From positions 4,547,001 through 4,611,000 of the forward strand of contig NZ_LR824569.1 of assembly GCF_903969135.1 (NCBI RefSeq): a stretch of DNA of 64,000 nt. The letters are read 5' to 3'. The stretch is from Chryseobacterium sp. JV274 (lineage in GTDB: Bacteria > Bacteroidota > Bacteroidia > Flavobacteriales > Weeksellaceae). The notes beneath the pieces were generated by a model, which was not told the origin of the DNA, searched no databases, and saw only the letters and a program-made list of their open reading frames with translations. Numbering within the stretch: the first letter of the stretch is position 1; the number at the start of each line of letters is the position of its first letter. Made by a program: the position numbers and the translations under genes. Below, one piece after another: positions 1 to 64,000 of the stretch.

Positions 1-1635
1 AATGACATTTTTAAACTGTTCTTTTTCAAAATTTTCAATGTCGAAGGCGTGAAGTTCATCTACAGGAGCAATATTCATCGCAGTTACGCTTTTGTTCCCG
101 TTCATTTTATGGGTAAAGTTATCTGCCAGTTTCAACAGTTTGCTTCCTGCTTTTGCCGTCTCAAAAGAGAGAAGAACTCTGTATTTTGTATCATTATCCT
201 CTTGTTCATCTTCTTCAATCATTGATTTTTTTCCTTTGAAAAGGTAATTGATAAAATCCAGGCATGGCCCTGTCATAAACGTTGTAAATAACGCCATGAT
301 AACAAGCATCGCGAAAAGCTCAGGCCCCAGTACTCCTAAATCATAACCGATATTAAGAACGATAAGCTCTGTAAGCCCCCGGGTATTCATCAAGGCGCCT
401 ATGGTGAGACTGTCTTTCCAGCTTATTCTTAAAAACCTTGCGGTAAGGGCGCTTCCTACGAATTTCCCGGTAACAGCTGTTAAAATAATCAATCCGCCGA
501 TTTTCCAAAGATGAGGATCATTCAATAGCCCGATCTGGGTTCTTAATCCCGTAAATACAAAGAAAAGAGGCAGTAGTAAAACCAAGGCAACATCTTCTAT
601 TTTTTCTATGAAAAGATTCCTGAATTTTATGTTTTCCGGCATAATGGCTCCGGCCATAAATGCTCCGAAAAGTGCGTGAATCCCAATAACTTCTGTGGCA
701 TATGACGAGATGATAAGAATTAAGAAAAATACAGCAACCAGTGATTTGCTGATGAAACCTTTTCCTTTCTGTGATTCAGCAATTCTATTCAGAAACGGTC
801 TTACCGCCTTTATCATAATGAAAACATAGAGAATAGCCATTAAGATAACGAATACTGATCCTGAGAAAGAGCCTGCTTTTACCACAGCAATTACCGCTGC
901 TAAAATACACCATGCTGTAATATCGTCAGCTGCCGCACAGGTGATTACTACGGTCCCTATCTTGGTTTTGTGAAGGTTTCTTTCCTGAACGATTCTTGCC
1001 AAAACCGGAAACGCTGTGATACTCATCGCAATAGCTATAAACAAGGCAAATGAGCTGAACTGAATACCTTCCGGTGCAAATTCTTTATAAATAAAATAAG
1101 AAAGTCCCACTCCTAATGCAAAAGGAAAAATAATACTTGCGTGGCTGATCACTACGGCATCATGTGCCTTTTTTCTCAGAACACTAAGGTCAAGCTCCAT
1201 TCCGACAATATACATGAAGAGAATAAGACCAATCTGACTTAAAAATTGTAGATTAGGAAGAGATTCTTTCGGAAAGATAAAGGCAGAAAGTTCCGGGAAA
1301 TACAATCCGAAAAGTGACGGCCCCAAAACAATACCTGCAATCATCTCACCAATTACGGAAGGCTGTTTCAGCTTTATACAGATCCATCCGAAAAGTTTGG
1401 CTACCAGAATAATGGTCACGATTTGGGTAAGAAGAAGTGCCAAAGGATGATGAAGATTCGCTAGAAAAGAATCTGCGAAATTTTCCCACATCGTAGCCCC
1501 TGTAGCTTTGCTCGGAGTAATATTTTCTCCGATTTCCAGTGTTTTGCCCTGGATAAAAAACCAGTACATAAGGCAAGAAAAGAATGCAATGGTACTGATA
1601 TAAAAGATAATATTTTTGTATTTCCCCAAATTCAT
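1..1635 (-). CDS. Cation:proton antiporter, CPA2 type (partial, C-terminus beyond window)
   Basis: The frame is open from ATG at 1635 to the left edge (545 codons), so the C-terminus is missing. The product is a polytopic membrane protein. After an N-terminal membrane segment and a linker it has typical CPA2 antiporter segments such as KQPSVIGEMIAGIVLGPSLF, LILFMYIVGMELD and AFPVLARIV, then the AADDITAW signature that carries the ion-binding Asp pair in this superfamily. The last visible part, after about residue 460, is a soluble cytoplasmic extension. The family exchanges Na+ or K+ for H+ at the inner membrane. The ion specificity cannot be read from the sequence. The gene appears monocistronic, with about 100 bp to the next gene. 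Confidence 0.9.
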   Translation of the reverse strand, partial: MNLGKYKNIIFYISTIAFFSCLMYWFFIQGKTLEIGENITPSKATGATMWENFADSFLANLHHPLALLLTQIVTIILVAKLFGWICIKLKQPSVIGEMIAGIVLGPSLFGLYFPELSAFIFPKESLPNLQFLSQIGLILFMYIVGMELDLSVLRKKAHDAVVISHASIIFPFALGVGLSYFIYKEFAPEGIQFSSFALFIAIAMSITAFPVLARIVQERNLHKTKIGTVVITCAAADDITAWCILAAVIAVVKAGSFSGSVFVILMAILYVFIMIKAVRPFLNRIAESQKGKGFISKSLVAVFFLILIISSYATEVIGIHALFGAFMAGAIMPENIKFRNLFIEKIEDVALVLLLPLFFVFTGLRTQIGLLNDPHLWKIGGLIILTAVTGKFVGSALTARFLRISWKDSLTIGALMNTRGLTELIVLNIGYDLGVLGPELFAMLVIMALFTTFMTGPCLDFINYLFKGKKSMIEEDEQEDNDTKYRVLLSFETAKAGSKLLKLADNFTHKMNGNKSVTAMNIAPVDELHAFDIENFEKEQFKNVI

Positions 1636-1732
1636 GATTCCAATATTTTGATGCAAAGTTGATAAGAATATATTGAGATTAAAATACTCTTGTTTTTAAA
1701 TGTAATGAATGTTCTAAAAAATGTAATAAAAT

Positions 1733-2122
1733 CTATTTGAATGAATAGCCCAATCCGACTCCTATTTTCCAGCTGCCATTCTGATCCGTCGTTTTGGAAT
1801 TATAATAAGCAGGAATCTGAAAGGCAATTCTTTTGTAAACTATAGTAAGACCTGCTCCCAATGTAGGCATAATAGGACTGTTTTTGGTTCCTGATGACCT
1901 GTCTTCTTTAATCCTTAATGAAGGAAGCATTCCCAATATAAATTTTATATGTTTGTGATTAATACTTACATTTGGTCCTGTAAAGTTAATAAAAGCACCA
2001 TGATCTACATATCCGGCCACTGCAATCCCGTTAAAAAGAGAAACCTTAATTTTTGAAGGGATTTCCTGAGAAAAACACAAGCCGGATATGAGAAGCCCTG
2101 CAGCATAGAAAAAGTTTTTCAT
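1733..2122 (-). CDS. Small secreted protein of unknown function, possibly outer-membrane
   Basis: This 129-residue protein starts with a clear signal peptide (MKNFFYAAGLLISGLCFSQ, cleavage probably after Ser-Gln). The rest alternates short hydrophobic and polar stretches and ends in GVGLGYSFK, a terminal aromatic beta-strand typical of small outer-membrane barrels. I chose ATG 2122 rather than 2164 because a TAnnTTTG promoter element sits at 2152-2145, downstream of the longer start. I do not recognise the family. Confidence 0.6.
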   Translation of the reverse strand: MKNFFYAAGLLISGLCFSQEIPSKIKVSLFNGIAVAGYVDHGAFINFTGPNVSINHKHIKFILGMLPSLRIKEDRSSGTKNSPIMPTLGAGLTIVYKRIAFQIPAYYNSKTTDQNGSWKIGVGLGYSFK

Positions 2123-2144
2123 TATAAAATCAATTAATTCTATG

Positions 2145-2152
2145 CAAAAATA
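2145..2152 (-). promoter_or_regulatory. Bacteroidota -7 promoter element (TATTTTTG) of the small secreted protein
   Basis: On the minus strand this reads TATTTTTG, matching TAnnTTTG, 22 nt before ATG 2122. It decides the start of the downstream gene. Confidence 0.55.
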
Positions 2153-2232
2153 AATCGATTTCACACTGAAAAAGGAGTGCTGTAATAAAGGCGGGATATT
2201 CTGTAACGAAACCGTAAATATTTGAAGAAGGA

Positions 2233-2943
2233 TTATTTCCCGAATAACTCCATCAAGGAATTTTTATAGGTATCTCCAATCTGAAGTTTCAGAAAGGTAT
2301 GGTCCTCAGTGGCGATTGTTGTAATAATTTCATTCGTTGAAAATACCTTAATGGAGGAAAGTGCAATGATCTCTTTTTTGTTGATCTGAGCAAAATCTTT
2401 GGCTGGAAGCATTTCCAGAAGATTTTTAAAATTCAGGTTTTTTAATACGATGGTGGTTCCATCACTGAGAATGATATCTTTATCCCTGCTGTCAATTTCA
2501 GAGGTTTTGATATACGAGATCTGTTCTGTGAATATGACGGTTTTGCCGATATTGGTATTCCATTCTATAAAGTCTTTTTTAGGAAGATTTTCCACCAGTT
2601 CTTTAGCTTTTTCGAAGGCCTGGATCAGTCTTTCTTTTTTGATAGGTTTTCTTACGTAATCTACCACATTCAGATCGAAAGCTTCAGCTGCATATTCTTT
2701 ATAAGCGGTTGTAAAGATAATTTTTTTTGACCCTGAAATAATTTCAGCCACCTGAAGTCCGGTCATTCCGGGCATTTCAATATCCAGAATACACAGATTA
2801 CAGTCAAGGTTATCTATTTCATTCAAAAAGATTTTAGGATCATTGAATGCTTTTACCACTTCTACATTGTCGATCTGTTCACATAGAAGTTTTAAATAGC
2901 TGATGGCTAATAACTCATCATCCAGAATAACGCATTTTATCAT
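2233..2943 (-). CDS. LytTR-family response regulator
   Basis: This 236-residue protein has an N-terminal receiver domain (acidic pair DDE at residues 8-10, phospho-acceptor Asp in CILDIEMPGMTGLQ near residue 54, TTAYKEYA switch region and the Lys in VRKPIKK). A C-terminal LytTR DNA-binding domain follows (from about residue 135, containing DIILSDGTTIVLKNL). Such regulators bind promoter DNA after phosphorylation by a LytS-type kinase. The start overlaps the end of the upstream kinase gene by 26 bp, so the two are translationally coupled partners. It is the last gene of the ald operon. Confidence 0.93.
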   Translation of the reverse strand: MIKCVILDDELLAISYLKLLCEQIDNVEVVKAFNDPKIFLNEIDNLDCNLCILDIEMPGMTGLQVAEIISGSKKIIFTTAYKEYAAEAFDLNVVDYVRKPIKKERLIQAFEKAKELVENLPKKDFIEWNTNIGKTVIFTEQISYIKTSEIDSRDKDIILSDGTTIVLKNLNFKNLLEMLPAKDFAQINKKEIIALSSIKVFSTNEIITTIATEDHTFLKLQIGDTYKNSLMELFGK

Positions 2944-3691
2944 AGAATTCTCCTAAATTGATTTTTAATTCTGCAGTAAAGACTCCATTTTTTGAACTTC
3001 TTTCCAGGTGGTAGTACGTGCTGTAGATCATTTTAAGCCTTTGATCAAAAGACTGACTTCCGAAACCGCTTTTTTCCTTTTCCAGAATATTCTTTAACGA
3101 AGCTTTATTGCTTACTTTCATTGTGAAAATACCATTTTCAAGCTCCATATAAATGGAAATAAAAGAATCCTGAGCCAGGAAATCCGTATGTTTAAAGGCA
3201 TTTTCAATAAGATCCACAGAAATCAGCGGAGCAAATACCTTTTCTTCATACAAAGGATCAGATTTATTAATCCTTGATTTGATTCTGAAGTCAAAAAGTG
3301 GGTTGATCTTGATCTTATTAATTTCAATAAGGCTTAAAGCAAAATTGAGTTCCTCTTTCGGGCTTACATACTTATTATTGCTTTCATATAAAATATAATC
3401 CAGTACATTGGCCAGTTTATCCAGTGACATATACGTCTGATAAGCATGAGACTGAACTGAATTAAGAATATTTTTAAACAAATGCGGATTCAGCTTTGTA
3501 CCGATATGTTCCAGACGGACTTCATTCAGGCGCTGTTCAATAAGTTTGTTGGTTTCCGATAATTTGGTATTTCTCTGCTTCAGTTTCTGATTCTGGCTGA
3601 AAAGGTAAATACTGGTCGTAAGAAACAGGAAAATGGCAAAAACTCCGATGAATATCAGATAATCATGAATCATGTAGTAATTGCCGTCCAT
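2918..3691 (-). CDS. LytS/YehU-type sensor histidine kinase
   Basis: This 257-residue kinase has one membrane helix (about residues 9-31), a short coiled coil (residues 35-60) and a His_kinase domain. The H-box is LNPHLFKNILNSV. An N-box (DLIENAFKH) and a degenerate G-box (GFGSQSFDQRLKMIY) follow. There is almost no extracytoplasmic domain, so the signal is probably sensed in the membrane or cytoplasm or through a partner. It lies 15 bp downstream of the small anchored protein and overlaps its response regulator. Confidence 0.9.
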   Translation of the reverse strand: MDGNYYMIHDYLIFIGVFAIFLFLTTSIYLFSQNQKLKQRNTKLSETNKLIEQRLNEVRLEHIGTKLNPHLFKNILNSVQSHAYQTYMSLDKLANVLDYILYESNNKYVSPKEELNFALSLIEINKIKINPLFDFRIKSRINKSDPLYEEKVFAPLISVDLIENAFKHTDFLAQDSFISIYMELENGIFTMKVSNKASLKNILEKEKSGFGSQSFDQRLKMIYSTYYHLERSSKNGVFTAELKINLGEFYDKMRYSG

Positions 3692-3706
3692 ACTGTGGTA
3701 TTAAAA

Positions 3707-4078
3707 CTATTTAAGTTTTTTAAGACCGTTTACCATCACTGTTTCTTCACATTTTTCATACGTGATTTCGTAAGACGGATTTTTTTCAGGATAGGTTAAA
3801 AGATAGCTCGGACAAGGTTTCTTTTGTGCATGACTGCGGTCAAAATCTACTTTTCCTTTGGTAATGATACTGTCTTTTATAAATTTTTCATCAATCTTGT
3901 AGGCTGCCATTGCACTTTTGGCCTCGTCAGAATATTTGAATTCTTTAGAAAGACTTTCAGCAATAACACGGCTGTTCGGTAAATAGCCACTGCAGCTTGC
4001 CCCTTTTTTGTTTAAAATAAAAAATACGAGTAAAAGCCCCGGAATGAAGCCTATTGCATAAAATTTCAGTTTTTTCAT
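3707..4078 (-). CDS. Small membrane-anchored or secreted protein, unknown function
   Basis: This 123-residue protein has an N-terminal hydrophobic segment (residues 5-22) ending near GASCSG, so it is a signal anchor or a weak lipobox. The remainder is a small hydrophilic extracytoplasmic domain with two further Cys (in KKPCPSYLLTYP and YEKCEETV) that could form a disulfide. It overlaps the stop codon of ald by one base (TAATG), which implies translational coupling. Its position between ald and the sensor kinase makes an accessory role in signalling possible, but that is only inference. Confidence 0.65.
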   Translation of the reverse strand: MKKLKFYAIGFIPGLLLVFFILNKKGASCSGYLPNSRVIAESLSKEFKYSDEAKSAMAAYKIDEKFIKDSIITKGKVDFDRSHAQKKPCPSYLLTYPEKNPSYEITYEKCEETVMVNGLKKLK

Positions 4079-5268
4079 TAGAAAATTAAAAGATTGATAT
4101 CGTGGTACGTAAGTCCGAAACGGTCGCAGATGATCTTCTTGGTATGTCTTCCTTTGTACATATATAAGCTCTGCTTCATTTCGTTTTTGCGGATCAGCAT
4201 GTTTTCAAAGCCGCCCTCTTCGTCATAATTTAAAATATAGGAAAGGAAGAAATTCGAGATAGCCTTAGTGGTAGTTCTCGGCATTCTTGAGGTAAGGTTC
4301 GGAAGTCCGCAGTGGATAACACCGTGTTTTATGACATAAGGATCTTCCATGTTAGTTAGTTCTGAGGTTTCAATAACTTTACCGTTGTCTATAGTGATAT
4401 CAATAATGACACTTCCTTTTTTCATTTTCATCACCATATCTTCAGTGACGATAGGAGTCATATTCAATCTTGGCAGCGCTCCTATCACTACATCAGCACG
4501 TCTTAAACTTTTGCTGAGTTCTTTAGGATCAATAATGGAAGTCGGTACTCGGCTGTCAACAATGGTATGAAGTCTTCTCAGTTTAGATAGAGAGTTGTCG
4601 AAAACTTTCACACTGGCTCCTAAACCTATTGCTGCTTTTGTAGCAAATTCACCTACAATTCCGGCTCCAAGAATCACTACTTCTGCAGGTCTTACTCCTG
4701 TAATGCCTCCCAACATTAAGCCGTTGGATAAAGCTAATAATTCTGAAGCATATAAAATGGAAACAGTTCCTGCAATTTCACCGATTAATCTCACCAGTGC
4801 CAGCTGTTTGTATTCATCAACGATAAATTCAAAGGCAATGGCATTTATTTTTTTCTCTGCAAGCTTTAAGAAATATTCCTTGTCTCTGAGATTGATCTGA
4901 AGTGCCGAAACCAGATAAGTATTAGGTTTCATGTACTCAATTTCGTCTTCGGTAGGAGGGTTTACCTTCAGAATAAGATCCTGCCCGAAAGCTTCTTTAG
5001 GATCATTCGTGATCTTTGCTCCTGATTCGGAATATTGTAAATCTGTAAAAAACGAACCTTCCCCAGACCCGGATTCTATAATAATCTCATGGCCATGCTC
5101 TACCAACACCTGTACGGCATCAGGAGTAATGCAGGTTCTCCTCTCGTTGAGACAGGTCTCTTTAGGAATTCCAATACTGAACTGTTTTCCCTTTTTAATA
5201 ACCTCCAATTTTTCCTCTTTCGGCATCAATTCTTCTTCTGTGAAAGGAGTAAAAATATTTGTACTCAT
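4078..5268 (-). CDS. ald: Alanine dehydrogenase
   Basis: This 396-residue enzyme interconverts L-alanine with pyruvate and ammonia using NAD(H). The N-terminal catalytic domain starts with IGIPKETCLNERRTCITPDAV, carrying the substrate-binding Arg and Lys positions of the AlaDH/PNT family. The Rossmann nucleotide-binding domain has VVILGAGIVGEFATKAAIGLGA. It is slightly longer than the classic enzyme of about 370 residues because of N- and C-terminal extensions. It is the first gene of an operon with a small anchored protein and a two-component system. Confidence 0.9.
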   Translation of the reverse strand: MSTNIFTPFTEEELMPKEEKLEVIKKGKQFSIGIPKETCLNERRTCITPDAVQVLVEHGHEIIIESGSGEGSFFTDLQYSESGAKITNDPKEAFGQDLILKVNPPTEDEIEYMKPNTYLVSALQINLRDKEYFLKLAEKKINAIAFEFIVDEYKQLALVRLIGEIAGTVSILYASELLALSNGLMLGGITGVRPAEVVILGAGIVGEFATKAAIGLGASVKVFDNSLSKLRRLHTIVDSRVPTSIIDPKELSKSLRRADVVIGALPRLNMTPIVTEDMVMKMKKGSVIIDITIDNGKVIETSELTNMEDPYVIKHGVIHCGLPNLTSRMPRTTTKAISNFFLSYILNYDEEGGFENMLIRKNEMKQSLYMYKGRHTKKIICDRFGLTYHDINLLIF

Positions 5269-5319
5269 CCTTAAATTAAATTATGTCTTACAGATTGTTA
5301 TTTACACTCAATTTATGAG

Positions 5320-5327
5320 CAAAGATA
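5320..5327 (-). promoter_or_regulatory. -7 promoter element (TATCTTTG) of the ald operon
   Basis: The minus strand reads TATCTTTG, matching TAnnTTTG, about 50 nt before the ald ATG and just past the end of tsaE. It suggests that ald has its own promoter. Confidence 0.5.
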
Positions 5328-5335
5328 CATAATAT

Positions 5336-5743
5336 TTAATCGAATGAAACTTCTCTGTTTTCACCCGTGTTCACAATACTCATTGTGTGATAGTTGAGAC
5401 CGTAAAGCTCCTCTTCATACACTTCCGGCCACTCGATAATGCATAAAAAAGAGTTGTCCAGATATTCTTCAATTCCGATATCATAGACTTCTTCAATGTT
5501 TTTTAAACGGTAAAGATCAAAATGATATACCTTTCCTTTTTCCGTATTATATTCATTGACAATAGAGTAGGTAGGGGAGTTTACCTCATCCTTGCTGCCC
5601 ATATTTTTAAGCAGAAATTGGGTGAAAGTGGTTTTTCCTGCTCCCAGATTTCCCTTTAGTAACAGGATATTATGTTTTAATTCCGGAATGATGCTATCAA
5701 CAACTTTCTGCCAGTCTTCGATTGTATGTATAGTGAATTGCAT
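5336..5743 (-). CDS. tsaE: tRNA threonylcarbamoyladenosine biosynthesis ATPase TsaE
   Basis: This 135-residue P-loop protein assists TsaB and TsaD in making t6A37 in tRNAs that read ANN codons. The Walker A motif GNLGAGKTT is at residues 31-39. NSPTYSIVNEY and HFDLYRL, both characteristic of TsaE, follow. The length is normal for the family. It is divergently transcribed from dnaG with 99 bp between the starts. Confidence 0.93.
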   Translation of the reverse strand: MQFTIHTIEDWQKVVDSIIPELKHNILLLKGNLGAGKTTFTQFLLKNMGSKDEVNSPTYSIVNEYNTEKGKVYHFDLYRLKNIEEVYDIGIEEYLDNSFLCIIEWPEVYEEELYGLNYHTMSIVNTGENREVSFD

Positions 5744-5759
5744 ATGCTAATTTATTTTG

Positions 5760-5767
5760 CAAAAATA
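5760..5767 (-). promoter_or_regulatory. -7 promoter element (TATTTTTG) of tsaE
   Basis: The minus strand has TATTTTTG 16 nt before the tsaE ATG, a good match to TAnnTTTG. Confidence 0.5.
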
Positions 5768-5830
5768 ATGATAAAACCTACTAAATATAATGCACATGTA
5801 TTATATAATTGTAAGGTTTTTTTTTATGTG

Positions 5831-5838
5831 TATTTTTG
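5831..5838 (+). promoter_or_regulatory. -7 promoter element (TATTTTTG) of dnaG, leaderless arrangement
   Basis: TATTTTTG lies exactly 4 nt before the dnaG ATG at 5843, with a possible -33 TTG at 5809-5811. Transcription would start at or next to the A of the start codon. Confidence 0.55.
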
Positions 5839-5842
5839 TACT

Positions 5843-7828
5843 ATGATTTCCAAACAGACCATTGATAAGATATTCTCCACAATCCGGGTTGAAGAGATTG
5901 TGGGCGAGTATGTGCAGTTGAAAAGAGCAGGGTCTAACTTTAAAGGGCTCAGTCCTTTTCATGAAGAAAAATCTCCGAGTTTTGTTGTTTCACCAAGCAA
6001 ACAGATCTGGAAAGATTTCTCAACCGGAAAGGGAGGAACCGCCATCTCTTTCCTTATGGAAATTGAGAATTTTACCTATCCTGAAGCCCTTCGCCATGCG
6101 GCAAAAAAGTACGGAATTGAAATTGAAGAAGATCTGCGTGAAATTTCCGAAGAAGCAAAACATGCACAGACTGAAAAAGATCTTTTATATAAAATTCATG
6201 AAGTTGCCAATACGTATTTCCAAGAAATTCTTTGGGATGAAGAAGAGGGAAGAAGTATCGGATTGGCTTATTTTAAAGAAAGAGAGCTAAAGGACGATAT
6301 TATCAGAAAATTCCAGCTGGGATATTCTCCTGAAAAGAAGAATGCCTTTACTGCTTATGCACTGGAAAAAGGATATACCAAGGAAATTCTTGAAAGATCC
6401 GGACTTTCTATTTTCCCGGAAAATACTCCTGCAGGAGTAGACCGTTTCAGGGAACGTGTGATTTTTCCTATTCACAGTTTTTCAGGAAGGGTTCTGGGTT
6501 TTGGGGCAAGGATTCTTAAGAATAACGTTAAAACTGCAAAATATCTTAATTCGCCGGAAACGGAGATTTATCATAAATCCAATGTTCTTTACGGATTAAA
6601 TCAAAGTAAACAGGCGATTTCAAGAAAGAACGGCTGTCTTTTGGTGGAAGGATATATGGATGTGATTTCACTTCATATGTCCGGAATTGAAAATGTAGTG
6701 GCCAGTTCCGGAACGTCTTTAACAACGGAGCAGATCAAACTGATCAAAAGGCTTACAGAAAACGTAACGATTCTTTTTGATGGTGATAATGCCGGTATCA
6801 AAGCCAGTTTCCGAAGTATCGATATGCTGTTGACAGAAGGAATGAACATCCGTGTCTTGCTTTTCCCTGATGGAGATGACCCGGATTCATTTGCCAGAAA
6901 ACATCCGCAGGAATACGTAGAAAAGTATATTGAAAACGAAGCGATGGATTTCATCGACTTCAAAGCGGAAATTCTGTTGAGGGATGTTGGTAATGACCCT
7001 ATTAAAAAAGCAGAAGCGATAAGGGATATCGTGAAATCTGTTTCTTTTGTACAGAATGCATTGAAAAGGGAAGTTTACCTTAAAGAGGTTTCCAATAAAT
7101 TCGGACTTTCTGAGCAGAGTCTTTTCAATGAGCTTGATGTTCAGAAGCAGATCACACAGAATCAGACCCATCATGTTCAGCAGCAACAGAAGGAAAAGGC
7201 AGCTCCAAAGATGGAGATTGTTCCTCTGGAAAAGGAAAAAGAAGATCCTTTCCTGTTTGATGTACTGTTTATGGAGAATAAGCTGGTAGATCACATGCTG
7301 ATGTTTGGAGATATTATTTTGAAAAGGAAAAATGAGCAGAATGAAGAATATCAGATTACGGTTATTGAAGAAATTCTCCATCATTTTGAAGAAGAACAGT
7401 ATATATTTTTAGTCAAAGAAAATGAGATTATTATCAACCAGGTGAGAGAGGGAATTCAGAAAGATGAACTTAGAAGTGGAAACTTTTTTGTATCTTTTAT
7501 GGATGAAGAGATTACCACAAAGGTTGTGGATGCTTTGATTCCGCTGGATGATCTTGAAAACTGGGCTTCCAGAAATATTTATCCTCCCAATTATGGAGAT
7601 AAAGTGGCAGATCAGATCCAGGGAGATGTTTTATTGCATAAATACAGATATATTGATTATTTAATTACAGAAACAGCTAAAGAACTTGATCAGTACAGTA
7701 CTACAGATGAAGGGAAATATTATGAGCTTATCAAGAAAATTACCTTATTGAAACAGGCTTCGATGCGATTGAGCAATATCATCGAATATTCGCCTATCAA
7801 AGGAATCTATGGAGATCGAAAAAGATAG
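5843..7828 (+). CDS. dnaG: DNA primase with degenerate zinc-binding domain
   Basis: This 661-residue protein makes RNA primers for replication. I chose ATG 5843 because MISKQTIDKI begins the primase homology and a promoter lies just upstream. The CHC2-type zinc domain is recognisable (GLSPFHEEKSPSF), but of the usual Cys-His-Cys-Cys ligands only His40 remains; Ser37, Asp58 and Thr61 replace the cysteines. The Toprim core is intact: VEGYMDV, then LFDGDNAG and PDGDDPDSFARK. A C-terminal region of about 250 residues should contact the DnaB helicase. The terminal domain is poorly conserved, as is usual. Confidence 0.95.
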   Translation: MISKQTIDKIFSTIRVEEIVGEYVQLKRAGSNFKGLSPFHEEKSPSFVVSPSKQIWKDFSTGKGGTAISFLMEIENFTYPEALRHAAKKYGIEIEEDLREISEEAKHAQTEKDLLYKIHEVANTYFQEILWDEEEGRSIGLAYFKERELKDDIIRKFQLGYSPEKKNAFTAYALEKGYTKEILERSGLSIFPENTPAGVDRFRERVIFPIHSFSGRVLGFGARILKNNVKTAKYLNSPETEIYHKSNVLYGLNQSKQAISRKNGCLLVEGYMDVISLHMSGIENVVASSGTSLTTEQIKLIKRLTENVTILFDGDNAGIKASFRSIDMLLTEGMNIRVLLFPDGDDPDSFARKHPQEYVEKYIENEAMDFIDFKAEILLRDVGNDPIKKAEAIRDIVKSVSFVQNALKREVYLKEVSNKFGLSEQSLFNELDVQKQITQNQTHHVQQQQKEKAAPKMEIVPLEKEKEDPFLFDVLFMENKLVDHMLMFGDIILKRKNEQNEEYQITVIEEILHHFEEEQYIFLVKENEIIINQVREGIQKDELRSGNFFVSFMDEEITTKVVDALIPLDDLENWASRNIYPPNYGDKVADQIQGDVLLHKYRYIDYLITETAKELDQYSTTDEGKYYELIKKITLLKQASMRLSNIIEYSPIKGIYGDRKR

Positions 7829-7940
7829 TTTTTAAGTCAGTTTTTTTGGTATTCTATGACAAAAAGTCCTATAAAATTTTAGGAATAAATATTGTAATTT
7901 AAACATCGAGAATAATATAAAAATAATACATAATAGAAAT

Positions 7941-8627
7941 ATGGACATTAAAAAGGATTTCAGAGACTTCTCTGTAAAACATTTAGGAAACAACGGTTTG
8001 GTTACCGATCAGTATATGGGAATGTATGGCCCAACGAATCTTACTCCGTACATCATGGAAGAAAGAAGATTAAACGTTGCTCAGATGGACGTTTTCTCCC
8101 GTTTGATGATGGACAGAATTATCTTCCTGGGAACAGGTATTGATGATCAGGTGGCAAACATCGTTACGGCACAGCTTTTATTCTTAGAAAGTGCTGACCC
8201 ATCAAAAGATATTCAGATCTATATCAACTCTCCCGGCGGAAGTGTTTATGCAGGTTTAGGTATTTATGACACCATGCAGATCATTAAGCCAGATGTAGCT
8301 ACTATCTGTACAGGGATGGCTGCTTCAATGGGAGCTGTATTATTGGTTGCCGGAGAAAAAGGAAAACGTTCTGCGCTTAAGCACTCAAGAGTAATGATTC
8401 ACCAGCCTTCAGGAGGTGCTCAGGGAGTTGCTTCTGATATGGAGATCAACTTGAGAGAGATGCTGAAATTGAAGCAGGAACTTTATGAAATTATCGGTCA
8501 CCATTCAGGACAAACTTACGAGTGGGTAGAAAAATCTTCTGACAGAGATTACTGGATGACTTCTGAGGAAGCTAAAGGCTACGGAATGGTAGATGAGGTT
8601 CTTCAAAGATCTACAGAGAAAAAATAA
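7941..8627 (+). CDS. clpP: ATP-dependent Clp protease proteolytic subunit
   Basis: This 228-residue serine peptidase forms the barrel that degrades substrates unfolded by ClpX or ClpA/C. The nucleophile Ser129 lies in GMAASMGAV and the catalytic His154 in RVMIHQPSGG; the Asp is expected near residue 205. The N-terminal extension of about 15 residues relative to the E. coli enzyme could be a propeptide. It follows dnaG after 112 bp and is closed by a strong terminator, so it probably forms its own unit. Confidence 0.96.
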   Translation: MDIKKDFRDFSVKHLGNNGLVTDQYMGMYGPTNLTPYIMEERRLNVAQMDVFSRLMMDRIIFLGTGIDDQVANIVTAQLLFLESADPSKDIQIYINSPGGSVYAGLGIYDTMQIIKPDVATICTGMAASMGAVLLVAGEKGKRSALKHSRVMIHQPSGGAQGVASDMEINLREMLKLKQELYEIIGHHSGQTYEWVEKSSDRDYWMTSEEAKGYGMVDEVLQRSTEKK

Positions 8628-8645
8628 TTGATTGTAAAATCATAA

Positions 8646-8677
8646 GAAACCGCACCGATTTGGTGCGGTTTTTTTTG
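8646..8677 (+). terminator. Intrinsic terminator after clpP
   Basis: AACCGCACC (8648-8656), loop of 5, GGTGCGGTT (8662-8670), then a run of T. The stem is perfect over 9 bp. Confidence 0.9.
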
Positions 8678-8716
8678 TTGGATTAATTATGAATTTTAAA
8701 CTGTATTGACTGTTTA

Positions 8717-8782
8717 GATTCCTGCGGAATGACACAATTGAAATGATGGTTTATACATACAGTTTGTCATTCCGTAGGAATC
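8717..8782. repeat. 66-bp intergenic element with 18-bp inverted ends
   Basis: The left arm at 8717-8734 (GATTCCTGCGGAATGACA) and the right arm at 8765-8782 are inverted copies with one mismatch. They are separated by 30 bp of unrelated sequence. It lies in the 436-bp gap between clpP and the next gene. The arrangement suggests a short non-autonomous repeat. The rest of the gap (8783-9063) shows no gene and no clear structure beyond a T-rich stretch. Confidence 0.6.
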
Positions 8783-9063
8783 CAGCCGCAATCATTCAAG
8801 AAGAAATACTTCAGACGGAATCTCAATCCAGACCAAATTCCAATTGAAGACGTAAAAATTCCCATCCTTTGGAGGGGTGGTTTTGCATGTCCACTTTAAC
8901 TATTTCTTAACAACCTTAGGATAAATACTGAATTTTTTCTTCGCAACGGAAAACGCCTAAAGTTAGCTGTGCTTCACTTTGGTTCTATTGTTAAAATACA
9001 ATTATCATTATATTCAAGATCAGTTTATAATCAATTTCTATTTTCGCAGCCATAAAAGTGAAT

Positions 9064-10332
9064 ATGAAAAAATTACTATTGTCTGTTGTAGTGCTGGCAG
9101 TATTGGCTTCATGTAAAAGTGATGATGATACCACAATGATTAATCAGGATATTAATTATTCCAAACTCCCTCAGGAATTTCCGTTTACAAAACTGGCTAC
9201 GATAAACGGAGTAGATGTCATTAATGGCGGATTTGGTTCCGGAGCAGCAGCTCATCCTACAAGAAAAGGAGAATTCTATGTCATTACAGACAGAGGACCA
9301 AATACTGACTTTCAGAATGGTAAAAAGTTTCTAGCTCCTAACTTTACTCCAACGATTATGCATTTTAAAATTAATGCTGACGGAAATGTAGAGGTAGTCA
9401 AATATATTAAACTTAAAAATCCATCCGGGCAACCTATTACGGGATTACCAAATCCGGTAGGGATGGGAAGTACGGGGGAAATTGCTTATGATGCTTCCGG
9501 AAATGTTTTAGGTACTGATCAGTATGGACTGGACAGTGAAAGTATTGTAGCAGCAGCAGACGGTACATTCTGGGTTTCTGATGAATATGGACCGCATATT
9601 GTGCATTACAGTGCAGACGGAGTAGAAATGGAAAGAATAAGCCCGATAGGTGTAAATACCGGAACAAGAAAATTACCTGCTGTGTTAGCAAAGAGAAGAG
9701 CCAACAGAGGAATGGAAGGACTGTGTATTACTCCAGACGGAAGAACGCTGGTAGGAACGATACAGTCGATGATGCTTGTACCCAGCAAAGCATTGGCAAC
9801 CAATACCACTTTAACGAGAATTGTCACCTTTGATATTATTACAGGGCAGACCAAACAGTTTTTGTATAAACAGGATGGAGGCGCTTCAGATTCAGTATGT
9901 GATATTACTGCATTAAGTAACAATGAATTCCTGGTGATTGAAAGAGATGGGAATTTCGGATCTCAGGGAGGAATTAAAAAAGTATACAGGATTAACCTGA
10001 GCAATGCTTCCGATGTGAACGGAACTGATATTGCTGCCGTAGATGGTATGAAAGTGAATGGAAAAGCCTTAGAGCAATGCTCATGGGATGAAATTACGAA
10101 TACCGGGATAAAAACTGTTACCAAAACATTAGCTGTAGATCTGGTTGCAAAACTGGGCTATGAACATGATAAGTTTGAGGGAATTGTTTATTTAGGAAAT
10201 AATAAACTGGCTGTTTTCAATGATGATGATTTTGGAGTAGTGGATGATGGAAATGGTAACCCAAAAGCTAAGATTCTTCCTAAAACAGGGAAGGTAGATA
10301 AAGGAACTATGTATGTAGTCGATATTCAATAA
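9064..10332 (+). CDS. Lipoprotein with phytase-like (esterase-like activity of phytase) domain
   Basis: The 422-residue protein starts MKKLLLSVVVLAVLASC, a lipoprotein signal with lipobox Leu-Ala-Ser-Cys followed by acidic residues. The body matches the phytase-like beta-propeller family (PF13449 type): ITDRGPNTD near the N-terminus, DEYGPHIVHYSADG, GMEGLCITPDGRTLVG, FLVIERDG and KFEGIVYLGNNKLAVFNDDD. The family's substrates are not well defined, so phytase activity is not implied. A GTG two codons upstream (9058) is possible, but ATG 9064 fits the signal peptide better. It stands alone between two terminators. Confidence 0.85.
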   Translation: MKKLLLSVVVLAVLASCKSDDDTTMINQDINYSKLPQEFPFTKLATINGVDVINGGFGSGAAAHPTRKGEFYVITDRGPNTDFQNGKKFLAPNFTPTIMHFKINADGNVEVVKYIKLKNPSGQPITGLPNPVGMGSTGEIAYDASGNVLGTDQYGLDSESIVAAADGTFWVSDEYGPHIVHYSADGVEMERISPIGVNTGTRKLPAVLAKRRANRGMEGLCITPDGRTLVGTIQSMMLVPSKALATNTTLTRIVTFDIITGQTKQFLYKQDGGASDSVCDITALSNNEFLVIERDGNFGSQGGIKKVYRINLSNASDVNGTDIAAVDGMKVNGKALEQCSWDEITNTGIKTVTKTLAVDLVAKLGYEHDKFEGIVYLGNNKLAVFNDDDFGVVDDGNGNPKAKILPKTGKVDKGTMYVVDIQ

Positions 10333-10349
10333 TTAGATTTTTTTAACGG

Positions 10350-10383
10350 AAAACGGCGGCATCGAAGATGCCGCCGTTTTTAT
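10350..10383 (+). terminator. Intrinsic terminator after the phytase-like gene
   Basis: A perfect 14-bp stem, left arm 10350-10363 and right arm 10367-10380, with a GAA loop and T-rich tails on both strands. It could also stop minus-strand transcripts of the tpiA operon. Confidence 0.9.
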
Positions 10384-10428
10384 TTATCAATAGGAGCGGA
10401 CTTTATCCAGAGCCTATTTTTTTGAATA

Positions 10429-11187
10429 TTAGTTAAAACCCTCAATGATCTTAGAGAAATCCTCTAATTTCAAAGCAGCTCCTCCAATAAGACCTCCGTC
10501 GATATCCGGCTGAGAGAAAATTTCTTTTGCATTGTCTGGCTTTACAGATCCTCCATAAAGGATTGAAATTTCATCAGCAACTTCCTGTCCATATTTTGCA
10601 GCGATGATACTTCTGATGTGTGCATGAATTTCCTGAGCCTGCTCCGGACTTGCCGTTTCTCCTGTTCCGATAGCCCAAACCGGTTCGTAAGCAATCACTA
10701 CCTTCTTGATTTCTTCAGCAGAAAGTGTAAAAAGAGCGACTTCAGTCTGATTTTTTACCACTTCCAGATGTTGTCCTGCTTTTCTCTGCTCAAGAGTTTC
10801 TCCGTTACAGTAAACAGGAATAAGACCTTTGTCAAGTGCTAATTTGATTTTTCTGTTACAGTGAGAATCTGTTTCTCCGTGATACTGTCTTCTTTCAGAG
10901 TGTCCGATCAATGAACCGGTAGCATCGATAGATTCCAGCATATCTGCAGAAATTTCTCCTGTGTAAGCTCCGCTTTCATACTCGCTCATATCCTGAGAAA
11001 ATACTCCGATTTCATCCTTTTCAAAGATGTCTTTTGCCATCATCAAATATAATGCTGGTGGAGCGATCCAAACCTCACAGTGGGTAGCATTGTTGTTTTT
11101 ATAGCTTAGTAACTGAATCATCAATTGTTGTGCATCAATTACATTTTTGTTCATTTTCCAGTTTCCTGCAACTATTTTTCTTCTCAT
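10429..11187 (-). CDS. tpiA: Triosephosphate isomerase
   Basis: This 252-residue cytosolic enzyme of glycolysis interconverts dihydroxyacetone phosphate and glyceraldehyde 3-phosphate. Catalytic residues are visible: Asn9 and Lys11 in GNWKMN, His96 in IGHSERR and Glu168 in AYEPVWAIGTG. The phosphate-gripping ILYGGSV motif is present near the end. The length is standard. It is the last gene of the minus-strand cluster running from DUF1599. Confidence 0.97.
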   Translation of the reverse strand: MRRKIVAGNWKMNKNVIDAQQLMIQLLSYKNNNATHCEVWIAPPALYLMMAKDIFEKDEIGVFSQDMSEYESGAYTGEISADMLESIDATGSLIGHSERRQYHGETDSHCNRKIKLALDKGLIPVYCNGETLEQRKAGQHLEVVKNQTEVALFTLSAEEIKKVVIAYEPVWAIGTGETASPEQAQEIHAHIRSIIAAKYGQEVADEISILYGGSVKPDNAKEIFSQPDIDGGLIGGAALKLEDFSKIIEGFN

Positions 11188-11216
11188 AACATTTATTATA
11201 TTTATTTATTTCGTGA

Positions 11217-11564
11217 TTATAATCCCCAAAGGTTTTTCAGCAGAACGTAGAAAGTATGCTCCTCTTCAGTTACTTTATTATCCGCTTTGATCAATGATTT
11301 TGCAAACTGAACAAACTTTACACGTTCATCTTCTGTAGAATCATCATGGAAACATCTTGCATGAAATTCAAAATGATCTTTCCATTCTTCGGGCTGTAAA
11401 AGAGCCAGTGTTTCCAATTCGTTGTCAAGATTCATTCTGAACGGAAATTCATCCGCCATATATTGCTGAACCAGCATTCCTTCCTCAGGAGCAAACTCTC
11501 CGTCTACAGAAGAAAGGATCATTAATAAGTGATATCCGGCGATTGATTTATTTGATTTTTGCAT
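11217..11564 (-). CDS. TerB-like small helical protein
   Basis: This 115-residue, acidic, all-helical protein has the pattern of the TerB/DjlA-N fold: ILSSVDGEFAPEEG near the start and SLIKADNKVTEEE near the end, the two symmetrical acidic loop motifs of that fold. Members are linked to metal or tellurite stress, but single copies outside ter operons have no firm role. It lies 29 bp upstream of tpiA and is probably co-transcribed. Confidence 0.7.
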   Translation of the reverse strand: MQKSNKSIAGYHLLMILSSVDGEFAPEEGMLVQQYMADEFPFRMNLDNELETLALLQPEEWKDHFEFHARCFHDDSTEDERVKFVQFAKSLIKADNKVTEEEHTFYVLLKNLWGL

Positions 11565-11599
11565 GAGCTGTTGTATGTTTAAGTTTAGTGTTTAAATTT

Positions 11600-11662
11600 G
11601 ATAGTTGATCTACGATTATTTCTCGTAAAGACCTATCATTCATCATTCATCATTTATAATTA
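11600..11662. repeat. Low-complexity intergenic repeat (CATCATT type)
   Basis: The gap between two genes of the cluster holds near-tandem units such as ATTCATCATTCATCATTTAT. Similar short-unit text recurs in other intergenic gaps of the window. Confidence 0.4.
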
Positions 11663-12769
11663 TTTAACGTAGTCCTTTGCAGGCTGTTTGTCTATAATTT
11701 TTCCATTCTCAAGAATCAGTACAAACGGGTTGTTTCTTGCTATGGTTTTGATGGCAGTTCCGTCCATCATTGCGTTTTTAATGGTTTTAAAAGTATTGGG
11801 ATAGGTAGAAACTCCATAGATAAGAGCTCCTTTTTGTGTATTTACTTTAGCTTCCACCTTCTGAAGCAGATCAGCAGAAATATCTTTTGGATGATAAGAG
11901 AATACCAAAACGGCTTTTGGAGCGTTGATGATCTCGTTCGTAACCTCCATTCCTGTAGGATCTTCAATCTTAAATTTCACAATTTCAGATTTGTAACCTT
12001 CTTTGATCAGTACAGATTCATTTTTTCCTTCCTCAATTTTCCAGGGAGAACCTTCTGCCCAGTATTCTGTTTTTTTGATATAAGCATCCTGATTTACCTT
12101 TATAACAACCCCTGTTTTCTGGTTTTTCAGAGAATAAAAAGTCTTATATTCAGAAGGATTTTTTTCAATTTTTCCTTTTTCACCTTTAATGTCCGTTCCT
12201 ATTTTATAATCACGGAAATCAATGATCGGTTCATGCATAATCCCTTGTGCCATCACATAAATCATTCCCAGTGAAAAAACTGTTAAAAGGATATATTTAA
12301 ATGTATTGGAAGACTCTTTCTTGCTCACTCCATACTCATCTTTTTTACGGAAATCTTTTCTGTACAAGACAAATAATATGATCAATCCTACCAGAAGCAC
12401 AATATCCTTAAGAAAGCTCTGCCAGGGTGTAAATTTGACGGCATCTCCAAAACATCCACAGTCTGTTACCACATTGAAATAGGCTGAATAAAACGTAAGG
12501 AATCCAAAGAAAATACAAAGCGCAATTAATATGGATAAGGTAAACTTAAGCTTTAATTTAAGCAGTAACATAAATCCTAAGAAAAGCTCCAGTACCACTA
12601 CGATAATGGAAAAAAGCAGAGCAAACTTTTCTAAAAACGGCATGTTGAAAACAGGAGGAGCAAAATATTCTTCCATTTTGAAAGAAAAACCTACCAGATC
12701 CACGGCTTTCACAAAGCCTGAAAGGATAAAAATAACAGCAATAATAAAGCGTAATAAACCTTTGAGCAT
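11660..12769 (-). CDS. BT_3928-type membrane protein (DoxX/MauE-like)
   Basis: This 369-residue protein has four predicted helices in the first 140 residues, resembling DoxX/MauE: LLRFIIAVIFILSGFVKAVD, a second helix, and VTDCGCFGD before the fourth. The CGCF motif is typical of MauE-like proteins linked to redox or disulfide chemistry. A fifth helix (about residues 155-172) leads to a C-terminal extracytoplasmic domain of about 190 residues. I recognise the architecture as the Bacteroidota BT_3928 family, whose function is unknown. One base separates it from the DUF1599 gene upstream. Confidence 0.78.
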   Translation of the reverse strand: MLKGLLRFIIAVIFILSGFVKAVDLVGFSFKMEEYFAPPVFNMPFLEKFALLFSIIVVVLELFLGFMLLLKLKLKFTLSILIALCIFFGFLTFYSAYFNVVTDCGCFGDAVKFTPWQSFLKDIVLLVGLIILFVLYRKDFRKKDEYGVSKKESSNTFKYILLTVFSLGMIYVMAQGIMHEPIIDFRDYKIGTDIKGEKGKIEKNPSEYKTFYSLKNQKTGVVIKVNQDAYIKKTEYWAEGSPWKIEEGKNESVLIKEGYKSEIVKFKIEDPTGMEVTNEIINAPKAVLVFSYHPKDISADLLQKVEAKVNTQKGALIYGVSTYPNTFKTIKNAMMDGTAIKTIARNNPFVLILENGKIIDKQPAKDYVK

Positions 12770-12770
12770 A

Positions 12771-13337
12771 TTAAATATTTTTGGGTTCGAATTGATTTTC
12801 TTTTTCTGAGAACTTGATCAGGCAGAAGACAGCATAATTCAGCATATCGAAATAGTTGGCGTCAAGCCCTTCTGAGACGATCGTTTTTCCCTGATTATCC
12901 TCAATCTGTTTAGTTCTTAATACTTTCTGATAAATAAGATCTGTGATCGAAGAAATTCTCATATCTCTCCATGCCTCACCATAATCATGATTTTTTCTCT
13001 CCATTAAAGCTTTCGCTTCATTGGCATATTGGTCATAAAGACCTAAAATTTCTTCTTTATTTTCATTGAAATCATTGGAAAGACCCTTCTCCAGCTGAAT
13101 AAGTCCAATGATAGAGTAATTGACAATTGCGATAAATTCATCTTCTTCACTCTCATCCACCATTTTTTTATCAGTCATCTGCAGCGTACGGATTCTGTTC
13201 ACTTTGATATAAATCTGATCCGTAATAGAGCTTGGTCTTAAAACCCTCCATGCTGCACCGTAATCCTGTAATTTTTTACCGAAAAGATCACGACACTGAC
13301 TGATAACTTTCTTGAACTGTACTGATGTTTTTAACAT
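12771..13337 (-). CDS. DUF1599 protein with internal duplication
   Basis: This 188-residue protein carries two copies of a motif: LQDYGAAWRVLRPSSITDQI near residue 25 and HDYGEAWRDMRISSITDLI near residue 118. Each is followed by a helix with KV.R...I. This duplicated pattern is the DUF1599 family. The DYG.AWR box looks like a ligand site, but no reaction is established. It is the first gene of the cluster with the BT_3928-type protein, TerB-like protein and tpiA, and is divergent from folP. Confidence 0.8.
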   Translation of the reverse strand: MLKTSVQFKKVISQCRDLFGKKLQDYGAAWRVLRPSSITDQIYIKVNRIRTLQMTDKKMVDESEEDEFIAIVNYSIIGLIQLEKGLSNDFNENKEEILGLYDQYANEAKALMERKNHDYGEAWRDMRISSITDLIYQKVLRTKQIEDNQGKTIVSEGLDANYFDMLNYAVFCLIKFSEKENQFEPKNI

Positions 13338-13354
13338 AAATTTTCTTAATCTTC

Positions 13355-13362
13355 CAAATATA
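13355..13362 (-). promoter_or_regulatory. -7 promoter element (TATATTTG) of the DUF1599-tpiA cluster
   Basis: The minus strand reads TATATTTG, a TAnnTTTG match, 17 nt before the ATG at 13337. Confidence 0.5.
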
Positions 13363-13493
13363 CGAATTCGGTTTTAGATTTTTGAATTTGATGAGCTGAG
13401 TTTGTGAGTGAGAGGGTGTCTCCAGCTTCTGGCTTCCAGACAATAATTTCTAATTTCTAGCTTCCTACCTCTTATTAAAACATCATAAATCAC

Positions 13494-13501
13494 TAATTTT
13501 G
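13494..13501 (+). promoter_or_regulatory. -7 promoter element (TAATTTTG) of folP
   Basis: TAATTTTG lies 13 nt before a short frame at 13515 and 32 nt before the presumed folP start at 13534. Confidence 0.5.
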
Positions 13502-13533
13502 CAGTACAAAAATCATGATCAATTATAAAATCC

Positions 13534-14400
13534 ATGCTCTCTAAATCTCCAATTCTCCAGCCCTCCAACGCTCCAACCTACTCAATCAATTGTAATGGTC
13601 GTTTAGTACAGCTTGATACTCCAAAAATCATGGGAATCCTCAATCTGACTCCGGATTCATTCTCCGATGGCGGGAAATTCAATGAGGAAAAATCAGCTTT
13701 GAAACATGCAGAAAAACTGTTGAAAGATGGCGCAGAAATACTGGATATCGGACCTCAGTCTACACGCCCCAATGCAGAATTTTTAAGTGCTGCAGAAGAA
13801 ATAAACCGAATCGGAAATATCATTTCTCTGATCAAAAAAGAATTTCCGGAAGTCTTGATTTCTCTTGATACTTTTTATGCAGCAACAGTAAAATTTGGTT
13901 TCAATGAAGGAATTGATCTGATCAATGATATCTCAGGCGGTCAGTATGATGTAGAAATGTTTGATACAGCTGCTGAAACGAAACTTCCCTACATTTTGAT
14001 GCATGTAAATCCTTCCTACAAAACTATGCACGATAAAATAAAGTTTGAAGATATTACACTGGAAGTGAACCAATATTTTGCTAAAAAGACAAAAGAACTT
14101 TTAGAAAAAGGAGTGAATGACATCATTCTTGATCCTGGTTTTGGTTTCGGAAAAACAGGAGAAGATCAGATGAAAATGATCCATGAAGTTGAATATCTCG
14201 GATTTGGAAAATTCCCCCTTTTAATAGGGATTTCCAGAAAGTCATTTATCTACAAACCTCTTGGGAAATCACCTTTGGATATCAATGAAGAAACGCAAAA
14301 ACTTCATATGAAAGTACTAGAACAGGGAGCAAAGATTGTAAGGGTTCATGATGTGGCTGAAGCAAAGGAAACGCTTACCCAGTTTTTACGGAAAAAATAA
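13534..14400 (+). CDS. folP: Dihydropteroate synthase, start altered by inserted sequence
   Basis: This 288-residue enzyme joins p-aminobenzoate to dihydropterin pyrophosphate in folate synthesis. Family motifs are clear: IMGILNLTPDSFSDGG, LDIGPQSTRP, LISLDTF, INDISGG, DPGFGFGKT and the final IVRVHDV. The first 18 codons (13534-13587) are low-complexity Ser/Pro/Asn-rich and look like translated intergenic repeat. A frame opening at ATG 13515 encodes MINYKIHAL and then stops. Removing 46 bp (13542-13587) would join it to NCNGRLVQ. ATG 13534 is the first start that reads into the enzyme now. Confidence 0.92.
   Translation: MLSKSPILQPSNAPTYSINCNGRLVQLDTPKIMGILNLTPDSFSDGGKFNEEKSALKHAEKLLKDGAEILDIGPQSTRPNAEFLSAAEEINRIGNIISLIKKEFPEVLISLDTFYAATVKFGFNEGIDLINDISGGQYDVEMFDTAAETKLPYILMHVNPSYKTMHDKIKFEDITLEVNQYFAKKTKELLEKGVNDIILDPGFGFGKTGEDQMKMIHEVEYLGFGKFPLLIGISRKSFIYKPLGKSPLDINEETQKLHMKVLEQGAKIVRVHDVAEAKETLTQFLRKK
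13542..13587 (+). repeat. 46-bp low-complexity insert at the folP 5' end
   Basis: Units such as CTCCAATTCTCCAGCCCTCC and CTCCAACC repeat with variation. The segment has the same flavour as other intergenic microrepeats here, is 3n+1 long, and separates MINYKIHAL from the rest of FolP. Confidence 0.4.
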
Positions 14401-14437
14401 AAAGTGTAAAAAAACTTGTGAGTAATTAAAAAGTTTA

Positions 14438-14445
14438 TACATTTG
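14438..14445 (+). promoter_or_regulatory. -7 promoter element (TACATTTG) of the ilv operon
   Basis: TACATTTG with a -33 TTG at 14416-14418 (19 nt spacing). It lies exactly 4 nt before the ATG of the first leader peptide, so the leader mRNA probably begins at the start codon. Confidence 0.7.
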
Positions 14446-14449
14446 CAGT

Positions 14450-14533
14450 ATGAATTTTACGAATCAGAAAAATATTATTGTCATTTCTATTATTGCTGCT
14501 GTCATTAACAGCAGGAAGGAAACGGCATTTTAG
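14450..14533 (+). CDS. ilv leader peptide 1 (Ile/Val-rich, attenuator)
   Basis: A 27-codon frame whose middle (residues 9-19) reads IIVISIIAAVI: six Ile and two Val in eleven codons. It ends at TAG 14531-14533. An intrinsic terminator follows 27 nt later. The last codons contain GAAACGG (14519-14525), which is complementary to CCGTTTC (14563-14569) in the terminator's left arm. A ribosome stalled on the Ile/Val codons would leave this antiterminator free; one reaching the stop would mask it. This is the classic layout of amino-acid attenuation, seen directly in the sequence. Confidence 0.85.
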   Translation: MNFTNQKNIIVISIIAAVINSRKETAF

Positions 14534-14560
14534 ATAGATTTAAATTTAAATTATATATAG

Positions 14561-14591
14561 AACCGTTTCAAATTTTGAAACGGTTTTTTTT
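14561..14591 (+). terminator. ilv attenuator terminator 1
   Basis: AACCGTTTC (14561-14569), loop of 7, GAAACGGTT (14577-14585), then a run of T to 14591. The left arm also pairs with 14519-14525 inside leader frame 1. Confidence 0.9.
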
Positions 14592-14616
14592 GTTTTATTT
14601 TTTTACAATAAAAAGT

Positions 14617-14673
14617 ATGTATCAGTTATTATCAGTAATTATTATCGTCATTATTATTCCCTTGCGTCTGTGA
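14617..14673 (+). CDS. ilv leader peptide 2 (Leu/Ile/Val-rich, attenuator)
   Basis: An 18-codon frame encoding MYQLLSVIIIVIIIPLRL, with six Ile, two Val and four Leu, stopping at TGA 14671-14673. It starts only 25 nt after the T-run of terminator 1 and has no convincing promoter of its own, so it lies on the same transcript. GTGAGA (14670-14675), spanning its stop codon, is complementary to TCTCAC (14709-14714) in the left arm of terminator 2. This repeats the attenuator logic with Leu codons added. Confidence 0.85.
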   Translation: MYQLLSVIIIVIIIPLRL

Positions 14674-14702
14674 GAAGGAAGATGTATGACTGTACATATA
14701 TT

Positions 14703-14734
14703 GAGCCCTCTCACAGCGTGAGAGGGCTTTTTTT
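14703..14734 (+). terminator. ilv attenuator terminator 2
   Basis: AGCCCTCTCAC (14704-14714), loop AGC, GTGAGAGGGCT (14718-14728), T-run to 14734. The 11-bp stem is perfect. It lies 34 nt before ilvE. Confidence 0.92.
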
Positions 14735-14768
14735 ATTCCCTTTTGTTAATTTTTTAAACCTCTATAAC

Positions 14769-15641
14769 ATGTATTACAACGACAACACGACCATCTACTT
14801 TGACGGAAAATTTATGAAAGCGAAAGATGCCGGAACAGATCTGTATGGACAATCACTTCACTATGGTTACTCAGTTTTTGAAGGAATTAAATCTTACAGC
14901 ACCGATCATGGAGCCAGGATTTTCAAAGCACAAGAACATTATGAAAGGCTAATAAGATCAGCTGAATTAATGCATATTCCCTTCGATTATTCTGTGAACC
15001 AGCTTACAGAACTTACATATGAACTTCTGGATCGTAATGGTTTTACTGATGCTTATATCCGTCCGTTGGTCACGTGTTCACCCAATATGTCCCTTTCAAA
15101 AGGACAAAAATCTTATCTGTCACTTCTTGCCTGGGAATGGAATAACGGCTATCTGGCAGATAAAATGAAAATTATGACTTCCCCTTTTCAACGTCCTAAT
15201 CCTAAAGCTTTCAAGGTTGAAGCCAAAGTAGGAGGACATTATGTAAACTCAATATTGGCCTGTCAGGATGCCAAAGACAAAGGTTACGATGAAGCGCTGG
15301 TATTGGATGAAAACGGAAATGTTGCCGAAAGCTCTGGTGCCAATGTGTTCTACGAAAAAGACGGGGTTTTATTTACTCCGGCCAAAGGAAGCATCCTTCC
15401 GGGAATCACCAGACAAACCGTTATGGAGATTTGTAATGAGCTTGATATCCCTGTAGAAGAAACATTTTTTAAACCGGAAGAAATGCGTGGTGCAGATGCT
15501 GGCTTTTTCTGTGGTACAGCAGCAGAAATTGTTGCCCTGGATTCTCTTGATGATGTTCTTTTCACCAGAAACTGGGAAGAGACTTCAAGTGGAAGAGTAC
15601 AGCAGGCATATTTGAAATTGGTAAGAGTTCTGTCATTGTAG
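14769..15641 (+). CDS. ilvE: Branched-chain amino acid aminotransferase
   Basis: This 290-residue PLP enzyme of fold type IV performs the last step of Val, Leu and Ile synthesis, using glutamate as amino donor. YGYSVFEGIKSY near residue 33, the Schiff-base Lys153 in VEAKVGGHY, and EALVLDENGNVAESSGANVF are family signatures. ATG 14769 is chosen because the homology starts there (MYYNDNTTIYFDGK); upstream starts would run through terminator 2. It is the first structural gene after the double attenuator. Confidence 0.95.
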   Translation: MYYNDNTTIYFDGKFMKAKDAGTDLYGQSLHYGYSVFEGIKSYSTDHGARIFKAQEHYERLIRSAELMHIPFDYSVNQLTELTYELLDRNGFTDAYIRPLVTCSPNMSLSKGQKSYLSLLAWEWNNGYLADKMKIMTSPFQRPNPKAFKVEAKVGGHYVNSILACQDAKDKGYDEALVLDENGNVAESSGANVFYEKDGVLFTPAKGSILPGITRQTVMEICNELDIPVEETFFKPEEMRGADAGFFCGTAAEIVALDSLDDVLFTRNWEETSSGRVQQAYLKLVRVLSL

Positions 15642-15727
15642 ATTTTAAGAATTTAAATATTTGATTATCAGATGAATATGTCTGTTTTTTAAACGATTGA
15701 ATATTGTAATTTTTATAAAAATTGAAA

Positions 15728-15802
15728 ATGAAAAGAATATTACAAAATGTAGTTTTGGATCAAAATTTAGTAAAGAACTCCATTTTAAAGAAAGGAAAAT
15801 AA
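15728..15802 (+). CDS. Possible small ORF between ilvE and ilvD
   Basis: A 24-codon frame ([20 protein letters not shown] and four more residues) with nine Ile, Leu or Val residues lies in the 180-bp ilvE-ilvD gap. No terminator follows, so it is not a third attenuator of the same kind. It may be chance, a remnant, or a coupling peptide. Another tiny frame at 15809-15832 overlaps the ilvD start. Confidence 0.25.
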
Positions 15803-15821
15803 TAGAAAATGCAGGAAAGAT

Positions 15822-17504
15822 ATGTTAAATAAATATTCGAAAACATTCACGCAAAACAGTGAACAACCCGCAGCCAAAGCAATGTTGTACGGGATAGGAT
15901 TTACAGAAGAAGATATGCACAAGGCTCAGGTCGGAATTGCCAGTATGGGTTATGACGGAAATACCTGCAATATGCATTTGAATGATTTGGCTCAGGTTGT
16001 AAAAAAGGGAACATGGAATCATGGGTTAGCCGGATTAATTTTTAACACAATTGGAGTTAGTGACGGGATGAGCAACGGAACAGATGGAATGCGCTATTCT
16101 CTGGTAAGCCGTGATGTAATTGCAGACAGTATAGAAGCCATCTGCGGAGCACAGTACTATGACGGACTGATTGCATTGCCGGGCTGCGACAAAAATATGC
16201 CGGGAACTATTATTGCAATGGGAAGGCTGAACAGACCATCCATCATGGTTTACGGAGGAACTATTGCGCCCGGTTGCTACAAAGGTGAACAGCTTAACAT
16301 TGTTTCTGCTTTTGAGGCTTTGGGAAAAAAGATTGCAGGAGAAATAACAGAAGAAGATTTTGATGGGGTTATAAAGAATTCCTGTCCGGGAGCAGGCGCA
16401 TGTGGTGGAATGTATACCGCCAATACAATGGCCTCAGCGATAGAAGCATTAGGAATGAGTCTTCCGTATTCCTCTTCTAACCCTGCTCTGAGTAAAGAAA
16501 AACAGGAAGAATGTCATGAAGCAGGAAAATATCTGAAAATATTATTGGAAAAAGATATCAAACCTTCGGATATCATGACCCGTAAAGCTTTTGAAAATGC
16601 TCTGCGTATGATTGTTATTCTTGGAGGAAGTACCAATGCGGTTTTACATTTCATAGCCATGGCAAAAAGTGTAGGAGTACCTGTTACTCAGGATGATTTC
16701 CAGAAGATGAGTGATGTAACTCCGGTATTGGCAGACCTAAAGCCAAGCGGAAAATACCTGATGCAGGATCTGTATGAACACGGAGGAATGCCATCAGTAA
16801 TGAAATACCTTTTAAACCAAGGATTATTACACGGTGATTGTGTAACGGTAACCGGAAAAACATTAGCCGAAAATTTAGAAAATGTTCCGGATCTGGATTT
16901 CAATACACAGAAAATCATAAAACCATTGTCAGAACCTGTAAAAGCTACCGGACATTTGAGAATACTGTACGGAAATCTTGCTGAAAAAGGAAGTGTGGCA
17001 AAGATCACAGGGAAAGAAGGAGAACGTTTTGTAGGAAAAGCCCGCGTATTTGATGGCGAAAAGAACCTGATCAGAGGAATTCAGGATGGAACCGTACAGC
17101 ATGGTGACGTTATCGTCATCCGAAATGAAGGTCCGAAAGGTGCTCCCGGAATGCCCGAAATGCTTAAACCCACGAGTGCACTGATTGGTGCAGGTCTGGG
17201 AAGCAGTGTCGCCTTGATTACAGACGGAAGATTTAGCGGAGGAACCCATGGATTTGTAGTAGGGCATATCACTCCGGAAGCTCACGAAGGAGGCCTGATC
17301 GCCTTTGTAAACGATGATGACCTGATTGAAATTGATGCTGTAAACAACACGATACAGCTCAAAGTTTCAGAAGAAGAAATAAAAAGAAGAAAGGAAGGAT
17401 GGCAAAAACCACCTCTTAAAGTACAGAAAGGATTGCTTTATAAATATGCATTAACAGTATCATCAGCGGCAGAAGGCTGTGTAACGGACGAAATCACTCA
17501 ATAA
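15822..17504 (+). CDS. ilvD: Dihydroxy-acid dehydratase
   Basis: This 560-residue Fe-S enzyme converts dihydroxy-isovalerate and dihydroxy-methylvalerate to the matching keto acids. The cluster ligands and signatures are present: [11 protein letters not shown] (about residue 122), [18 protein letters not shown] (about residue 190) and [17 protein letters not shown] near residue 470. Length is standard. AGGAAAG just upstream of ATG 15822 is one of the few plausible ribosome-binding sites in the operon. ilvB follows after 6 bp. Confidence 0.96.
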
Positions 17505-17510
17505 AAGTAT

Positions 17511-19235
17511 ATGGAAAACCTGAATTTATCAACAGAAATACAACTTAGCGGAAGCCGGATCATTCTTGAAGCTTTTCTTCAGGAAGGGGTGAAAACCGTT
17601 TTCGGATATCCGGGAGGGGCTATTATTCCTATTTATGATGCCCTTTACGACTATCAGGAGAACCTGAAACATGTGCTTGTACGTCACGAACAGGCTGCCG
17701 TACATGCGGCGCAGGGTCTGGCAAGAGTTTCAGGAGAAGTCGGTGTCGTATTGGCAACCAGTGGTCCCGGAGCAACCAATCTTGTAACAGGACTGGCTGA
17801 TGCTCTACTGGATAATACTCCTCTGGTATGCATTACAGGGCAGGTTTTTGAACACCTTCTCGGAACCGATGCCTTTCAGGAAATAGATGTGATGAACGTT
17901 ACAAGTCCGGTTACCAAATGGAATTATCAGGTGACCGATGCCAATGAGCTTCCTGAAGTATTGGCAAAAGCATTCTACATAGCAAAATCAGGTCGCCCTG
18001 GTCCTGTCCTGATTGATGTTACCAAAAATGCCCAACTGCAACCTGTTGATTATAAAGGATATTCTCCATGTTATTCATTGAGAAGTTATAAACCCAATCC
18101 TGATCCATGTTTTGAAAGTATTGAAAAAGCGGCTTTGCTGATCAATGAGGCAGAAAAACCATTCATTATCGCCGGACAGGGGATTATGTTGGGGAATGCT
18201 GAAAAAGAGTTTTTAGAGTTTGCCGAAAAATCTGGAATTCCGGTGGCATGGACGGTTTTAGGAATGAGTGCTATTCCTACCGATCATCCACAAGCCGTTG
18301 GAATGGTAGGAATGCATGGAAACTATGGACCGAATATATTAACCAATGAATGTGATGTTTTGATTGCTGTCGGAATGCGCTTCGATGACCGCGTAACAGG
18401 AAGACTGGATCAGTATGCGAAACAGGCAAAAATCATTCATCTGGATATAGATAAAGCAGAGATCAATAAAAATGTAAAAGTAGATATTCCGGTTCTTGGA
18501 AACTGTAAACATACCCTTCCATTTCTTACAAAATGGATTGCAAAAAGAGAATACCCGGAATGGCATGAAAGATTTAAAAACTGTCATGAAATTGAAAATA
18601 ACAGTCTCATCAATACAGAGCTTTATCCTGAAGAAGGAGAAATTACTATGGGAGAAGTCATCCGTTATCTGAACGAGATGACTGAAGGAGAGGCGGTCAT
18701 TGTAACAGACGTGGGACAGCATCAGATGGCAACATGCCGTTATTCTAAATTTAAGAATTCCCGTACCAATGTAACGAGTGGCGGATTGGGAACCATGGGG
18801 TTTTGTCTTCCTGCTGCAATAGGAGCATCTTATGCAGGGACTGGCCGTCCTGTAATTGCTGTCATGGGAGATGGAGGTGCTCAAATGAATATTCAGGAAT
18901 TGGGAACCATTATGCAGTATCATCCGGAGGTCAAAATATTAATTCTTAATAACTGTTATCTGGGAATGGTAAGGCAATGGCAGGAATTGTTTCACGAAGA
19001 AAGATATTCCTCAGTGGATATTCAGAGTCCCGACTTTGTTCAGGTGGCAAAAGGATATAATATCCCGGGAAATAAAGTGTCTGAAAGAAAAGATCTGGAA
19101 TGGGCACTTCGCCAGATGCTTGATCACAACGGCGCTTTTCTTCTTGAGGTCATGACGGGAAAAGAACATAATGTATTTCCAATGATTCCTCAGGGAAAAA
19201 GTGTTTCAGAAATCGTACTGAATAATAAATTTTAA
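17511..19235 (+). CDS. ilvB: Acetolactate synthase large subunit
   Basis: This 574-residue thiamine diphosphate enzyme makes acetolactate and acetohydroxybutyrate, the committed step. It has FGYPGGAIIPIYDAL with the downstream catalytic Glu in LVRHEQAA, the FAD-domain region GMRFDDRVTG, and the ThDP/Mg motif VMGDGGAQMNIQELGT ending in NN. Only one isozyme appears in the window. It sits 6 bp after ilvD and 11 bp before the small subunit gene. Confidence 0.96.
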   Translation: MENLNLSTEIQLSGSRIILEAFLQEGVKTVFGYPGGAIIPIYDALYDYQENLKHVLVRHEQAAVHAAQGLARVSGEVGVVLATSGPGATNLVTGLADALLDNTPLVCITGQVFEHLLGTDAFQEIDVMNVTSPVTKWNYQVTDANELPEVLAKAFYIAKSGRPGPVLIDVTKNAQLQPVDYKGYSPCYSLRSYKPNPDPCFESIEKAALLINEAEKPFIIAGQGIMLGNAEKEFLEFAEKSGIPVAWTVLGMSAIPTDHPQAVGMVGMHGNYGPNILTNECDVLIAVGMRFDDRVTGRLDQYAKQAKIIHLDIDKAEINKNVKVDIPVLGNCKHTLPFLTKWIAKREYPEWHERFKNCHEIENNSLINTELYPEEGEITMGEVIRYLNEMTEGEAVIVTDVGQHQMATCRYSKFKNSRTNVTSGGLGTMGFCLPAAIGASYAGTGRPVIAVMGDGGAQMNIQELGTIMQYHPEVKILILNNCYLGMVRQWQELFHEERYSSVDIQSPDFVQVAKGYNIPGNKVSERKDLEWALRQMLDHNGAFLLEVMTGKEHNVFPMIPQGKSVSEIVLNNKF

Positions 19236-19246
19236 AAATAAAAAAG

Positions 19247-19528
19247 ATGAAAACAGATCATAAAGAATATACCATTACAGCGTATACAGAAGATTATTTA
19301 GGATTGATCGGCCGGATCAATGCTATTTTTTCAAGAAGAAGAATTTCTATGGTGACCTTCAATGTAGGTCCTTCAGAAATAGAAAAAGTAAAAAAGTTTG
19401 TCATCGTGATCAGAGAAACAGAAGATTCTGTTCAGAAAATAAGCAGACAAATGGAAAAACAGGTAGACGTTCTGGAAGTACATTATCACAGAAATCCATA
19501 CCTGACAGCTGTAGAATATGCAAGCTAA
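19247..19528 (+). CDS. ilvN: Acetolactate synthase small (regulatory) subunit, short form
   Basis: This 93-residue protein is a single ACT domain: YTITAYTEDYLGLIGRINAIFSR, then RISMVTFNVGPSE and VLEVHYHRNPY. It binds the large subunit and usually confers Val feedback inhibition. It lacks the C-terminal domain of long small subunits, which makes it similar in size to enterobacterial IlvN/IlvM. Its place directly after ilvB confirms the assignment. Confidence 0.9.
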   Translation: MKTDHKEYTITAYTEDYLGLIGRINAIFSRRRISMVTFNVGPSEIEKVKKFVIVIRETEDSVQKISRQMEKQVDVLEVHYHRNPYLTAVEYAS

Positions 19529-19573
19529 ACATAAAATTAAACATCATAATCAATAATTATAAAATCAAAAAAA

Positions 19574-20620
19574 ATGGCAAAATTGAATTTTGGAGGAGTA
19601 GAAGAGAACGTAGTAACGAGAAATGAATTTCCGTTGGAAAAAGCTCAGGAAGTATTAAAAAATGAAGTAGTAGCGGTAATTGGATACGGAGTACAGGGAC
19701 CCGGACAGGCTTTGAATCAGAAAGATAACGGAATTAATGTTATTGTAGGACAGAGGAAAAACTCCAAATCATGGGATAAAGCAGTTACAGACGGATTTGT
19801 ACCGGGAGAAACTTTATTTGAAATTGAAGAAGCTTTAGAAAAAGGAACCATAATCTGCTACCTTCTGAGCGATGCTGCACAGATTGAATACTGGCCAAAA
19901 GTAAAACAACACCTTACCCCAGGAAAAGCATTATATTTTTCTCATGGTTTTGGAATTACTTTCAGCGAACGTACGGGAATTGTTCCTCCAGCTGATGTAG
20001 ATGTATTTCTGGTAGCACCAAAAGGCTCAGGAACTTCGTTGAGAAGAATGTTTCTCCAGAACAGAGGTCTGAACAGCAGTTTTGCCGTTTATCAGGATGC
20101 TACAGGAAAAGCAAGAGAAAGAGTAACTGCATTGGGTATCGCGATAGGAAGCGGATATCTGTTTGAAACCGATTTTAAAAAAGAAGTATACAGCGATCTT
20201 GCCGGAGAGCGTGGAACATTAATGGGAGCTGTACAGGGAATATTTGCTGCTCAGTATGATGTATTGAGAAAAAACGGACACAGCCCTTCTGAAGCCTTTA
20301 ATGAAACAGTGGAAGAACTCACGCAGTCATTAATGCCTTTAGTGGCAGAAAACGGGATGGACTGGATGTATGCCAATTGCAGCACAACCGCTCAGAGAGG
20401 AGCTTTAGATTGGTGGAAACGTTTCAGAGATGCTACTTCGCCTTTATTTGAAGAATTGTATGACAACGTAGCCAAAGGAAATGAAGCACAACGTTCGATT
20501 GACAGTAACAGCAAGCCGGATTATCGTGAAAAACTGGAAGTTGAACTTACAGAGTTAAGAGAAAGCGAAATGTGGAAAGCTGGCAAGACTGTACGAAGCC
20601 TCAGACCCGAAAACAATTAA
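19574..20620 (+). CDS. ilvC: Ketol-acid reductoisomerase
   Basis: This 348-residue NADPH- and Mg-dependent enzyme rearranges and reduces acetolactate. The Rossmann motif VAVIGYGVQGPGQALN is near residue 34. The SHGFGI, VAPKGSGTSLR, SDLAGERGTLMG (Mg-binding Asp and Glu) and NCSTTAQRGALDWW segments follow. It resembles the Bacteroidota variant with PGQ instead of GHA in the nucleotide loop. It follows ilvN after 45 bp. Confidence 0.95.
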   Translation: MAKLNFGGVEENVVTRNEFPLEKAQEVLKNEVVAVIGYGVQGPGQALNQKDNGINVIVGQRKNSKSWDKAVTDGFVPGETLFEIEEALEKGTIICYLLSDAAQIEYWPKVKQHLTPGKALYFSHGFGITFSERTGIVPPADVDVFLVAPKGSGTSLRRMFLQNRGLNSSFAVYQDATGKARERVTALGIAIGSGYLFETDFKKEVYSDLAGERGTLMGAVQGIFAAQYDVLRKNGHSPSEAFNETVEELTQSLMPLVAENGMDWMYANCSTTAQRGALDWWKRFRDATSPLFEELYDNVAKGNEAQRSIDSNSKPDYREKLEVELTELRESEMWKAGKTVRSLRPENN

Positions 20621-20631
20621 TTATCAAACAG

Positions 20632-21894
20632 ATGATGAAAGAGGAAATAAGTTCCTTCGTTTTAGAGAATGTCTATAAAGCGGAGGAACGATTAAAAAAT
20701 GTAGTGGTAAAAACACCTTTAGCTGTCAATAATAATCTGTCAGCTATTTATGAGGCGAATGTCCGTTTCAAAAGAGAAGACCTTCAAAGAGTAAGATCCT
20801 ATAAGATCAGAGGAGCATACAATAAGATGGCAACAATGTCACCGGAAGAACTTTTAAAAGGAGTGGTGTGTGCCAGTGCCGGAAATCATGCGCAGGGAGT
20901 GGCGTTTGCATGTCAGACAATGAAGGTGAAAGGAACTATTTTCATGCCTTTGCCAACACCCGGGCAAAAGCTTGAGCAGGTGAAAATGTTCGGTGGAGAA
21001 TACATAGACGTTATTTTGTACGGAGATACTTTCGATGCTGCAAAAGATGCTGCGATGAGGTTTTGTAAAGACCATAACAGTGTATTTATTCATCCTTTTG
21101 ACGATCCGGCAATTATTGAAGGGCAGGCAACAACAGCGCTGGAAATTCTGGAGCAGGCTGAGGGTGTTATTGATTATATTTTTGTTCCGATTGGAGGAGG
21201 TGGGCTGGCAGCAGGAATCTGTTCTGTATTCCAACATCTGTCACCACACACAAAAATCATTGGAGTAGAACCTTCAGCGGCAGCAAGTATGAAAAAAGCG
21301 CTGGAAAAAGGGAAACCTGTTCTTCTTGAAAAGATAAGCAGGTTTGTAGATGGAGCAGCAGTACAGCAAGTGGGAGATATTACTTTTGAACGCTGCAAAA
21401 ATATCCTGCATGATATGGCTACGGTGGAGGAGGGACTTGTATGTGAGACCATTTTGTCATTGTATAATAAAGATGCTATTGTTGTAGAACCTGCGGGAGC
21501 TCTTTCAGTAGCCGCATTGGAAAAATACAGGGATGAAATAAAAGGTAAAAATGTAGTCTGTATCATCAGCGGAAGTAATAACGATATTACCCGTATGGAA
21601 GAAATCAAGGAAAAAGCGTTGCTTTATGCAGGGTTAAAGCATTATTTCCTGGTCAGGTTTCCACAGCGTCCGGGAGCATTGAAAACTTTTGTAATGGATG
21701 TGCTGGGACCTGATGATGATATTACCTATTTTGAGTACACCCAGAAAAACTCAAAAGAAAAAGGAATTGCAGTGGTAGGAATTGCTCTGAAACAAAACAA
21801 AGATTTCAACCCTTTAATCGATAAGATGAAACAATATGATTTTTTTGTCAACTATCTGAACAATGACCCTTCACTGATGAATTTACTTATTTAA
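20632..21894 (+). CDS. ilvA: Threonine dehydratase, biosynthetic type with one ACT-like domain
   Basis: This 420-residue PLP enzyme deaminates threonine to 2-oxobutanoate, the entry to isoleucine. The PLP Lys58 lies in VRSYKIRGAYNKM; CASAGNHAQGVAFA and PIGGGGLAAGI (phosphate cradle) follow. The C-terminal 75 residues form one regulatory ACT-like domain (FLVRFPQRPGALKTF) instead of the two in E. coli IlvA. ATG 20632 is chosen because it starts 11 bp after the ilvC stop and begins the homology; 20635 is equally possible. It is the last gene of the operon. Confidence 0.93.
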   Translation: MMKEEISSFVLENVYKAEERLKNVVVKTPLAVNNNLSAIYEANVRFKREDLQRVRSYKIRGAYNKMATMSPEELLKGVVCASAGNHAQGVAFACQTMKVKGTIFMPLPTPGQKLEQVKMFGGEYIDVILYGDTFDAAKDAAMRFCKDHNSVFIHPFDDPAIIEGQATTALEILEQAEGVIDYIFVPIGGGGLAAGICSVFQHLSPHTKIIGVEPSAAASMKKALEKGKPVLLEKISRFVDGAAVQQVGDITFERCKNILHDMATVEEGLVCETILSLYNKDAIVVEPAGALSVAALEKYRDEIKGKNVVCIISGSNNDITRMEEIKEKALLYAGLKHYFLVRFPQRPGALKTFVMDVLGPDDDITYFEYTQKNSKEKGIAVVGIALKQNKDFNPLIDKMKQYDFFVNYLNNDPSLMNLLI

Positions 21895-22092
21895 TGAACC
21901 ATTAAGATTGATAAAGCTTTTAAGAATAATGAAAAAAATATCTTCAGATATTTAGTAAGCAGATTACTTTGTTCAAATTCGTTTGAATCTTAACTTTCCT
22001 TACAATCTAAATTTTACTTAATGGTTAAATACATATTCAATATTAAATTATTTCGTAATCAATCAGATTCTAAAAACACAATGATGAAAAAT

Positions 22093-22123
22093 AAAAAGCT
22101 TCACAATCGGTGAAGCTTTTTAT
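22093..22123. terminator. Bidirectional terminator between ilvA and the M28 peptidase gene
   Basis: AAAAAGCTTCAC (22093-22104), loop of 5, GTGAAGCTTTTT (22110-22121). A-rich and T-rich flanks serve both convergent units. The stretch 21895-22092 shows no gene. Confidence 0.85.
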
Positions 22124-22125
22124 TT

Positions 22126-23595
22126 TTATCTTTCAAGCGAAAAATTTGAAATTATTTTTGGACGTTCAGCTTCATTCGCTGCTTTCCAGGATGTTCTGTA
22201 CATCCATTCCGTCATTTTATAAAGCTTTTTGTAATTGATATTTTCTGATTCATCCTGTGGCGTATGATACTGATCATGCAGTACACTGGTGAAAAATATA
22301 GCAGGAATGCCGATTTTAGCATAAGGAAGATGATCACTTCTGAAATAGAAATATTCAGCGTGGCTTGGAGAATCCCAATCTTTCAGGTATTTGAATTTTG
22401 TACTCTCGTTATTGGCTTCTTCAGCCATTTTTACAAGCTCTTCAGAATTTTTATGAGGAGCATTTCCTCCCAATAAAGCCGCCTCATTATTATCATTTCT
22501 TCCAATCATATCACCATTCAATACAGCTACAATTTTCTCTTTTGGAACAACCGGATGTGCTGCGTGCCATCTGGAGCCCAACAATCCTCTTTCTTCAGCT
22601 CCATGGAAAACAAACAGGATACTTCTTTTTCCCGGCTGTTTTTTGTAAGCTCTTGCCATCGCCAGCATTGCAACACAGGTGCTTGCATTATCATCGGCAC
22701 CATTGTAGATGGTATCATTTTTTACAGGATGCCTGATTCCGTCATGATCCTGATGTCCGCTTAGCAAAACATATTCATTTTTAAGAACCGGATCAGTACC
22801 TTCTATTTTTCCGATGATATTCACTGATGGATATTTGTAGGTTTCAGTGATCAGGTTCAGAGAAGCTTTAGGATTGTTTTTTACCCATCCTGCATTTTCT
22901 CTTTTAATCCATAAAACAGGAATATTATTCGTGATCTTTTCTCTCAATCCTTCTACACCATAGCTTCCTCTTGTCATTTGAGGAAGTACTTCCACCCAGC
23001 TTTGTTCTGAGGTATCATCGGTAATGAAGATAATGGCTTTCGCTCCCAGTTCAGAAGCTTTATTGTAGTATTTATTTCTTACAAATCCAGGATATCTTCT
23101 TACAAAAAGAGTCATATCTTTTGAGATATTTTTGTCTGAAGCATTTACAGCAAGTACTTTTCCTTGAATATTTAATTTAGCAAGATCTTCAGGTTCTGCG
23201 TTTCCGGCATATACAATTTCGGTATCTATAGAAGCATTCACAGGCTCAGCAACAAGGAAATCTTTCCATAGTTTCAAACTGTTGTCTCCAATTTTCAGGC
23301 TGCTTTGAGGGATAACCTGATGTCTGTACATATCAAAAAACTGGAAAAAAGTTCCGTTATCACCTGCGGGTTTCATTCCGGCTTCTTTTGCTTTGTCAGC
23401 AAGCCACATAGAAACTTTTAATTCATCCAGCGTTCCTGCTTCACGACCCCAGAACTGATCTGCAGCAAGCTGATACATATCGGTACGAAGATCAGCTTCT
23501 TTGATGGCGGAAACCAAAGGTTTTTTATAATTCTGAGCATTTCCAATGGTAAACAGGAAAAGACTTAGCAGAGAAAAAACATAATTTTTATTCAT
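22126..23595 (-). CDS. Secreted M28-family metallopeptidase
   Basis: This 489-residue protein has an N-terminal signal peptide (MNKNYVFSLLSLFLFTIGNAQ), a protease-associated domain in the middle and a two-zinc M28 aminopeptidase domain. Metal and catalytic residues are visible in LSGHQDHDG, YNGADDNAST, FHGAEERGLLG, LNGDMIGR and DQYHTPQDE. It probably acts in the periplasm or outside the cell on peptides. A 78-residue unknown gene lies 8 bp upstream and is likely co-transcribed. Confidence 0.9.
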   Translation of the reverse strand: MNKNYVFSLLSLFLFTIGNAQNYKKPLVSAIKEADLRTDMYQLAADQFWGREAGTLDELKVSMWLADKAKEAGMKPAGDNGTFFQFFDMYRHQVIPQSSLKIGDNSLKLWKDFLVAEPVNASIDTEIVYAGNAEPEDLAKLNIQGKVLAVNASDKNISKDMTLFVRRYPGFVRNKYYNKASELGAKAIIFITDDTSEQSWVEVLPQMTRGSYGVEGLREKITNNIPVLWIKRENAGWVKNNPKASLNLITETYKYPSVNIIGKIEGTDPVLKNEYVLLSGHQDHDGIRHPVKNDTIYNGADDNASTCVAMLAMARAYKKQPGKRSILFVFHGAEERGLLGSRWHAAHPVVPKEKIVAVLNGDMIGRNDNNEAALLGGNAPHKNSEELVKMAEEANNESTKFKYLKDWDSPSHAEYFYFRSDHLPYAKIGIPAIFFTSVLHDQYHTPQDESENINYKKLYKMTEWMYRTSWKAANEAERPKIISNFSLER

Positions 23596-23603
23596 AGAAA
23601 CTT

Positions 23604-23840
23604 TTAATCAAAGTTAGCTAATTTCTCTGAAAACTGTTTTGAAAATTCCTTTCTGTCTTCTTCCAGTTTTTCCTTTGTAGAAGCTAAAATGTAAGTGAAA
23701 AGGATCTTGTCTTCATTGTCTAAAAAGATAATTTCCTTTTCATTCCCATCGATCATCTGTGAGAAAATTTCCCACATCGGAGTGTCTTTTAATTTTAATA
23801 ATTCAAAAAACTGTTCTGCTTTGATTTCGATTTTCTGCAT
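23604..23840 (-). CDS. Small hypothetical protein
   Basis: A 78-residue protein without signal peptide or membrane segment, rich in Glu and Lys, with a predicted C-terminal helix (STKEKLEEDRKEFSKQFSEK). I do not recognise a family. It lies 8 bp upstream of the M28 peptidase gene. Confidence 0.55.
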   Translation of the reverse strand: MQKIEIKAEQFFELLKLKDTPMWEIFSQMIDGNEKEIIFLDNEDKILFTYILASTKEKLEEDRKEFSKQFSEKLANFD

Positions 23841-23915
23841 GCTCTTTTTTATATATTATCGTTGAATATTTCTGAATTCTGGTTCAAAAATAAAGATTTT
23901 GTATTTTATGGGGTA

Positions 23916-26315
23916 TTAAAACTCGAGAAACTTCAGTTTAAACTGGATAGCAAAATTTTCTCTGAAATGTGGTGTTGCATAATAACCCACTCTGTAGAAT
24001 AAACCTAGATTAAAATAACTGGAAAGGAAATTATTCCATTCCAAGCCTACTTCCTGATACAGATGATCCAGCTTTCTGAACTTAAACTGATGGTATTCCG
24101 GATGTTTCATATCTCCGATAGTTCCTCTCAGAACAAAATCAAAGCTGGAAACATTGTGTCCGAAACTCTTGAAATACAAGGGAAGCTTGTGAGTGAAGTA
24201 ATATGCAATAAACCTATCATTATAATATTTTCCTCCCTCCAAGGTAGCAAATCCAAGGTAAGAGGTAAGGTTGAAATTGAAATCTTTACCAGGGGAAGCA
24301 AGTCCGTTCATCGTAAAGTTTTTCCAGATTGGCGCTTCACCCAAAACGGCACCTCCGTACAGTCTGAAACCAGTAGTCCCGATGGGAGTCTTAAAATTAT
24401 GAACAAAAAGAGCATCAAAACGGGAATAATTAAAGTTCCCCTGCAGCAGTTTGTAGCTCTGCTCATAATTAAAATACAACTCAGGATATTTCTGGTCGAT
24501 CAGAGATTTTCCCTGAGGAGTCATAATATTGGTAGAATTCGGAGAATATTTTAAGGTAAAAAGTGTATTGAAATTTCTGTATGAAGTCCCTCTGTCTCTG
24601 AACTGGTAATCAAATTCTGCAGCTTCCGTATTTCGTCTTACAGCAAGAGCAAGGGTAAGACCGTTGGTCACGTCATTCATATACGATAAAGAGGCTCCTT
24701 TGAAATGGAAATATTTATCATTATTCAGGTTATTTCCAAAATTCATCGTTCTCATTTTGAAATTCCAGAGCTTTCTGTTGAACTCTCCTGATGCTGTTAC
24801 GTCATCATATACCTCAAATCGGAAAATTGAATTTTTTTCCAGCGAGGTTTTCATATCAAGACCCATTCCGTATTTCCACCTTCTGTCTTTTACCCCGTAT
24901 GCAAAATAATAGTCTGGTGAAAAATAAGGGTTGAAATTTTCATTAAGTTTGGCCTTTAAACCTAATCTGAAGCCTTCATAAGAGTTATAATTGACAATTT
25001 CATCCACCGCGAAATCTACAGAGCCTACTCTGATTTGCCCGTTCAGTAATCCGGATAAGATCTGCGCCTTTCTGTCAATTTTATATTTTTTACCTAAACT
25101 ATCAATGGTCTTATAGGTATTTTGTTCTCTTTCAGTAAGAGGCTCTGTTCTGTACCGGTCCAGAGAATGGCCGTCAATATTTTTTACAGAGAAGGTATAG
25201 CCTTTGAAATCTTTGGGATTCTCTTCGATAGGAGCTTCGAAATCAAAATATTTTGAGGTAAGAAAAGCGTAGGTTCCAAAACTTTTTTTTGTTTTCTTAT
25301 CGTCAGCATGCTCTTTGTCGTCCATCGCCATTTTACCCATTTTAAGCTTGGTTTTTTCATGGGCAAGGAACCATTTGTTATTATAGAATACCCATGTGCT
25401 GGTGATGATCCCGTCGTTTTTATTTTTACTGAAATTTTCTATCTTTTTGATTCCGTAGGTTTCCGTATCTACATAAATAGCACCGTTATACTTTCGCTTT
25501 CTGTCCGGCTTTTTGTAATTGACTTCACGGAAACGGATCACAAAGTTTTTTCTCCCGTCAAGAGTAACGGTATCCGAAAGAAAGAATCTGTACAATCCTC
25601 TGTTCTCCGGCTTCACCTGCTCAGGAACAATATCCCTGTTACTTTGCTGGAGCGCAATCATTTCATAAATAGGCTGCTTCAGACCGGAAATTCTGTTGTC
25701 CAGAATATTGATCTTTTCACCATATTTTTTGGAATATAAAAACTCCTGTGCCCTTTCCCAGAGAAAGAGTTTGCTTTTTGAAAATACTTTTCTTGCGGAA
25801 ATATTATTCAGTGAGTCTTTTTCTCTTTTTTTCTTGAAAATGTTTAAATCATTGAAATACTGATTAAACTGTGAAAGGCTGTCCTCATCAATATCCAGAG
25901 ATATTTTTTCATAGGATTTATAAGAATAGGAACCTAAGCTTTTTGGAGAGTTTTCGTTAAAAAGTTTATTCACTTTTTTCAGAATTTCCAGAGCCCGGGG
26001 ATCACTTTTATCTTCAATAACTACAGCTTCAATGCTGGTGGTTTTTGAAGATTTTTTGAGCAGGGAAATTTCCATACTGCTCTCCACTGATATCGTTTCT
26101 TTCTGGTAAGAATCGGCGTCAATATCAATGTTTTTGCATTCTGTTTTAAATTCCAAAACGCCCTGTTGATTGGTGTATCCAATGATTGTGTTATCACATG
26201 ACACTTTTGCATTAAAAACAGGCTTTTGACTGGCGTCATCCACAATCTTAATTTTTGATTGTGAATACCCCAAAAAGCTGAGTAAAAAAAACAATAACAG
26301 TAAAGCCCTTTTCAT
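23916..26315 (-). CDS. DUF5686-type outer-membrane protein with carboxypeptidase-like regulatory domain
   Basis: This 799-residue protein begins with a signal peptide (MKRALLLLFFLLSFLGYSQ). A carboxypeptidase-regulatory-like beta domain follows (residues 20-90, IKIVDDASQKPVFNAKVSCD). The remainder resembles the DUF5686 family and ends in aromatic-rich beta strands finishing FAIQFKLKFLEF, as expected of an outer-membrane barrel. The family is common in Bacteroidota and functionally unknown. The gene has its own promoter and stands apart from its neighbours. Confidence 0.8.
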   Translation of the reverse strand: MKRALLLLFFLLSFLGYSQSKIKIVDDASQKPVFNAKVSCDNTIIGYTNQQGVLEFKTECKNIDIDADSYQKETISVESSMEISLLKKSSKTTSIEAVVIEDKSDPRALEILKKVNKLFNENSPKSLGSYSYKSYEKISLDIDEDSLSQFNQYFNDLNIFKKKREKDSLNNISARKVFSKSKLFLWERAQEFLYSKKYGEKINILDNRISGLKQPIYEMIALQQSNRDIVPEQVKPENRGLYRFFLSDTVTLDGRKNFVIRFREVNYKKPDRKRKYNGAIYVDTETYGIKKIENFSKNKNDGIITSTWVFYNNKWFLAHEKTKLKMGKMAMDDKEHADDKKTKKSFGTYAFLTSKYFDFEAPIEENPKDFKGYTFSVKNIDGHSLDRYRTEPLTEREQNTYKTIDSLGKKYKIDRKAQILSGLLNGQIRVGSVDFAVDEIVNYNSYEGFRLGLKAKLNENFNPYFSPDYYFAYGVKDRRWKYGMGLDMKTSLEKNSIFRFEVYDDVTASGEFNRKLWNFKMRTMNFGNNLNNDKYFHFKGASLSYMNDVTNGLTLALAVRRNTEAAEFDYQFRDRGTSYRNFNTLFTLKYSPNSTNIMTPQGKSLIDQKYPELYFNYEQSYKLLQGNFNYSRFDALFVHNFKTPIGTTGFRLYGGAVLGEAPIWKNFTMNGLASPGKDFNFNLTSYLGFATLEGGKYYNDRFIAYYFTHKLPLYFKSFGHNVSSFDFVLRGTIGDMKHPEYHQFKFRKLDHLYQEVGLEWNNFLSSYFNLGLFYRVGYYATPHFRENFAIQFKLKFLEF

Positions 26316-26330
26316 GTATAAAAACTAGTT

Positions 26331-26338
26331 CAAAATTA
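26331..26338 (-). promoter_or_regulatory. -7 promoter element (TAATTTTG) of the DUF5686 gene
   Basis: The minus strand reads TAATTTTG, 15 nt before the ATG at 26315. Confidence 0.45.
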
Positions 26339-26540
26339 ATGATATTTATTGTTCTGGAAAAGTTTTTAACATAGTATAACATTGATTTAATCTAATGTTT
26401 TTATGGACTTTGCGCCTTATAAAATTAAATGATGAGGACGCTTAGATAGTCTTTCTGCATTTCCTGGAAATTTCCAATAAAAAAACTCCTGAATCTGGTT
26501 TGTTCAAGAATTTTTTGATCAGTTGTTATTTTATGATGGC

Positions 26541-28355
26541 TTATTGATCATCTAAAGTCTTCATAAATTCAATAATATCATTTATTTCCTTATCGGTAAG
26601 CTGCAACGGAGTATCAGAAAGTGTTTGGTTTTCTACTTTGAATCCAAAAGCCTTTCCACCGCCTTTGTTATAGAAATTCATTACTTCTTTCAATGTTTTG
26701 TATCCTCCGTTGTGCATATAAGGAGCTGTTTTATTGATGTTTCTAAGGGTTGGTGTTTTGAAGGAATGTTGTAATGAAGGTACTGTTTCATGAAACTTTC
26801 CTCTTCCCGGATCATTGTCAAATGTTTTATTTTCTCCATTGATTGCAGCTCCTAAAACCTCCTGTTCGGTTTTCTTGAAATTGGGAGGAACTGTACCATT
26901 AAATAAAGGAACAAAATGGCATATTGCACATTGGGCTTTTCCAACAAAAAGATTGAAACCTCGCTTCTGGCTTTCCGTCATTGCTGACTTATTTCCTCTC
27001 ATATAATCATCAAAAGCAGAATTGAATGTTGACAAAGAACGAATATAACTTGCCAGTACGTTCTGAAGCTGCCATACCTCTGTTTTTGGAGAATGATAAA
27101 TCTTTTTAAAGGACGCCTGATAGTTTTTATCCTGATTTATTTTTGCCAGAATCACATTCAGGTCACCATGCATTTCTTCTTTATTGGAGATCACATCTGA
27201 ACTCTGCCCTTCAAGATCATCCTTTCTCATATCCCAAAACTGGCCATGCTGGTATCCTGCATAGTTGAGAGAAGGCGCATTTCTTGCCAGTTCTGAGTTT
27301 TCAAGGGACATCGACCTGGCAAGCCCGTCAGTAAATGCTTTCTCAGGAATATGACAGGTGGAACAGCTTCTGTTGTTGCTGTTGGAAAGAATTTTATCAT
27401 TAAAAAGCTGATGACCAAGAGCTGCCTTTTCTTCGGAGAATGCATATTCTTTCCCAGGAGTAAAGGCATTGGGATTGAAGGCATTTTTAGCAAAAAAAGT
27501 AGCCGTATTTTTGTTCAGAGCAGTGGTTACCTCAACATCCGGAATCTTCTCCTGATTTTTAAAATCCAGCATCAAAGCAGTAATCTTATTAAGATGATCA
27601 GAGATAAAGCTCACATAATCAAACGTATTTTTGTCTGTGTTTCTTTTCAGGATTCCAATGGCTGAATTGATTTCTGCAATGATTCTTTTTAATGCTTTGT
27701 CTTTCGAACGTTCCGTGGAAATTTGTTCCAGTGTCTCCTTGATACCTTCCAGCGAAGAAGGCATTTCCTGTAAAAATATTCCGGAAACAGGAGTGTCAAA
27801 ACCTGCAATTCCTAAGCTGGAAATCCTGAAAGCTTCCTGTCTTAATGCATCAAAAACCTGATCTTTACTGACGGTAATAACCTGAAAGTTGGTTGATATG
27901 GTATTGCTCTTATTGATAAGTTTATTGAGCATTCTGATAACTTCATCTTTATTCCCCTTATCATACGGATAGAACATCTCTTCCAAAACCTGCAGTCCTT
28001 CTGGTTCTATTTCTGTATGCTCATCCATTTCTATTTCAGGAAGGGCAGGACCGTTGATAAACCTAGCAGAGTGGGGTAGGAAGTATTCTACAGCCCATTC
28101 CATTTTTTTGTATGTTTTTCTGATGTCTTGAAATTTTTCCTGAAGAAGTTTTTCATCAGAATTTGCAGCAACAAGGGCTTTCAGTTCATTGATCTGTTTT
28201 TCAAAATCATTGTTGGTTTTGATAATCCTGTTTTTTACAGAACCAAGATCTTGGTATACAGGCTGCTGCTTATCATTTTTACAGTAATAGAGCGTAAAAA
28301 GTGCTGCTGCACAGTATAAGAAAAGAAGAATCGGGTATTTTGAAAGTTTATTCAT
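26541..28355 (-). CDS. Di-haem cytochrome c peroxidase family protein with N-terminal helical domain
   Basis: This 604-residue exported protein has an N-terminal hydrophobic segment (residues 8-25, ending YYCKND, possibly a lipobox). A mostly helical domain of about 250 residues follows, of a type I cannot name. The C-terminal half is a MauG/CcpA-like di-haem domain with haem motifs CSTCH and CAICH, LARNAPSLNYAGY, and FKTPTLRNI. The family reduces hydrogen peroxide or performs related oxidations in the periplasm. A PhoX-like lipoprotein gene lies upstream, but a hairpin separates the two. Confidence 0.85.
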   Translation of the reverse strand: MNKLSKYPILLFLYCAAALFTLYYCKNDKQQPVYQDLGSVKNRIIKTNNDFEKQINELKALVAANSDEKLLQEKFQDIRKTYKKMEWAVEYFLPHSARFINGPALPEIEMDEHTEIEPEGLQVLEEMFYPYDKGNKDEVIRMLNKLINKSNTISTNFQVITVSKDQVFDALRQEAFRISSLGIAGFDTPVSGIFLQEMPSSLEGIKETLEQISTERSKDKALKRIIAEINSAIGILKRNTDKNTFDYVSFISDHLNKITALMLDFKNQEKIPDVEVTTALNKNTATFFAKNAFNPNAFTPGKEYAFSEEKAALGHQLFNDKILSNSNNRSCSTCHIPEKAFTDGLARSMSLENSELARNAPSLNYAGYQHGQFWDMRKDDLEGQSSDVISNKEEMHGDLNVILAKINQDKNYQASFKKIYHSPKTEVWQLQNVLASYIRSLSTFNSAFDDYMRGNKSAMTESQKRGFNLFVGKAQCAICHFVPLFNGTVPPNFKKTEQEVLGAAINGENKTFDNDPGRGKFHETVPSLQHSFKTPTLRNINKTAPYMHNGGYKTLKEVMNFYNKGGGKAFGFKVENQTLSDTPLQLTDKEINDIIEFMKTLDDQ

Positions 28356-28362
28356 AGGTATG

Positions 28363-28397
28363 AAAAAGTATCAACAGAAATTTTCTATTGATACTTT
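28363..28397 (-). terminator. Terminator-like hairpin after the PhoX-like gene
   Basis: AAAGTATCAA (28365-28374) and TTGATACTTT (28388-28397) are perfect inverted repeats. On the minus strand the stem is followed by T residues. Confidence 0.6.
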
Positions 28398-28420
28398 AAT
28401 TTGATATGAAGGAATTAAAA

Positions 28421-29899
28421 CTATTTTTCTACGTTTCTGATGATTACAATCTGTCCACCTTCTTTATTGGTGTTGATTCCGGAACCGTCAGGGTTTTTAA
28501 ATTTGTCCAGCTGCCATGTGTGTGAGTGGATATTGACAGAGAAGGTATTAGGAACTCCGATGATATCAGAAATATCAACCATTGCTCCGAATTCCCAAGA
28601 ACCGAATTTCTGCAGATCCCCTGATTGGTTGTAAGCAGTCTGCCATGCAGAATCACTTCTGTTATGTTTCATGTTCAACCATGGTTTATATTGCTTTGTA
28701 GCAATATTTAGTTGCCAGATATAAGAATCGTGGTTTGCATTTTTATAGTAAGAATCTCCGTCTTCCTGGATGTATACAAAGTTCTCAGTAACACATAAGT
28801 TATCAGGATTGATCAGATTATTTCCTGGGTTAGAATCTCCTTCAGCAACAACTTCTAATTTTCCTGTCATCATATTGTTGGAGTTCAGAACAAGCTTGTA
28901 AACTCTCCCCCACATTGTTAATCCTGCTTTCGGATTCACACCGTCAGAAGATTCTCCGGTAGCGGTAAAGTAAATTTCTCTTCCTTTTCCAGCTCCTTTT
29001 CTATAATCCACATCTTCCACTCTTGAAAAACGGATGGCGTTATTATCAATGTTTTTCTGATTTATCTGAGCGCCTGTAAGATTTTTGGCGTTAGGAATTT
29101 CTACAAATTCTACATCGTAGCTGCTTCCTTTCGTCATATCCGTTTCAGTATAGTTGTTGTTTGTTCTTTTTAAAGAATACAACTTACCATTATCCAAATC
29201 ACCCTGAGTATCGGCTACATACATGATCAATTGTCCTGCAGACTGATGAGAAGATGAATAAGACTGGTCTTCCCCGATGATGATATAAGATTTTCCATTA
29301 GAAACATCTTTTGGAAGTGGAACTGCATTTTCCATTGAAGCTTTTCCTAAAGCTGGTTTTACTCTTGTTTTATCTGCTGCCTGAGATACCGGCGCCAGAG
29401 GGTTTAAAGCATGAACCATACTTTCTTCACCAGATTCTCCGGCAGTAAGAAAGGCACTGAAACCATGAGTTTCAGGAGTTGCCAGTGTAGCGGAACATAA
29501 TCTCGTCATTCCTCCGGTTCCGTTTAAAATATACTCTCCTTTTACAGGCTTAAATGTTTTATCCAGATATACTCTTGATACAGACTGTTTGATCTCATGA
29601 TTGGTGATCATCAGGTAGCCGTCAGAGTTGGGATCTTTCATAATTCCCATTCCATCCGGCTGACCTCCAAAAACAAAGTCAGGAGAACCTGGAAGTACAT
29701 CAGAGCTGGAAATAAGGGTGGTAATATTTAAATTTTCAAAACCTTGCATTCCATAAACGAAAGCAGGCTCTTTAGAAAAATTTTCAATCTTTATTTTGTC
29801 ATTGGCTGGGGTGTTGGAATCCCCGTTATTGTCATCATTACAGCCTTGAAAAACAATAGCTGCAAGGAATAGGGCTCCAATAGTTTTGTTAATTTTCAT
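28421..29899 (-). CDS. PhoX-like (DUF839) lipoprotein
   Basis: This 492-residue protein has a lipoprotein signal (MKINKTIGALFLAAIVFQGC) followed by Asp/Asn residues. The sequence DGMGIMKDPNSDGYLMITNHE, GTGGMTRLCSATL, VEDVDYRKGAGKGREIYFT and NPDNLCVTENFVYIQEDGD resembles the PhoX/DUF839 propeller family. Those enzymes are calcium- and iron-dependent phosphatases, but the catalytic set cannot be confirmed here, so phosphatase activity is inferred from the family. A promoter element lies upstream. Confidence 0.75.
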   Translation of the reverse strand: MKINKTIGALFLAAIVFQGCNDDNNGDSNTPANDKIKIENFSKEPAFVYGMQGFENLNITTLISSSDVLPGSPDFVFGGQPDGMGIMKDPNSDGYLMITNHEIKQSVSRVYLDKTFKPVKGEYILNGTGGMTRLCSATLATPETHGFSAFLTAGESGEESMVHALNPLAPVSQAADKTRVKPALGKASMENAVPLPKDVSNGKSYIIIGEDQSYSSSHQSAGQLIMYVADTQGDLDNGKLYSLKRTNNNYTETDMTKGSSYDVEFVEIPNAKNLTGAQINQKNIDNNAIRFSRVEDVDYRKGAGKGREIYFTATGESSDGVNPKAGLTMWGRVYKLVLNSNNMMTGKLEVVAEGDSNPGNNLINPDNLCVTENFVYIQEDGDSYYKNANHDSYIWQLNIATKQYKPWLNMKHNRSDSAWQTAYNQSGDLQKFGSWEFGAMVDISDIIGVPNTFSVNIHSHTWQLDKFKNPDGSGINTNKEGGQIVIIRNVEK

Positions 29900-29927
29900 A
29901 ATTATATTTTTTGAATTTCGATTACGA

Positions 29928-29935
29928 CAAAACTA
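29928..29935 (-). promoter_or_regulatory. -7 promoter element (TAGTTTTG) of the PhoX-like gene
   Basis: The minus strand reads TAGTTTTG, 28 nt before the ATG at 29899. Confidence 0.45.
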
Positions 29936-30080
29936 GAGGTCTAGTGTTAACTAAGTTTTAAGAAGACAAAACAAATAGTTTAAGATTAGGTAATGATTTG
30001 TTAAGGTAAGGTCAATAATTAGAACGGATATAAATAGAGAGATTTTGATGAATATCTGATTAATAAGGAATGGAATATTA

Positions 30081-30237
30081 TAACGCAGAGACGCTAAGAC
30101 TTTTAGATACCTACTTTTTTCGTTTGCAAAGGTATTCTATTTAGCAAAAAACGCAATCATTTCACGGCTGAGTGTAACGGCCTTTGCAATCGGAAATATT
30201 TATGATAGCATGAGTCTTTTTGCGATCCTTAGCGTTA
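30081..30237. repeat. Intergenic element bounded by inverted TAACGC ends
   Basis: The 419-bp gap between the PhoX-like gene and alaS has no gene. It contains TAACGCAGAGACGCTAAGAC at 30081-30100 and an inverted partner ending GCGTTA at 30237; ACGCTAAG (30091-30098) and CTTAGCGT (30228-30235) match exactly. The rest of the gap is AT-rich without visible structure except a stem at 30258-30290 (ACAGGCTGT/ACAGCCTGT) that may end alaS transcription. Confidence 0.45.
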
Positions 30238-30318
30238 AAAAAATAATGATTAAAACAGAAACAGGCTGTCTCAAAAATGAAACAGCCTGTTCTAAAATTT
30301 ATAATAGGTATTCTATTC

Positions 30319-32922
30319 TTATATATTCAAAGCTTTCTGGTAAGCATTTTCCAGACCTTCAAGGTTTTTACCACCTGCTGTTGCAAAACCCGGGTTTCCG
30401 CCGCCACCGCCTTGGATTTCTTTTGCAAGATCTTTTACGATAGCTCCTGCCTGATAATCTGCAGCCAGATCATCAGAAACTCCAACGGTGATCATTGGTT
30501 TGCCATCTGCATCAGAAAGGATAATCGTTACCGAAGTAGGAATTTCTCTCTTCAACTGGAATACGATGTCTTTTACAGAACCTGCATCCAGAGAAGTTTT
30601 CTTTACTAAAAGCTGCTTGTTGCCTTTTTGCTCATAAGCATTCTTCCATTCACCGATTTCTCCTTTTGCTTTTTCCTTTTTAAGAGCATCTACTTCAGCT
30701 TTCAATGAAGCATTTTCTTCGATGAGTTTTTCGATAGATCTTACAACATCTTTGGACTTTAGCAATTGAGAAAGTTCAGTGATCTGTTTTTCAAGATTGT
30801 TGAAATATTCTTCTGATTTATCTCCTGAAATAGCCTCAATTCTTCTGATTCCTGCAGCAGCAGAACCTTCAGAAGTGATTTTGAAATGACCGATTTCGCT
30901 GGTGTTTTTCACGTGAGTTCCTCCACAAAGTTCTTTTGAACTTCCGAATTGAATCATTCTCACACTGTCACCATATTTTTCACCAAATAAAGCCATTGCT
31001 CCTTTCTCCAAAGCTTCCTGAATCGGAATATTTCTGAATTCCTGTAACGCAATACTTTCTTTGATCTTTTTGTTTACTTTTTCTTCAATTAATGCCAATT
31101 CTTCCTCAGTCATTTTGTTGAAATGAGAGAAGTCGAAACGAAGATAATCAGGACCTACATAAGAACCTTTCTGTTCTACGTGAGTTCCTAAAACATCTCT
31201 TAAAGCCTCATGCAGAAGGTGAGTCACAGAGTGGTTTGCCTGAGAATTTTTTCTGTCAGAAGCATTTACTTTAGCATAGAAAACAGCACCGGCATCTTTC
31301 GGAAGTCCACTGATCAACGAAATAATCAATCCGTTTTCTTTTTTGGTTTCCAATACTTCAAAGCTTTCAACAGCATTCTCAAGAACACCTTTATCTCCAA
31401 CCTGTCCACCTCCTTCAGGGTAGAAAGGAGAGTTACTCAATACTACCTGGTAAAATTCCCCGTCTTTGTTTTCTACCTTTCTGTATCTTGTAATATAGGT
31501 TTCAGATTCAGTCTGATCGTATCCTACAAATGTTTCAGGTTTTGATTCAAGGTTTACCCAGTCATATACTTTCTGAGCAGAATCTTGCTGAGAACGCTTT
31601 CTTTGCTTTTCTCTTTCAGCTTCGAACCCTTCCTCATCAATGGTTAATCCTTTTTCTTCTGCAATGATTCTTGTTAAATCATCTGGGAATCCATAAGTGT
31701 CATACAATTCGAAAACCTCAAGAGTAGGTAAAACTTTTTGATTGTCTGCAATAGTTTGCTGAATTAATTTTTCAACTCGGATTAATCCTGTTTCAATCGT
31801 ATTTAAGAATGAATCTTCTTCACTTTTGATGACTTCAGTAACCAGTTTTCCCTGCTTTTCAAGCTCTGGGAAGAAAGGCCCCATTTGTTCCTGAAGAACT
31901 GCTACAAGTTTATAAAGGAAAGGTTCTTTCATCCCTAAAAATCTGTAAGAATAAGAAATTCCTCTTCTTAAGATCCTTCTGATTACATAACCCGCACCTC
32001 CGCTTGAAGGAAGCTGTCCGTCTGCAATAGCAAAAGAAACCGCTCTGATGTGATCTACCACAACACGGATGGCAATATCTTTTTCGTCTTCTAAAATTCC
32101 CGTATATTTTTTACCTGAAAGTTCTTCAACTTTAGAAATAAGCGGTGTGAAAACGTCTGTATCATAGTTGGAAGACTTCCCTTGAAGCGCCATACAAAGA
32201 CGTTCAAAGCCCATTCCTGTATCTACATGCTGAGCTGGAAGTTTTTCTAATGATTTGTCAGCTTTTCTGTTGAATTCCATGAAAACCAGGTTCCATACTT
32301 CTACAACTTGAGGGTGGTCATTATTTACCAGTTCAAGTCCTGAAACCTTAGCTTTTTCCTCTGGTGTTCTCAAGTCAACATGGATTTCTGAACACGGTCC
32401 GCATGGTCCGCTTTCACCCATTTCCCAGAAGTTATCTTTTTTATTTCCGTTGATGATTCGGTCTTCTGAAATGTGAGATTTCCAGAAATCATAAGCATCC
32501 TGGTCTCTGTCCAGATTTTCAGAAGCATCACCTTCAAAAATCGTTACGTATAAATTTTCTTTTGGAATTCCGTATACTTCAGTCAGTAATTCCCAGGCAA
32601 AAGCAATAGCCTCTTTTTTGAAGTAATCCCCGAAAGACCAGTTTCCTAGCATCTCAAACATGGTGTGGTGGTAAGTATCTCTACCTACATCATCCAGGTC
32701 ATTGTGCTTCCCTGAAACTCTCAGACACTTTTGTGTATCGGCAATTCTAGGGGCGGTAGGCGTTTTGTAGCCAAGGAAAAAATCCTTGAACTGCGTCATT
32801 CCGGAGTTGGAAAACATAAGGGTAGGGTCGTCTTTCAGCACAATAGGAGCTGAAGGAACAATAAGATGCCCTTTACTTTTAAAATAATCTAAAAATTTTT
32901 GACGTATCTCTTGTGATGTCAT
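30319..32922 (-). CDS. alaS: Alanyl-tRNA synthetase
   Basis: This 867-residue class II synthetase charges tRNA-Ala. It begins MTSQEIRQKFLDYFKSKGH, and motif 2 lies in the region around THHTMFEMLGNWSFGDYFKK. The editing domain keeps its zinc ligands, HSVTHLLHEAL and CGGTHVKNTSEIGH. The C-terminal coiled coil and glycine-rich tail (IQGGGGGNPGFATAGG) are normal. It stands alone with its own promoter. Confidence 0.97.
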   Translation of the reverse strand: MTSQEIRQKFLDYFKSKGHLIVPSAPIVLKDDPTLMFSNSGMTQFKDFFLGYKTPTAPRIADTQKCLRVSGKHNDLDDVGRDTYHHTMFEMLGNWSFGDYFKKEAIAFAWELLTEVYGIPKENLYVTIFEGDASENLDRDQDAYDFWKSHISEDRIINGNKKDNFWEMGESGPCGPCSEIHVDLRTPEEKAKVSGLELVNNDHPQVVEVWNLVFMEFNRKADKSLEKLPAQHVDTGMGFERLCMALQGKSSNYDTDVFTPLISKVEELSGKKYTGILEDEKDIAIRVVVDHIRAVSFAIADGQLPSSGGAGYVIRRILRRGISYSYRFLGMKEPFLYKLVAVLQEQMGPFFPELEKQGKLVTEVIKSEEDSFLNTIETGLIRVEKLIQQTIADNQKVLPTLEVFELYDTYGFPDDLTRIIAEEKGLTIDEEGFEAEREKQRKRSQQDSAQKVYDWVNLESKPETFVGYDQTESETYITRYRKVENKDGEFYQVVLSNSPFYPEGGGQVGDKGVLENAVESFEVLETKKENGLIISLISGLPKDAGAVFYAKVNASDRKNSQANHSVTHLLHEALRDVLGTHVEQKGSYVGPDYLRFDFSHFNKMTEEELALIEEKVNKKIKESIALQEFRNIPIQEALEKGAMALFGEKYGDSVRMIQFGSSKELCGGTHVKNTSEIGHFKITSEGSAAAGIRRIEAISGDKSEEYFNNLEKQITELSQLLKSKDVVRSIEKLIEENASLKAEVDALKKEKAKGEIGEWKNAYEQKGNKQLLVKKTSLDAGSVKDIVFQLKREIPTSVTIILSDADGKPMITVGVSDDLAADYQAGAIVKDLAKEIQGGGGGNPGFATAGGKNLEGLENAYQKALNI

Positions 32923-32965
32923 AGTATTGCTTTTGCTTTTTTTAATATCAAATTTTGATAAGATG

Positions 32966-32973
32966 CAAATTTA
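32966..32973 (-). promoter_or_regulatory. -7 promoter element (TAAATTTG) of alaS
   Basis: The minus strand reads TAAATTTG, 43 nt before the alaS ATG. Confidence 0.45.
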
Positions 32974-33167
32974 CTATTTTTAAGCGATTTGTAATAATTT
33001 TATGCTATGTTTTGAATGGTGCCCGACTGAGTTTGCCGGATATTTGTTTCTTTTATTACAGACCCTGAGTAAAGCTGTAAGGTTTGTATAGCTAAGAGAA
33101 AAGATTCTTATAAGATATCTTCTTGGGAATCAATTTAAATGTTTTATTTTGGAGTAAAGAATTTCCT

Positions 33168-34082
33168 ATGAAATACAGTGTCATATTTTTATTCTTAACC
33201 ACATTCGTTTATTCCCAAAAAAGAGTGTCAAATACGGATGTCACCAACTTCTGGAAAGCCTATGACCTGGCACAGAAATCTAATGACTCGCTGAAACAGA
33301 TGGAAATCATGAATTCAGAGTATTTGGAGAAAGCAAGCCCGGCACTTAAAGCATTGATAAAAATGGACACAATGAGTGTTTCAGATTATGTCAAGAGCAT
33401 TAATAAAATACCAAAGCGTTGGAATAAAGTACGTACACGAACGTTGGAGATAGCGCAGCAGGATTATGATATAGAAAAGCTGTACACGTCTTTTAAAAAG
33501 ATCTATCCATCATTTCACAGCCCTCAGATTAGCTTTGTGATAGGTACTTTTAACAGAGGTGGAACGACAACCCGTGAATTTATTTTAATAGGAACAGAAG
33601 TTACCGCATTGACCTCACTTTCAGATCCGGAAATCAAGCAGTCTACAGAATATAACATTGCTCATGAACTGGTTCATGTACAGCAGGATTATATCAACGG
33701 AGTGAATAATGAAGAAGAATATCGTAATCTCGATTTATTAGGCTGGGCTTTAATGGAAGGCTCCTGCGACTTTATTGCTGAAAAGCTTTTGGGAAATCTT
33801 CCTCATATTGCATACATAGATTATGGCAGGAATCATGAAGAACAGCTTTGGTCGGAATTTAAAAAGGATATGTACCAATATGATACGGATCAATGGATGT
33901 ACAATGGAAGTTCTTCTAAGGATAAACCCGCTGATCTTGCCTATTTTGTAGGCTACACAATTTGTAAGAGCTATTATGAAAAGGCTGCAGATAAAAAAGC
34001 AGCATTAAAGGAAATCATCAGCATCAATTATTCAAAAAACGAGCATCACGCATTTTTTAAAAAGGCAGGTTATATGAAATAA
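33168..34082 (+). CDS. Secreted DUF2268-like putative zinc protease
   Basis: This 304-residue protein begins with a signal peptide (MKYSVIFLFLTTFVYSQ). It contains YNIAHELVHVQQDY, an HExxH zinc-protease motif, near residue 165, and a downstream Glu in LMEGSCDFIAEKL that could be the third metal ligand. The pattern fits the DUF2268 group of predicted Zn-dependent proteases. ATG 33168 is chosen because the signal peptide starts there. Confidence 0.72.
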   Translation: MKYSVIFLFLTTFVYSQKRVSNTDVTNFWKAYDLAQKSNDSLKQMEIMNSEYLEKASPALKALIKMDTMSVSDYVKSINKIPKRWNKVRTRTLEIAQQDYDIEKLYTSFKKIYPSFHSPQISFVIGTFNRGGTTTREFILIGTEVTALTSLSDPEIKQSTEYNIAHELVHVQQDYINGVNNEEEYRNLDLLGWALMEGSCDFIAEKLLGNLPHIAYIDYGRNHEEQLWSEFKKDMYQYDTDQWMYNGSSSKDKPADLAYFVGYTICKSYYEKAADKKAALKEIISINYSKNEHHAFFKKAGYMK

Positions 34083-34121
34083 TATACTAAATAAGGTTGG
34101 CAATAGAGAAAACGTGAAAAT

Positions 34122-34153
34122 TTTGCAATTTCCCGCTTAACTTATTACCTTCG
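34122..34153 (+). promoter_or_regulatory. Possible promoter of the ECF sigma gene
   Basis: TTTG at 34122-34125 and TACCTTCG at 34146-34153 are 20 nt apart, a near match to the TTTG/TAnnTTTG pattern (C for T at one position). Confidence 0.35.
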
Positions 34154-34186
34154 CTGTGATCTGAGATAAGACAAAAAATCCTTCCC

Positions 34187-34741
34187 ATGACAAAAGATGA
34201 AGAATTGAAAAGCTGGATAGAGCAATATTCCGGACCGCTTTTGAAGCGGGCACTGTATGTACTTTCTAATAAAGAAGATGCACAGGATGTTGTTCAGGAA
34301 GTTTTTCTTGCGGCATATTCAGCCCATGATTCTTTTGAAGGAAAAAGCAATCCTCTCACCTGGCTGATGGCAATTCTGAACAGGAAAGTTGCAGATTTTT
34401 ACCGAAAAAAGTATAAATCTGAACCTGATATCAGACTTGATCATTTTTTTGATGGAACAGGCTCATGGAAACAAAATGATGTTTTAAATGACTGGAATAT
34501 ATCAGGTGGCGGAGATGAACTTTTAGACAGTGCAGACTTTAATAAAACATTGGAGGAATGTATTGAAGAATTGCCCGCCAGATGGAAGATCCTGGTTAAA
34601 ATGTATTATATCGAAGAAAAAAAAGCACCGGAAGTAAGTCAGGAATTGAATGTTTCTACGACTAATCTTTGGAAGATTTTGCAAAGAAGCCGCATGCAGC
34701 TCAGAGAATGTCTGGAGTTTAACTGGTTTTCAAAATCATAA
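34187..34741 (+). CDS. ECF-type RNA polymerase sigma factor
   Basis: This 184-residue protein has a sigma region 2 (LYVLSNKEDAQDVVQEVFLAAY, TWLMAILNRKVADFYRKK) and a region 4 helix-turn-helix (CIEELPARWKILVKMYYIEEK, APEVSQELNVSTTNLWKIL). There is no region 1 or 3, as in extracytoplasmic-function sigma factors. A gene for a zinc-type anti-sigma factor follows after 5 bp, and DUF417 and MsrAB genes after that, so an oxidant-stress regulon is likely. Confidence 0.92.
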   Translation: MTKDEELKSWIEQYSGPLLKRALYVLSNKEDAQDVVQEVFLAAYSAHDSFEGKSNPLTWLMAILNRKVADFYRKKYKSEPDIRLDHFFDGTGSWKQNDVLNDWNISGGGDELLDSADFNKTLEECIEELPARWKILVKMYYIEEKKAPEVSQELNVSTTNLWKILQRSRMQLRECLEFNWFSKS

Positions 34742-34746
34742 GAAAA

Positions 34747-35016
34747 ATGATAAGAAGAATACTACATATATTATTTTTACCATGCAGTGAGGCTACTTTA
34801 CTGATGGAAAAAAGGAATGCCCAATCTATTTCTGCCAAAGAAAACCGGATGCTCAGCATGCACCTGATGATCTGTAAATGGTGCAGAATGTACAATGAAA
34901 AGCTGGCACTTCTGGATAAAGTTTTTAAAAAGAAATTTTTTGAACAGGAAACTGAAATTAATGAGTCTGAAATTCAGGATTTTAAAAATAAAATGATCGA
35001 TAAATTAAATTTCTAA
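34747..35016 (+). CDS. Zinc-type (ZAS) anti-sigma factor
   Basis: This 89-residue cytosolic protein contains CSEATLLMEKR at residue 13 and HLMICKWCRMYNEKL near residue 40. The H-x3-C-x2-C element with an upstream Cys is the ZAS signature seen in RsrA and ChrR-type anti-sigma factors. It has no membrane segment. Its 5-bp distance to the sigma gene supports a partner role. Cys pairs of this type can act as thiol redox switches, but redox sensing here is inference. Confidence 0.8.
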   Translation: MIRRILHILFLPCSEATLLMEKRNAQSISAKENRMLSMHLMICKWCRMYNEKLALLDKVFKKKFFEQETEINESEIQDFKNKMIDKLNF

Positions 35017-35025
35017 GAAAATTTC

Positions 35026-35054
35026 TGTCAGGATTGTAAAAAGGCTCCGACTAT
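35026..35054 (+). promoter_or_regulatory. Candidate ECF-dependent promoter before DUF417-msrAB
   Basis: TGTCAGG (35026-35032) and CGACTAT (35048-35054), 15 nt apart, resemble the -35/-10 layout of ECF promoters and differ from the TAnnTTTG type. It lies 42 nt before the DUF417 start. The assignment rests on position and shape only. Confidence 0.3.
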
Positions 35055-35095
35055 ACTATTGAAAACAATAAAGTATTCAATTAAAATCTTAAAAC

Positions 35096-35539
35096 ATGGT
35101 CGGAACAGTACAGGAATCTAAAAATCAATTAACCCGGGCCGGGTATTATATCTCCCTCTTCGGAGCAGCTCTTATTTTGCTGTGGATAGGTATTTTCAAA
35201 TTTACCCCTACAGAAGCAGCCGCCATAAAACCTTTGGTGGAAAACCATTTCTTAACTTTTTTCGTATATAAGATTATGAGCGCCCAGGCAGTGTCAAATC
35301 TTATCGGAGTGATAGAAATTATCATTGCATTACTCCTGATATTTAGTGCGAAATTTGCTGTACTGAAGAAGTATGCAGGAATAGGAATGATTGTCACTTT
35401 TCTGGTAACCTTAAGCTATTTGTTTACAACACCGGGAATCTGGAAAATAGTGGATGGAGTGCCTGTGACGGATTTCTTTATTTTAAAAGACCTTATGCTT
35501 TTAGGATTTGGCTTAATGATCGTTCAAAATAATAAGTAA
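35096..35539 (+). CDS. DUF417 (YkgB/RclC-like) inner-membrane protein
   Basis: This 147-residue protein has four predicted membrane helices, beginning [20 protein letters not shown] with the [13 protein letters not shown] motif typical of DUF417. E. coli RclC of this family belongs to the reactive-chlorine-resistance operon. The stop codon overlaps the msrAB start by one base, so the two are coupled. With the sigma and anti-sigma genes upstream this supports an oxidant-defence role. Confidence 0.85.
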
Positions 35540-36654
35540 TGAATAAAAAGGTAAAAATGAAAAATATATTAATCGTACTCGGAATCATTCTGGGTATAGC
35601 AGTTTTTGCTGCAGGATCCGGGCTTTTTAAGAACACGAAGCCCAATGAAGTGGAAGTAAAAAAAGAAAATGAGAAAATTATGGATAGTAAAAACGTTAAA
35701 GAGATTTATTTTGCAGGGGGATGTTTCTGGGGAACAGAGCATTTTTTTCAACAGATTCGTGGAGTTGTAGGAACAGATGTAGGCTATGCCAACGGAAATA
35801 CCCAAAACCCTACTTATGAAGAGGTGGTAAGCCATACAACAGGTTTTGCTGAAACCGTGAAAGTGAAGTATGCCCCTGAGCAGGTAGATCTGAAACTGTT
35901 AATTGACCTTTATTTTAAAACCATTGACCCTACCAGCAAAGATCAGCAGGGAAATGACAGAGGAAACCAATACAGAACCGGAATCTATTTTACCAACAAA
36001 ACAGATGAAGCTATTGTAAAAGATGAAGTTCAGAAACTGGCGAAAAACTATAATAAACCTTTATTGGTAGAAACTATTCCATTGAAAAATTTCTACAGAG
36101 CAGAAGATTATCACCAGGATTATCTGGATAAAAATCCGGGCGGTTACTGCCACATTGAACCGGGACTTTTTGAAATGGCTAAAAAAGCCAATCCGCTTCC
36201 AAAGCCAGCCTACCAAAAACAGGATAAGAAAGTTTTAAAAGAAAAACTGACTGCCGAACAATATAATGTTACGCAGGAAAATGGTACAGAAAGACCTTTT
36301 CAGAATGAATACTGGAATGAAACCCGTGAAGGAATTTATGTAGATATTACCACAGGAGAACCTTTGTTTATTTCTACAGATAAGTTTGAGTCCGGCTGTG
36401 GATGGCCAAGTTTCTCAAAACCGATTACAAAGGCTTTGATTGATGAAAAAATGGATCGTACCCACGGAATGACCAGAGTGGAAGTAAGAAGTAAAACCGG
36501 TGATGCCCATTTAGGACATGTCTTTACAGATGGGCCACAGGATAAAGGAGGACTTCGCTACTGTATCAACAGTGCTTCGCTGAAATTTATTCCAAAAGCT
36601 GAAATGGAAAGTAAAGGATACGGAAAATATCTTCCGTTGTTAGATAAAAAGTAA
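35539..36654 (+). CDS. msrAB: Membrane-anchored fused methionine sulfoxide reductase MsrA-MsrB
   Basis: This 371-residue protein has an N-terminal membrane anchor (residues 8-28). An MsrA domain follows (catalytic Cys in [22 protein letters not shown]), then an MsrB domain (catalytic Cys in [18 protein letters not shown]). It repairs both methionine sulfoxide epimers, probably in the periplasm. The MsrB part lacks the two CxxC zinc pairs ([10 protein letters not shown] and RSKTGDAH in their place) but has Cys in SGCGWPSF as likely resolving residue. The start may also be ATG 35557. Confidence 0.93.
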
Positions 36655-36663
36655 TGTGAAAGG

Positions 36664-36694
36664 AAGGCTGCCAGATGGCAGCCTTTTTATTTTT
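36664..36694 (+). terminator. Intrinsic terminator after msrAB
   Basis: AAGGCTGCC (36664-36672), loop AGAT, GGCAGCCTT (36677-36685), then T-rich sequence. Confidence 0.9.
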
Positions 36695-36697
36695 GAA

Positions 36698-37324
36698 TTA
36701 ATGATGTAATTGAAATCTTTCTTTGATGCTGAGCATAGAGATATTTAGAAATATTAGAAATCCGAAAATGATATAAAAAGATTGTTGGGGAACATAATTG
36801 ATAAAACTTTCAGGTTGTATTAAATTCAAGGTTTGCTTCTTTTTGTAATCGCTCATACCACCTACTGTTCCGCCACAAATAGGACGAATTTCTTTTTGCA
36901 GATCTTTATATTCATGAAGAGCAAAAAAATGCCCTGTCTTTTCCATATCGAGACAAAAGACTTCCTGCTTGGAAAGTGTCATCGCATCCATTAAAGCAAT
37001 AAAATCCTGATAACTATTATCATCATTGATGATAAATTCTATTCCGGATTCTTTCTCATTTCTTGCCTGAAGCTTTTTAAGTTCTGAGACATACAATTTT
37101 TGATTTTGCAGAGCCATATTAGGGGAGACAATTATCTTTTTATAATTCCAATTTCTGTAAGGCTCAAAAGTATTATTAAAAGTTCTATTGGGTCTGACTT
37201 TCGACGGAAGTCCAAGATCCATTACGCTATATGGTAGATGAACCCTCTGATTTCCAAAATACCAGAATAGAATAGGAATCAGTAGGGCACTGATCAATCC
37301 CGGAAAATAGTATATCTTTTTCAT
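36698..37324 (-). CDS. Membrane protein of unknown function
   Basis: This 208-residue protein has one helix at each end (about residues 6-23 and 181-199) and a soluble middle. The middle segment IEFIINDDNSYQDFIALMDAM resembles the periplasmic domain of ExbD/TolR proteins, but the C-terminal helix and the IRPICGGTVGGMSDYKKK segment are not part of that family. I do not assign a function. It stands alone. Confidence 0.55.
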   Translation of the reverse strand: MKKIYYFPGLISALLIPILFWYFGNQRVHLPYSVMDLGLPSKVRPNRTFNNTFEPYRNWNYKKIIVSPNMALQNQKLYVSELKKLQARNEKESGIEFIINDDNSYQDFIALMDAMTLSKQEVFCLDMEKTGHFFALHEYKDLQKEIRPICGGTVGGMSDYKKKQTLNLIQPESFINYVPQQSFYIIFGFLIFLNISMLSIKERFQLHH

Positions 37325-37449
37325 GGCTGGTTTTTGACAATACTGAATGAAAATATTAAGCCAAAAAAAGTGATCCGAAAACGAACCACTTAAAAAATAA
37401 TCTTTAAATATTTTTAATTATTCAATCTTTAAATTCTAAACATTAAGAT

Positions 37450-38295
37450 CTACCAATCCCTTTTTCTCAAAATCCAGTACGATCCAAATATGAATAGGAC
37501 AGACCAAACCAGACAAGCAATAAGGCTTTCTGTAGGGTAGTGGAATTCATATTTTACACCCATCATTTTGACCATATTTAATCTCATCATAGGATTAGGA
37601 ATAAGGCTGGACATACTTTCCAACGGCAAAAGATGCGTGATAAAAAAGTCATTCTGAAGAACTTCATTTCTCTGCGGCCCCTGCATTCCTCTTACTTTAG
37701 AGAAAACTTCAACAGCTGTTAAAATTCCTTCCCCAATCCAGAAGACAAAAAGGGCAAGAAATACAAACACCGATTTTCTCAGTAAAATGGAAAGAAACAT
37801 TAAGAAACAGAAGAACGTAAACAGTTTTACAAAGTAATTTCCAATGAAGAAGATCTCAGCAAAAACTTTTGCTGATTCTTTTGTATTTGAATATTGATAA
37901 CCAAGAAATATAGTGATACCCAATACAATCACCGTAGAAACAATGGTGAAAATACTTATCGTCAGCAGTTTTGAAGTGATAAATTCTTTTCTGCTCAATC
38001 CATCAATCGTATTCTGCTTGAACATTCTGTTGCTGAATTCCTGTGAAATAGAGAAGACAATAATCAGTCCCAGAAAAATTTTCAGTAAAGCGACAATCCA
38101 TGTGGTGAAGTTCCAGATTTCCGGAAAATTATAAATTCCCTGCTCTTTTAAATTAATGGTTCCTCCAAAAATATCAAAATCAACCAATCCGATGAAAAGC
38201 AAAGCAATAAGAATGGCGAAATAAAGTATCGTAAAAACCTTAAACGGCTTATAGTTCAGATTTTTGTAGTATTCCAGTTTTAATAATTTTATCAT
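37450..38295 (-). CDS. ABC-2 type transporter permease
   Basis: This 281-residue protein has about six predicted helices and begins with the KLLKLEYYKNLNYKPFKVF cytoplasmic segment common to ABC-2 permeases. The loop IVFSISQEFSNRMFKQNTIDGLSRKEF is typical of the family. It starts 2 bp after the ATPase gene and forms an exporter with it. The substrate is unknown. Confidence 0.88.
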   Translation of the reverse strand: MIKLLKLEYYKNLNYKPFKVFTILYFAILIALLFIGLVDFDIFGGTINLKEQGIYNFPEIWNFTTWIVALLKIFLGLIIVFSISQEFSNRMFKQNTIDGLSRKEFITSKLLTISIFTIVSTVIVLGITIFLGYQYSNTKESAKVFAEIFFIGNYFVKLFTFFCFLMFLSILLRKSVFVFLALFVFWIGEGILTAVEVFSKVRGMQGPQRNEVLQNDFFITHLLPLESMSSLIPNPMMRLNMVKMMGVKYEFHYPTESLIACLVWSVLFIFGSYWILRKRDW

Positions 38296-38297
38296 GA

Positions 38298-39200
38298 CTA
38301 ATTGGTGTTTTTTACAAGTTCAAGGAATTGTGATTCAAGAGATAGTTTTTTCTTGGCCAAATGAGATAAGAAAATCCCTTTTTCCGCCAGCTTCTGATTC
38401 AGTGCTGAAGCTGAAATTGACACATCATCACGGATCTGGGCTTTAATATAATCCCTGTCCTGATTGACGAAGCTAAACCACGGTAATTCGTTCAATGTAT
38501 TGAAAAGTAATATGTTATTATCAGCTTTCAGTTCAAAATATCCGTTGTTGGAAGTCATTTCATCTACTCTTCCACAGTAGATGGAGTTTCCTTCTTTCAA
38601 TACAATGACATGGCTGCAGATTTTTTCAATTTCATCCAAAAGGTGGCTGGCAATAATAATCGTGATTCCCTGCTTGGCAATATCGCTGATGATCTCTCTG
38701 ATCTGAATAATTCCTTCCGGATCCAGTCCGTTGGTCGGTTCATCCAATATCATTACTTCAGGGTTGTTCAGCATAGCTGAAGCGATGGCAAGACGTTGTT
38801 TCATTCCCAGAGAAAAGGTTTTGAAGGTATCTTTTCTTCTTTCATACAGATTCACGGTTTTCAAAACTTCATCAATCCTTGAATAGGGAGCATTTTTAAT
38901 TTCTGCTACAATTTTAAGATTGGTTTCTGCACTTAGATAAGGATAAAAGTTGGGCTGTTCGATAATCGCTCCTATCTTTTTTAAAGTTTCTGGATTTGTT
39001 CCTTTTTTACCGAACCAGAACCAGTCTCCGCTGGTAGGATTGATGGTGGAAAGCAGCATTCCGAAAGTGGTGGATTTTCCACTTCCATTGGGACCCAAAA
39101 GCCCATACACGTTTCCTTTTTCAACATCAAAAGAAATATTGTTGACGACAACTCTTTTGAATTTCTTTGTCAAATTTTTTACTGATAAAATCTTTTCCAT
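38298..39200 (-). CDS. ABC transporter ATP-binding protein
   Basis: This 300-residue protein contains Walker A GPNGSGKST, the Q-loop, signature FSLGMKQRLAIA, Walker B VMILDEPTNGLDPEG and the switch His in IIIASHLLDEIE. ATG 39200 is chosen because the domain begins MEKILSVKNLTKKF; the longer upstream frame reads AT-rich intergenic DNA. A C-terminal extension of about 80 residues is usual in this BcrA-like group. Confidence 0.93.
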   Translation of the reverse strand: MEKILSVKNLTKKFKRVVVNNISFDVEKGNVYGLLGPNGSGKSTTFGMLLSTINPTSGDWFWFGKKGTNPETLKKIGAIIEQPNFYPYLSAETNLKIVAEIKNAPYSRIDEVLKTVNLYERRKDTFKTFSLGMKQRLAIASAMLNNPEVMILDEPTNGLDPEGIIQIREIISDIAKQGITIIIASHLLDEIEKICSHVIVLKEGNSIYCGRVDEMTSNNGYFELKADNNILLFNTLNELPWFSFVNQDRDYIKAQIRDDVSISASALNQKLAEKGIFLSHLAKKKLSLESQFLELVKNTN

Positions 39201-39289
39201 GTAATTTGTTTTACATAGTAGTAGTCTATATAAATTAGATAATGTTACAGAATTATCATAAATCAATGTCAATTTATTTGTAAATACAT

Positions 39290-39297
39290 TAAATTTG
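39290..39297 (+). promoter_or_regulatory. -7 promoter element (TAAATTTG) of the AAA ATPase gene
   Basis: TAAATTTG lies 19 nt before the ATG at 39317. Confidence 0.45.
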
Positions 39298-39316
39298 ATA
39301 GAATTAATCAATACTT

Positions 39317-40672
39317 ATGAAGCTAATTGAACTGGCAGAAGAACTGAATGTTTCTGCAGAAGCCATAAAACAGTTTATACAGGATTTCGATCTTGAATTG
39401 GTAGACTGTGTCAGTACGAATTTTGAAGTAAAAGAAGATTTTGAAAAATTTGCCCGCGAAAACGTAGACTTTTTAAGATTATACGAAAAAGATCTGGACA
39501 AAAATAAAACGCTGGAGCAGATTGCCAAAGTTATCAATCAGCCTAAAGACAAGGTAGAAAAGGTGATTAAAGATAACAACCTCAATATTTTTGATAATGG
39601 TTTTTTCAAATCTTCCATATCAAGTTATGGAATTGATAACAAATTAGGCGGAAACTATAAGTTTGTCTATGATTATTTCGGAAGTAAAACCAGCCTTCAG
39701 CAAAGAGATTTCATAGGATACAGAGATCTGTTTTTTTATACATCTACTGTTCTGGAACCCTTCCTGAACCCACAGCAGATCAAAGATTGGGGGATCAACA
39801 AGCCTGCAGGAATTATTTTGTATGGCCCTCCGGGAAGCGGTAAGATATTTTGGGCGAATAAGATTGCTGAAATTATTGGCTATCAGTTTAAAGAAGTCAA
39901 AAAACACTATTTGGGAACTTCGCTGATTGACGGAAATGAAATCAACTTCAGTGATTTTCTATTAAATATGATGAAGGAAAACAAAATGCTGCTCTTTATG
40001 GATGATTTTGATGAAATTATGATGCAGAGAAGAGCAGAAACAGATGTTGCTTCCTGTAATCTTGAAGCTCAGGAGCTTATCCTTCATTATATCGGAAAAT
40101 TTGAAAAAGAAGGTGTTCTGATGGTGGGTTCTGCCAATTCAGTTTCAGAAATTGACGAAGAAATTCTTGCTCCGGGAAGATTTGATGTTATGATCCCGAT
40201 TTTTCCTCCCAATGCTTCAGAACGATCAGAAATCATTTTATATGCCATGACCAGAGGATTGGAAGAAGATTCTTTGCTTTATAAAATACTTAAAAACAAC
40301 AAAGCAGATAAAATCCCTTTCTGGCATGAAATATCTTCAAAGATGAAAGCCTTCAGCAATACGATGCTGATAGATTTTACCCAAAGTTTAAAGAAAAGAA
40401 TTAAAAATCTTTATCAAAGAACCAGAAATGAGAAGCTGAAAATTGATCAGAATCTTTTGAGTGGAGCGTTAAGGGATGCAGGTTCCAAGCTTACTGAAGA
40501 ATATCTTGATCAGGTGGCCCGGTTCTTAGCCGATGCCATTATCAATAATTTTGATGATTTTAAATTTAGGATTCAGGCATTGAAGAGCGAACTGGAAACC
40601 TACAGAGTTGTTGAAGAGCCACAAAGAGCTATCGGATTTCAGCATAATGACGAGGAAAAAGACAAAGGGTAA
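39317..40672 (+). CDS. AAA ATPase with IF2-N-like N-terminus and altered Walker motifs
   Basis: This 451-residue cytosolic protein begins with two short helical segments (residues 1-30, MKLIELAEELNVSAEAIKQF, and 65-90, LEQIAKVINQPKDKVEKVI) that resemble the IF2 N-terminal fold. A single AAA domain follows (about 130-340). Walker A is GPPGSGKI, with Ile177 replacing the usual Thr/Ser after Lys176. Walker B is LLFMDDFDE, with Asp230 where Glu is expected. The APGRFD sensor/Arg-finger segment is kept. A helical C-terminus follows. No partner is evident. It could be a weak ATPase or an ATP-binding scaffold. Confidence 0.8.
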   Translation: MKLIELAEELNVSAEAIKQFIQDFDLELVDCVSTNFEVKEDFEKFARENVDFLRLYEKDLDKNKTLEQIAKVINQPKDKVEKVIKDNNLNIFDNGFFKSSISSYGIDNKLGGNYKFVYDYFGSKTSLQQRDFIGYRDLFFYTSTVLEPFLNPQQIKDWGINKPAGIILYGPPGSGKIFWANKIAEIIGYQFKEVKKHYLGTSLIDGNEINFSDFLLNMMKENKMLLFMDDFDEIMMQRRAETDVASCNLEAQELILHYIGKFEKEGVLMVGSANSVSEIDEEILAPGRFDVMIPIFPPNASERSEIILYAMTRGLEEDSLLYKILKNNKADKIPFWHEISSKMKAFSNTMLIDFTQSLKKRIKNLYQRTRNEKLKIDQNLLSGALRDAGSKLTEEYLDQVARFLADAIINNFDDFKFRIQALKSELETYRVVEEPQRAIGFQHNDEEKDKG

Positions 40673-40675
40673 GGG

Positions 40676-40735
40676 AATTCAAAGTTTAAGGTTCAAGGTT
40701 TAGAGTTTAAAGTTTTGCATTCATAAATATATTTT
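40676..40735. repeat. Low-complexity intergenic repeat (GTTCAAGGTTTAGAG type)
   Basis: Units such as AAGTTTAAGGTTCAAGG repeat with variation. An inverted relative of the same text lies at 41890-41940, on the other side of the FAD oxidoreductase gene. Confidence 0.4.
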
Positions 40736-40763
40736 ACATTTTACAAAAAATTACTCATCACTC

Positions 40764-41870
40764 ATGAACAGCATCTGGGAACTGGACACTTTCTACAGGA
40801 AAAGAGATATCATTATCATTGGTTCCGGGTTTTCCGGGCTCTGGACAGCTATATCCATTAAGGAGAAGTATCCTGAAAAATCTGTTCTTATCATTGAACG
40901 GAATGCTATTCCACTGGGTGCTTCAACGAGGAATGCCGGGTTTGCCTGTTTCGGAAGCTTTACCGAAGTCATTGCAGATTCACAGAAAATGGGTTGGGAA
41001 AAAACTCTGGAGCTTGTTAAAATGAGATTTGAGGGTCTTCAGAAAATTCAACATTATTTCAAAAATGATGAAATTGATTTTGAACGTAATGGAGGCTATG
41101 AAGTTTTAAATAGCGAAGAACCTTTATCCCATATGGATTCCATCAATGAAAAGCTGAAAGTAATAACTGGTCTGGATCAAACATATAGTCTGAAACAGGA
41201 TAAAATACAGCAATTCGGGTTGGGGAAATCTGCATTTCTGATTGAAAATCCTTGTGAAGGAAGTCTGCATTCGGGAAAGCTGTTGCAGAAGCTTTTGGAA
41301 AAATGTCATGAGCTGAAGGTAGAATTCTTATTCGGAAAAGAGGTTGAAAATATTGAAGAAAGACCCCTTGAGGTTGAGATTCGTCTTTCCGGTGATATTT
41401 CTGTAAAAGCAGATAAAATGATCTATTGCACCAATGCATTCACCTCCAGATTCCTGGGAAAAGAAAATATCATTCCAGCCCGTGGACAAATTCTTCTGAC
41501 AGAGCCCATAGAAAGATTGAAGTTGAAAGGAACTTTTCACTATGATGAAGGGTATTATTATTTCAGGAATGTAGGAAACCGGGTTCTGTTGGGTGGTGGA
41601 AGAAATCAGGATTTTAAGACAGAAGAAACAACGGCTTTTGAAACGACAGAATTTCTGCAAAATCATTTGGAAAACTTTTTAAAAGAAGTCATACTTCCTT
41701 ATACAGATTTTAAAATAGCACTTCGCTGGTCAGGAATCATGGCCATGGGTTCGGAAAAGACTCCTATTGTAAAACAGCTTTCAGAAAGACAGTTTTGTGC
41801 AGTAAGACTTTCAGGAATGGGAGTTGCCCTGGCTCCTAAGATTGGTGAGATAATGGCTGATATTATTTAA
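40764..41870 (+). CDS. FAD-dependent oxidoreductase (DAO family)
   Basis: This 368-residue protein has the FAD dinucleotide-binding motif IIIIGSGFSGLW near residue 17, STRNAGFACFGS, and a C-terminal GGGRNQDF and SGIMAMGSEKTPIV typical of glycine/D-amino-acid oxidase-like enzymes. The substrate cannot be inferred. It is flanked on both sides by low-complexity repeats in opposite orientation. Confidence 0.87.
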   Translation: MNSIWELDTFYRKRDIIIIGSGFSGLWTAISIKEKYPEKSVLIIERNAIPLGASTRNAGFACFGSFTEVIADSQKMGWEKTLELVKMRFEGLQKIQHYFKNDEIDFERNGGYEVLNSEEPLSHMDSINEKLKVITGLDQTYSLKQDKIQQFGLGKSAFLIENPCEGSLHSGKLLQKLLEKCHELKVEFLFGKEVENIEERPLEVEIRLSGDISVKADKMIYCTNAFTSRFLGKENIIPARGQILLTEPIERLKLKGTFHYDEGYYYFRNVGNRVLLGGGRNQDFKTEETTAFETTEFLQNHLENFLKEVILPYTDFKIALRWSGIMAMGSEKTPIVKQLSERQFCAVRLSGMGVALAPKIGEIMADII

Positions 41871-41959
41871 AATAAAGAGGTGTATCAATCTCCAATCCGA
41901 ACTCAAAACTTGAAACCCGGAACTTTAAACTCAAAACGCTCCACTCTAAAAGAATTCCT

Positions 41960-41967
41960 TATTTTTG
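41960..41967 (+). promoter_or_regulatory. -7 promoter element (TATTTTTG) of prfB
   Basis: TATTTTTG lies 15 nt before the GTG at 41983. It overlaps the alternative TTG at 41965, which argues against that start. Confidence 0.5.
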
Positions 41968-41982
41968 CAAAAAGAAAAATTC

Positions 41983-43095
41983 GTGATTAACAACGACCAG
42001 ATAAAAGAAGTTCAATCCAGGATTGAAGACTTACACAGATACCTTCAGATTGAAAAAAAGAAGATAGAAATTGCCAATGATGATGAGAAAACAGCAGCAC
42101 CTGAATTTTGGGACAACCCGAAAACTGCTGAAGCATTCTTAAAGCAGCTTCGTTCCAAGAAAAAATGGGTGGAAGGTTATGATGAAATTCAGACACAGTT
42201 TGAAGATATACAGGTCTTAGTGGATTTTGCTAAGGAAGATCCGGATTCTGAAAAGGAACTGGATGAGACATTTCCGCAATTGGTTGAAAAAATTGAGGAC
42301 CTTGAATTCAAAAATATGCTTTCCAACGAAGGGGATGAGCTTTCTGCTGTTCTTCAGATCACAGCTGGAGCTGGAGGTACAGAAAGCTGCGACTGGGCAG
42401 CTATGCTGATGAGAATGTATACGATGTGGGCAGAAAAACAAGGATATAAAATCCGTGAGCTGAACTTTCAGGAGGGTGATGTAGCCGGTGTGAAGACGGT
42501 TACCCTGGAAATTGAAGGAGAATTTGCTTTTGGATATTTAAGAGGTGAAAATGGAGTACACCGTTTGGTAAGAATTTCGCCCTTTGACAGTAATGCGAAA
42601 CGTCATACCAGCTTTGTTTCCGTATATGTTTATCCTTTAGTAGATGATACGATCGAAATTAATATTAACCCTGCCGATATATCTTTTGAAACGATGAGGT
42701 CTTCCGGAGCAGGAGGGCAGAACGTAAACAAGGTAGAAACCGCTGTACGTCTTCGTCACGCACCAACCGGAATTATCATTGAAAACTCAGAATCCCGTTC
42801 CCAGCTTCAGAATAAAGAAAAAGCCATGCAGCTCCTTCGTTCAAGACTCTATGAGATGGAATTGGAAGAGCGTATGAAGGCAAGAAATGAGATAGAAGCC
42901 AACAAAATGAAAATCGAGTGGGGAAGCCAGATCCGAAATTACGTAATGCATCCTTACAAACTCGTGAAAGATGTACGCTCAGGTCATGAAACTTCAGATG
43001 TGGATGCCGTAATGAATGGGAATCTTACCCCATTCTTAAAAGCATTTCTAATGGCCGATGGGACGGCCGTTTCAGATGATGACCTCGACTTATAA
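41983..43095 (+). CDS. prfB: Peptide chain release factor 2 without programmed frameshift
   Basis: This 370-residue factor releases peptides at UGA and UAA. The class-I GGQ motif is in [17 protein letters not shown]. The recognition loop falls in the segment around [19 protein letters not shown], containing the SPF tripeptide of RF2. The frame is continuous from GTG 41983. At the point of the usual frameshift (after HRYL) the sequence is CTTCAG, not CTTTGAC. GTG is chosen because the promoter element overlaps the only upstream in-frame alternative. Confidence 0.94.
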
Positions 43096-43157
43096 AAATC
43101 ATGTCTGAATTTTAGTTAAAATCTTATAATTAATTTTTGTTTCAGACATTTTAGACC

Positions 43158-43165
43158 TATTTTTG
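43158..43165 (+). promoter_or_regulatory. Promoter of the DedA gene (TTTG/TATTTTTG)
   Basis: TTTG at 43136-43139 and TATTTTTG at 43158-43165 are 18 nt apart, 16 nt before the ATG. Confidence 0.6.
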
Positions 43166-43181
43166 TTGTTCATCGATATTT

Positions 43182-43880
43182 ATGGAAGATTTCAATAGCT
43201 GGAAGGATTTATTAAACCCGGAGTTTTATATTAAAATGGGAGGGTTTTGGCTTATTTTGTTTATTGTATTTGCTGAAACAGGACTTTTTGTAGGGTTTTT
43301 CCTGCCAGGAGATTCACTTTTGTTCGTTTCAGGGATTTATGCCGTTGAAATCATCAAAGAGACTTTTGGCTCTACGGGCAGTGATTTCTTAGATACTACA
43401 TTATTGGCTTCAGGAGTAGCTCTTGCTGCTATTATTGGAAATGAGGTAGGATATTATTTTGGAAGGAAGGCAGGACCAGCTTTATATAAAAGACCGGATT
43501 CAATGCTTTTCAAGAAAAAATACCTTTACCAGGCTCATGATTTCTTTGAAAAACATGGGGCACTAGCAATTATTATGGCTAGATTCTTACCTGTCGTAAG
43601 AACTTTTACCCCAATTGTAGCAGGGATTGTAAAGATGGACAAAAAGGAATTTTTAAGAGATAATGTTATTGGTGCCGTGTTATGGTCATTTATTTTGATC
43701 TTTGCCGGACATTATCTGGATAAACTTTTTATGGAACAGTTTGGAATCAACTTAAAAGAAAAACTTGAATATATCATCATCGTAATTGTATTGGTAACAA
43801 CACTTCCGGTAATCTTCAAGTTTGTTTTCGGAAAAAAAGAAGATCTTTCTAAAAAATACGAGGACCAGGACTTTAAATAA
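43182..43880 (+). CDS. DedA/VTT-family membrane protein
   Basis: This 232-residue protein has several helices and the family motifs FVGFFLPGDSLLFVSG, GNEVGYYFGRKAG, ARFLPVVRTFTPIVAG and the second re-entrant region. DedA proteins are linked to lipid-carrier recycling and membrane homeostasis. The length is standard. It has its own promoter and terminator. Confidence 0.93.
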   Translation: MEDFNSWKDLLNPEFYIKMGGFWLILFIVFAETGLFVGFFLPGDSLLFVSGIYAVEIIKETFGSTGSDFLDTTLLASGVALAAIIGNEVGYYFGRKAGPALYKRPDSMLFKKKYLYQAHDFFEKHGALAIIMARFLPVVRTFTPIVAGIVKMDKKEFLRDNVIGAVLWSFILIFAGHYLDKLFMEQFGINLKEKLEYIIIVIVLVTTLPVIFKFVFGKKEDLSKKYEDQDFK

Positions 43881-43904
43881 TAAATAATTCAATCAAAAAA
43901 TATC

Positions 43905-43933
43905 AAGCCATCTCAGAAATGAGGTGGCTTTTA
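43905..43933 (+). terminator. Intrinsic terminator after the DedA gene
   Basis: AAGCCATCTCA (43905-43915), loop GAAA, TGAGGTGGCTT (43920-43930), one G-U pair, then TTT. Confidence 0.8.
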
Positions 43934-43958
43934 TGTATCTAGTAATGTTTTTTTAACA

Positions 43959-44059
43959 CGCAAAGCTCACAATGTTATTATCATGCTCTGCTACTTTTCG
44001 CTCGTAAGGGCGTTTCACTTAGCTAAGTAATCTGCCTCGCTGAACGAAGCGTCTTTGCG
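43959..44059. repeat. Intergenic element bounded by CGCAAAG / CTTTGCG
   Basis: The 299-bp gap has no gene. CGCAAAG at 43959-43965 and CTTTGCG at 44053-44059 are inverted ends around about 87 bp. GACGC-type words near the right end also occur in the element at 30081-30237. A further partial copy (AGCGTCTTTG) follows near 44100. Confidence 0.4.
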
Positions 44060-44179
44060 AACAATAAAATAATGAGCTTCAAGATTCCTTTGCATTCATA
44101 GCGTCTTTGTTAAATACATCTACTATTCAAAGATTAATTTTTTGTACTGGGTATTTAAAGATTCTTTGCATTAAAGAGA

Positions 44180-45049
44180 TTATTTTTTGATCCATTCCAG
44201 AATGTTGGGATAGATAATGCTGTCTCTTTTTCTTTTACTGAATAATCTTGGTACATGGCCTGCTCCTTTCATGAAGATAAACTTGTGTGGAATATTCATT
44301 TGGGTAAGAGCTGAGTCCATCGCAATTCCCTGATGCTGATTGACCAGAAAATCATTGTTACCCTGAAATAACAGAGTAGGAACATTGGTAATATTGGCTA
44401 TAGGGCTGGCTTCCTTAAAGGCTTCAGACACATTTTTCCGGTCAAATTTACTGCCTACCACCTTTTGAATAGTTGGAGAAGCATATTTGGAATAGAAAGA
44501 TTTAAGATATCCAGAACTGTAGAAATCTGTAGGTCCGCTTAGAGAAATAATTTTTTTGATCTGATCAGAATGCTGATATCCGTAAAGCAGCGCCAAATGT
44601 CCACCGGCACTTTCTCCCAGAAGAATATAATTGTTGGGCAGAAGTTCTGCTTTTTCTGTTAAAGAATTGAATTTTTCAATCACCAGACCAATATCCTCAA
44701 CCTGCTGTTTGTAAGTGATTTTTTTCTTTTCAGAAACCAATCTGTAATTCATGCTGATACTCGGAATTCTGTTTTCAAAAAGCATTTTCTGAATCTGTAT
44801 CATATGCTCTTTTTTGCCTAAAGTCCAGGCCCCGCCATGAATGATAAGAACTACAGGAGAATCTTCAGCATAATCTTTGGGAAGAAAGATATCCATTTTC
44901 TGCCTTTTATGTTCACCATATTTCAAATTGTAAATTTTCTGCTGGCCTCCCGGGCCTACCCAGACTCTGAACCTTGTATTGCAGGACTGCAGCAGAAAAC
45001 CGAAGCATCCCATTACAAAAAAATGATACCTGAGAATGAGCTTTTTCAT
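44180..45049 (-). CDS. Alpha/beta hydrolase, lipoprotein
   Basis: This 289-residue protein has an N-terminal signal ending in LLQSC, a lipobox. The hydrolase core has the oxyanion motif VVLIIHGGAWTLG, nucleophile elbow ILLGESAGGHLA, an Asp in QGNNDFLVN and the His in KGAGHVP. It resembles the carboxylesterase/acetyl-hydrolase (BD-FAE-like) group. The substrate is unknown. A related serine hydrolase gene lies immediately upstream. Confidence 0.85.
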   Translation of the reverse strand: MKKLILRYHFFVMGCFGFLLQSCNTRFRVWVGPGGQQKIYNLKYGEHKRQKMDIFLPKDYAEDSPVVLIIHGGAWTLGKKEHMIQIQKMLFENRIPSISMNYRLVSEKKKITYKQQVEDIGLVIEKFNSLTEKAELLPNNYILLGESAGGHLALLYGYQHSDQIKKIISLSGPTDFYSSGYLKSFYSKYASPTIQKVVGSKFDRKNVSEAFKEASPIANITNVPTLLFQGNNDFLVNQHQGIAMDSALTQMNIPHKFIFMKGAGHVPRLFSKRKRDSIIYPNILEWIKK

Positions 45050-45099
45050 ACTTAAATTTACAAAAAAAATCTATGGATTATGACACAATCAATGCGTGA

Positions 45100-46491
45100 T
45101 TATAACTTTTCTGCTGTTTTTGACGAAAGTCCTTTTTTAATTGTAATAACATCTTTTTCTCCCTTTTTTAAAATAAAAGAAATTTCGGTATCATCATCCT
45201 GCAGGAAAAATAGATCCTCTTTTTCAGCCAGCATTTTTACTTTAGGATCTTTATTGTTTTGTATAAAAAGCTGACCGTTTTCGTACAAAATATGAATCAC
45301 GCTGTTATCGGCAAGCTGATAATCACCAACGTATTTTTTAAGTATATCAGCACTTAACACAGCTTCCTTCTTTGGTTGTGGAAGAGTGTAAGGTTGTTCT
45401 AAAAGAGCTGCTAAAATAATGTTGCCTGCTTTCTCCAGTTTTTTACTTGTGATATTGTTCAAAAGAATAATGCATAGATCATCTTCAGGAAGCATAGCAA
45501 AATAACTTGTAGAACCCTCTATATTTCCACCATGGTTAATGAGTTTTTTCCCATAAAGATTATCAATAAACCAACCGTAGCCATAGCCGCTCAAAAAAGG
45601 TGTTGTCGCTTTTTTAAATGCTTCTTTAGAAACAATTTTATAATCTCTCAATCCCATATAGTAATTGTACAGGTCTTCAACGGTACTGTAGATCTGCCCT
45701 GCAGGACCGGTTAATGTGGAATTCCATACTTCAGTTTTTTCCTGTCTTGTTTTTGAAATATAAGAATAGGGAACCGTTTTATATGGACTTTTCAAAGCTA
45801 AATAATTAAAGCCTGTGTGACTCATCTTTAGAGGATTCAAGATGATTTTTCTTACTGCATCTTCATAAGAAAGTCCTGTTATTTTCTCAATAATAATTCC
45901 AAGGAGAATATATCCTGAATTGGTATACGAGAATTGAGTTCCGGGTTCAAAATCCAAGGGCTCATTTTTAAAAAAAGAAAGCTCTTTGTCTTTGGGTATA
46001 GATTTTCCGGTGTGGAGCAGACTGAAATACTCTTTATTTCGCAATACTTCATAAATTCCCGAGGTGTGGGTAAGGAGATGTTCAATCGTGATTTCATTTC
46101 CTCTCGGATAATCGGGAATGAACTTTGAAACAGGATCTTTAACAGAAAGTTTGCCCTCTTCACTTAGTTTTACAATGATTAAGGCAGTGAAAGATTTGGT
46201 TAAAGAAGCAATCTGATAAACACTTTGGTCCTGATTGAGTATCTTTTTTTCTGCATCCTGCCAACCGTAAGATCTTTCGAAAATGTTTTTATTCTGATAA
46301 TGGATCAACGCAGTTCCATTAAATTTATTAATTGCAGCATAGGCTTTTATAATGCTGTCTATTTCTTCTTTTTTCTTTTCCTGATTAAAACCGCTTAGAT
46401 GAGCTTGTGTCTGGGCTTCTGAAGTGGAACAGAATGTACTGAACAGATAAAACAAACATCCTAAGGCTAAAATATGAAATTGACGTTGCAT
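45100..46491 (-). CDS. Serine hydrolase, class C beta-lactamase/PBP fold
   Basis: This 463-residue exported protein starts with a signal peptide (residues 1-27). The beta-lactamase-type domain has SLTKSF (SxxK nucleophile and Lys), YTNSGY (YxN) and NHGGNIEGSTS (HxG). A C-terminal beta domain of about 100 residues (DYQLADNSVIHILYENGQLF) is common in such esterase-like proteins. Antibiotic hydrolysis is not implied. Confidence 0.87.
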   Translation of the reverse strand: MQRQFHILALGCLFYLFSTFCSTSEAQTQAHLSGFNQEKKKEEIDSIIKAYAAINKFNGTALIHYQNKNIFERSYGWQDAEKKILNQDQSVYQIASLTKSFTALIIVKLSEEGKLSVKDPVSKFIPDYPRGNEITIEHLLTHTSGIYEVLRNKEYFSLLHTGKSIPKDKELSFFKNEPLDFEPGTQFSYTNSGYILLGIIIEKITGLSYEDAVRKIILNPLKMSHTGFNYLALKSPYKTVPYSYISKTRQEKTEVWNSTLTGPAGQIYSTVEDLYNYYMGLRDYKIVSKEAFKKATTPFLSGYGYGWFIDNLYGKKLINHGGNIEGSTSYFAMLPEDDLCIILLNNITSKKLEKAGNIILAALLEQPYTLPQPKKEAVLSADILKKYVGDYQLADNSVIHILYENGQLFIQNNKDPKVKMLAEKEDLFFLQDDDTEISFILKKGEKDVITIKKGLSSKTAEKL

Positions 46492-46616
46492 AGATATCAG
46501 GTTTTAAAAACGGTTAAAATAAGCTTAATATTGATAGTGTACAATTTTGTGTCTGTTAAGGATTTGAAATCAGATCTCGCAGAAATGTCAGAGATTATTT
46601 CGGCTATTGTCTAGGG

Positions 46617-47093
46617 TTATAAGTTTTCAGCATAGCGGCTCAGAGAATTATTGTATCTGGGCAAATGTTTTGAAATTGCTTTCAATACTATAGACAGTGC
46701 TTCTTTGGGCTCTCCTGCTGAAGAAAGGGACAGCGCTAAAAAAGAGTCTACAGCATCATTCAGTTCATCAGAATAATTAGCTTTTTCTTCCCTTAAAATA
46801 TGAATACTTTCTTCTAGTTTTCCATTATTTCTTAAAGTACTTGCCAGCTGGATTCTTGCTCTTCTTCTTCGTAAACCGTCGAGCCCTTTATCTAATGCAG
46901 ATCTGTATAAAGGTTCCGCTTCTTTTTCATGTCCGGTGGAGTCAAAAGCGCAGGCTCTTTCAAAATCAGCAATAGCCTGGAAATCTGTTAGTAATTCTAC
47001 ATGATTTTTAATTTGGAGAATAAACTCTTCACTGCTTATTGTTCCAAGTTTTAGCCATATACTTTTTAATTGGGTTTCCCAGTTTTCATCCAT
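46617..47093 (-). CDS. Small TPR protein
   Basis: This 158-residue helical protein contains TPR-like pairs (FERACAFDSTGHEKEAEPLY, IQLASTLRNNGKLEESIHIL). ATG 47093 begins MDENWETQLKSIW and lies 16 nt after a promoter element; the upstream start at 47138 would precede that promoter. The family is probably a stand-alone TPR protein of unknown function. Confidence 0.72.
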   Translation of the reverse strand: MDENWETQLKSIWLKLGTISSEEFILQIKNHVELLTDFQAIADFERACAFDSTGHEKEAEPLYRSALDKGLDGLRRRRARIQLASTLRNNGKLEESIHILREEKANYSDELNDAVDSFLALSLSSAGEPKEALSIVLKAISKHLPRYNNSLSRYAENL

Positions 47094-47108
47094 TGGATAG
47101 ATTTTAAA

Positions 47109-47116
47109 CAAAGATA
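47109..47116 (-). promoter_or_regulatory. -7 promoter element (TATCTTTG) of the TPR gene
   Basis: The minus strand reads TATCTTTG, 15 nt before ATG 47093. It supports the shorter start. Confidence 0.45.
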
Positions 47117-47206
47117 TAAAATATTGAAAGTAGAGCATTACTTAATCATTCTTATAATTTTCAAAATTATTGTCAGATTATGAATCCAAAAACGGAATTA
47201 AATATT

Positions 47207-47214
47207 TATTTTTG
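47207..47214 (+). promoter_or_regulatory. -7 promoter element (TATTTTTG) of the DUF808 gene
   Basis: TATTTTTG lies 34 nt before ATG 47249. Confidence 0.45.
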
Positions 47215-47248
47215 CTGAACTTAACAAAGATTAAAAAATTATTAAAAT

Positions 47249-48133
47249 ATGGCATCAGGCTTTTTTGCAATTTTAGATGATATTGCAGCATTGATGGATG
47301 ATGTAGCAGTTACCAGTAAGATTGCTACCCAAAAGACAGCAGGGATTTTAGGAGATGACCTTGCTGTAAATGCAGAAAAAGCCACTGGCTTTCTTTCTTC
47401 AAGAGAACTTCCAGTTTTATGGGCAATTACAAAAGGTTCTTTTATTAACAAACTGATCATTCTGCCTATTGTTTTTTTACTCAATTGGTTGTATGCTCCG
47501 GCTATTAATTATGTATTGATCCTTGGAGGATTATATCTGGCTTTTGAAGGCGTTGAAAAAGTAATAGAATTTCTTTTTCACCGTGACAAAAAGGGTCATG
47601 AAGTTATAGAGGAAATTGTAGAAGATGAAAAAAGTTCTGAAGAAATAGAAAAAGAGAAAGTAAAGTCGGCCATTACAACGGATTTTATTTTATCAATCGA
47701 GATTGTTATTATTGCATTAGGAACCGTATTGGAAGAAAGTCATCCTTTCATTACGCAGATTTTAGTAACGAGTTTGGTTGCATTTATTGCGACGGTTGGA
47801 GTTTATGGAATTGTAGCTTTGATCGTAAGAATGGATGATGCAGGATTTAAATTAATAAAGAAAAGTAATGATAAAGGCTTTTTTGGGAGGCTTGGGCATG
47901 TATTAGTGAAGGCTTTACCTATTGTTATTAAAATATTAGGAGTTGTCGGAACAATTGCTTTAATAATGGTTGCTGGTGGAATTTTTCTACATAGGATTGA
48001 ATTTTTTCATGGCGTACTTCCAACCTGGCCAGATGTTTTGAAAGAACTTACGCTTGGACTTGTTGGTGGGTTAGCAGCGGTTGCCATATTTACTTTAGGA
48101 AAAGGGATTTACTCTCTGGCAATAAAAAAATAA
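47249..48133 (+). CDS. DUF808 (YedI-like) inner-membrane protein
   Basis: This 294-residue protein begins MASGFFAILDDIAALMDDVA, the hallmark of DUF808, followed by KTAGILGDDLAVNAEKATGF and about six helices. It resembles E. coli YedI. The function is not established. It is monocistronic. Confidence 0.9.
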   Translation: MASGFFAILDDIAALMDDVAVTSKIATQKTAGILGDDLAVNAEKATGFLSSRELPVLWAITKGSFINKLIILPIVFLLNWLYAPAINYVLILGGLYLAFEGVEKVIEFLFHRDKKGHEVIEEIVEDEKSSEEIEKEKVKSAITTDFILSIEIVIIALGTVLEESHPFITQILVTSLVAFIATVGVYGIVALIVRMDDAGFKLIKKSNDKGFFGRLGHVLVKALPIVIKILGVVGTIALIMVAGGIFLHRIEFFHGVLPTWPDVLKELTLGLVGGLAAVAIFTLGKGIYSLAIKK

Positions 48134-48156
48134 AACAGAATTAGAATTAAATAACC

Positions 48157-48192
48157 AAAAAATCCTGTGCTTGAGAGAGTGCAGGATTTTTT
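48157..48192 (+). terminator. Terminator-like hairpin after the DUF808 gene
   Basis: AAAATCCTG and CAGGATTTT form a 9-bp stem around a loop of about 14 nt, followed by T residues. Confidence 0.65.
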
Positions 48193-48307
48193 ATTAATAG
48201 ATGTGGAGAATTTATCGTTTGATATATTAAAAATTATACTCGCATTTTTTGTATAGGCATTTGCTGAGATTCTTATCCTTTATTAAGTTATAGTTTTTGC
48301 AGCAACC

Positions 48308-48988
48308 TTATTTTATTTTCAACCCATTTATATAGGCTAATTTAATTGTATCAGCTCCGTGAAATTCAGAATAATTGAGATCAATTTCATTTTCTGTTTT
48401 TAGTTTCTCGTAAAGTTTAAGAATATTTCCTTTATATGGGCAATTGTTTACAAAATTATTTAGAAAAACTTCAGCAGTATCTTTTTCAGAAAAACATAAA
48501 AGGAAGTCTAAAGGAGAAATAGAATTCTCTGACCATTGATTAAACTTTGTTCCATTGTTTTTTAGAAATTCGACAGCAATTTCCTTAGAATTAAAAATTT
48601 TGAAAATTGGGAGGATGTATTTTTCTATATTTTCTGTAATTTCAATAATTGATTTTTCAAAAGATAACCCTGCTAAATTCCATTGTTTCCAATTATTATA
48701 CGGAGTTAAATAACCTATCTGATTTCCAAAAATTAATCCCTGAGCATATTCATTTTTAGTTTGCTCTGTCTGCCATTTCTTTAAAATTTTAGAATAGATA
48801 GCAATATGGGGAAGGGTCTGAACGGATGAAGAATCATTCCTAAAACTGGACTGAAAATAAATCTCAAAATAGATATCTTTATCAAGGGAAACTTTTTTAA
48901 GCCTTTGTCCTTTTTCAAGTGTTTTGAAACCATCCAGCTGAGTGGCAATTTCATTGCAGGCATTTAAAAATATTGTTCTTGTATCCAT
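48308..48988 (-). CDS. Hypothetical protein
   Basis: This 226-residue soluble protein, starting MDTRTIFLNACNEIATQLDG, is rich in Lys, Asn and Phe. It has no signal peptide or membrane segment. The N-terminal half (FKTLEKGQRLKKVSLDKDI, then IYFQSSFRND) vaguely resembles DUF4304-like proteins. ATG 48988 gives a better N-terminus than 49030. No function is assigned. Confidence 0.6.
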   Translation of the reverse strand: MDTRTIFLNACNEIATQLDGFKTLEKGQRLKKVSLDKDIYFEIYFQSSFRNDSSSVQTLPHIAIYSKILKKWQTEQTKNEYAQGLIFGNQIGYLTPYNNWKQWNLAGLSFEKSIIEITENIEKYILPIFKIFNSKEIAVEFLKNNGTKFNQWSENSISPLDFLLCFSEKDTAEVFLNNFVNNCPYKGNILKLYEKLKTENEIDLNYSEFHGADTIKLAYINGLKIK

Positions 48989-49049
48989 TTGTTTCTGATA
49001 GTATTTTGAATAAATCCAATTGAGGAGCAAAAATAAAAAAATAAAAGAG

Positions 49050-49083
49050 CATAAAAAAAGAGACTTAAAAAAGTCTCTTTTAT
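49050..49083 (-). terminator. Intrinsic terminator of dnaJ
   Basis: AAAGAGACTT (49057-49066), loop of 4, AAGTCTCTTT (49071-49080). On the minus strand a run of T follows. Confidence 0.85.
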
Positions 49084-49086
49084 ATA

Positions 49087-50205
49087 TTAATTGAATAAAT
49101 CTTTTACTTTATCAAAAAAAGTTTTTTCCTTTCCGGATGGTTCTGCAACCATTTCTCCGCTGGACATCTGCTTTTCAAAGAAATCTTTCTGTTCTTTAGT
49201 AAGCTTTTGTGGCGTCCATACATTGATGTGGATAAACATGTCTCCTTTTCCGTAGCTGTCGATACTTGGAAGTCCTTTTCCAGCCAATCTTAAGATCTTT
49301 CCGGATTGAGTTCCCGGATCAATGGTAATTTTTACCTTTCCTCCAACAGTAGGAATTTCTTTTTTAGTTCCTAAAGCAGCCTCAGCAAAAGAAACATACA
49401 GCTCCTGGTGAAGATTATCGCCTTCTCTTTTGATGATTTGATCTACTTCCTCTTCAATGATTACCAATAAGTCTCCCGGAATTCCACCAAATGGTGCGTC
49501 ATTTCCTTTTCCTCTTACATTAAGCTGGATACCGTCTCTCGCTCCTGCAGGGATATTGATCGTGATTTCCTCTTCATCTTTGATAAGACCTTGTGCATTG
49601 GCTCCTGCAGGAATCTTGTCAGCAACTTTTCCAATTCCCTGGCAAGTACTACACGTTGTTTGAGTCTGCATTTGACCGAACATGGTATTCATTACTTTAA
49701 GCTGAACACCGGAACCGTTACAGGTAGGACATGTTTTTGAAGTGGCACCTTCTGCCATCTTCATTTTTTTTACTTTAATGGTTTTCTGAGTTCCGTTTAC
49801 CATTTCCTCAAGGTTCAGCTTGATTCTGATTCTTAAATTAGAACCTTTCACCTGCTGACGGCCTCCACCGCCTCCACCGAATCCTCCGAAACCACCACCG
49901 AAAATATCTCCAAACTGACTGAAAATATCCTCCATGTTCATTCCGCCTCCGAAGCCTCCGCCTCCAAATCCGCCGTTTCCTCCTACTCCGGCATGACCGA
50001 ACTGGTCGTATCTTGCACGTTTCTGATCGTCGCTTAGAACCTCGTAAGCTTCAGCGGCTTCTTTAAACTTTTCTTCAGCCTCCTTATCACCAGGATTTTT
50101 ATCCGGGTGAAATTTGATAGCCATTTTACGGTATGCTTTTTTTATTTCATCGGCCGATGCAGATTTGCTGATCTCAAGAACCTCGTAATAATCTCTTTTT
50201 GACAT
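49087..50205 (-). CDS. dnaJ: Chaperone DnaJ with half zinc domain
   Basis: This 372-residue co-chaperone stimulates DnaK. The J domain holds HPD at residues 33-35, and a Gly/Phe-rich linker runs from about 73 to 116. The zinc domain has only two CxxCxGxG repeats, C159-C162 and C185-C188, where canonical DnaJ has four. By position these are repeats 2 and 3; the places of repeats 1 and 4 are filled by [11 protein letters not shown] and [11 protein letters not shown]. The C-terminal peptide-binding domains are normal. grpE lies about 100 bp upstream. Confidence 0.96.
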
Positions 50206-50221
50206 GACAATTTTATAATTG

Positions 50222-50305
50222 ATTGTTGATAAATGATAAAAGATATTGTAAAGCTAATAAGTGAAACATTCATCAATTATCACTCACCATTTATCATTTA
50301 TTAAT
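50222..50305. repeat. Low-complexity repeat between grpE and dnaJ
   Basis: The gap contains near-repeats such as TTGATAAATGATAAAAGA and CACCATTTATCATTTATT, partly inverted to each other. It may fold as RNA between the two genes. Confidence 0.4.
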
Positions 50306-50306
50306 T

Positions 50307-50843
50307 TTAATTTCCTGTTACTACTTTTGCAAAACGGATTACTTTATCACCTAAAGTATATCCCGTTTCAATAACGTCTACGATTTTTCCTTTCAAATCT
50401 TCTGATGGAGCAGGGATCTGAGTAATCGCTTCATGGAAATCAACATTAAAGCTGTCACCAGCTCTTACTTCCATTGTTTGTAAGCCTTTTTCGGTAAGTT
50501 TATTTTTGAATTTCTGATAGATCAGTTCCACCCCTTGAAGGTCAGCCGGATTTCCGTTTTTAGCGATTTCCTTTAATGCTCTTTCAAAATCATCTAAAAC
50601 CCCTAACATTGAAACCATCATCTCCTGATTAGCATACTGGAAGAATTCCATCTTCTCTTTGCTTGTTCTTTTTTTATAGTTTTCGAATTCAGCATACAAT
50701 CTGATGTAACGGTCTTTTTCTTCTGCCAAAAGTTCCTCCGGCGAAGGTGCTGCTGTCACATTGTCCTGAGATGTTGCGTCATTCTGAACATTGTTTTCTT
50801 CCTGATTATTGATGCTTTCTTCGTTAATATCCTGGTTTTCCAT
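50307..50843 (-). CDS. grpE: Nucleotide exchange factor GrpE
   Basis: This 178-residue protein releases ADP from DnaK. It has an acidic disordered N-terminus (residues 1-35), a long coiled-coil helix with LYAEFENYKKRTSKEK, and the C-terminal beta domain with VDFHEAITQIPA and IVDVIETGYTLGDKVIR. Length is normal. It lies upstream of dnaJ in the same direction. Confidence 0.95.
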   Translation of the reverse strand: MENQDINEESINNQEENNVQNDATSQDNVTAAPSPEELLAEEKDRYIRLYAEFENYKKRTSKEKMEFFQYANQEMMVSMLGVLDDFERALKEIAKNGNPADLQGVELIYQKFKNKLTEKGLQTMEVRAGDSFNVDFHEAITQIPAPSEDLKGKIVDVIETGYTLGDKVIRFAKVVTGN

Positions 50844-50939
50844 AATTCAATATTTATTTACTGATTGTTTGACAAAGAGCCTGCCAAATCCAAAATCTGG
50901 ACATTAAGGCAGAAAAATGCATGATGATGAATAGTGAAT

Positions 50940-51045
50940 AAATCAATCCGCTTCGCTTGTGAATTTGTTGTAGTGTGAAATTAAAAATTGACCATTGACC
51001 ATTCACTTAATAATGCCCAATAGTCAATTTAAAAACTATCGTTGT
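50940..51045. repeat. Low-complexity repeat between mntH and grpE
   Basis: Tandem-like words (ATTGACCATTGACCATTCAC) and an inverted relative (CCCAATAGTCAATT) fill this gap. No gene is seen. Confidence 0.4.
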
Positions 51046-51050
51046 ATTTT

Positions 51051-52385
51051 TTATTCTCCCATAAACGTTTGATACAAAAGGTACAGGTTTAAAACAATGA
51101 TAATAATGGAAATGGCCCACACGCAGATTTTAAGAAACGGTTTGTTGACAAATTCTCCCATTTTCGCTTTATCATTGGTAAACATAACCAAAGGGACAAC
51201 AGCAAAACTCAGCTGCATAGATAGAATTACCTGGCTTAAAACCAATAACTCCGTTGTTCCCTGTTCACCATAAAGAATAGCAACAATAAGAGCCGGAATG
51301 ACGGCAATAAGTCTTGTGATTAGCCTTCTTAGCCACGGTTTTAATCTGATATTTAAAAAACCTTCCATTACGATCTGTCCCGCAAGAGTTCCTGTTAATG
51401 TAGAGTTTTGTCCGGATGCCAATAAAGCAATAGCAAACGCAATACTTGCCATGGAAGCTCCCAGAATAGGGGTCAGCATTTTATAGGCATCATGGATATC
51501 TGCAACATGTTCGTTTCCTGTTGTATGGAATGTGGCTGCTGCCAGAATAAGTATTGCGGCATTAATGAAGAATGCCAGCATCAATGAAACCGTGCTGTCC
51601 AGGGTTGCAAACTTTATGGCCTCTTTTTTTCCTTCTGTATCCCGGGTATAATCTCTGGTCTGTACAATGCTGCTGTGCAGATACAGGTTGTGGGGCATTA
51701 CTGTAGCTCCTAAGATCCCGATGGCAATATAAAGCATTGCGGGATTCTGAATGATTTCTTTTTGAGGAACCAATCCTCCCAGAATTTCATTGAAAGCAGG
51801 CTTAGAAATAACGATTTCATAGACAAAACAGGCCAGGATAATGAATATAAGACCTCCTACAATACTTTCAATCCATCGGAAACCTTTGGCCTGAAGTAAG
51901 AGAATAATTAAAACATCCACTGTGGTAATGACAATTCCCCAGGTCAGCGGAATATGAAATAACAGGTTTAATGCTATGGCGGAACCAATGACCTCGGCGA
52001 GATCACAGGCCGCAATGGCTATTTCACAAAATACCCAGAGAATAAAATTGGTGGTAGGGCTGAAGTGATCCCTGCAGGCCTGTGCAAGATCTCTTTCAGC
52101 AACAACTCCGAGTTTCACGGATAGATGCTGTAGAACCATCGCAAAAATGTTGGAAATAAGAATTACGGATAGCAGGGTATACCCAAACTGAGCTCCTCCG
52201 GCGATATCCGTAGCCCAGTTTCCCGGATCCATATATCCTACGGCAATCATCAGTCCCGGTCCTGCAAATGCAAGATATTTCCTCCAAAAATTTGCATTTT
52301 TAGGAACTTTGATCGATGAATAAACCTCTGATAAGGAATGAGATGTTTTATCTTTTCGCCAGGCGTTTTTTATATTGAAATTCAT
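51051..52385 (-). CDS. mntH: Nramp-family divalent metal transporter
   Basis: This 444-residue protein with about 11 helices imports Mn2+ or Fe2+ with protons. The metal-site motifs are MDPGNWATDIAGGAQFG near residue 54 and ATVMPHNLYLHSSIVQTR near residue 228. The N-terminus is cytoplasmic and about 35 residues long. A promoter element and an overlapping inverted repeat lie just upstream, consistent with metal-dependent repression. Confidence 0.94.
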   Translation of the reverse strand: MNFNIKNAWRKDKTSHSLSEVYSSIKVPKNANFWRKYLAFAGPGLMIAVGYMDPGNWATDIAGGAQFGYTLLSVILISNIFAMVLQHLSVKLGVVAERDLAQACRDHFSPTTNFILWVFCEIAIAACDLAEVIGSAIALNLLFHIPLTWGIVITTVDVLIILLLQAKGFRWIESIVGGLIFIILACFVYEIVISKPAFNEILGGLVPQKEIIQNPAMLYIAIGILGATVMPHNLYLHSSIVQTRDYTRDTEGKKEAIKFATLDSTVSLMLAFFINAAILILAAATFHTTGNEHVADIHDAYKMLTPILGASMASIAFAIALLASGQNSTLTGTLAGQIVMEGFLNIRLKPWLRRLITRLIAVIPALIVAILYGEQGTTELLVLSQVILSMQLSFAVVPLVMFTNDKAKMGEFVNKPFLKICVWAISIIIIVLNLYLLYQTFMGE

Positions 52386-52388
52386 AAA

Positions 52389-52406
52389 TGTTAGAAATGA
52401 CTAACA
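52389..52406 (-). promoter_or_regulatory. Candidate MntR/DtxR-type operator at the mntH promoter
   Basis: TGTTAG-N6-CTAACA is a perfect 6-bp inverted repeat. It overlaps the end of a TAAATTTG -7 element (52412-52405 on the minus strand) and the expected transcription start. The TTAG...CTAA shape resembles DtxR/MntR-family boxes. Regulator identity is inferred. Confidence 0.55.
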
Positions 52407-52412
52407 AATTTA
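52405..52412 (-). promoter_or_regulatory. -7 promoter element (TAAATTTG) of mntH
   Basis: The minus strand reads TAAATTTG, 19 nt before the ATG at 52385, overlapped by the candidate operator. Confidence 0.5.
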
Positions 52413-52445
52413 ATTAAATAAATGTAAACAGAGAAATCACGGCAT

Positions 52446-52476
52446 AAAAAAATCCCGGAAATTGCTTTCCGGGATC
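52446..52476 (-). terminator. Intrinsic terminator of the DUF937-OmpA gene
   Basis: ATCCCGGAAA (52452-52461), loop of 4, TTTCCGGGAT (52466-52475), followed on the minus strand by seven T. Confidence 0.9.
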
Positions 52477-52498
52477 TAATTTTTATTGAATCTAAAGA

Positions 52499-53827
52499 TT
52501 ATTTTGCAAATCTTACAGACATTTTTCTATCAGCAGCTCTTTCTGCGTCAGAAGCTTTTGCGTCTACTTTAGCAAATTTGCTTCCATAACCTTCTGCTTC
52601 TAAAACCTGAGCTCCAACTCCAGCTTTTGCTAAAGCTGCTTTAATAAATTCAGCTCTGGCTTTTGATAATTTTACGTTTGAAGCTTCGTTTCCTGTTTTA
52701 TCAGTGTAACCACCGATTTTGATTTTTGCATCAGGGAAAGCTTTAAGAATAGCCACTAAGTTATCCAACTGTCCTTGTGAACCTGCTTCAAGTTCAGTAG
52801 AACTTCCCATTTTGAAATTAACATGGTCGAAATCGTACCATTTATCTTTCAATGCTGAATCATCAGCTGCATTTTTGTAAGCTCCGGATTTCAGGAAAGT
52901 AATCATCTGATCCTCCATACCGCCTTTATAACCTTTTAACATCACACCATTAAGATCAATGTTTTCATCGGTTTTAGCAGTAGCCGGAACAGGTGTTGCA
53001 GTTCCTGTTGTAGCTGTATCTGCAGTAGAACTTGTTGTTGCTGAGTCAGACGTACTGGTAGTTGTGGTAGTCGTCTGTTTTTTCTCGCACTGTTTCCATA
53101 AGAAATATCCGGCTGCCAATAACAGTAAAAGCGGAAGCAGCCATTTCCAGATGGAGCCTCCGCCTTGATTATTGTTATTATTATCGTTAAATTGTTCTCT
53201 TATTTCTCTTGCTCCTTCAGAAACATTTTCTCTTGCTGTAGCAACACCTTCTGCGATGTTATCTTTAGCAGTAGAAGTTACCGAAGAAACTGTTTCCTTC
53301 GCCTGGCCAAACCAATTTTCAGCTCCTAATCCAAAGGAAGCCAAAGAAAGACCTGCTGGCAATAAGGAAGAAATAATGCCTTTCTGATCGTTCAGCAAGC
53401 TGGAAATACCTGAAGCACCTAAATTATTGTCTGCCGCATATTTTCCAACCGTGCCTACCGTAGCTCCAGTCACCAGGTTTAACAAAGAACCTGCAGAGGT
53501 ATTGCTTACTCCTGAAAAACTGGCAATGGAATTTACCAATCCGCTTATTTTATCTCCAAAAATTGAAGACAACAAGTTAGAAATAATAGGGTTGCTAGAT
53601 GAACCACCTAATAAATTTCCTAAAATTCCACTTGAAGAGGCTTGTGTAATAGCTTCCACAACGCCAGGCTTATCTGCACTATTGGCTAATCCACCTACTA
53701 CAGCAGGTAATAATCCACCAATTGCTTTAGAAATACCGGATTCACTTTCTCCAAACTGCGAAGCAGCCTGTGAAACTAAAGCGGGACCTAATTGTCCTTT
53801 AATTAAATCAATGACATTTAAAGACAT
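52499..53827 (-). CDS. DUF937-OmpA fusion protein
   Basis: This 442-residue protein starts with a DUF937 domain (residues 1-170, SLNVIDLIKGQLGPALV and GGLLPAVVGGLANS), which is Ala/Gly/Ser-rich and helical. A short amphipathic segment, a poly-Asn stretch and a membrane helix (WLLPLLLLLAAGYFLW near residue 230) follow, then a Thr/Ser-rich linker. The C-terminal OmpA domain has KIGGYTDKTGNEASNVKLSKAR and ends with RAADRKMSVRF, as in peptidoglycan-binding domains. There is no classical signal peptide, so DUF937 should be cytoplasmic and OmpA periplasmic. Confidence 0.85.
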   Translation of the reverse strand: MSLNVIDLIKGQLGPALVSQAASQFGESESGISKAIGGLLPAVVGGLANSADKPGVVEAITQASSSGILGNLLGGSSSNPIISNLLSSIFGDKISGLVNSIASFSGVSNTSAGSLLNLVTGATVGTVGKYAADNNLGASGISSLLNDQKGIISSLLPAGLSLASFGLGAENWFGQAKETVSSVTSTAKDNIAEGVATARENVSEGAREIREQFNDNNNNNQGGGSIWKWLLPLLLLLAAGYFLWKQCEKKQTTTTTTSTSDSATTSSTADTATTGTATPVPATAKTDENIDLNGVMLKGYKGGMEDQMITFLKSGAYKNAADDSALKDKWYDFDHVNFKMGSSTELEAGSQGQLDNLVAILKAFPDAKIKIGGYTDKTGNEASNVKLSKARAEFIKAALAKAGVGAQVLEAEGYGSKFAKVDAKASDAERAADRKMSVRFAK

Positions 53828-53945
53828 AATAATAAATTTTTTTGATTAATGTTGAGATAAATTTAAACAAAAATCCGTCCAAATGTCACTTTTTTTTGAA
53901 TATTTCTTTAAAAATTAACGATTTTTTTCTAAATCATTAAAATTT

Positions 53946-55421
53946 TTAATAAGCTTTTGCGAATAATACACGTCTCTTAGAAGGTTTTCCTGAAATCAAA
54001 GACATTCCTTCTTCTATATCATCATCTAAAGGAATACATCTGATTGTTGCCTTTGTTTCATCCTTGATCTGTTCCTCTTCTTCAGCCGTACCATCCCAGT
54101 GAGCATAGATGAAACCTCCTTTCTCTTCCAGAACTGTTTTGAACTCTTCATAAGTATCAACTTTCGTCATATTATTTTTTCTGAATTCAAATGCTTTATT
54201 ATAAAGGTCCTGCTGAATAGTTTTTAATAACTCTTCAATATAAGAATCCAGACCTTCAATAGAACGAACTTCTTTCGTCAGATTATCTCTTCTCGCGATT
54301 TCCACAGATTTATTTTCCAGATCTCTTGGTCCCATTGCGATTCTAACAGGAACTCCTTTCAATTCATATTCTGCAAATTTCCATCCTGGTTTGTTCTGAG
54401 TATCATTATCAAATTTCACAGAAATACCTTTAGCTCTCAGTTTAGCCTGAATATCCAAAGCTACTTCACTGATTTGCTCTAGCTGCTCTTCTCCTTTAAA
54501 GATCGGAACAATCACTACCTGAATCGGTGCCAGAGTAGGTGGCAATACCAATCCGAAATCATCAGAGTGCGTCATAATCAAAGCTCCCATCAAACGAGTT
54601 GATGTTCCCCATGATGTAGCCCATGCATGTTCTATTTTTCCTTCTTTATTAGTGAATTTTACGTCAAATGCTTTTGCAAAATTCTGCCCTAAGAAGTGAG
54701 ATGTTCCTGCCTGTAAAGCTTTTCCATCCTGCATTAAAGCTTCAATACAATAGGTTTCATCAGCTCCTGCAAATCTTTCAGATGGAGTTTTCAACCCTTG
54801 AATTACCGGCATTGCCATAAAGTTTTCTGCAAAATCTGCATATACTTTATTCATCTTTTCTGCTTCTTCAACAGCTTCATCTTTCGTAGCGTGAGCGGTG
54901 TGGCCTTCCTGCCATAAGAATTCTGCCGTTCTTAAGAAAAGACGTGTTCTCATTTCCCAGCGAACAACATTCGCCCATTGGTTGATCAATATCGGTAAGT
55001 CTCTGTAAGACTGAATCCAGTTTTTGTAGGTATTCCAGATAATTGCTTCCGAAGTAGGACGAACGATAAGTTCTTCTTCCAATTTTGCATCCGGATCCAC
55101 GATCAGTTTAGATGGATTGTCCGGATCTGTTTTTAATCTGTAGTGAGTAACAACAGCACATTCTTTTGCAAAACCTTCTGCATTTTTTTCCTCAGCCTCA
55201 AACAAGCTCTTGGGCACAAAAAGCGGGAAGTATGCGTTAACGTGACCTGTTTCTTTGAATTTTCTATCCATTTCATCACGCATTTTTTCCCAGATCGCAT
55301 AGCCATACGGTTTGATCACCATACATCCACGCACGCCTGAGTTTTCAGCTAAATCAGCTTTTACAACCAGCTCATTATACCATTTGCTGTAATCTTCGCT
55401 TCTTGAGGTTAATTTTGCCAT
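53946..55421 (-). CDS. proS: Prolyl-tRNA synthetase (archaeal/eukaryotic type) lacking zinc Cys
   Basis: This 491-residue class II enzyme charges tRNA-Pro. It is the short type without the INS editing insertion: motif 2 lies around [21 protein letters not shown], and motif 3 near [11 protein letters not shown]. The C-terminal domain ends [10 protein letters not shown] as in the zinc-containing group. The four Cys positions are replaced (Asp443, Glu near 447, Ser474, Ser477). ATG 55421 starts [15 protein letters not shown]; the frame continues upstream, but a promoter element at 55538-55531 excludes the longer start. Confidence 0.95.
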
Positions 55422-55470
55422 TATTTTTTTTAATTTTTTTAACTTTTGTACATTATTGTTATCTAAAAAT

Positions 55471-55538
55471 AAAAATCTATTTTTGATAGATTTTTTTACC
55501 AGTATTTTGGTACATTTTTGGTACAGATTGCAAATATA
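55471..55538 (-). promoter_or_regulatory. proS promoter and leader with hairpin and direct repeats
   Basis: The minus strand has TATATTTG at 55538-55531. The expected leader then contains two TGTACCAAA copies (55525-55517 and 55514-55506) 11 bp apart and a 10-bp hairpin at 55471-55495 (AAAAATCTAT/ATAGATTTTT). No Pro-rich leader peptide is present. Confidence 0.4.
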
Positions 55539-55565
55539 ATTTAAATTAAAAATTTTTACGTTATC

Positions 55566-56669
55566 ATGAAAAGAAATATACATAAAAATTTGCTTGGTCT
55601 GCTAAGATCCAAAGGGGTGTTGGCTATATCAGGCGGATTATTACTTGTGTCTTGTGGTGCTCAGATGGGAGGGTATAGCGAGACGGATGGGGTGTATTAC
55701 GACCCCAATAAGGATACGCTACCTGAAGGAGTTATCATCAATGATAGCGGAAACAGAGTAGGAGAATACTATGACTATTATCAGGATTCCAATGTTATTC
55801 AAAATGCACAGACGAATTCCCGAGAACAGCAAAACAGATATAATGACTGGAGCAATACCAATCCGAATTGGAACTCCAACGCTACAGATTCAGACTGGGG
55901 ACTTTATGCAGGTTCTCAAACCAACTATTATGACAACTCATGGGGATCTCCTTGGGGATGGTATGGTGGTTATAGCCCGTATTGGGGTTGGGGTATGAAC
56001 CGTGGCTGGGGCTGGGGTGCTAGTATGTCCTGGGGGTGGGGCGGATCATTCGGCTGGGGCTGGGGAGGCTCTTACGGATGGGGAAGCCCATACTGGGGAT
56101 ATGGTGGATATTACGATCCATTCTGGGGCGGCTACGGAAACCCTTATTGGGGATACGGAGGCGGTTACTGGGGTGGTGGCTACTACAACAGACCAGTGTA
56201 TAGAAGAAGCGGTGCTAGTGGAGGAGGATTCCAGAATACAGGTGTAGCAAACGCAGTATACAGAACCAATACGGCTAATTCAGGCTTCAGAAATACTAAT
56301 GGCGGTTTCAGAAACGGAAATAATGGAGGTTTCAGAGATTCTAATTCAAATGGCGGTTTCAGAAATAGTAATGGAGGATTTAGAAACACAGATAATGGTG
56401 GCTTCAGAAATTCCAACTCAAATGGCGGTTTCAGAAATACACAGTCCAATGGTGGATTCCGTAATACAGCACCACAGACAAGACCTAACTATAATTATCA
56501 GCAACCACAGCCTAGAAACAACAATAGTGGAGGCTTCAGATCTAATGATTCAGGAGGTTTCAGATCTAGTGGCGGCTTCAACTCCGGTGGCGGCGGCTTC
56601 AGAGGCGGTTCTTCTGGCGGCGGTGGCGGAATGAGATCCGGCGGCGGAGGAAGAGGTGGATTCAGATAA
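55566..56669 (+). CDS. Repetitive Gly/Trp/Asn-rich lipoprotein with GGFRN repeats
   Basis: This 367-residue protein starts with an N-terminal signal ending in LLLVSC (lipobox, Cys at about residue 31). Residues 36-110 are Asn/Asp/Tyr-rich. Residues 110-215 are rich in Gly, Trp and Tyr with about 17 Trp (WGWGGS-type units). Residues 235-320 are repeats of (N/S)GGFRN, with about a dozen GFR copies in total. The tail is Gly/Arg-rich. It is extracytoplasmic and probably disordered or fibrous. The next gene, 29 bp downstream, encodes an outer-membrane protein. Confidence 0.75.
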
Positions 56670-56698
56670 TTTTCAAACGAATAAACTATTAAAAAATA

Positions 56699-58108
56699 AT
56701 GTTAAAAAAATCTTTAGTATTAATGAGTATTTCTGCTGCATTTTATGCACAGGCTCAGGATGTTTCTGTGATAAGAAATACCGTGGATGTTTACTCAAGT
56801 ACTCCTATGGTGGGATCGGCTAAGTTCAATGCAATGGCTGGATCTAATGGTGCGCTAGGTGGTGATGCAAACTCTTTGCTTACCAACCCGGCAGGTTTAG
56901 GGGTAGCTATTTCAGGAGAGGTTTCAGGAACTTTATCTATTTTAGGCAATAAAAACAGCAGCTCTTTAGCTGGATCTACCATAGACTATAGCAAAACTAA
57001 GGGAGACCTTGGAAATGCAGGCGGGATCATTGCTTTCCCACTGATGACAGAAACCGGATGGAAGTTTATTAATATCGGTATTAATTTCTCCAATCAGTCT
57101 CTTGATAATGTCATTCAGTCACCGGGTAATAACAATGTTGTCTACGCCTTTGATAAAGATGATATAACCAAGGATGCTGCATTGGCAGGACATATATATG
57201 AAAGATATGGTAATCTGTCAAAGATGAGCTTTGGGGTAGGAGCCAATTATAATCATAATTTATATTTAGGGGCGGGTTTCAATTTTTTCAATGCTTCAGT
57301 TGATCAATATGATACTTTATTTTACCGAAATCTTGCCAATAATTCTACGGAAGGATTCAGTAAGCAGGATACTCCTTATACAGAAAGATCTTCAGGTTTT
57401 TCTGCTTCATTAGGGGTGATCGGAAAACTAAGTCCTAATTTCAGAGTGGGAGCATCCCTTGAGACTCCTACATTCTGGACAATAGACAGAAATTATTATT
57501 TCTATAACGATCCTGTTTACGGGGACGATATGGGTGCTGAAAACAGAAAGTTTACTTCACCGCTTAAAGCAACAGTGAGTGCTGCATTTGTAGCAAGTAA
57601 AAACTTCTCTTTGAACGTAGATTATACCCTTGGACTTACAAAGCCTGATTATAAAGTATACGGCGGTGCAGAAAGATCATTAAATGATTTCTTTAAAGAG
57701 AATTACAAAAACCTTTCTGAAGTAAGAGTAGGAGCTGAGTACAGAGTACAGCAGTTCAGACTGAGAGGAGGTTATGCTTACCAGTCAAGTCCTTTTGATG
57801 CACTTACGATCAGTAGATTTAATGATGCAGGAAGCGTAGGAGATCAATCATACAGCAACATGATGCTAAGCGATAGAAATACGCTTTCTTTCGGTATCGG
57901 GTATGATTTCAAATCTTTCTATGTAGATGCATCTTATCAGAATATCTCATCTAAGTATACTAACCCTTTTATGAGAGGATATATGGACGGAAATTCTGAT
58001 TCATCTTATTATTCTGCTAACAACATTTTTGAAAGTGATGCATATGCAGCAAGTGAGGTTAAAAATAACAGAAATAATTTCTTCCTTACAGTAGGATGGA
58101 AGTTCTAA
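56699..58108 (+). CDS. OmpP1/FadL-family outer-membrane protein
   Basis: This 469-residue protein has a signal peptide (MLKKSLVLMSISAAFYAQAQ) and the N-terminal NPAGL motif (ALGGDANSLLTNPAGLGVAI) of FadL/TodX-type hydrophobic-compound channels. Amphipathic strands run to the C-terminal NNFFLTVGWKF. Homologues are sometimes labelled hemin receptor, but the family transports hydrophobic molecules. It follows the repetitive lipoprotein after 29 bp and is probably co-transcribed. Confidence 0.88.
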   Translation: MLKKSLVLMSISAAFYAQAQDVSVIRNTVDVYSSTPMVGSAKFNAMAGSNGALGGDANSLLTNPAGLGVAISGEVSGTLSILGNKNSSSLAGSTIDYSKTKGDLGNAGGIIAFPLMTETGWKFINIGINFSNQSLDNVIQSPGNNNVVYAFDKDDITKDAALAGHIYERYGNLSKMSFGVGANYNHNLYLGAGFNFFNASVDQYDTLFYRNLANNSTEGFSKQDTPYTERSSGFSASLGVIGKLSPNFRVGASLETPTFWTIDRNYYFYNDPVYGDDMGAENRKFTSPLKATVSAAFVASKNFSLNVDYTLGLTKPDYKVYGGAERSLNDFFKENYKNLSEVRVGAEYRVQQFRLRGGYAYQSSPFDALTISRFNDAGSVGDQSYSNMMLSDRNTLSFGIGYDFKSFYVDASYQNISSKYTNPFMRGYMDGNSDSSYYSANNIFESDAYAASEVKNNRNNFFLTVGWKF

Positions 58109-58131
58109 GCTTTACATAAGCTATATACAAT

Positions 58132-58162
58132 AAAAAAGCTCCGGATTCCGGAGCTTTTTTAT
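58132..58162. terminator. Bidirectional terminator between the FadL-like and ZIP genes
   Basis: AAAAAAGCTCCGG (58132-58144), loop ATT, CCGGAGCTTTTTT (58148-58160). It works for the convergent genes on both sides. Confidence 0.92.
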
Positions 58163-58165
58163 TTT

Positions 58166-58894
58166 TTAATGAGAATGGGCAACAGGATGTTGGTGGAAGA
58201 GATGCATCATTAATGCAAGTGAAACTCCTAAAACAACCAGTCCGATCTTTACCCAGTCAATATTGTGATTTTTATTGCTTTCAAAAATGATCACTGATGA
58301 AATATGAAGGAAAATTCCCCCTACGATAGCCAGAAAATAGGGCTGAAGATCAGGATTGAAATAGTTTCCTAGCAACATTCCCATTGGAGAAGCCAGGGCA
58401 AATAAGGCTACAATGAGAATAGAGGGGTACGATGAAGAACTTTTTGATTCTCCTTTTCTGTTAAATAAAAATGCTCCCAGAATAAATGAAATAGGGAGAT
58501 TGTGAAACACAATTCCCCAAAGATAAGGAGACATCTCGTGTTTTTCATTGGCAAGAGGAATTCCTTCAATGAAAGCATGAATAAACAATCCTACCATTAA
58601 AGCAGCAGGAAGAATATTGTGTTCACTATGATGATGGAAATGCCCATGTTCAAAACCTTTGGTAAGAGCCTCCAGAATCATCTGCAGAAGAACTCCTGCG
58701 ATTACAAATATCCCAAGATTGCTGCTCCCTGCAGAAGTGTAAACCTGCGGGAAAACTTCATTGAGGCAGATTGTAATCAAAAAACCGGCACTCAATATCA
58801 AAAGATTTTTAGCCAGTTTTTCTTTTTTACCAAAGTGTTTTCCCAGAAATACGCCTGTTACGACACTTAAAATCAGTAAAAGTACTGTTGTCAT
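58166..58894 (-). CDS. ZIP-family metal transporter
   Basis: This 242-residue protein has about eight helices and a His-rich loop (KGFEHGHFHHHSEHN) between helices 3 and 4. Helix 4 carries HAFIEGIPLA and helix 5 HNLPISFILGA, the metal-binding H...E and H...P positions of ZIP proteins. The C-terminus is also His-rich (HQHPVAHSH). It probably imports Zn2+ or another divalent metal. It overlaps the upstream methyltransferase stop by one base. Confidence 0.88.
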   Translation of the reverse strand: MTTVLLLILSVVTGVFLGKHFGKKEKLAKNLLILSAGFLITICLNEVFPQVYTSAGSSNLGIFVIAGVLLQMILEALTKGFEHGHFHHHSEHNILPAALMVGLFIHAFIEGIPLANEKHEMSPYLWGIVFHNLPISFILGAFLFNRKGESKSSSSYPSILIVALFALASPMGMLLGNYFNPDLQPYFLAIVGGIFLHISSVIIFESNKNHNIDWVKIGLVVLGVSLALMMHLFHQHPVAHSH

Positions 58895-59619
58895 TATTTT
58901 TTCTTAAATAAATTGATACAACGTGGGGAATTTTCTTTATTAAATTCATTCAGCTGATAATCTCCCCAGATTTTTATTCTTTCAAAGCCACATTCCGAAG
59001 CATAGTTGTGAATAGCTTCCAATGTATGAAGCTTTACCTTTTCAAAAAAATGAAACGGCTTACCGTCAGCTTCAAAACGGATATCTTTGATGACATGTCT
59101 GCCTTCGATTTTTTTCAGGATTTTAAAGTCTATATTATCGCGGGTGATTGCTGTTTCCGGTACTAAAGTATTTCTTACATATTCTTCATTCAGATAATCC
59201 AGTACAAAATATCCTCCGGGCTTCAATGCATTGTAAACAGACTGAAATACCTTTTTATCATCATTTTCATTGTCAAAATACCCAAAACTTGTAAATAAAT
59301 TGAATACAGCATCCATAGGATCAGCATCAATTGGGTTTCTCATATCATGAACTTCAAAAATCAAGGTTTGATTTTCATACTGTTTATCAGACTCAATGCT
59401 TTGTCTAGAAAGGTCAAGACCCAAAACATCATACCCTAATTTATTAAGAAAAACAGAGTGTCTTCCCTTTCCGCAGGCAAGATCTATGATTTTCGACTGA
59501 GGCGGCAACTGAAGGTCCGCTGTGAGCTTTTTAATGAAGTTTTCAGCTTCAGTATAGTCTCTGTTGCTATAAAGCAAATGATAATAAGGGGTATCAAACC
59601 AAGATTCAAACCATTCCAT
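58894..59619 (-). CDS. Class I SAM-dependent methyltransferase
   Basis: This 241-residue cytosolic protein has motif I IIDLACGKGRHSVFL near residue 41, the acidic end of strand 2 in VLGLDLS, and DAVFNLFTSFGYF. The substrate is unknown. Its start is exactly 4 nt after a TATTTTTG element, so the mRNA may be leaderless. The ZIP gene is translationally coupled downstream. Confidence 0.88.
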   Translation of the reverse strand: MEWFESWFDTPYYHLLYSNRDYTEAENFIKKLTADLQLPPQSKIIDLACGKGRHSVFLNKLGYDVLGLDLSRQSIESDKQYENQTLIFEVHDMRNPIDADPMDAVFNLFTSFGYFDNENDDKKVFQSVYNALKPGGYFVLDYLNEEYVRNTLVPETAITRDNIDFKILKKIEGRHVIKDIRFEADGKPFHFFEKVKLHTLEAIHNYASECGFERIKIWGDYQLNEFNKENSPRCINLFKKK

Positions 59620-59623
59620 AATG

Positions 59624-59631
59624 CAAAAATA
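59624..59631 (-). promoter_or_regulatory. -7 promoter element (TATTTTTG) of the methyltransferase-ZIP pair
   Basis: The minus strand reads TATTTTTG exactly 4 nt before ATG 59619, with TTTG at 59657-59654 (22 nt spacing). Confidence 0.6.
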
Positions 59632-59756
59632 ACTAAATTTGTGCGGTTAAAAGCAAAGTATTTTACAACATTAAGAGATTGAAAATTTCAATTGGACAAG
59701 GAATTGGATGGCTAATCTTTTAATTATTAAAGCTTTAAATCTTTTAATTCATACTT

Positions 59757-60923
59757 ATGGATACAGAAAATATTAAAATACAGATAAAGACATTCTTCGG
59801 ATTGGAGCAGATTCTGGCAGAAGAAATCAAAAAATTGGGTGGTAGGAATGTTGAAATTAAAAACAGGGCAGTAAATTGTGAAGGAGATCTTGGTTTTCTT
59901 TACAAGATCAATTACTCTGCGAGAACAGCATTGAAAATACTGGTTCCGATTCATGAGTTCAAAGCTTTTAATCAGCATCAGTTCTACGATAGATTGTTCA
60001 AATTTGAATGGGAAAACTTCATGAATGTTGATCAGTCTTTCTCTATTGATGCTACAGTAAACTCTGAAACATTCAAGCATTCTCAGTTTGTGACTTTAAA
60101 AATGAAGGATGCGATCGTGGATTATTTCCAGGAAAAATTCAAAAGACGTCCGAATGTGGAAACGAGAAATCCGGATATCAAATTCCATCTTCATATTGAC
60201 AGAGAATTGGTGATGATTTCAATGGACTCTTCCGGTGATCCTTTATTTAAAAGAGGGTACAGAAGAGAGCAGGGAGAAGCGCCTATCAATGAGGTTCTTG
60301 CAAGCGGAATGCTTCAGCTGGCAGGCTGGGACGGAAAAGGAAATTTCCTTGATCCTATGTGCGGTTCAGGAACATTATTGATTGAAGCAGCAATGATTGC
60401 GATGGATCTTCCGGCTCAGATCTTCAGAAAGAGATTCGGCTTCCAGAACTGGAATAACTATGACGCAGAATTGTTTTCGAAAATTAAAGAATTCAGAATT
60501 AACAGAGTAAGACAGTTTGATGGAAAAATTGTAGGGTATGACATTGATGGAAAAATGCTGAATGCTGCAGAAATGAATGTAGAAGCAGCAGAAATGGAAG
60601 ATGTAATTGAGATCAAAAAACAGGATTTCTTTGATTCTAAGAAAGAATTGTTCCCTTTATTAATGGTATTCAATCCACCTTACGACGAGAGAATTTCTAT
60701 CAATGATGATGATTTCTACAAGAAAATAGGAGATACTTTCAAGACCCATTATCCGAATACCTTAGCGTGGCTGATCTCTTCAGACCTTGAAGCGGTAAAG
60801 AAAATTGGTCTTCGTCCTTCAAGAAAGATTAAACTTTTCAACGGAAAACTGGAAACGAGATTTTTACAGTACGAAATGTATGAGGGAACGAAGAAGATAC
60901 ATAAGCTGGAAGATAATAAGTAA
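59757..60923 (+). CDS. THUMP-domain class I RNA methyltransferase (RlmL/YpsC-like)
   Basis: This 388-residue protein starts with a ferredoxin-like plus THUMP region (residues 1-165, including the KMKDAIVDYFQEKFKRRPNV helix). The methyltransferase domain has FLDPMCGSGTLLIEAAMIA and the N6/N2-methylation motif MVFNPPYDERI. Family members methylate guanine N2 in 23S rRNA. The exact site cannot be read here. Confidence 0.9.
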   Translation: MDTENIKIQIKTFFGLEQILAEEIKKLGGRNVEIKNRAVNCEGDLGFLYKINYSARTALKILVPIHEFKAFNQHQFYDRLFKFEWENFMNVDQSFSIDATVNSETFKHSQFVTLKMKDAIVDYFQEKFKRRPNVETRNPDIKFHLHIDRELVMISMDSSGDPLFKRGYRREQGEAPINEVLASGMLQLAGWDGKGNFLDPMCGSGTLLIEAAMIAMDLPAQIFRKRFGFQNWNNYDAELFSKIKEFRINRVRQFDGKIVGYDIDGKMLNAAEMNVEAAEMEDVIEIKKQDFFDSKKELFPLLMVFNPPYDERISINDDDFYKKIGDTFKTHYPNTLAWLISSDLEAVKKIGLRPSRKIKLFNGKLETRFLQYEMYEGTKKIHKLEDNK

Positions 60924-60952
60924 CAGTTTGTATCGTTTAAAATAATAAACTG

Positions 60953-61381
60953 ATGGCTTGGAATTTTCTTGATGGACTTGATATAATTGTAGATGTATTG
61001 GAACTATTTGGTTCTGGTTCTGGTTCACGTTCAACTTCTGATAGAAAAAGCCTGAACTATGATGAGAAGCCACAAAAAAAGAGTTCAAAGAGATACAAAT
61101 ATTTCACAGAGAAAGTAAGTGCAGTATTTATCATATTGGCTGCATTTTCTTTTTTTATTGTTTTTAAAGATCCTTTACCTGCGCAAAATTATACACAAAC
61201 TTTGGTGGTAACTTCCTTAATAGGAGTTGGAATTTCGTTTGTACTATTTTTTATCCTGCATGTGATAGAGTTTTATTATTTTAAAAATATTTCTAAACTG
61301 CTTCTGTTCAGCTGTTCGGTAATTGTTTTCTTTATTTCTGTGGTCATGTGTATCTATTTCAGATCTGGTTGGTTTATATAA
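60953..61381 (+). CDS. Small membrane protein, member of a tandem pair
   Basis: This 142-residue protein begins MAWNFLDGLDIIVDVLELFG, an amphipathic helix, then a Gly/Ser linker (GSGSGSRSTSDRKS), a Lys-rich stretch and three predicted membrane helices (about 53-70, 81-104, 115-135). I do not recognise the family. The N-terminal 45 residues closely resemble the next, shorter gene. Confidence 0.6.
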   Translation: MAWNFLDGLDIIVDVLELFGSGSGSRSTSDRKSLNYDEKPQKKSSKRYKYFTEKVSAVFIILAAFSFFIVFKDPLPAQNYTQTLVVTSLIGVGISFVLFFILHVIEFYYFKNISKLLLFSCSVIVFFISVVMCIYFRSGWFI

Positions 61382-61425
61382 CACAATTGGTTATAAACTA
61401 AAAATTAATAAACTTTGAGATTAAA

Positions 61426-61593
61426 ATGTCCTGGAATTTTTTTGAAATATTTGATGTAGTTTTAGATGTATTCGGTCTGTTTAGCTCTGGATCAAAATCA
61501 TCACGTTCAAAACCTAAAAGAAAGGCTTTAAATCATAATGTAATAGCTCAAAAGAAAGAGTTAAAAGATCCAGATATTTCACAGGAAAAATAA
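61426..61593 (+). CDS. Short paralogue (55 residues) of the preceding gene's N-terminus
   Basis: The frame encodes MSWNFFEIFDVVLDVFGLFS, then SSGSKSSRSKPKRKALNH and ends DPDISQEK. It matches the preceding protein over the first 45 residues (WNF, D-h-h-h-DV, LF.SGS, RS, RK-h-LN) but has no membrane segments. Both have similar spacing and orientation, so a tandem duplication with loss or gain of the membrane part is likely. Confidence 0.65.
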   Translation: MSWNFFEIFDVVLDVFGLFSSGSKSSRSKPKRKALNHNVIAQKKELKDPDISQEK

Positions 61594-61625
61594 TATCAGT
61601 AGATTATTAATTTAATTAAATAATA

Positions 61626-61665
61626 AAAACAGGTTGTACTTATATGGTACAACCTGTTTTATTTT
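61626..61665. terminator. Bidirectional terminator after the small paralogue pair
   Basis: AAAACAGGTTGTAC (61626-61639), loop of 7, GTACAACCTGTTTT (61647-61660), a perfect 14-bp stem with A/T flanks. The AraC gene ends within it on the minus strand. Confidence 0.92.
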
Positions 61666-62470
61666 ATCGTGCCAGTGAAGGTGCAAACCCATACTGTTTT
61701 TTAAAGGCGTGCGAAAAATGCGACAGATCTTCAAAGCCTACTTCCAGGAAAATGTCAGAAGGTTTTTTATTCTTTTCAGACAAATGATAATAGGCGAGTT
61801 CAAGACGCTTTTGAGTAAGCCATCGCTGCGGTGTCGTTTGAAAAATCTTTCTGAAATCACGGTTGAAAGTAGATAAGCTCCTGCCTGTAAGATATCCGAA
61901 CCGTTCCAAAGGCATATTGAACATATAATTCTTTTCCATAAAATGAATAAGATCCACTTTTCCGGGCTCATCGAAATCGGCGAGTATAGAATCTATATCC
62001 GGATCAATTTCCCTTACAATACTGATCGCCTCGGTAATCTTTAAATGAGCAATGTTTTCAGGAAATGGCCCTTCCATCTCAAAATAGGGTATTAGAGAAG
62101 CAAGACAGCTGTTCAAAAGCGGATGACTGTCAAAGCTGTGAATGCTGGATTCACGATATCCGGTCTTCCTCTGAAAATCAACAGAACTGTAAAAATCTTT
62201 CAGACGTTCTGTGGTAAGATGCATGGCTACTGCTTTATGAGGAAGCCCGTCTTTGGGATAATTAATGATTGTTGCCAGATGATTTCTTGGGATCAGAAAT
62301 AGATCTCCCGCTTTGAAAACATAGGTTTTATCTGCCTGAATAATTTTCGTTTCTCCGGATATAAACCAGACCAGCATATGATATTCAAAAACCGTTTCCG
62401 TTTTGAACAGCTTATCATCATAACTGGAAAGCTTGATATCCGGTGTGAGGTATTGTATCTGGAAATCCAT
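61664..62470 (-). CDS. AraC-family transcriptional regulator
   Basis: This 268-residue protein has an N-terminal cupin-like sensing domain (HMLVWFISGETKIIQADKTY, FKAGDLFLIPRN) and a C-terminal double helix-turn-helix (FGYLTGRSLSTFNRDFRKIF and IFLEVGFEDLSHFSHAFKK). ATG 62470 begins MDFQIQYLTP and lies 19 nt after a promoter element; 62509 would precede that promoter. It follows the SDR gene and may regulate it. Confidence 0.9.
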   Translation of the reverse strand: MDFQIQYLTPDIKLSSYDDKLFKTETVFEYHMLVWFISGETKIIQADKTYVFKAGDLFLIPRNHLATIINYPKDGLPHKAVAMHLTTERLKDFYSSVDFQRKTGYRESSIHSFDSHPLLNSCLASLIPYFEMEGPFPENIAHLKITEAISIVREIDPDIDSILADFDEPGKVDLIHFMEKNYMFNMPLERFGYLTGRSLSTFNRDFRKIFQTTPQRWLTQKRLELAYYHLSEKNKKPSDIFLEVGFEDLSHFSHAFKKQYGFAPSLAR

Positions 62471-62489
62471 TGTCAGAAGTTTTTCATTA

Positions 62490-62497
62490 CAAATGTA
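62490..62497 (-). promoter_or_regulatory. -7 promoter element (TACATTTG) of the AraC gene
   Basis: The minus strand reads TACATTTG between the SDR stop and the AraC start. Confidence 0.45.
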
Positions 62498-62509
62498 TTT
62501 AAAAAACAA

Positions 62510-63523
62510 TTATTTGGCATCAAAGCGGAATCCCAACATCTCTTCACTCAGTTTCCACAACTCTTCCGCATTTTTTTTGTCAATAGAATAGGGCTGTACT
62601 CCGCGGATGGTAGCCGGTTCATCAAACCTGTGCTCAATCTGTCCTCTGTCGATCTCCGCAATATCACAGTTTTCACAATACACTCCACCTATTTCGTTAA
62701 GCTGAGGACTTACAGCACACCAGATTGTCGTAGCAGCCCCTTGTGAAATCGTTTTTAAACGTGCTTCAACCTCCGGTTTGATATTTCCGTTTTCATCATG
62801 CGTTCCAAGTTGTTTAAAAAGTTCAACAGGTTCTTCTCTGCCTAGATCAGTACCATATACAGAACCGGGATGAAGGGAATAGGCTCTGATGTTAAATTCT
62901 TTTCCTCTTTCATCAAGTTCTACGGCAAATAGATTGCAGGCTGTTTTGGATTGTCCGTATCCGGATAAGGTATCATAGTCTCTTTTCTCAAAATTAGGAT
63001 CTTCAAAATCAAAAGGAGACATCTGATGGCCATAAGAAGAAACACTGATCACCCTTGCTCCATCTGCTTTTTTCAGAGCCGGCCATAATTTTGCGGTAAG
63101 GTGAAACTGCCCAAGGTAATTGGTCGCCAGTTGAGACTCAAAACCTCTGCTGTCTCTGCGAAGAGGAACCCACATGATTCCTGCATTATTAATAAGCAGA
63201 TCCAGGCTTTTTCCTGATGCTGTAAATCGTTTTGCAAAAGTATCAATAGAAGATGGATTCATCAGGTCCATTTCTTCAAGTTCAAAATTTTCAATTCCCG
63301 ATAGATTTTTTCGTGCCTTTTCAATATCTCTTGCCGGAATAATTACCTGTGCTCCGGCTGAGATCAATACTTTTGTGGTTTCAAGACCAATTCCTGCATA
63401 ACCGCCGGTGATGATCACCGTTTTTCCGGTAAGATCGATTCCTTTAATAACTTCCTGAGCTGTTGAATACGCATTAAACCCTGATTGAACGGGCTGTTGC
63501 AATGCATTGATAGTTGATTCCAT
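62510..63523 (-). CDS. Short-chain dehydrogenase/reductase
   Basis: This 337-residue NAD(P)-dependent enzyme has TGGYAGIGLETTKVL (TGxxxGIG) near residue 38, LLINNAGIMWVP (NNAG), catalytic Ser in VISVSSYGHQMS and the YGQSKTACNLFA motif (YxxxK). It is long for a classical SDR, with a C-terminal extension of the retinol-dehydrogenase-like group. An AraC regulator gene follows 39 bp downstream. Confidence 0.9.
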   Translation of the reverse strand: MESTINALQQPVQSGFNAYSTAQEVIKGIDLTGKTVIITGGYAGIGLETTKVLISAGAQVIIPARDIEKARKNLSGIENFELEEMDLMNPSSIDTFAKRFTASGKSLDLLINNAGIMWVPLRRDSRGFESQLATNYLGQFHLTAKLWPALKKADGARVISVSSYGHQMSPFDFEDPNFEKRDYDTLSGYGQSKTACNLFAVELDERGKEFNIRAYSLHPGSVYGTDLGREEPVELFKQLGTHDENGNIKPEVEARLKTISQGAATTIWCAVSPQLNEIGGVYCENCDIAEIDRGQIEHRFDEPATIRGVQPYSIDKKNAEELWKLSEEMLGFRFDAK

Positions 63524-63548
63524 TTTTTATTGTTTTAAATTTCTATAG

Positions 63549-63556
63549 CAAAATTA
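63549..63556 (-). promoter_or_regulatory. -7 promoter element (TAATTTTG) of the SDR gene
   Basis: The minus strand reads TAATTTTG, 25 nt before the ATG at 63523. Confidence 0.45.
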
Positions 63557-63709
63557 GAGTAGATTCCCCGTGTTTATTTTGTTTAAAATGTCAAATTTGT
63601 TGGCTCAGAATTTCATTTGTAAAATCTATACAGTAAAAAGGATAAATGGAACTTCGTTAATTTCTCTGAATAAGCTGTTAAACTGTTTGTAGGTTGTTCT
63701 GCGAATAAG

Positions 63710-63717
63710 TAATTTTG
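63710..63717 (+). promoter_or_regulatory. Promoter of the glycosyltransferase gene (TTTG/TAATTTTG)
   Basis: TTTG at 63686-63689 and TAATTTTG at 63710-63717 are 20 nt apart, 13 nt before TTG 63731. Confidence 0.6.
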
Positions 63718-63730
63718 AAAAATTTTCAAT

Positions 63731-64000
63731 TTGAAGCCTACTATTTCCATTGTCGTTGCCATTTACAACCGAAAAGATGAACTTTTTGAGCTGCTGACTT
63801 CTCTTACCCAACAGACGGATAAGGAGTTTGAGATCATTATTGTAGATGACGGTTCTCTGATCGACCTGAAACCTACTATCGAAAACTTTGAGCAGGGGCT
63901 GGATATTAAATATTTCAGAAAAGATAATTCAGGACCTGGATTGACAAGAAATTATGGAGCAGCAAGAGCAGCCAATGAATGGCTGGTATTTGTAGACAGT
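63731..64000 (+). CDS. Family 2 glycosyltransferase (partial, UUG start)
   Basis: The frame runs off the right edge after 90 codons. It encodes PTISIVVAIYNRKDELFELL, then FEIIIVDDGSLID (the nucleotide-sugar-binding DDGS) and RNYGAARAANEWLVFVDS, the start of the GT-A fold of family 2 enzymes. An in-frame TGA at 63716 lies inside the promoter, and no ATG lies between it and the homology, so TTG 63731 is the likely start. The sugar is unknown. Confidence 0.88.
   Translation, partial: MKPTISIVVAIYNRKDELFELLTSLTQQTDKEFEIIIVDDGSLIDLKPTIENFEQGLDIKYFRKDNSGPGLTRNYGAARAANEWLVFVDS

Follow-up and report, generated by a model that had tools for sequence, protein, structure and literature searches.

Attenuation is a textbook mechanism of operon control, usually presented with one gate per operon. 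The ilvGMEDA operon of Escherichia coli and Salmonella has a single leader-peptide attenuator, and the trp and his leaders are similar. The trp leader attenuator is described in the excerpted text of PMC3641672, as is the mgtCBR leader, which senses ATP and proline with additive effects and has stem-loops unlike intrinsic terminators. Leader-peptide attenuation has been noted for amino-acid operons of Flavobacterium psychrophilum, and flavobacteria initiate translation without Shine-Dalgarno sequences (PMC9723704, in excerpt). In the open-licence literature, we found no account of leader-peptide attenuators arranged in series ahead of a biosynthetic amino-acid operon; an earlier report is possible.

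The leader of ilvE in the Chryseobacterium genome considered here very probably comprises two ribosome-mediated transcription attenuators in series, both of which would sense mainly the charging of Ile- and Val-tRNA. The tandem noted in the initial annotation is confirmed as an observation and its reading as serial attenuators is likely. The two-signal gate that was also proposed is doubtful, and tandem leaders prove more widespread than was known at that point.

The ilv locus lies on the single contig of a 5.23 Mb genome, within the 64,000-nt stretch of DNA that was analysed (the window; coordinates refer to it, and all features of the locus are on the plus strand). Gene order is folP, leader, ilvE, ilvD, ilvB, a short ilvN, ilvC and ilvA (names from NCBIfam), with ilvE as the first gene of the ilvE-ilvD-ilvB-ilvN-ilvC-ilvA operon. 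The branched-chain aminotransferase gene ilvE (14769..15641, ATG at 14769) matches NCBIfam TIGR01122 above its cut-off. The product of ilvN, the acetolactate synthase small subunit (19247-19528), is just 93 aa long with one ACT domain and scores 45 bits, below the curated NCBIfam cut-off; the ACT domain in Pfam backs the name.

We identified a predicted promoter (14416..14445) consisting of TTG at 14416-14418, which we take to be its -33 element, and TAcaTTTG at 14438-14445, which matches the flavobacterial -7 box. The published position of the TAnnTTTG box is -12 to -5 (PMC9723704, in excerpt). Applied to TAcaTTTG, this predicts that the transcript starts on the A of the first AUG (14450), which would make leader peptide 1 leaderless. 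The box lies exactly 4 nt from the first ATG in 70 of 75 genus leaders (those with both ORFs in the form searched for), and the remaining five have TACCTTTA at equal spacing. A TAnnTTTG box between the two stop codons is present in none of the 75. This agrees with the original description, in which one predicted promoter is followed by both complete peptide-terminator modules.

In module 1, a 27-codon ORF (ORF1, 14450-14533) encodes leader peptide MNFTNQKNIIVISIIAAVINSRKETAF, with its Ile/Val control run at 14474-14506. Hairpin H1 (14496..14514) lies within ORF1 directly before the antiterminator strand and is a candidate RNA polymerase pause hairpin. The 5' strand of antiterminator 1, GAAACGG (14519..14525), is complementary to CCGTTTC (14563-14569) in terminator 1, which occupies 14559..14591 with its U-tract (hairpin 14559-14587). 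In module 2, ORF2 (14617-14673) encodes leader peptide MYQLLSVIIIVIIIPLRL, with a control run at 14635-14658; its start is an inner ATG of a longer frame beginning with TTG. The 5' strand of antiterminator 2, CTGTGAGA (14668..14675), overlaps the ORF2 stop codon and pairs with 14709-14716, giving 8 bp in this genome; its core GTGAGA (14670-14675) is complementary to TCTCAC (14709-14714). Terminator 2 with its U-tract extends over 14703..14735 (hairpin 14703-14729). By sequence, an intrinsic terminator thus stands between each leader ORF and the structural genes, and in both modules the antiterminator shares the 5' arm of the terminator. The two peptides, two terminators and two antiterminators listed before ilvE in the initial annotation were all found where it had placed them.

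This combination is rare in its surroundings. Positions 14000-15000 contain two terminator-like hairpins, compared with 0.5 +/- 0.7 in shuffles. We scanned the window in 450-nt tiles (283 per strand) for an Ile/Leu/Val-rich short ORF, a terminator and a complementary antiterminator of at least 6 nt, and two modules were present in 1 of 566 tiles, at 14400. One module was present in two further tiles, of which one adjoins the first and covers the same leader, and the other (at 47925) lies within a longer ORF-like stretch. Among 1477 500-nt tiles from 51 named Chryseobacterium loci, from which tiles holding the ilv leader were excluded and for which an antiterminator was not required, two modules were found in none and one module in five. 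Searching the genome with a six-codon RTY pattern yielded 28 matches, spread over ten places, versus 25 for the backward control. The detector identified no other serial modules among these ten places, where the ilv leader was the sole case; a 55-aa minus-strand ORF flagged at one other place was judged spurious, as it lies opposite a longer ORF. Separately, 14 ATT/ATC triplets occur at G000:C1:4429598-4429639, where the opposite strand encodes the poly-Asn tail of an ORF; this may be a slippage site.

In the proposed mechanism, a ribosome that completes the Ile/Val-rich peptide would cover the antiterminator strand at the stop codon, the terminator would form and transcription would end. A ribosome stalled at Ile/Val codons by a shortage of charged tRNA would leave the antiterminator strand free to capture the 5' arm of the terminator, allowing readthrough. 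Polymerase starting at 14450 would reach ilvE only if both modules were antiterminated, and readthrough would multiply. Because both modules appear to sense mainly Ile/Val charging, the series would most likely lower leak and steepen the response rather than add an input.

We modelled folding of RNA truncated ahead of the 3' arm of the terminator, with a 30-nt ribosome footprint set on every codon in turn. In this model, the probability of antiterminator 1 is 1.00 with the ribosome at the last Ile codon and 0.14 two codons on, and that of antiterminator 2 falls from 0.73 at the last Ile codon to 0.00 one codon on. The antiterminator forms with the ribosome at any Ile/Val codon of the run (1.00 for module 1, 0.73-0.98 for module 2) and, in the window, is lost one to three codons past the last of them. 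Switching was predicted for 73 of 80 modules; seven fail to switch. In 70 of 80 non-identical modules, the distance from the first base of the last Ile/Val codon to the start of the antiterminator is 11-19 nt, a spacing rule derived from the same data that it describes. In 73 of 80 modules, a ribosome at the stop codon would cover the antiterminator, a count that is partly built in because antiterminators were sought only between 45 nt upstream and 18 nt downstream of that codon. Complementarity to the stop-codon region exceeds that of 95% of 100 dinucleotide shuffles for 73 of 88 distinct terminator arms, where arms from one family are not independent, genus arms are related, and the spacing, switching and complementarity tests overlap.

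Folding of the full-length leader at equilibrium gives a different outcome, as the terminator wins at 28/28 codon positions in module 1 and 15/19 in module 2. The model therefore needs a co-transcriptional order of folding. The antiterminator is also predicted to be free at every codon before the control run in the window, and its probability without a ribosome is 0.99 for module 1 and 0.92 for module 2 (at least 0.5 in 54 of 80 modules). A protecting 1:2 helix, which would favour termination in an untranslated leader, was not seen in the window folds. This helix is a feature of classical attenuators, and is not universal in the class.

Both modules are well conserved within Chryseobacterium. 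We searched 148 genomes of the genus, of which 104 encode an IlvE of this kind and 44 have only distant matches (E 2e-16 or weaker). The 112 genus leaders comprise 104 loci from 103 genomes and eight from the family search; leaders of ilvE matches with stops or splits (e.g., G105, G013 and G063) were counted, the fragmented G123 was left out, and L011 and L073 were set aside due to leaders cut by contig ends. The final detector did not require an antiterminator and used thresholds that we set, and changes made by eye were added (to two modules for L019, L059, L064, L067, L183, L184, L188, L286 and L289, to one for L091 and L278, to three for L276, and to none for L292, judged spurious); L286 has two modules by detector over 900 nt. 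The detector alone found two modules in 77 genus leaders, one in 28 and none in seven. After reading by eye, the counts are 81 (the 77 plus four), 25 and four (L097, L098, L099 and L101), and the 25 single modules differ in sequence from the tandem pair. Relatives without the peptides or the complementary pairs had been named in advance as evidence against the tandem attenuators; most of the genus does not give such evidence, and the 25/112 with one module and 4/112 with none are the exceptions. The module 2 core pattern has exact matches in 51 named genome stretches, every one of them from Chryseobacterium.

Of the 77 leaders in which both ORFs are present, 69 have a peptide 1 of 27 aa and 69 have a peptide 2 of 18 aa. 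Residues 7-16 of peptide 2 (VIIIVIIIPL) are invariant in all 69 standard-length peptides, one I8V excepted. Over the 77 leaders, Ile makes up 21% of peptide 1 and 34% of peptide 2, and Val 11% and 12%. Aligned, these leaders show 99% pairing in the seven inner pairs of terminator 1 and more than 99% in the ten inner pairs of terminator 2. In antiterminator 1, 98% of cells are paired with G-U counted, in 35 sequences and likewise in the 77 aligned leaders; in antiterminator 2, the six inner pairs are kept in 32 or 33 of 33 sequences and the two outer pairs in 14 and 27 of 33. Exact Watson-Crick antiterminators of at least 6 nt are present in both modules in 50 of the 77 detector-positive leaders. 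The exact match is shorter than 6 nt for module 1 in 25/77 and for module 2 in 2/77, in some cases owing to G-U pairs.

Conserved codon runs and covarying stems were the features to be sought in the alignment of relatives that was first proposed. The Ile/Val runs and the pairing are indeed conserved, but the antiterminators show almost no covariation within the genus. In hairpin H1, 95.1% of cells are paired (35 sequences) and two-sided changes occur in three of seven pairs, in six cells in total; for the whole module 1 structure, 30/500 shuffles reach three two-sided pairs and 0/500 reach six cells. No two-sided pair change was found in antiterminator 1 in the 35 module 1 sequences, which is conservation rather than covariation, and covariation of the module 2 structure (33 sequences) does not exceed that of its shuffles. 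A hairpin H2 (14682-14697) is not claimed, with 82.8% of cells paired and no compensatory pairs. Thus, the case for the antiterminators is made by conservation in the genus together with new complementary sequences in other lineages.

The tandem pair is not confined to this leader but is found in several lineages, some of which have three modules. Of 32 genomes from other genera of the family that have the gene, 30 were read (G166 and G284 were left out): 11 leaders have two modules (eight by detector, three by eye), 18 have one and one has none. Two Chryseobacterium genomes (G139 and G081) have an ilvE 53% identical to that of the window and a tandem leader resembling those of other genera (L105 and L106). 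Their IlvE sequences are placed beside a genome of another genus in the IlvE tree, which suggests horizontal transfer or contamination.

At the level of the order, we read upstream of 16 of 29 ilvD loci from outside the family and found two modules in two, one in four and none in ten; the two with ilvE first (L231 and L238) are the two-module loci. In a second family, that of L231, the gene was found in 19 of 299 genomes searched. By eye, two of these 19 leaders have three modules, 11 have two, four have one and two have none; by detector alone, the numbers are one, ten, six and two. Three Ile/Val modules stand in series before ilvE in L276 (partly by eye) and L277 (by detector). Modules 2 and 3 of L276 are nearly identical tandem copies by eye, which points to growth of leaders by duplication. 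Across the phylum, the gene was identified in 29 of 395 genomes searched. Six had been examined already and were omitted, and L319 repeats the genome of L238. The detector found two modules in four of the 23 further leaders, one in 15 and none in four; the single modules called in outer families (e.g., L301, L302, L311 and L313) may be false, given their weak Ile/Val runs. Three modules were assigned to L295, partly by eye, and two to L294 by eye. L321, a leader from a different class, has two.

On a midpoint-rooted IlvE tree of 76 rows, with module labels assigned partly by eye, the two-module label needs at least seven changes, versus a shuffled mean of 25.6. Thus, the two-module state clusters in clades yet was gained or lost several times.

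Although polymerase was proposed to pass both gates before entering the operon, this holds strictly only for ilvE, as a promoter-like element precedes ilvD in 30/30 loci. This predicted second promoter/operator (15697..15757, plus strand) has TTGAATATTGTAATTTT at 15697 and a -7 box, TAGTTTTG, at 15750-15757. The ilvE-ilvD gap contains [AG]TATTGTA in all 30 loci (L005-L034), followed by TAGTTTTG in 29 and TAGCTTTG in one; the conserved element as a whole reads TTGAATATTGTAATTTT ... AATATTACAA..TGTAGTTTTG. It looks like a BCAA-regulon promoter/operator and may let the later genes bypass both attenuators. If it is a promoter, the two gates would act fully only on ilvE. A similar element is found before the genome's own leuA and before ilvE in the attenuator-less leaders L097, L098, L099 and L101. 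Among 28 genus leaders with a single module or none, 18 contain [AG]TAT[TC]GTA in the 500 nt upstream of ilvE; of 71 others, one contains it in the 400 nt upstream. The own leuA (L228, G000:C1:384097), which carries the ATATTGTA element, is the best match for this gene, at 554.9 bits, below the NCBIfam cut-off of 598.7. A leucine attenuator before leuA was sought with the detector and none was found. An ATATTGTA-like element was also considered as a trait of the second family's leaders and rejected as weak (5/19 versus 113/950 shuffled leaders).

The two modules might instead have different inputs, Ile/Val for module 1 and Leu/Ile/Val for module 2, as initially proposed. Both peptides are Ile/Val-rich and a Leu input is possible only in peptide 2, where Leu4 is present in 66 and Leu5 in 48 of the 69 standard-length peptides; only 1/77 first peptides has Leu outside the last three residues. 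In the fold model, the Leu codons at 14626 and 14629 lie within the zone where a stall would leave antiterminator 2 free, and the lack of a detectable leader module at leuA would be consistent with sensing of Leu at ilvE. However, Leu5 is often replaced by Phe or Val, and a ribosome stalled at the codon of the invariant Leu16 (14662) would already cover antiterminator 2. Leu is flanked by Ile/Val in only 1/85 second peptides of two-module leaders, and in the eight two-module leaders that the detector found in other genera there is no Leu in the Ile/Val run of the second peptide (some have Leu at position 3). The support for Leu sensing by module 2 is therefore weak, and we consider a two-input leader unlikely. 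Within the family, Leu occurs inside the Ile/Val run in 20/42 single modules, compared with 1/85 first peptides of two-module leaders in which it is flanked by Ile/Val. Thus, Leu sensing may belong to the single-module relatives.

Other explanations would keep only part of the serial arrangement. Only module 2 might regulate, with module 1 either a remnant or no more than a terminator insulating ilvE from folP. Single modules are common among relatives, the exact antiterminator 1 is short in the 25/77 genus leaders above, and terminators of similar sequence adjoin other genes of this genome. On the other hand, peptide 1, its frame, its antiterminator (with G-U pairs) and hairpin H1 are kept across the aligned genus leaders, and module 1 switches at the end of its control run in the footprint model, making this very unlikely. 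Terminator 1 was also considered as a dispersed repeat, and this was rejected; the two similar sites in the genome are both just after long ORFs and resemble gene-end terminators. It is highly improbable that each module has its own promoter, acting in parallel rather than in series. A sigma-70-like hexamer pair does overlap ORF2 (14629-14657), but four such sites are present where 4.2 are expected in shuffles, and the flavobacterial box that precedes ORF1 in 70/75 leaders is lacking between the modules in all 75; a separate module 2 promoter was rejected on this basis. The leader could also be a riboswitch, T-box or protein-bound element in which the ORFs are incidental, given its structure, its terminators and 23 weak Rfam matches, among which MicF scores highest, at 34 bits against a required 79. 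This has almost no likelihood: at the gathering score, Rfam has no match in 14300-15000 and none in eight sources, so that a riboswitch or known leader was rejected, and the Ile/Val runs are retained across lineages whose terminators differ in sequence.

Serial attenuation by Ile/Val charging may have a wider role. Tentatively, and at somewhat less than even confidence, we suggest that ilvE-first operons of Flavobacteriales are generally controlled by arrays of one to three attenuators for the same signal, which have grown by duplication and been repeatedly gained or lost. As most modules lack a protecting helix, an untranslated leader would read through by default; stacking would cut this default leak and steepen the switch, and copy number would be an evolvable gain dial. 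This would be a testable account of why a single gate might not suffice in bacteria without Shine-Dalgarno initiation. Natural leaders that place one, two or three modules ahead of ilvE allow the effect of stacking on leak, steepness and dynamic range to be compared. Even in unrelated sequences, the antiterminator lies at a near-constant distance from the last control codon, and this spacing could serve as a simple search rule for such leaders in Bacteroidota, where no Rfam family matched the leaders that were tried.

Like ilvGMEDA, the leader described here has an ORF rich in the regulated amino acids, an antiterminator and terminator that share a strand, and an operon for the same amino acids. 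Unlike ilvGMEDA, it has two complete serial modules (up to three elsewhere) and a predicted leaderless ORF1, and, unlike in the ilvGMEDA, trp and his leaders, no protecting helix that would hide the antiterminator strand without a ribosome was seen in the fold model. F. psychrophilum is likewise a flavobacterium with leader peptides; the main text of PMC9723704 does not contain 'ilv' and its excerpted passages mention no tandem. The rimP leader also has a second terminator in tandem, with leader peptides not mentioned in the excerpt (PMC2965389). The tandem riboswitches of B. clausii metE are also two serial regulators with intrinsic terminators, but they respond to two different signals through RNA-bound ligands, without leader peptides (PMC3641672, in excerpt). 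The Salmonella mgtCBR leader contains a pair of leader ORFs, both of which control elongation (PMC3641672, in excerpt), as the two serial ORFs predicted from sequence before ilvE would. Unlike in mgtCBR, both ilvE modules combine an Ile/Val run with a hairpin resembling an intrinsic terminator, and they precede an operon for amino-acid biosynthesis.
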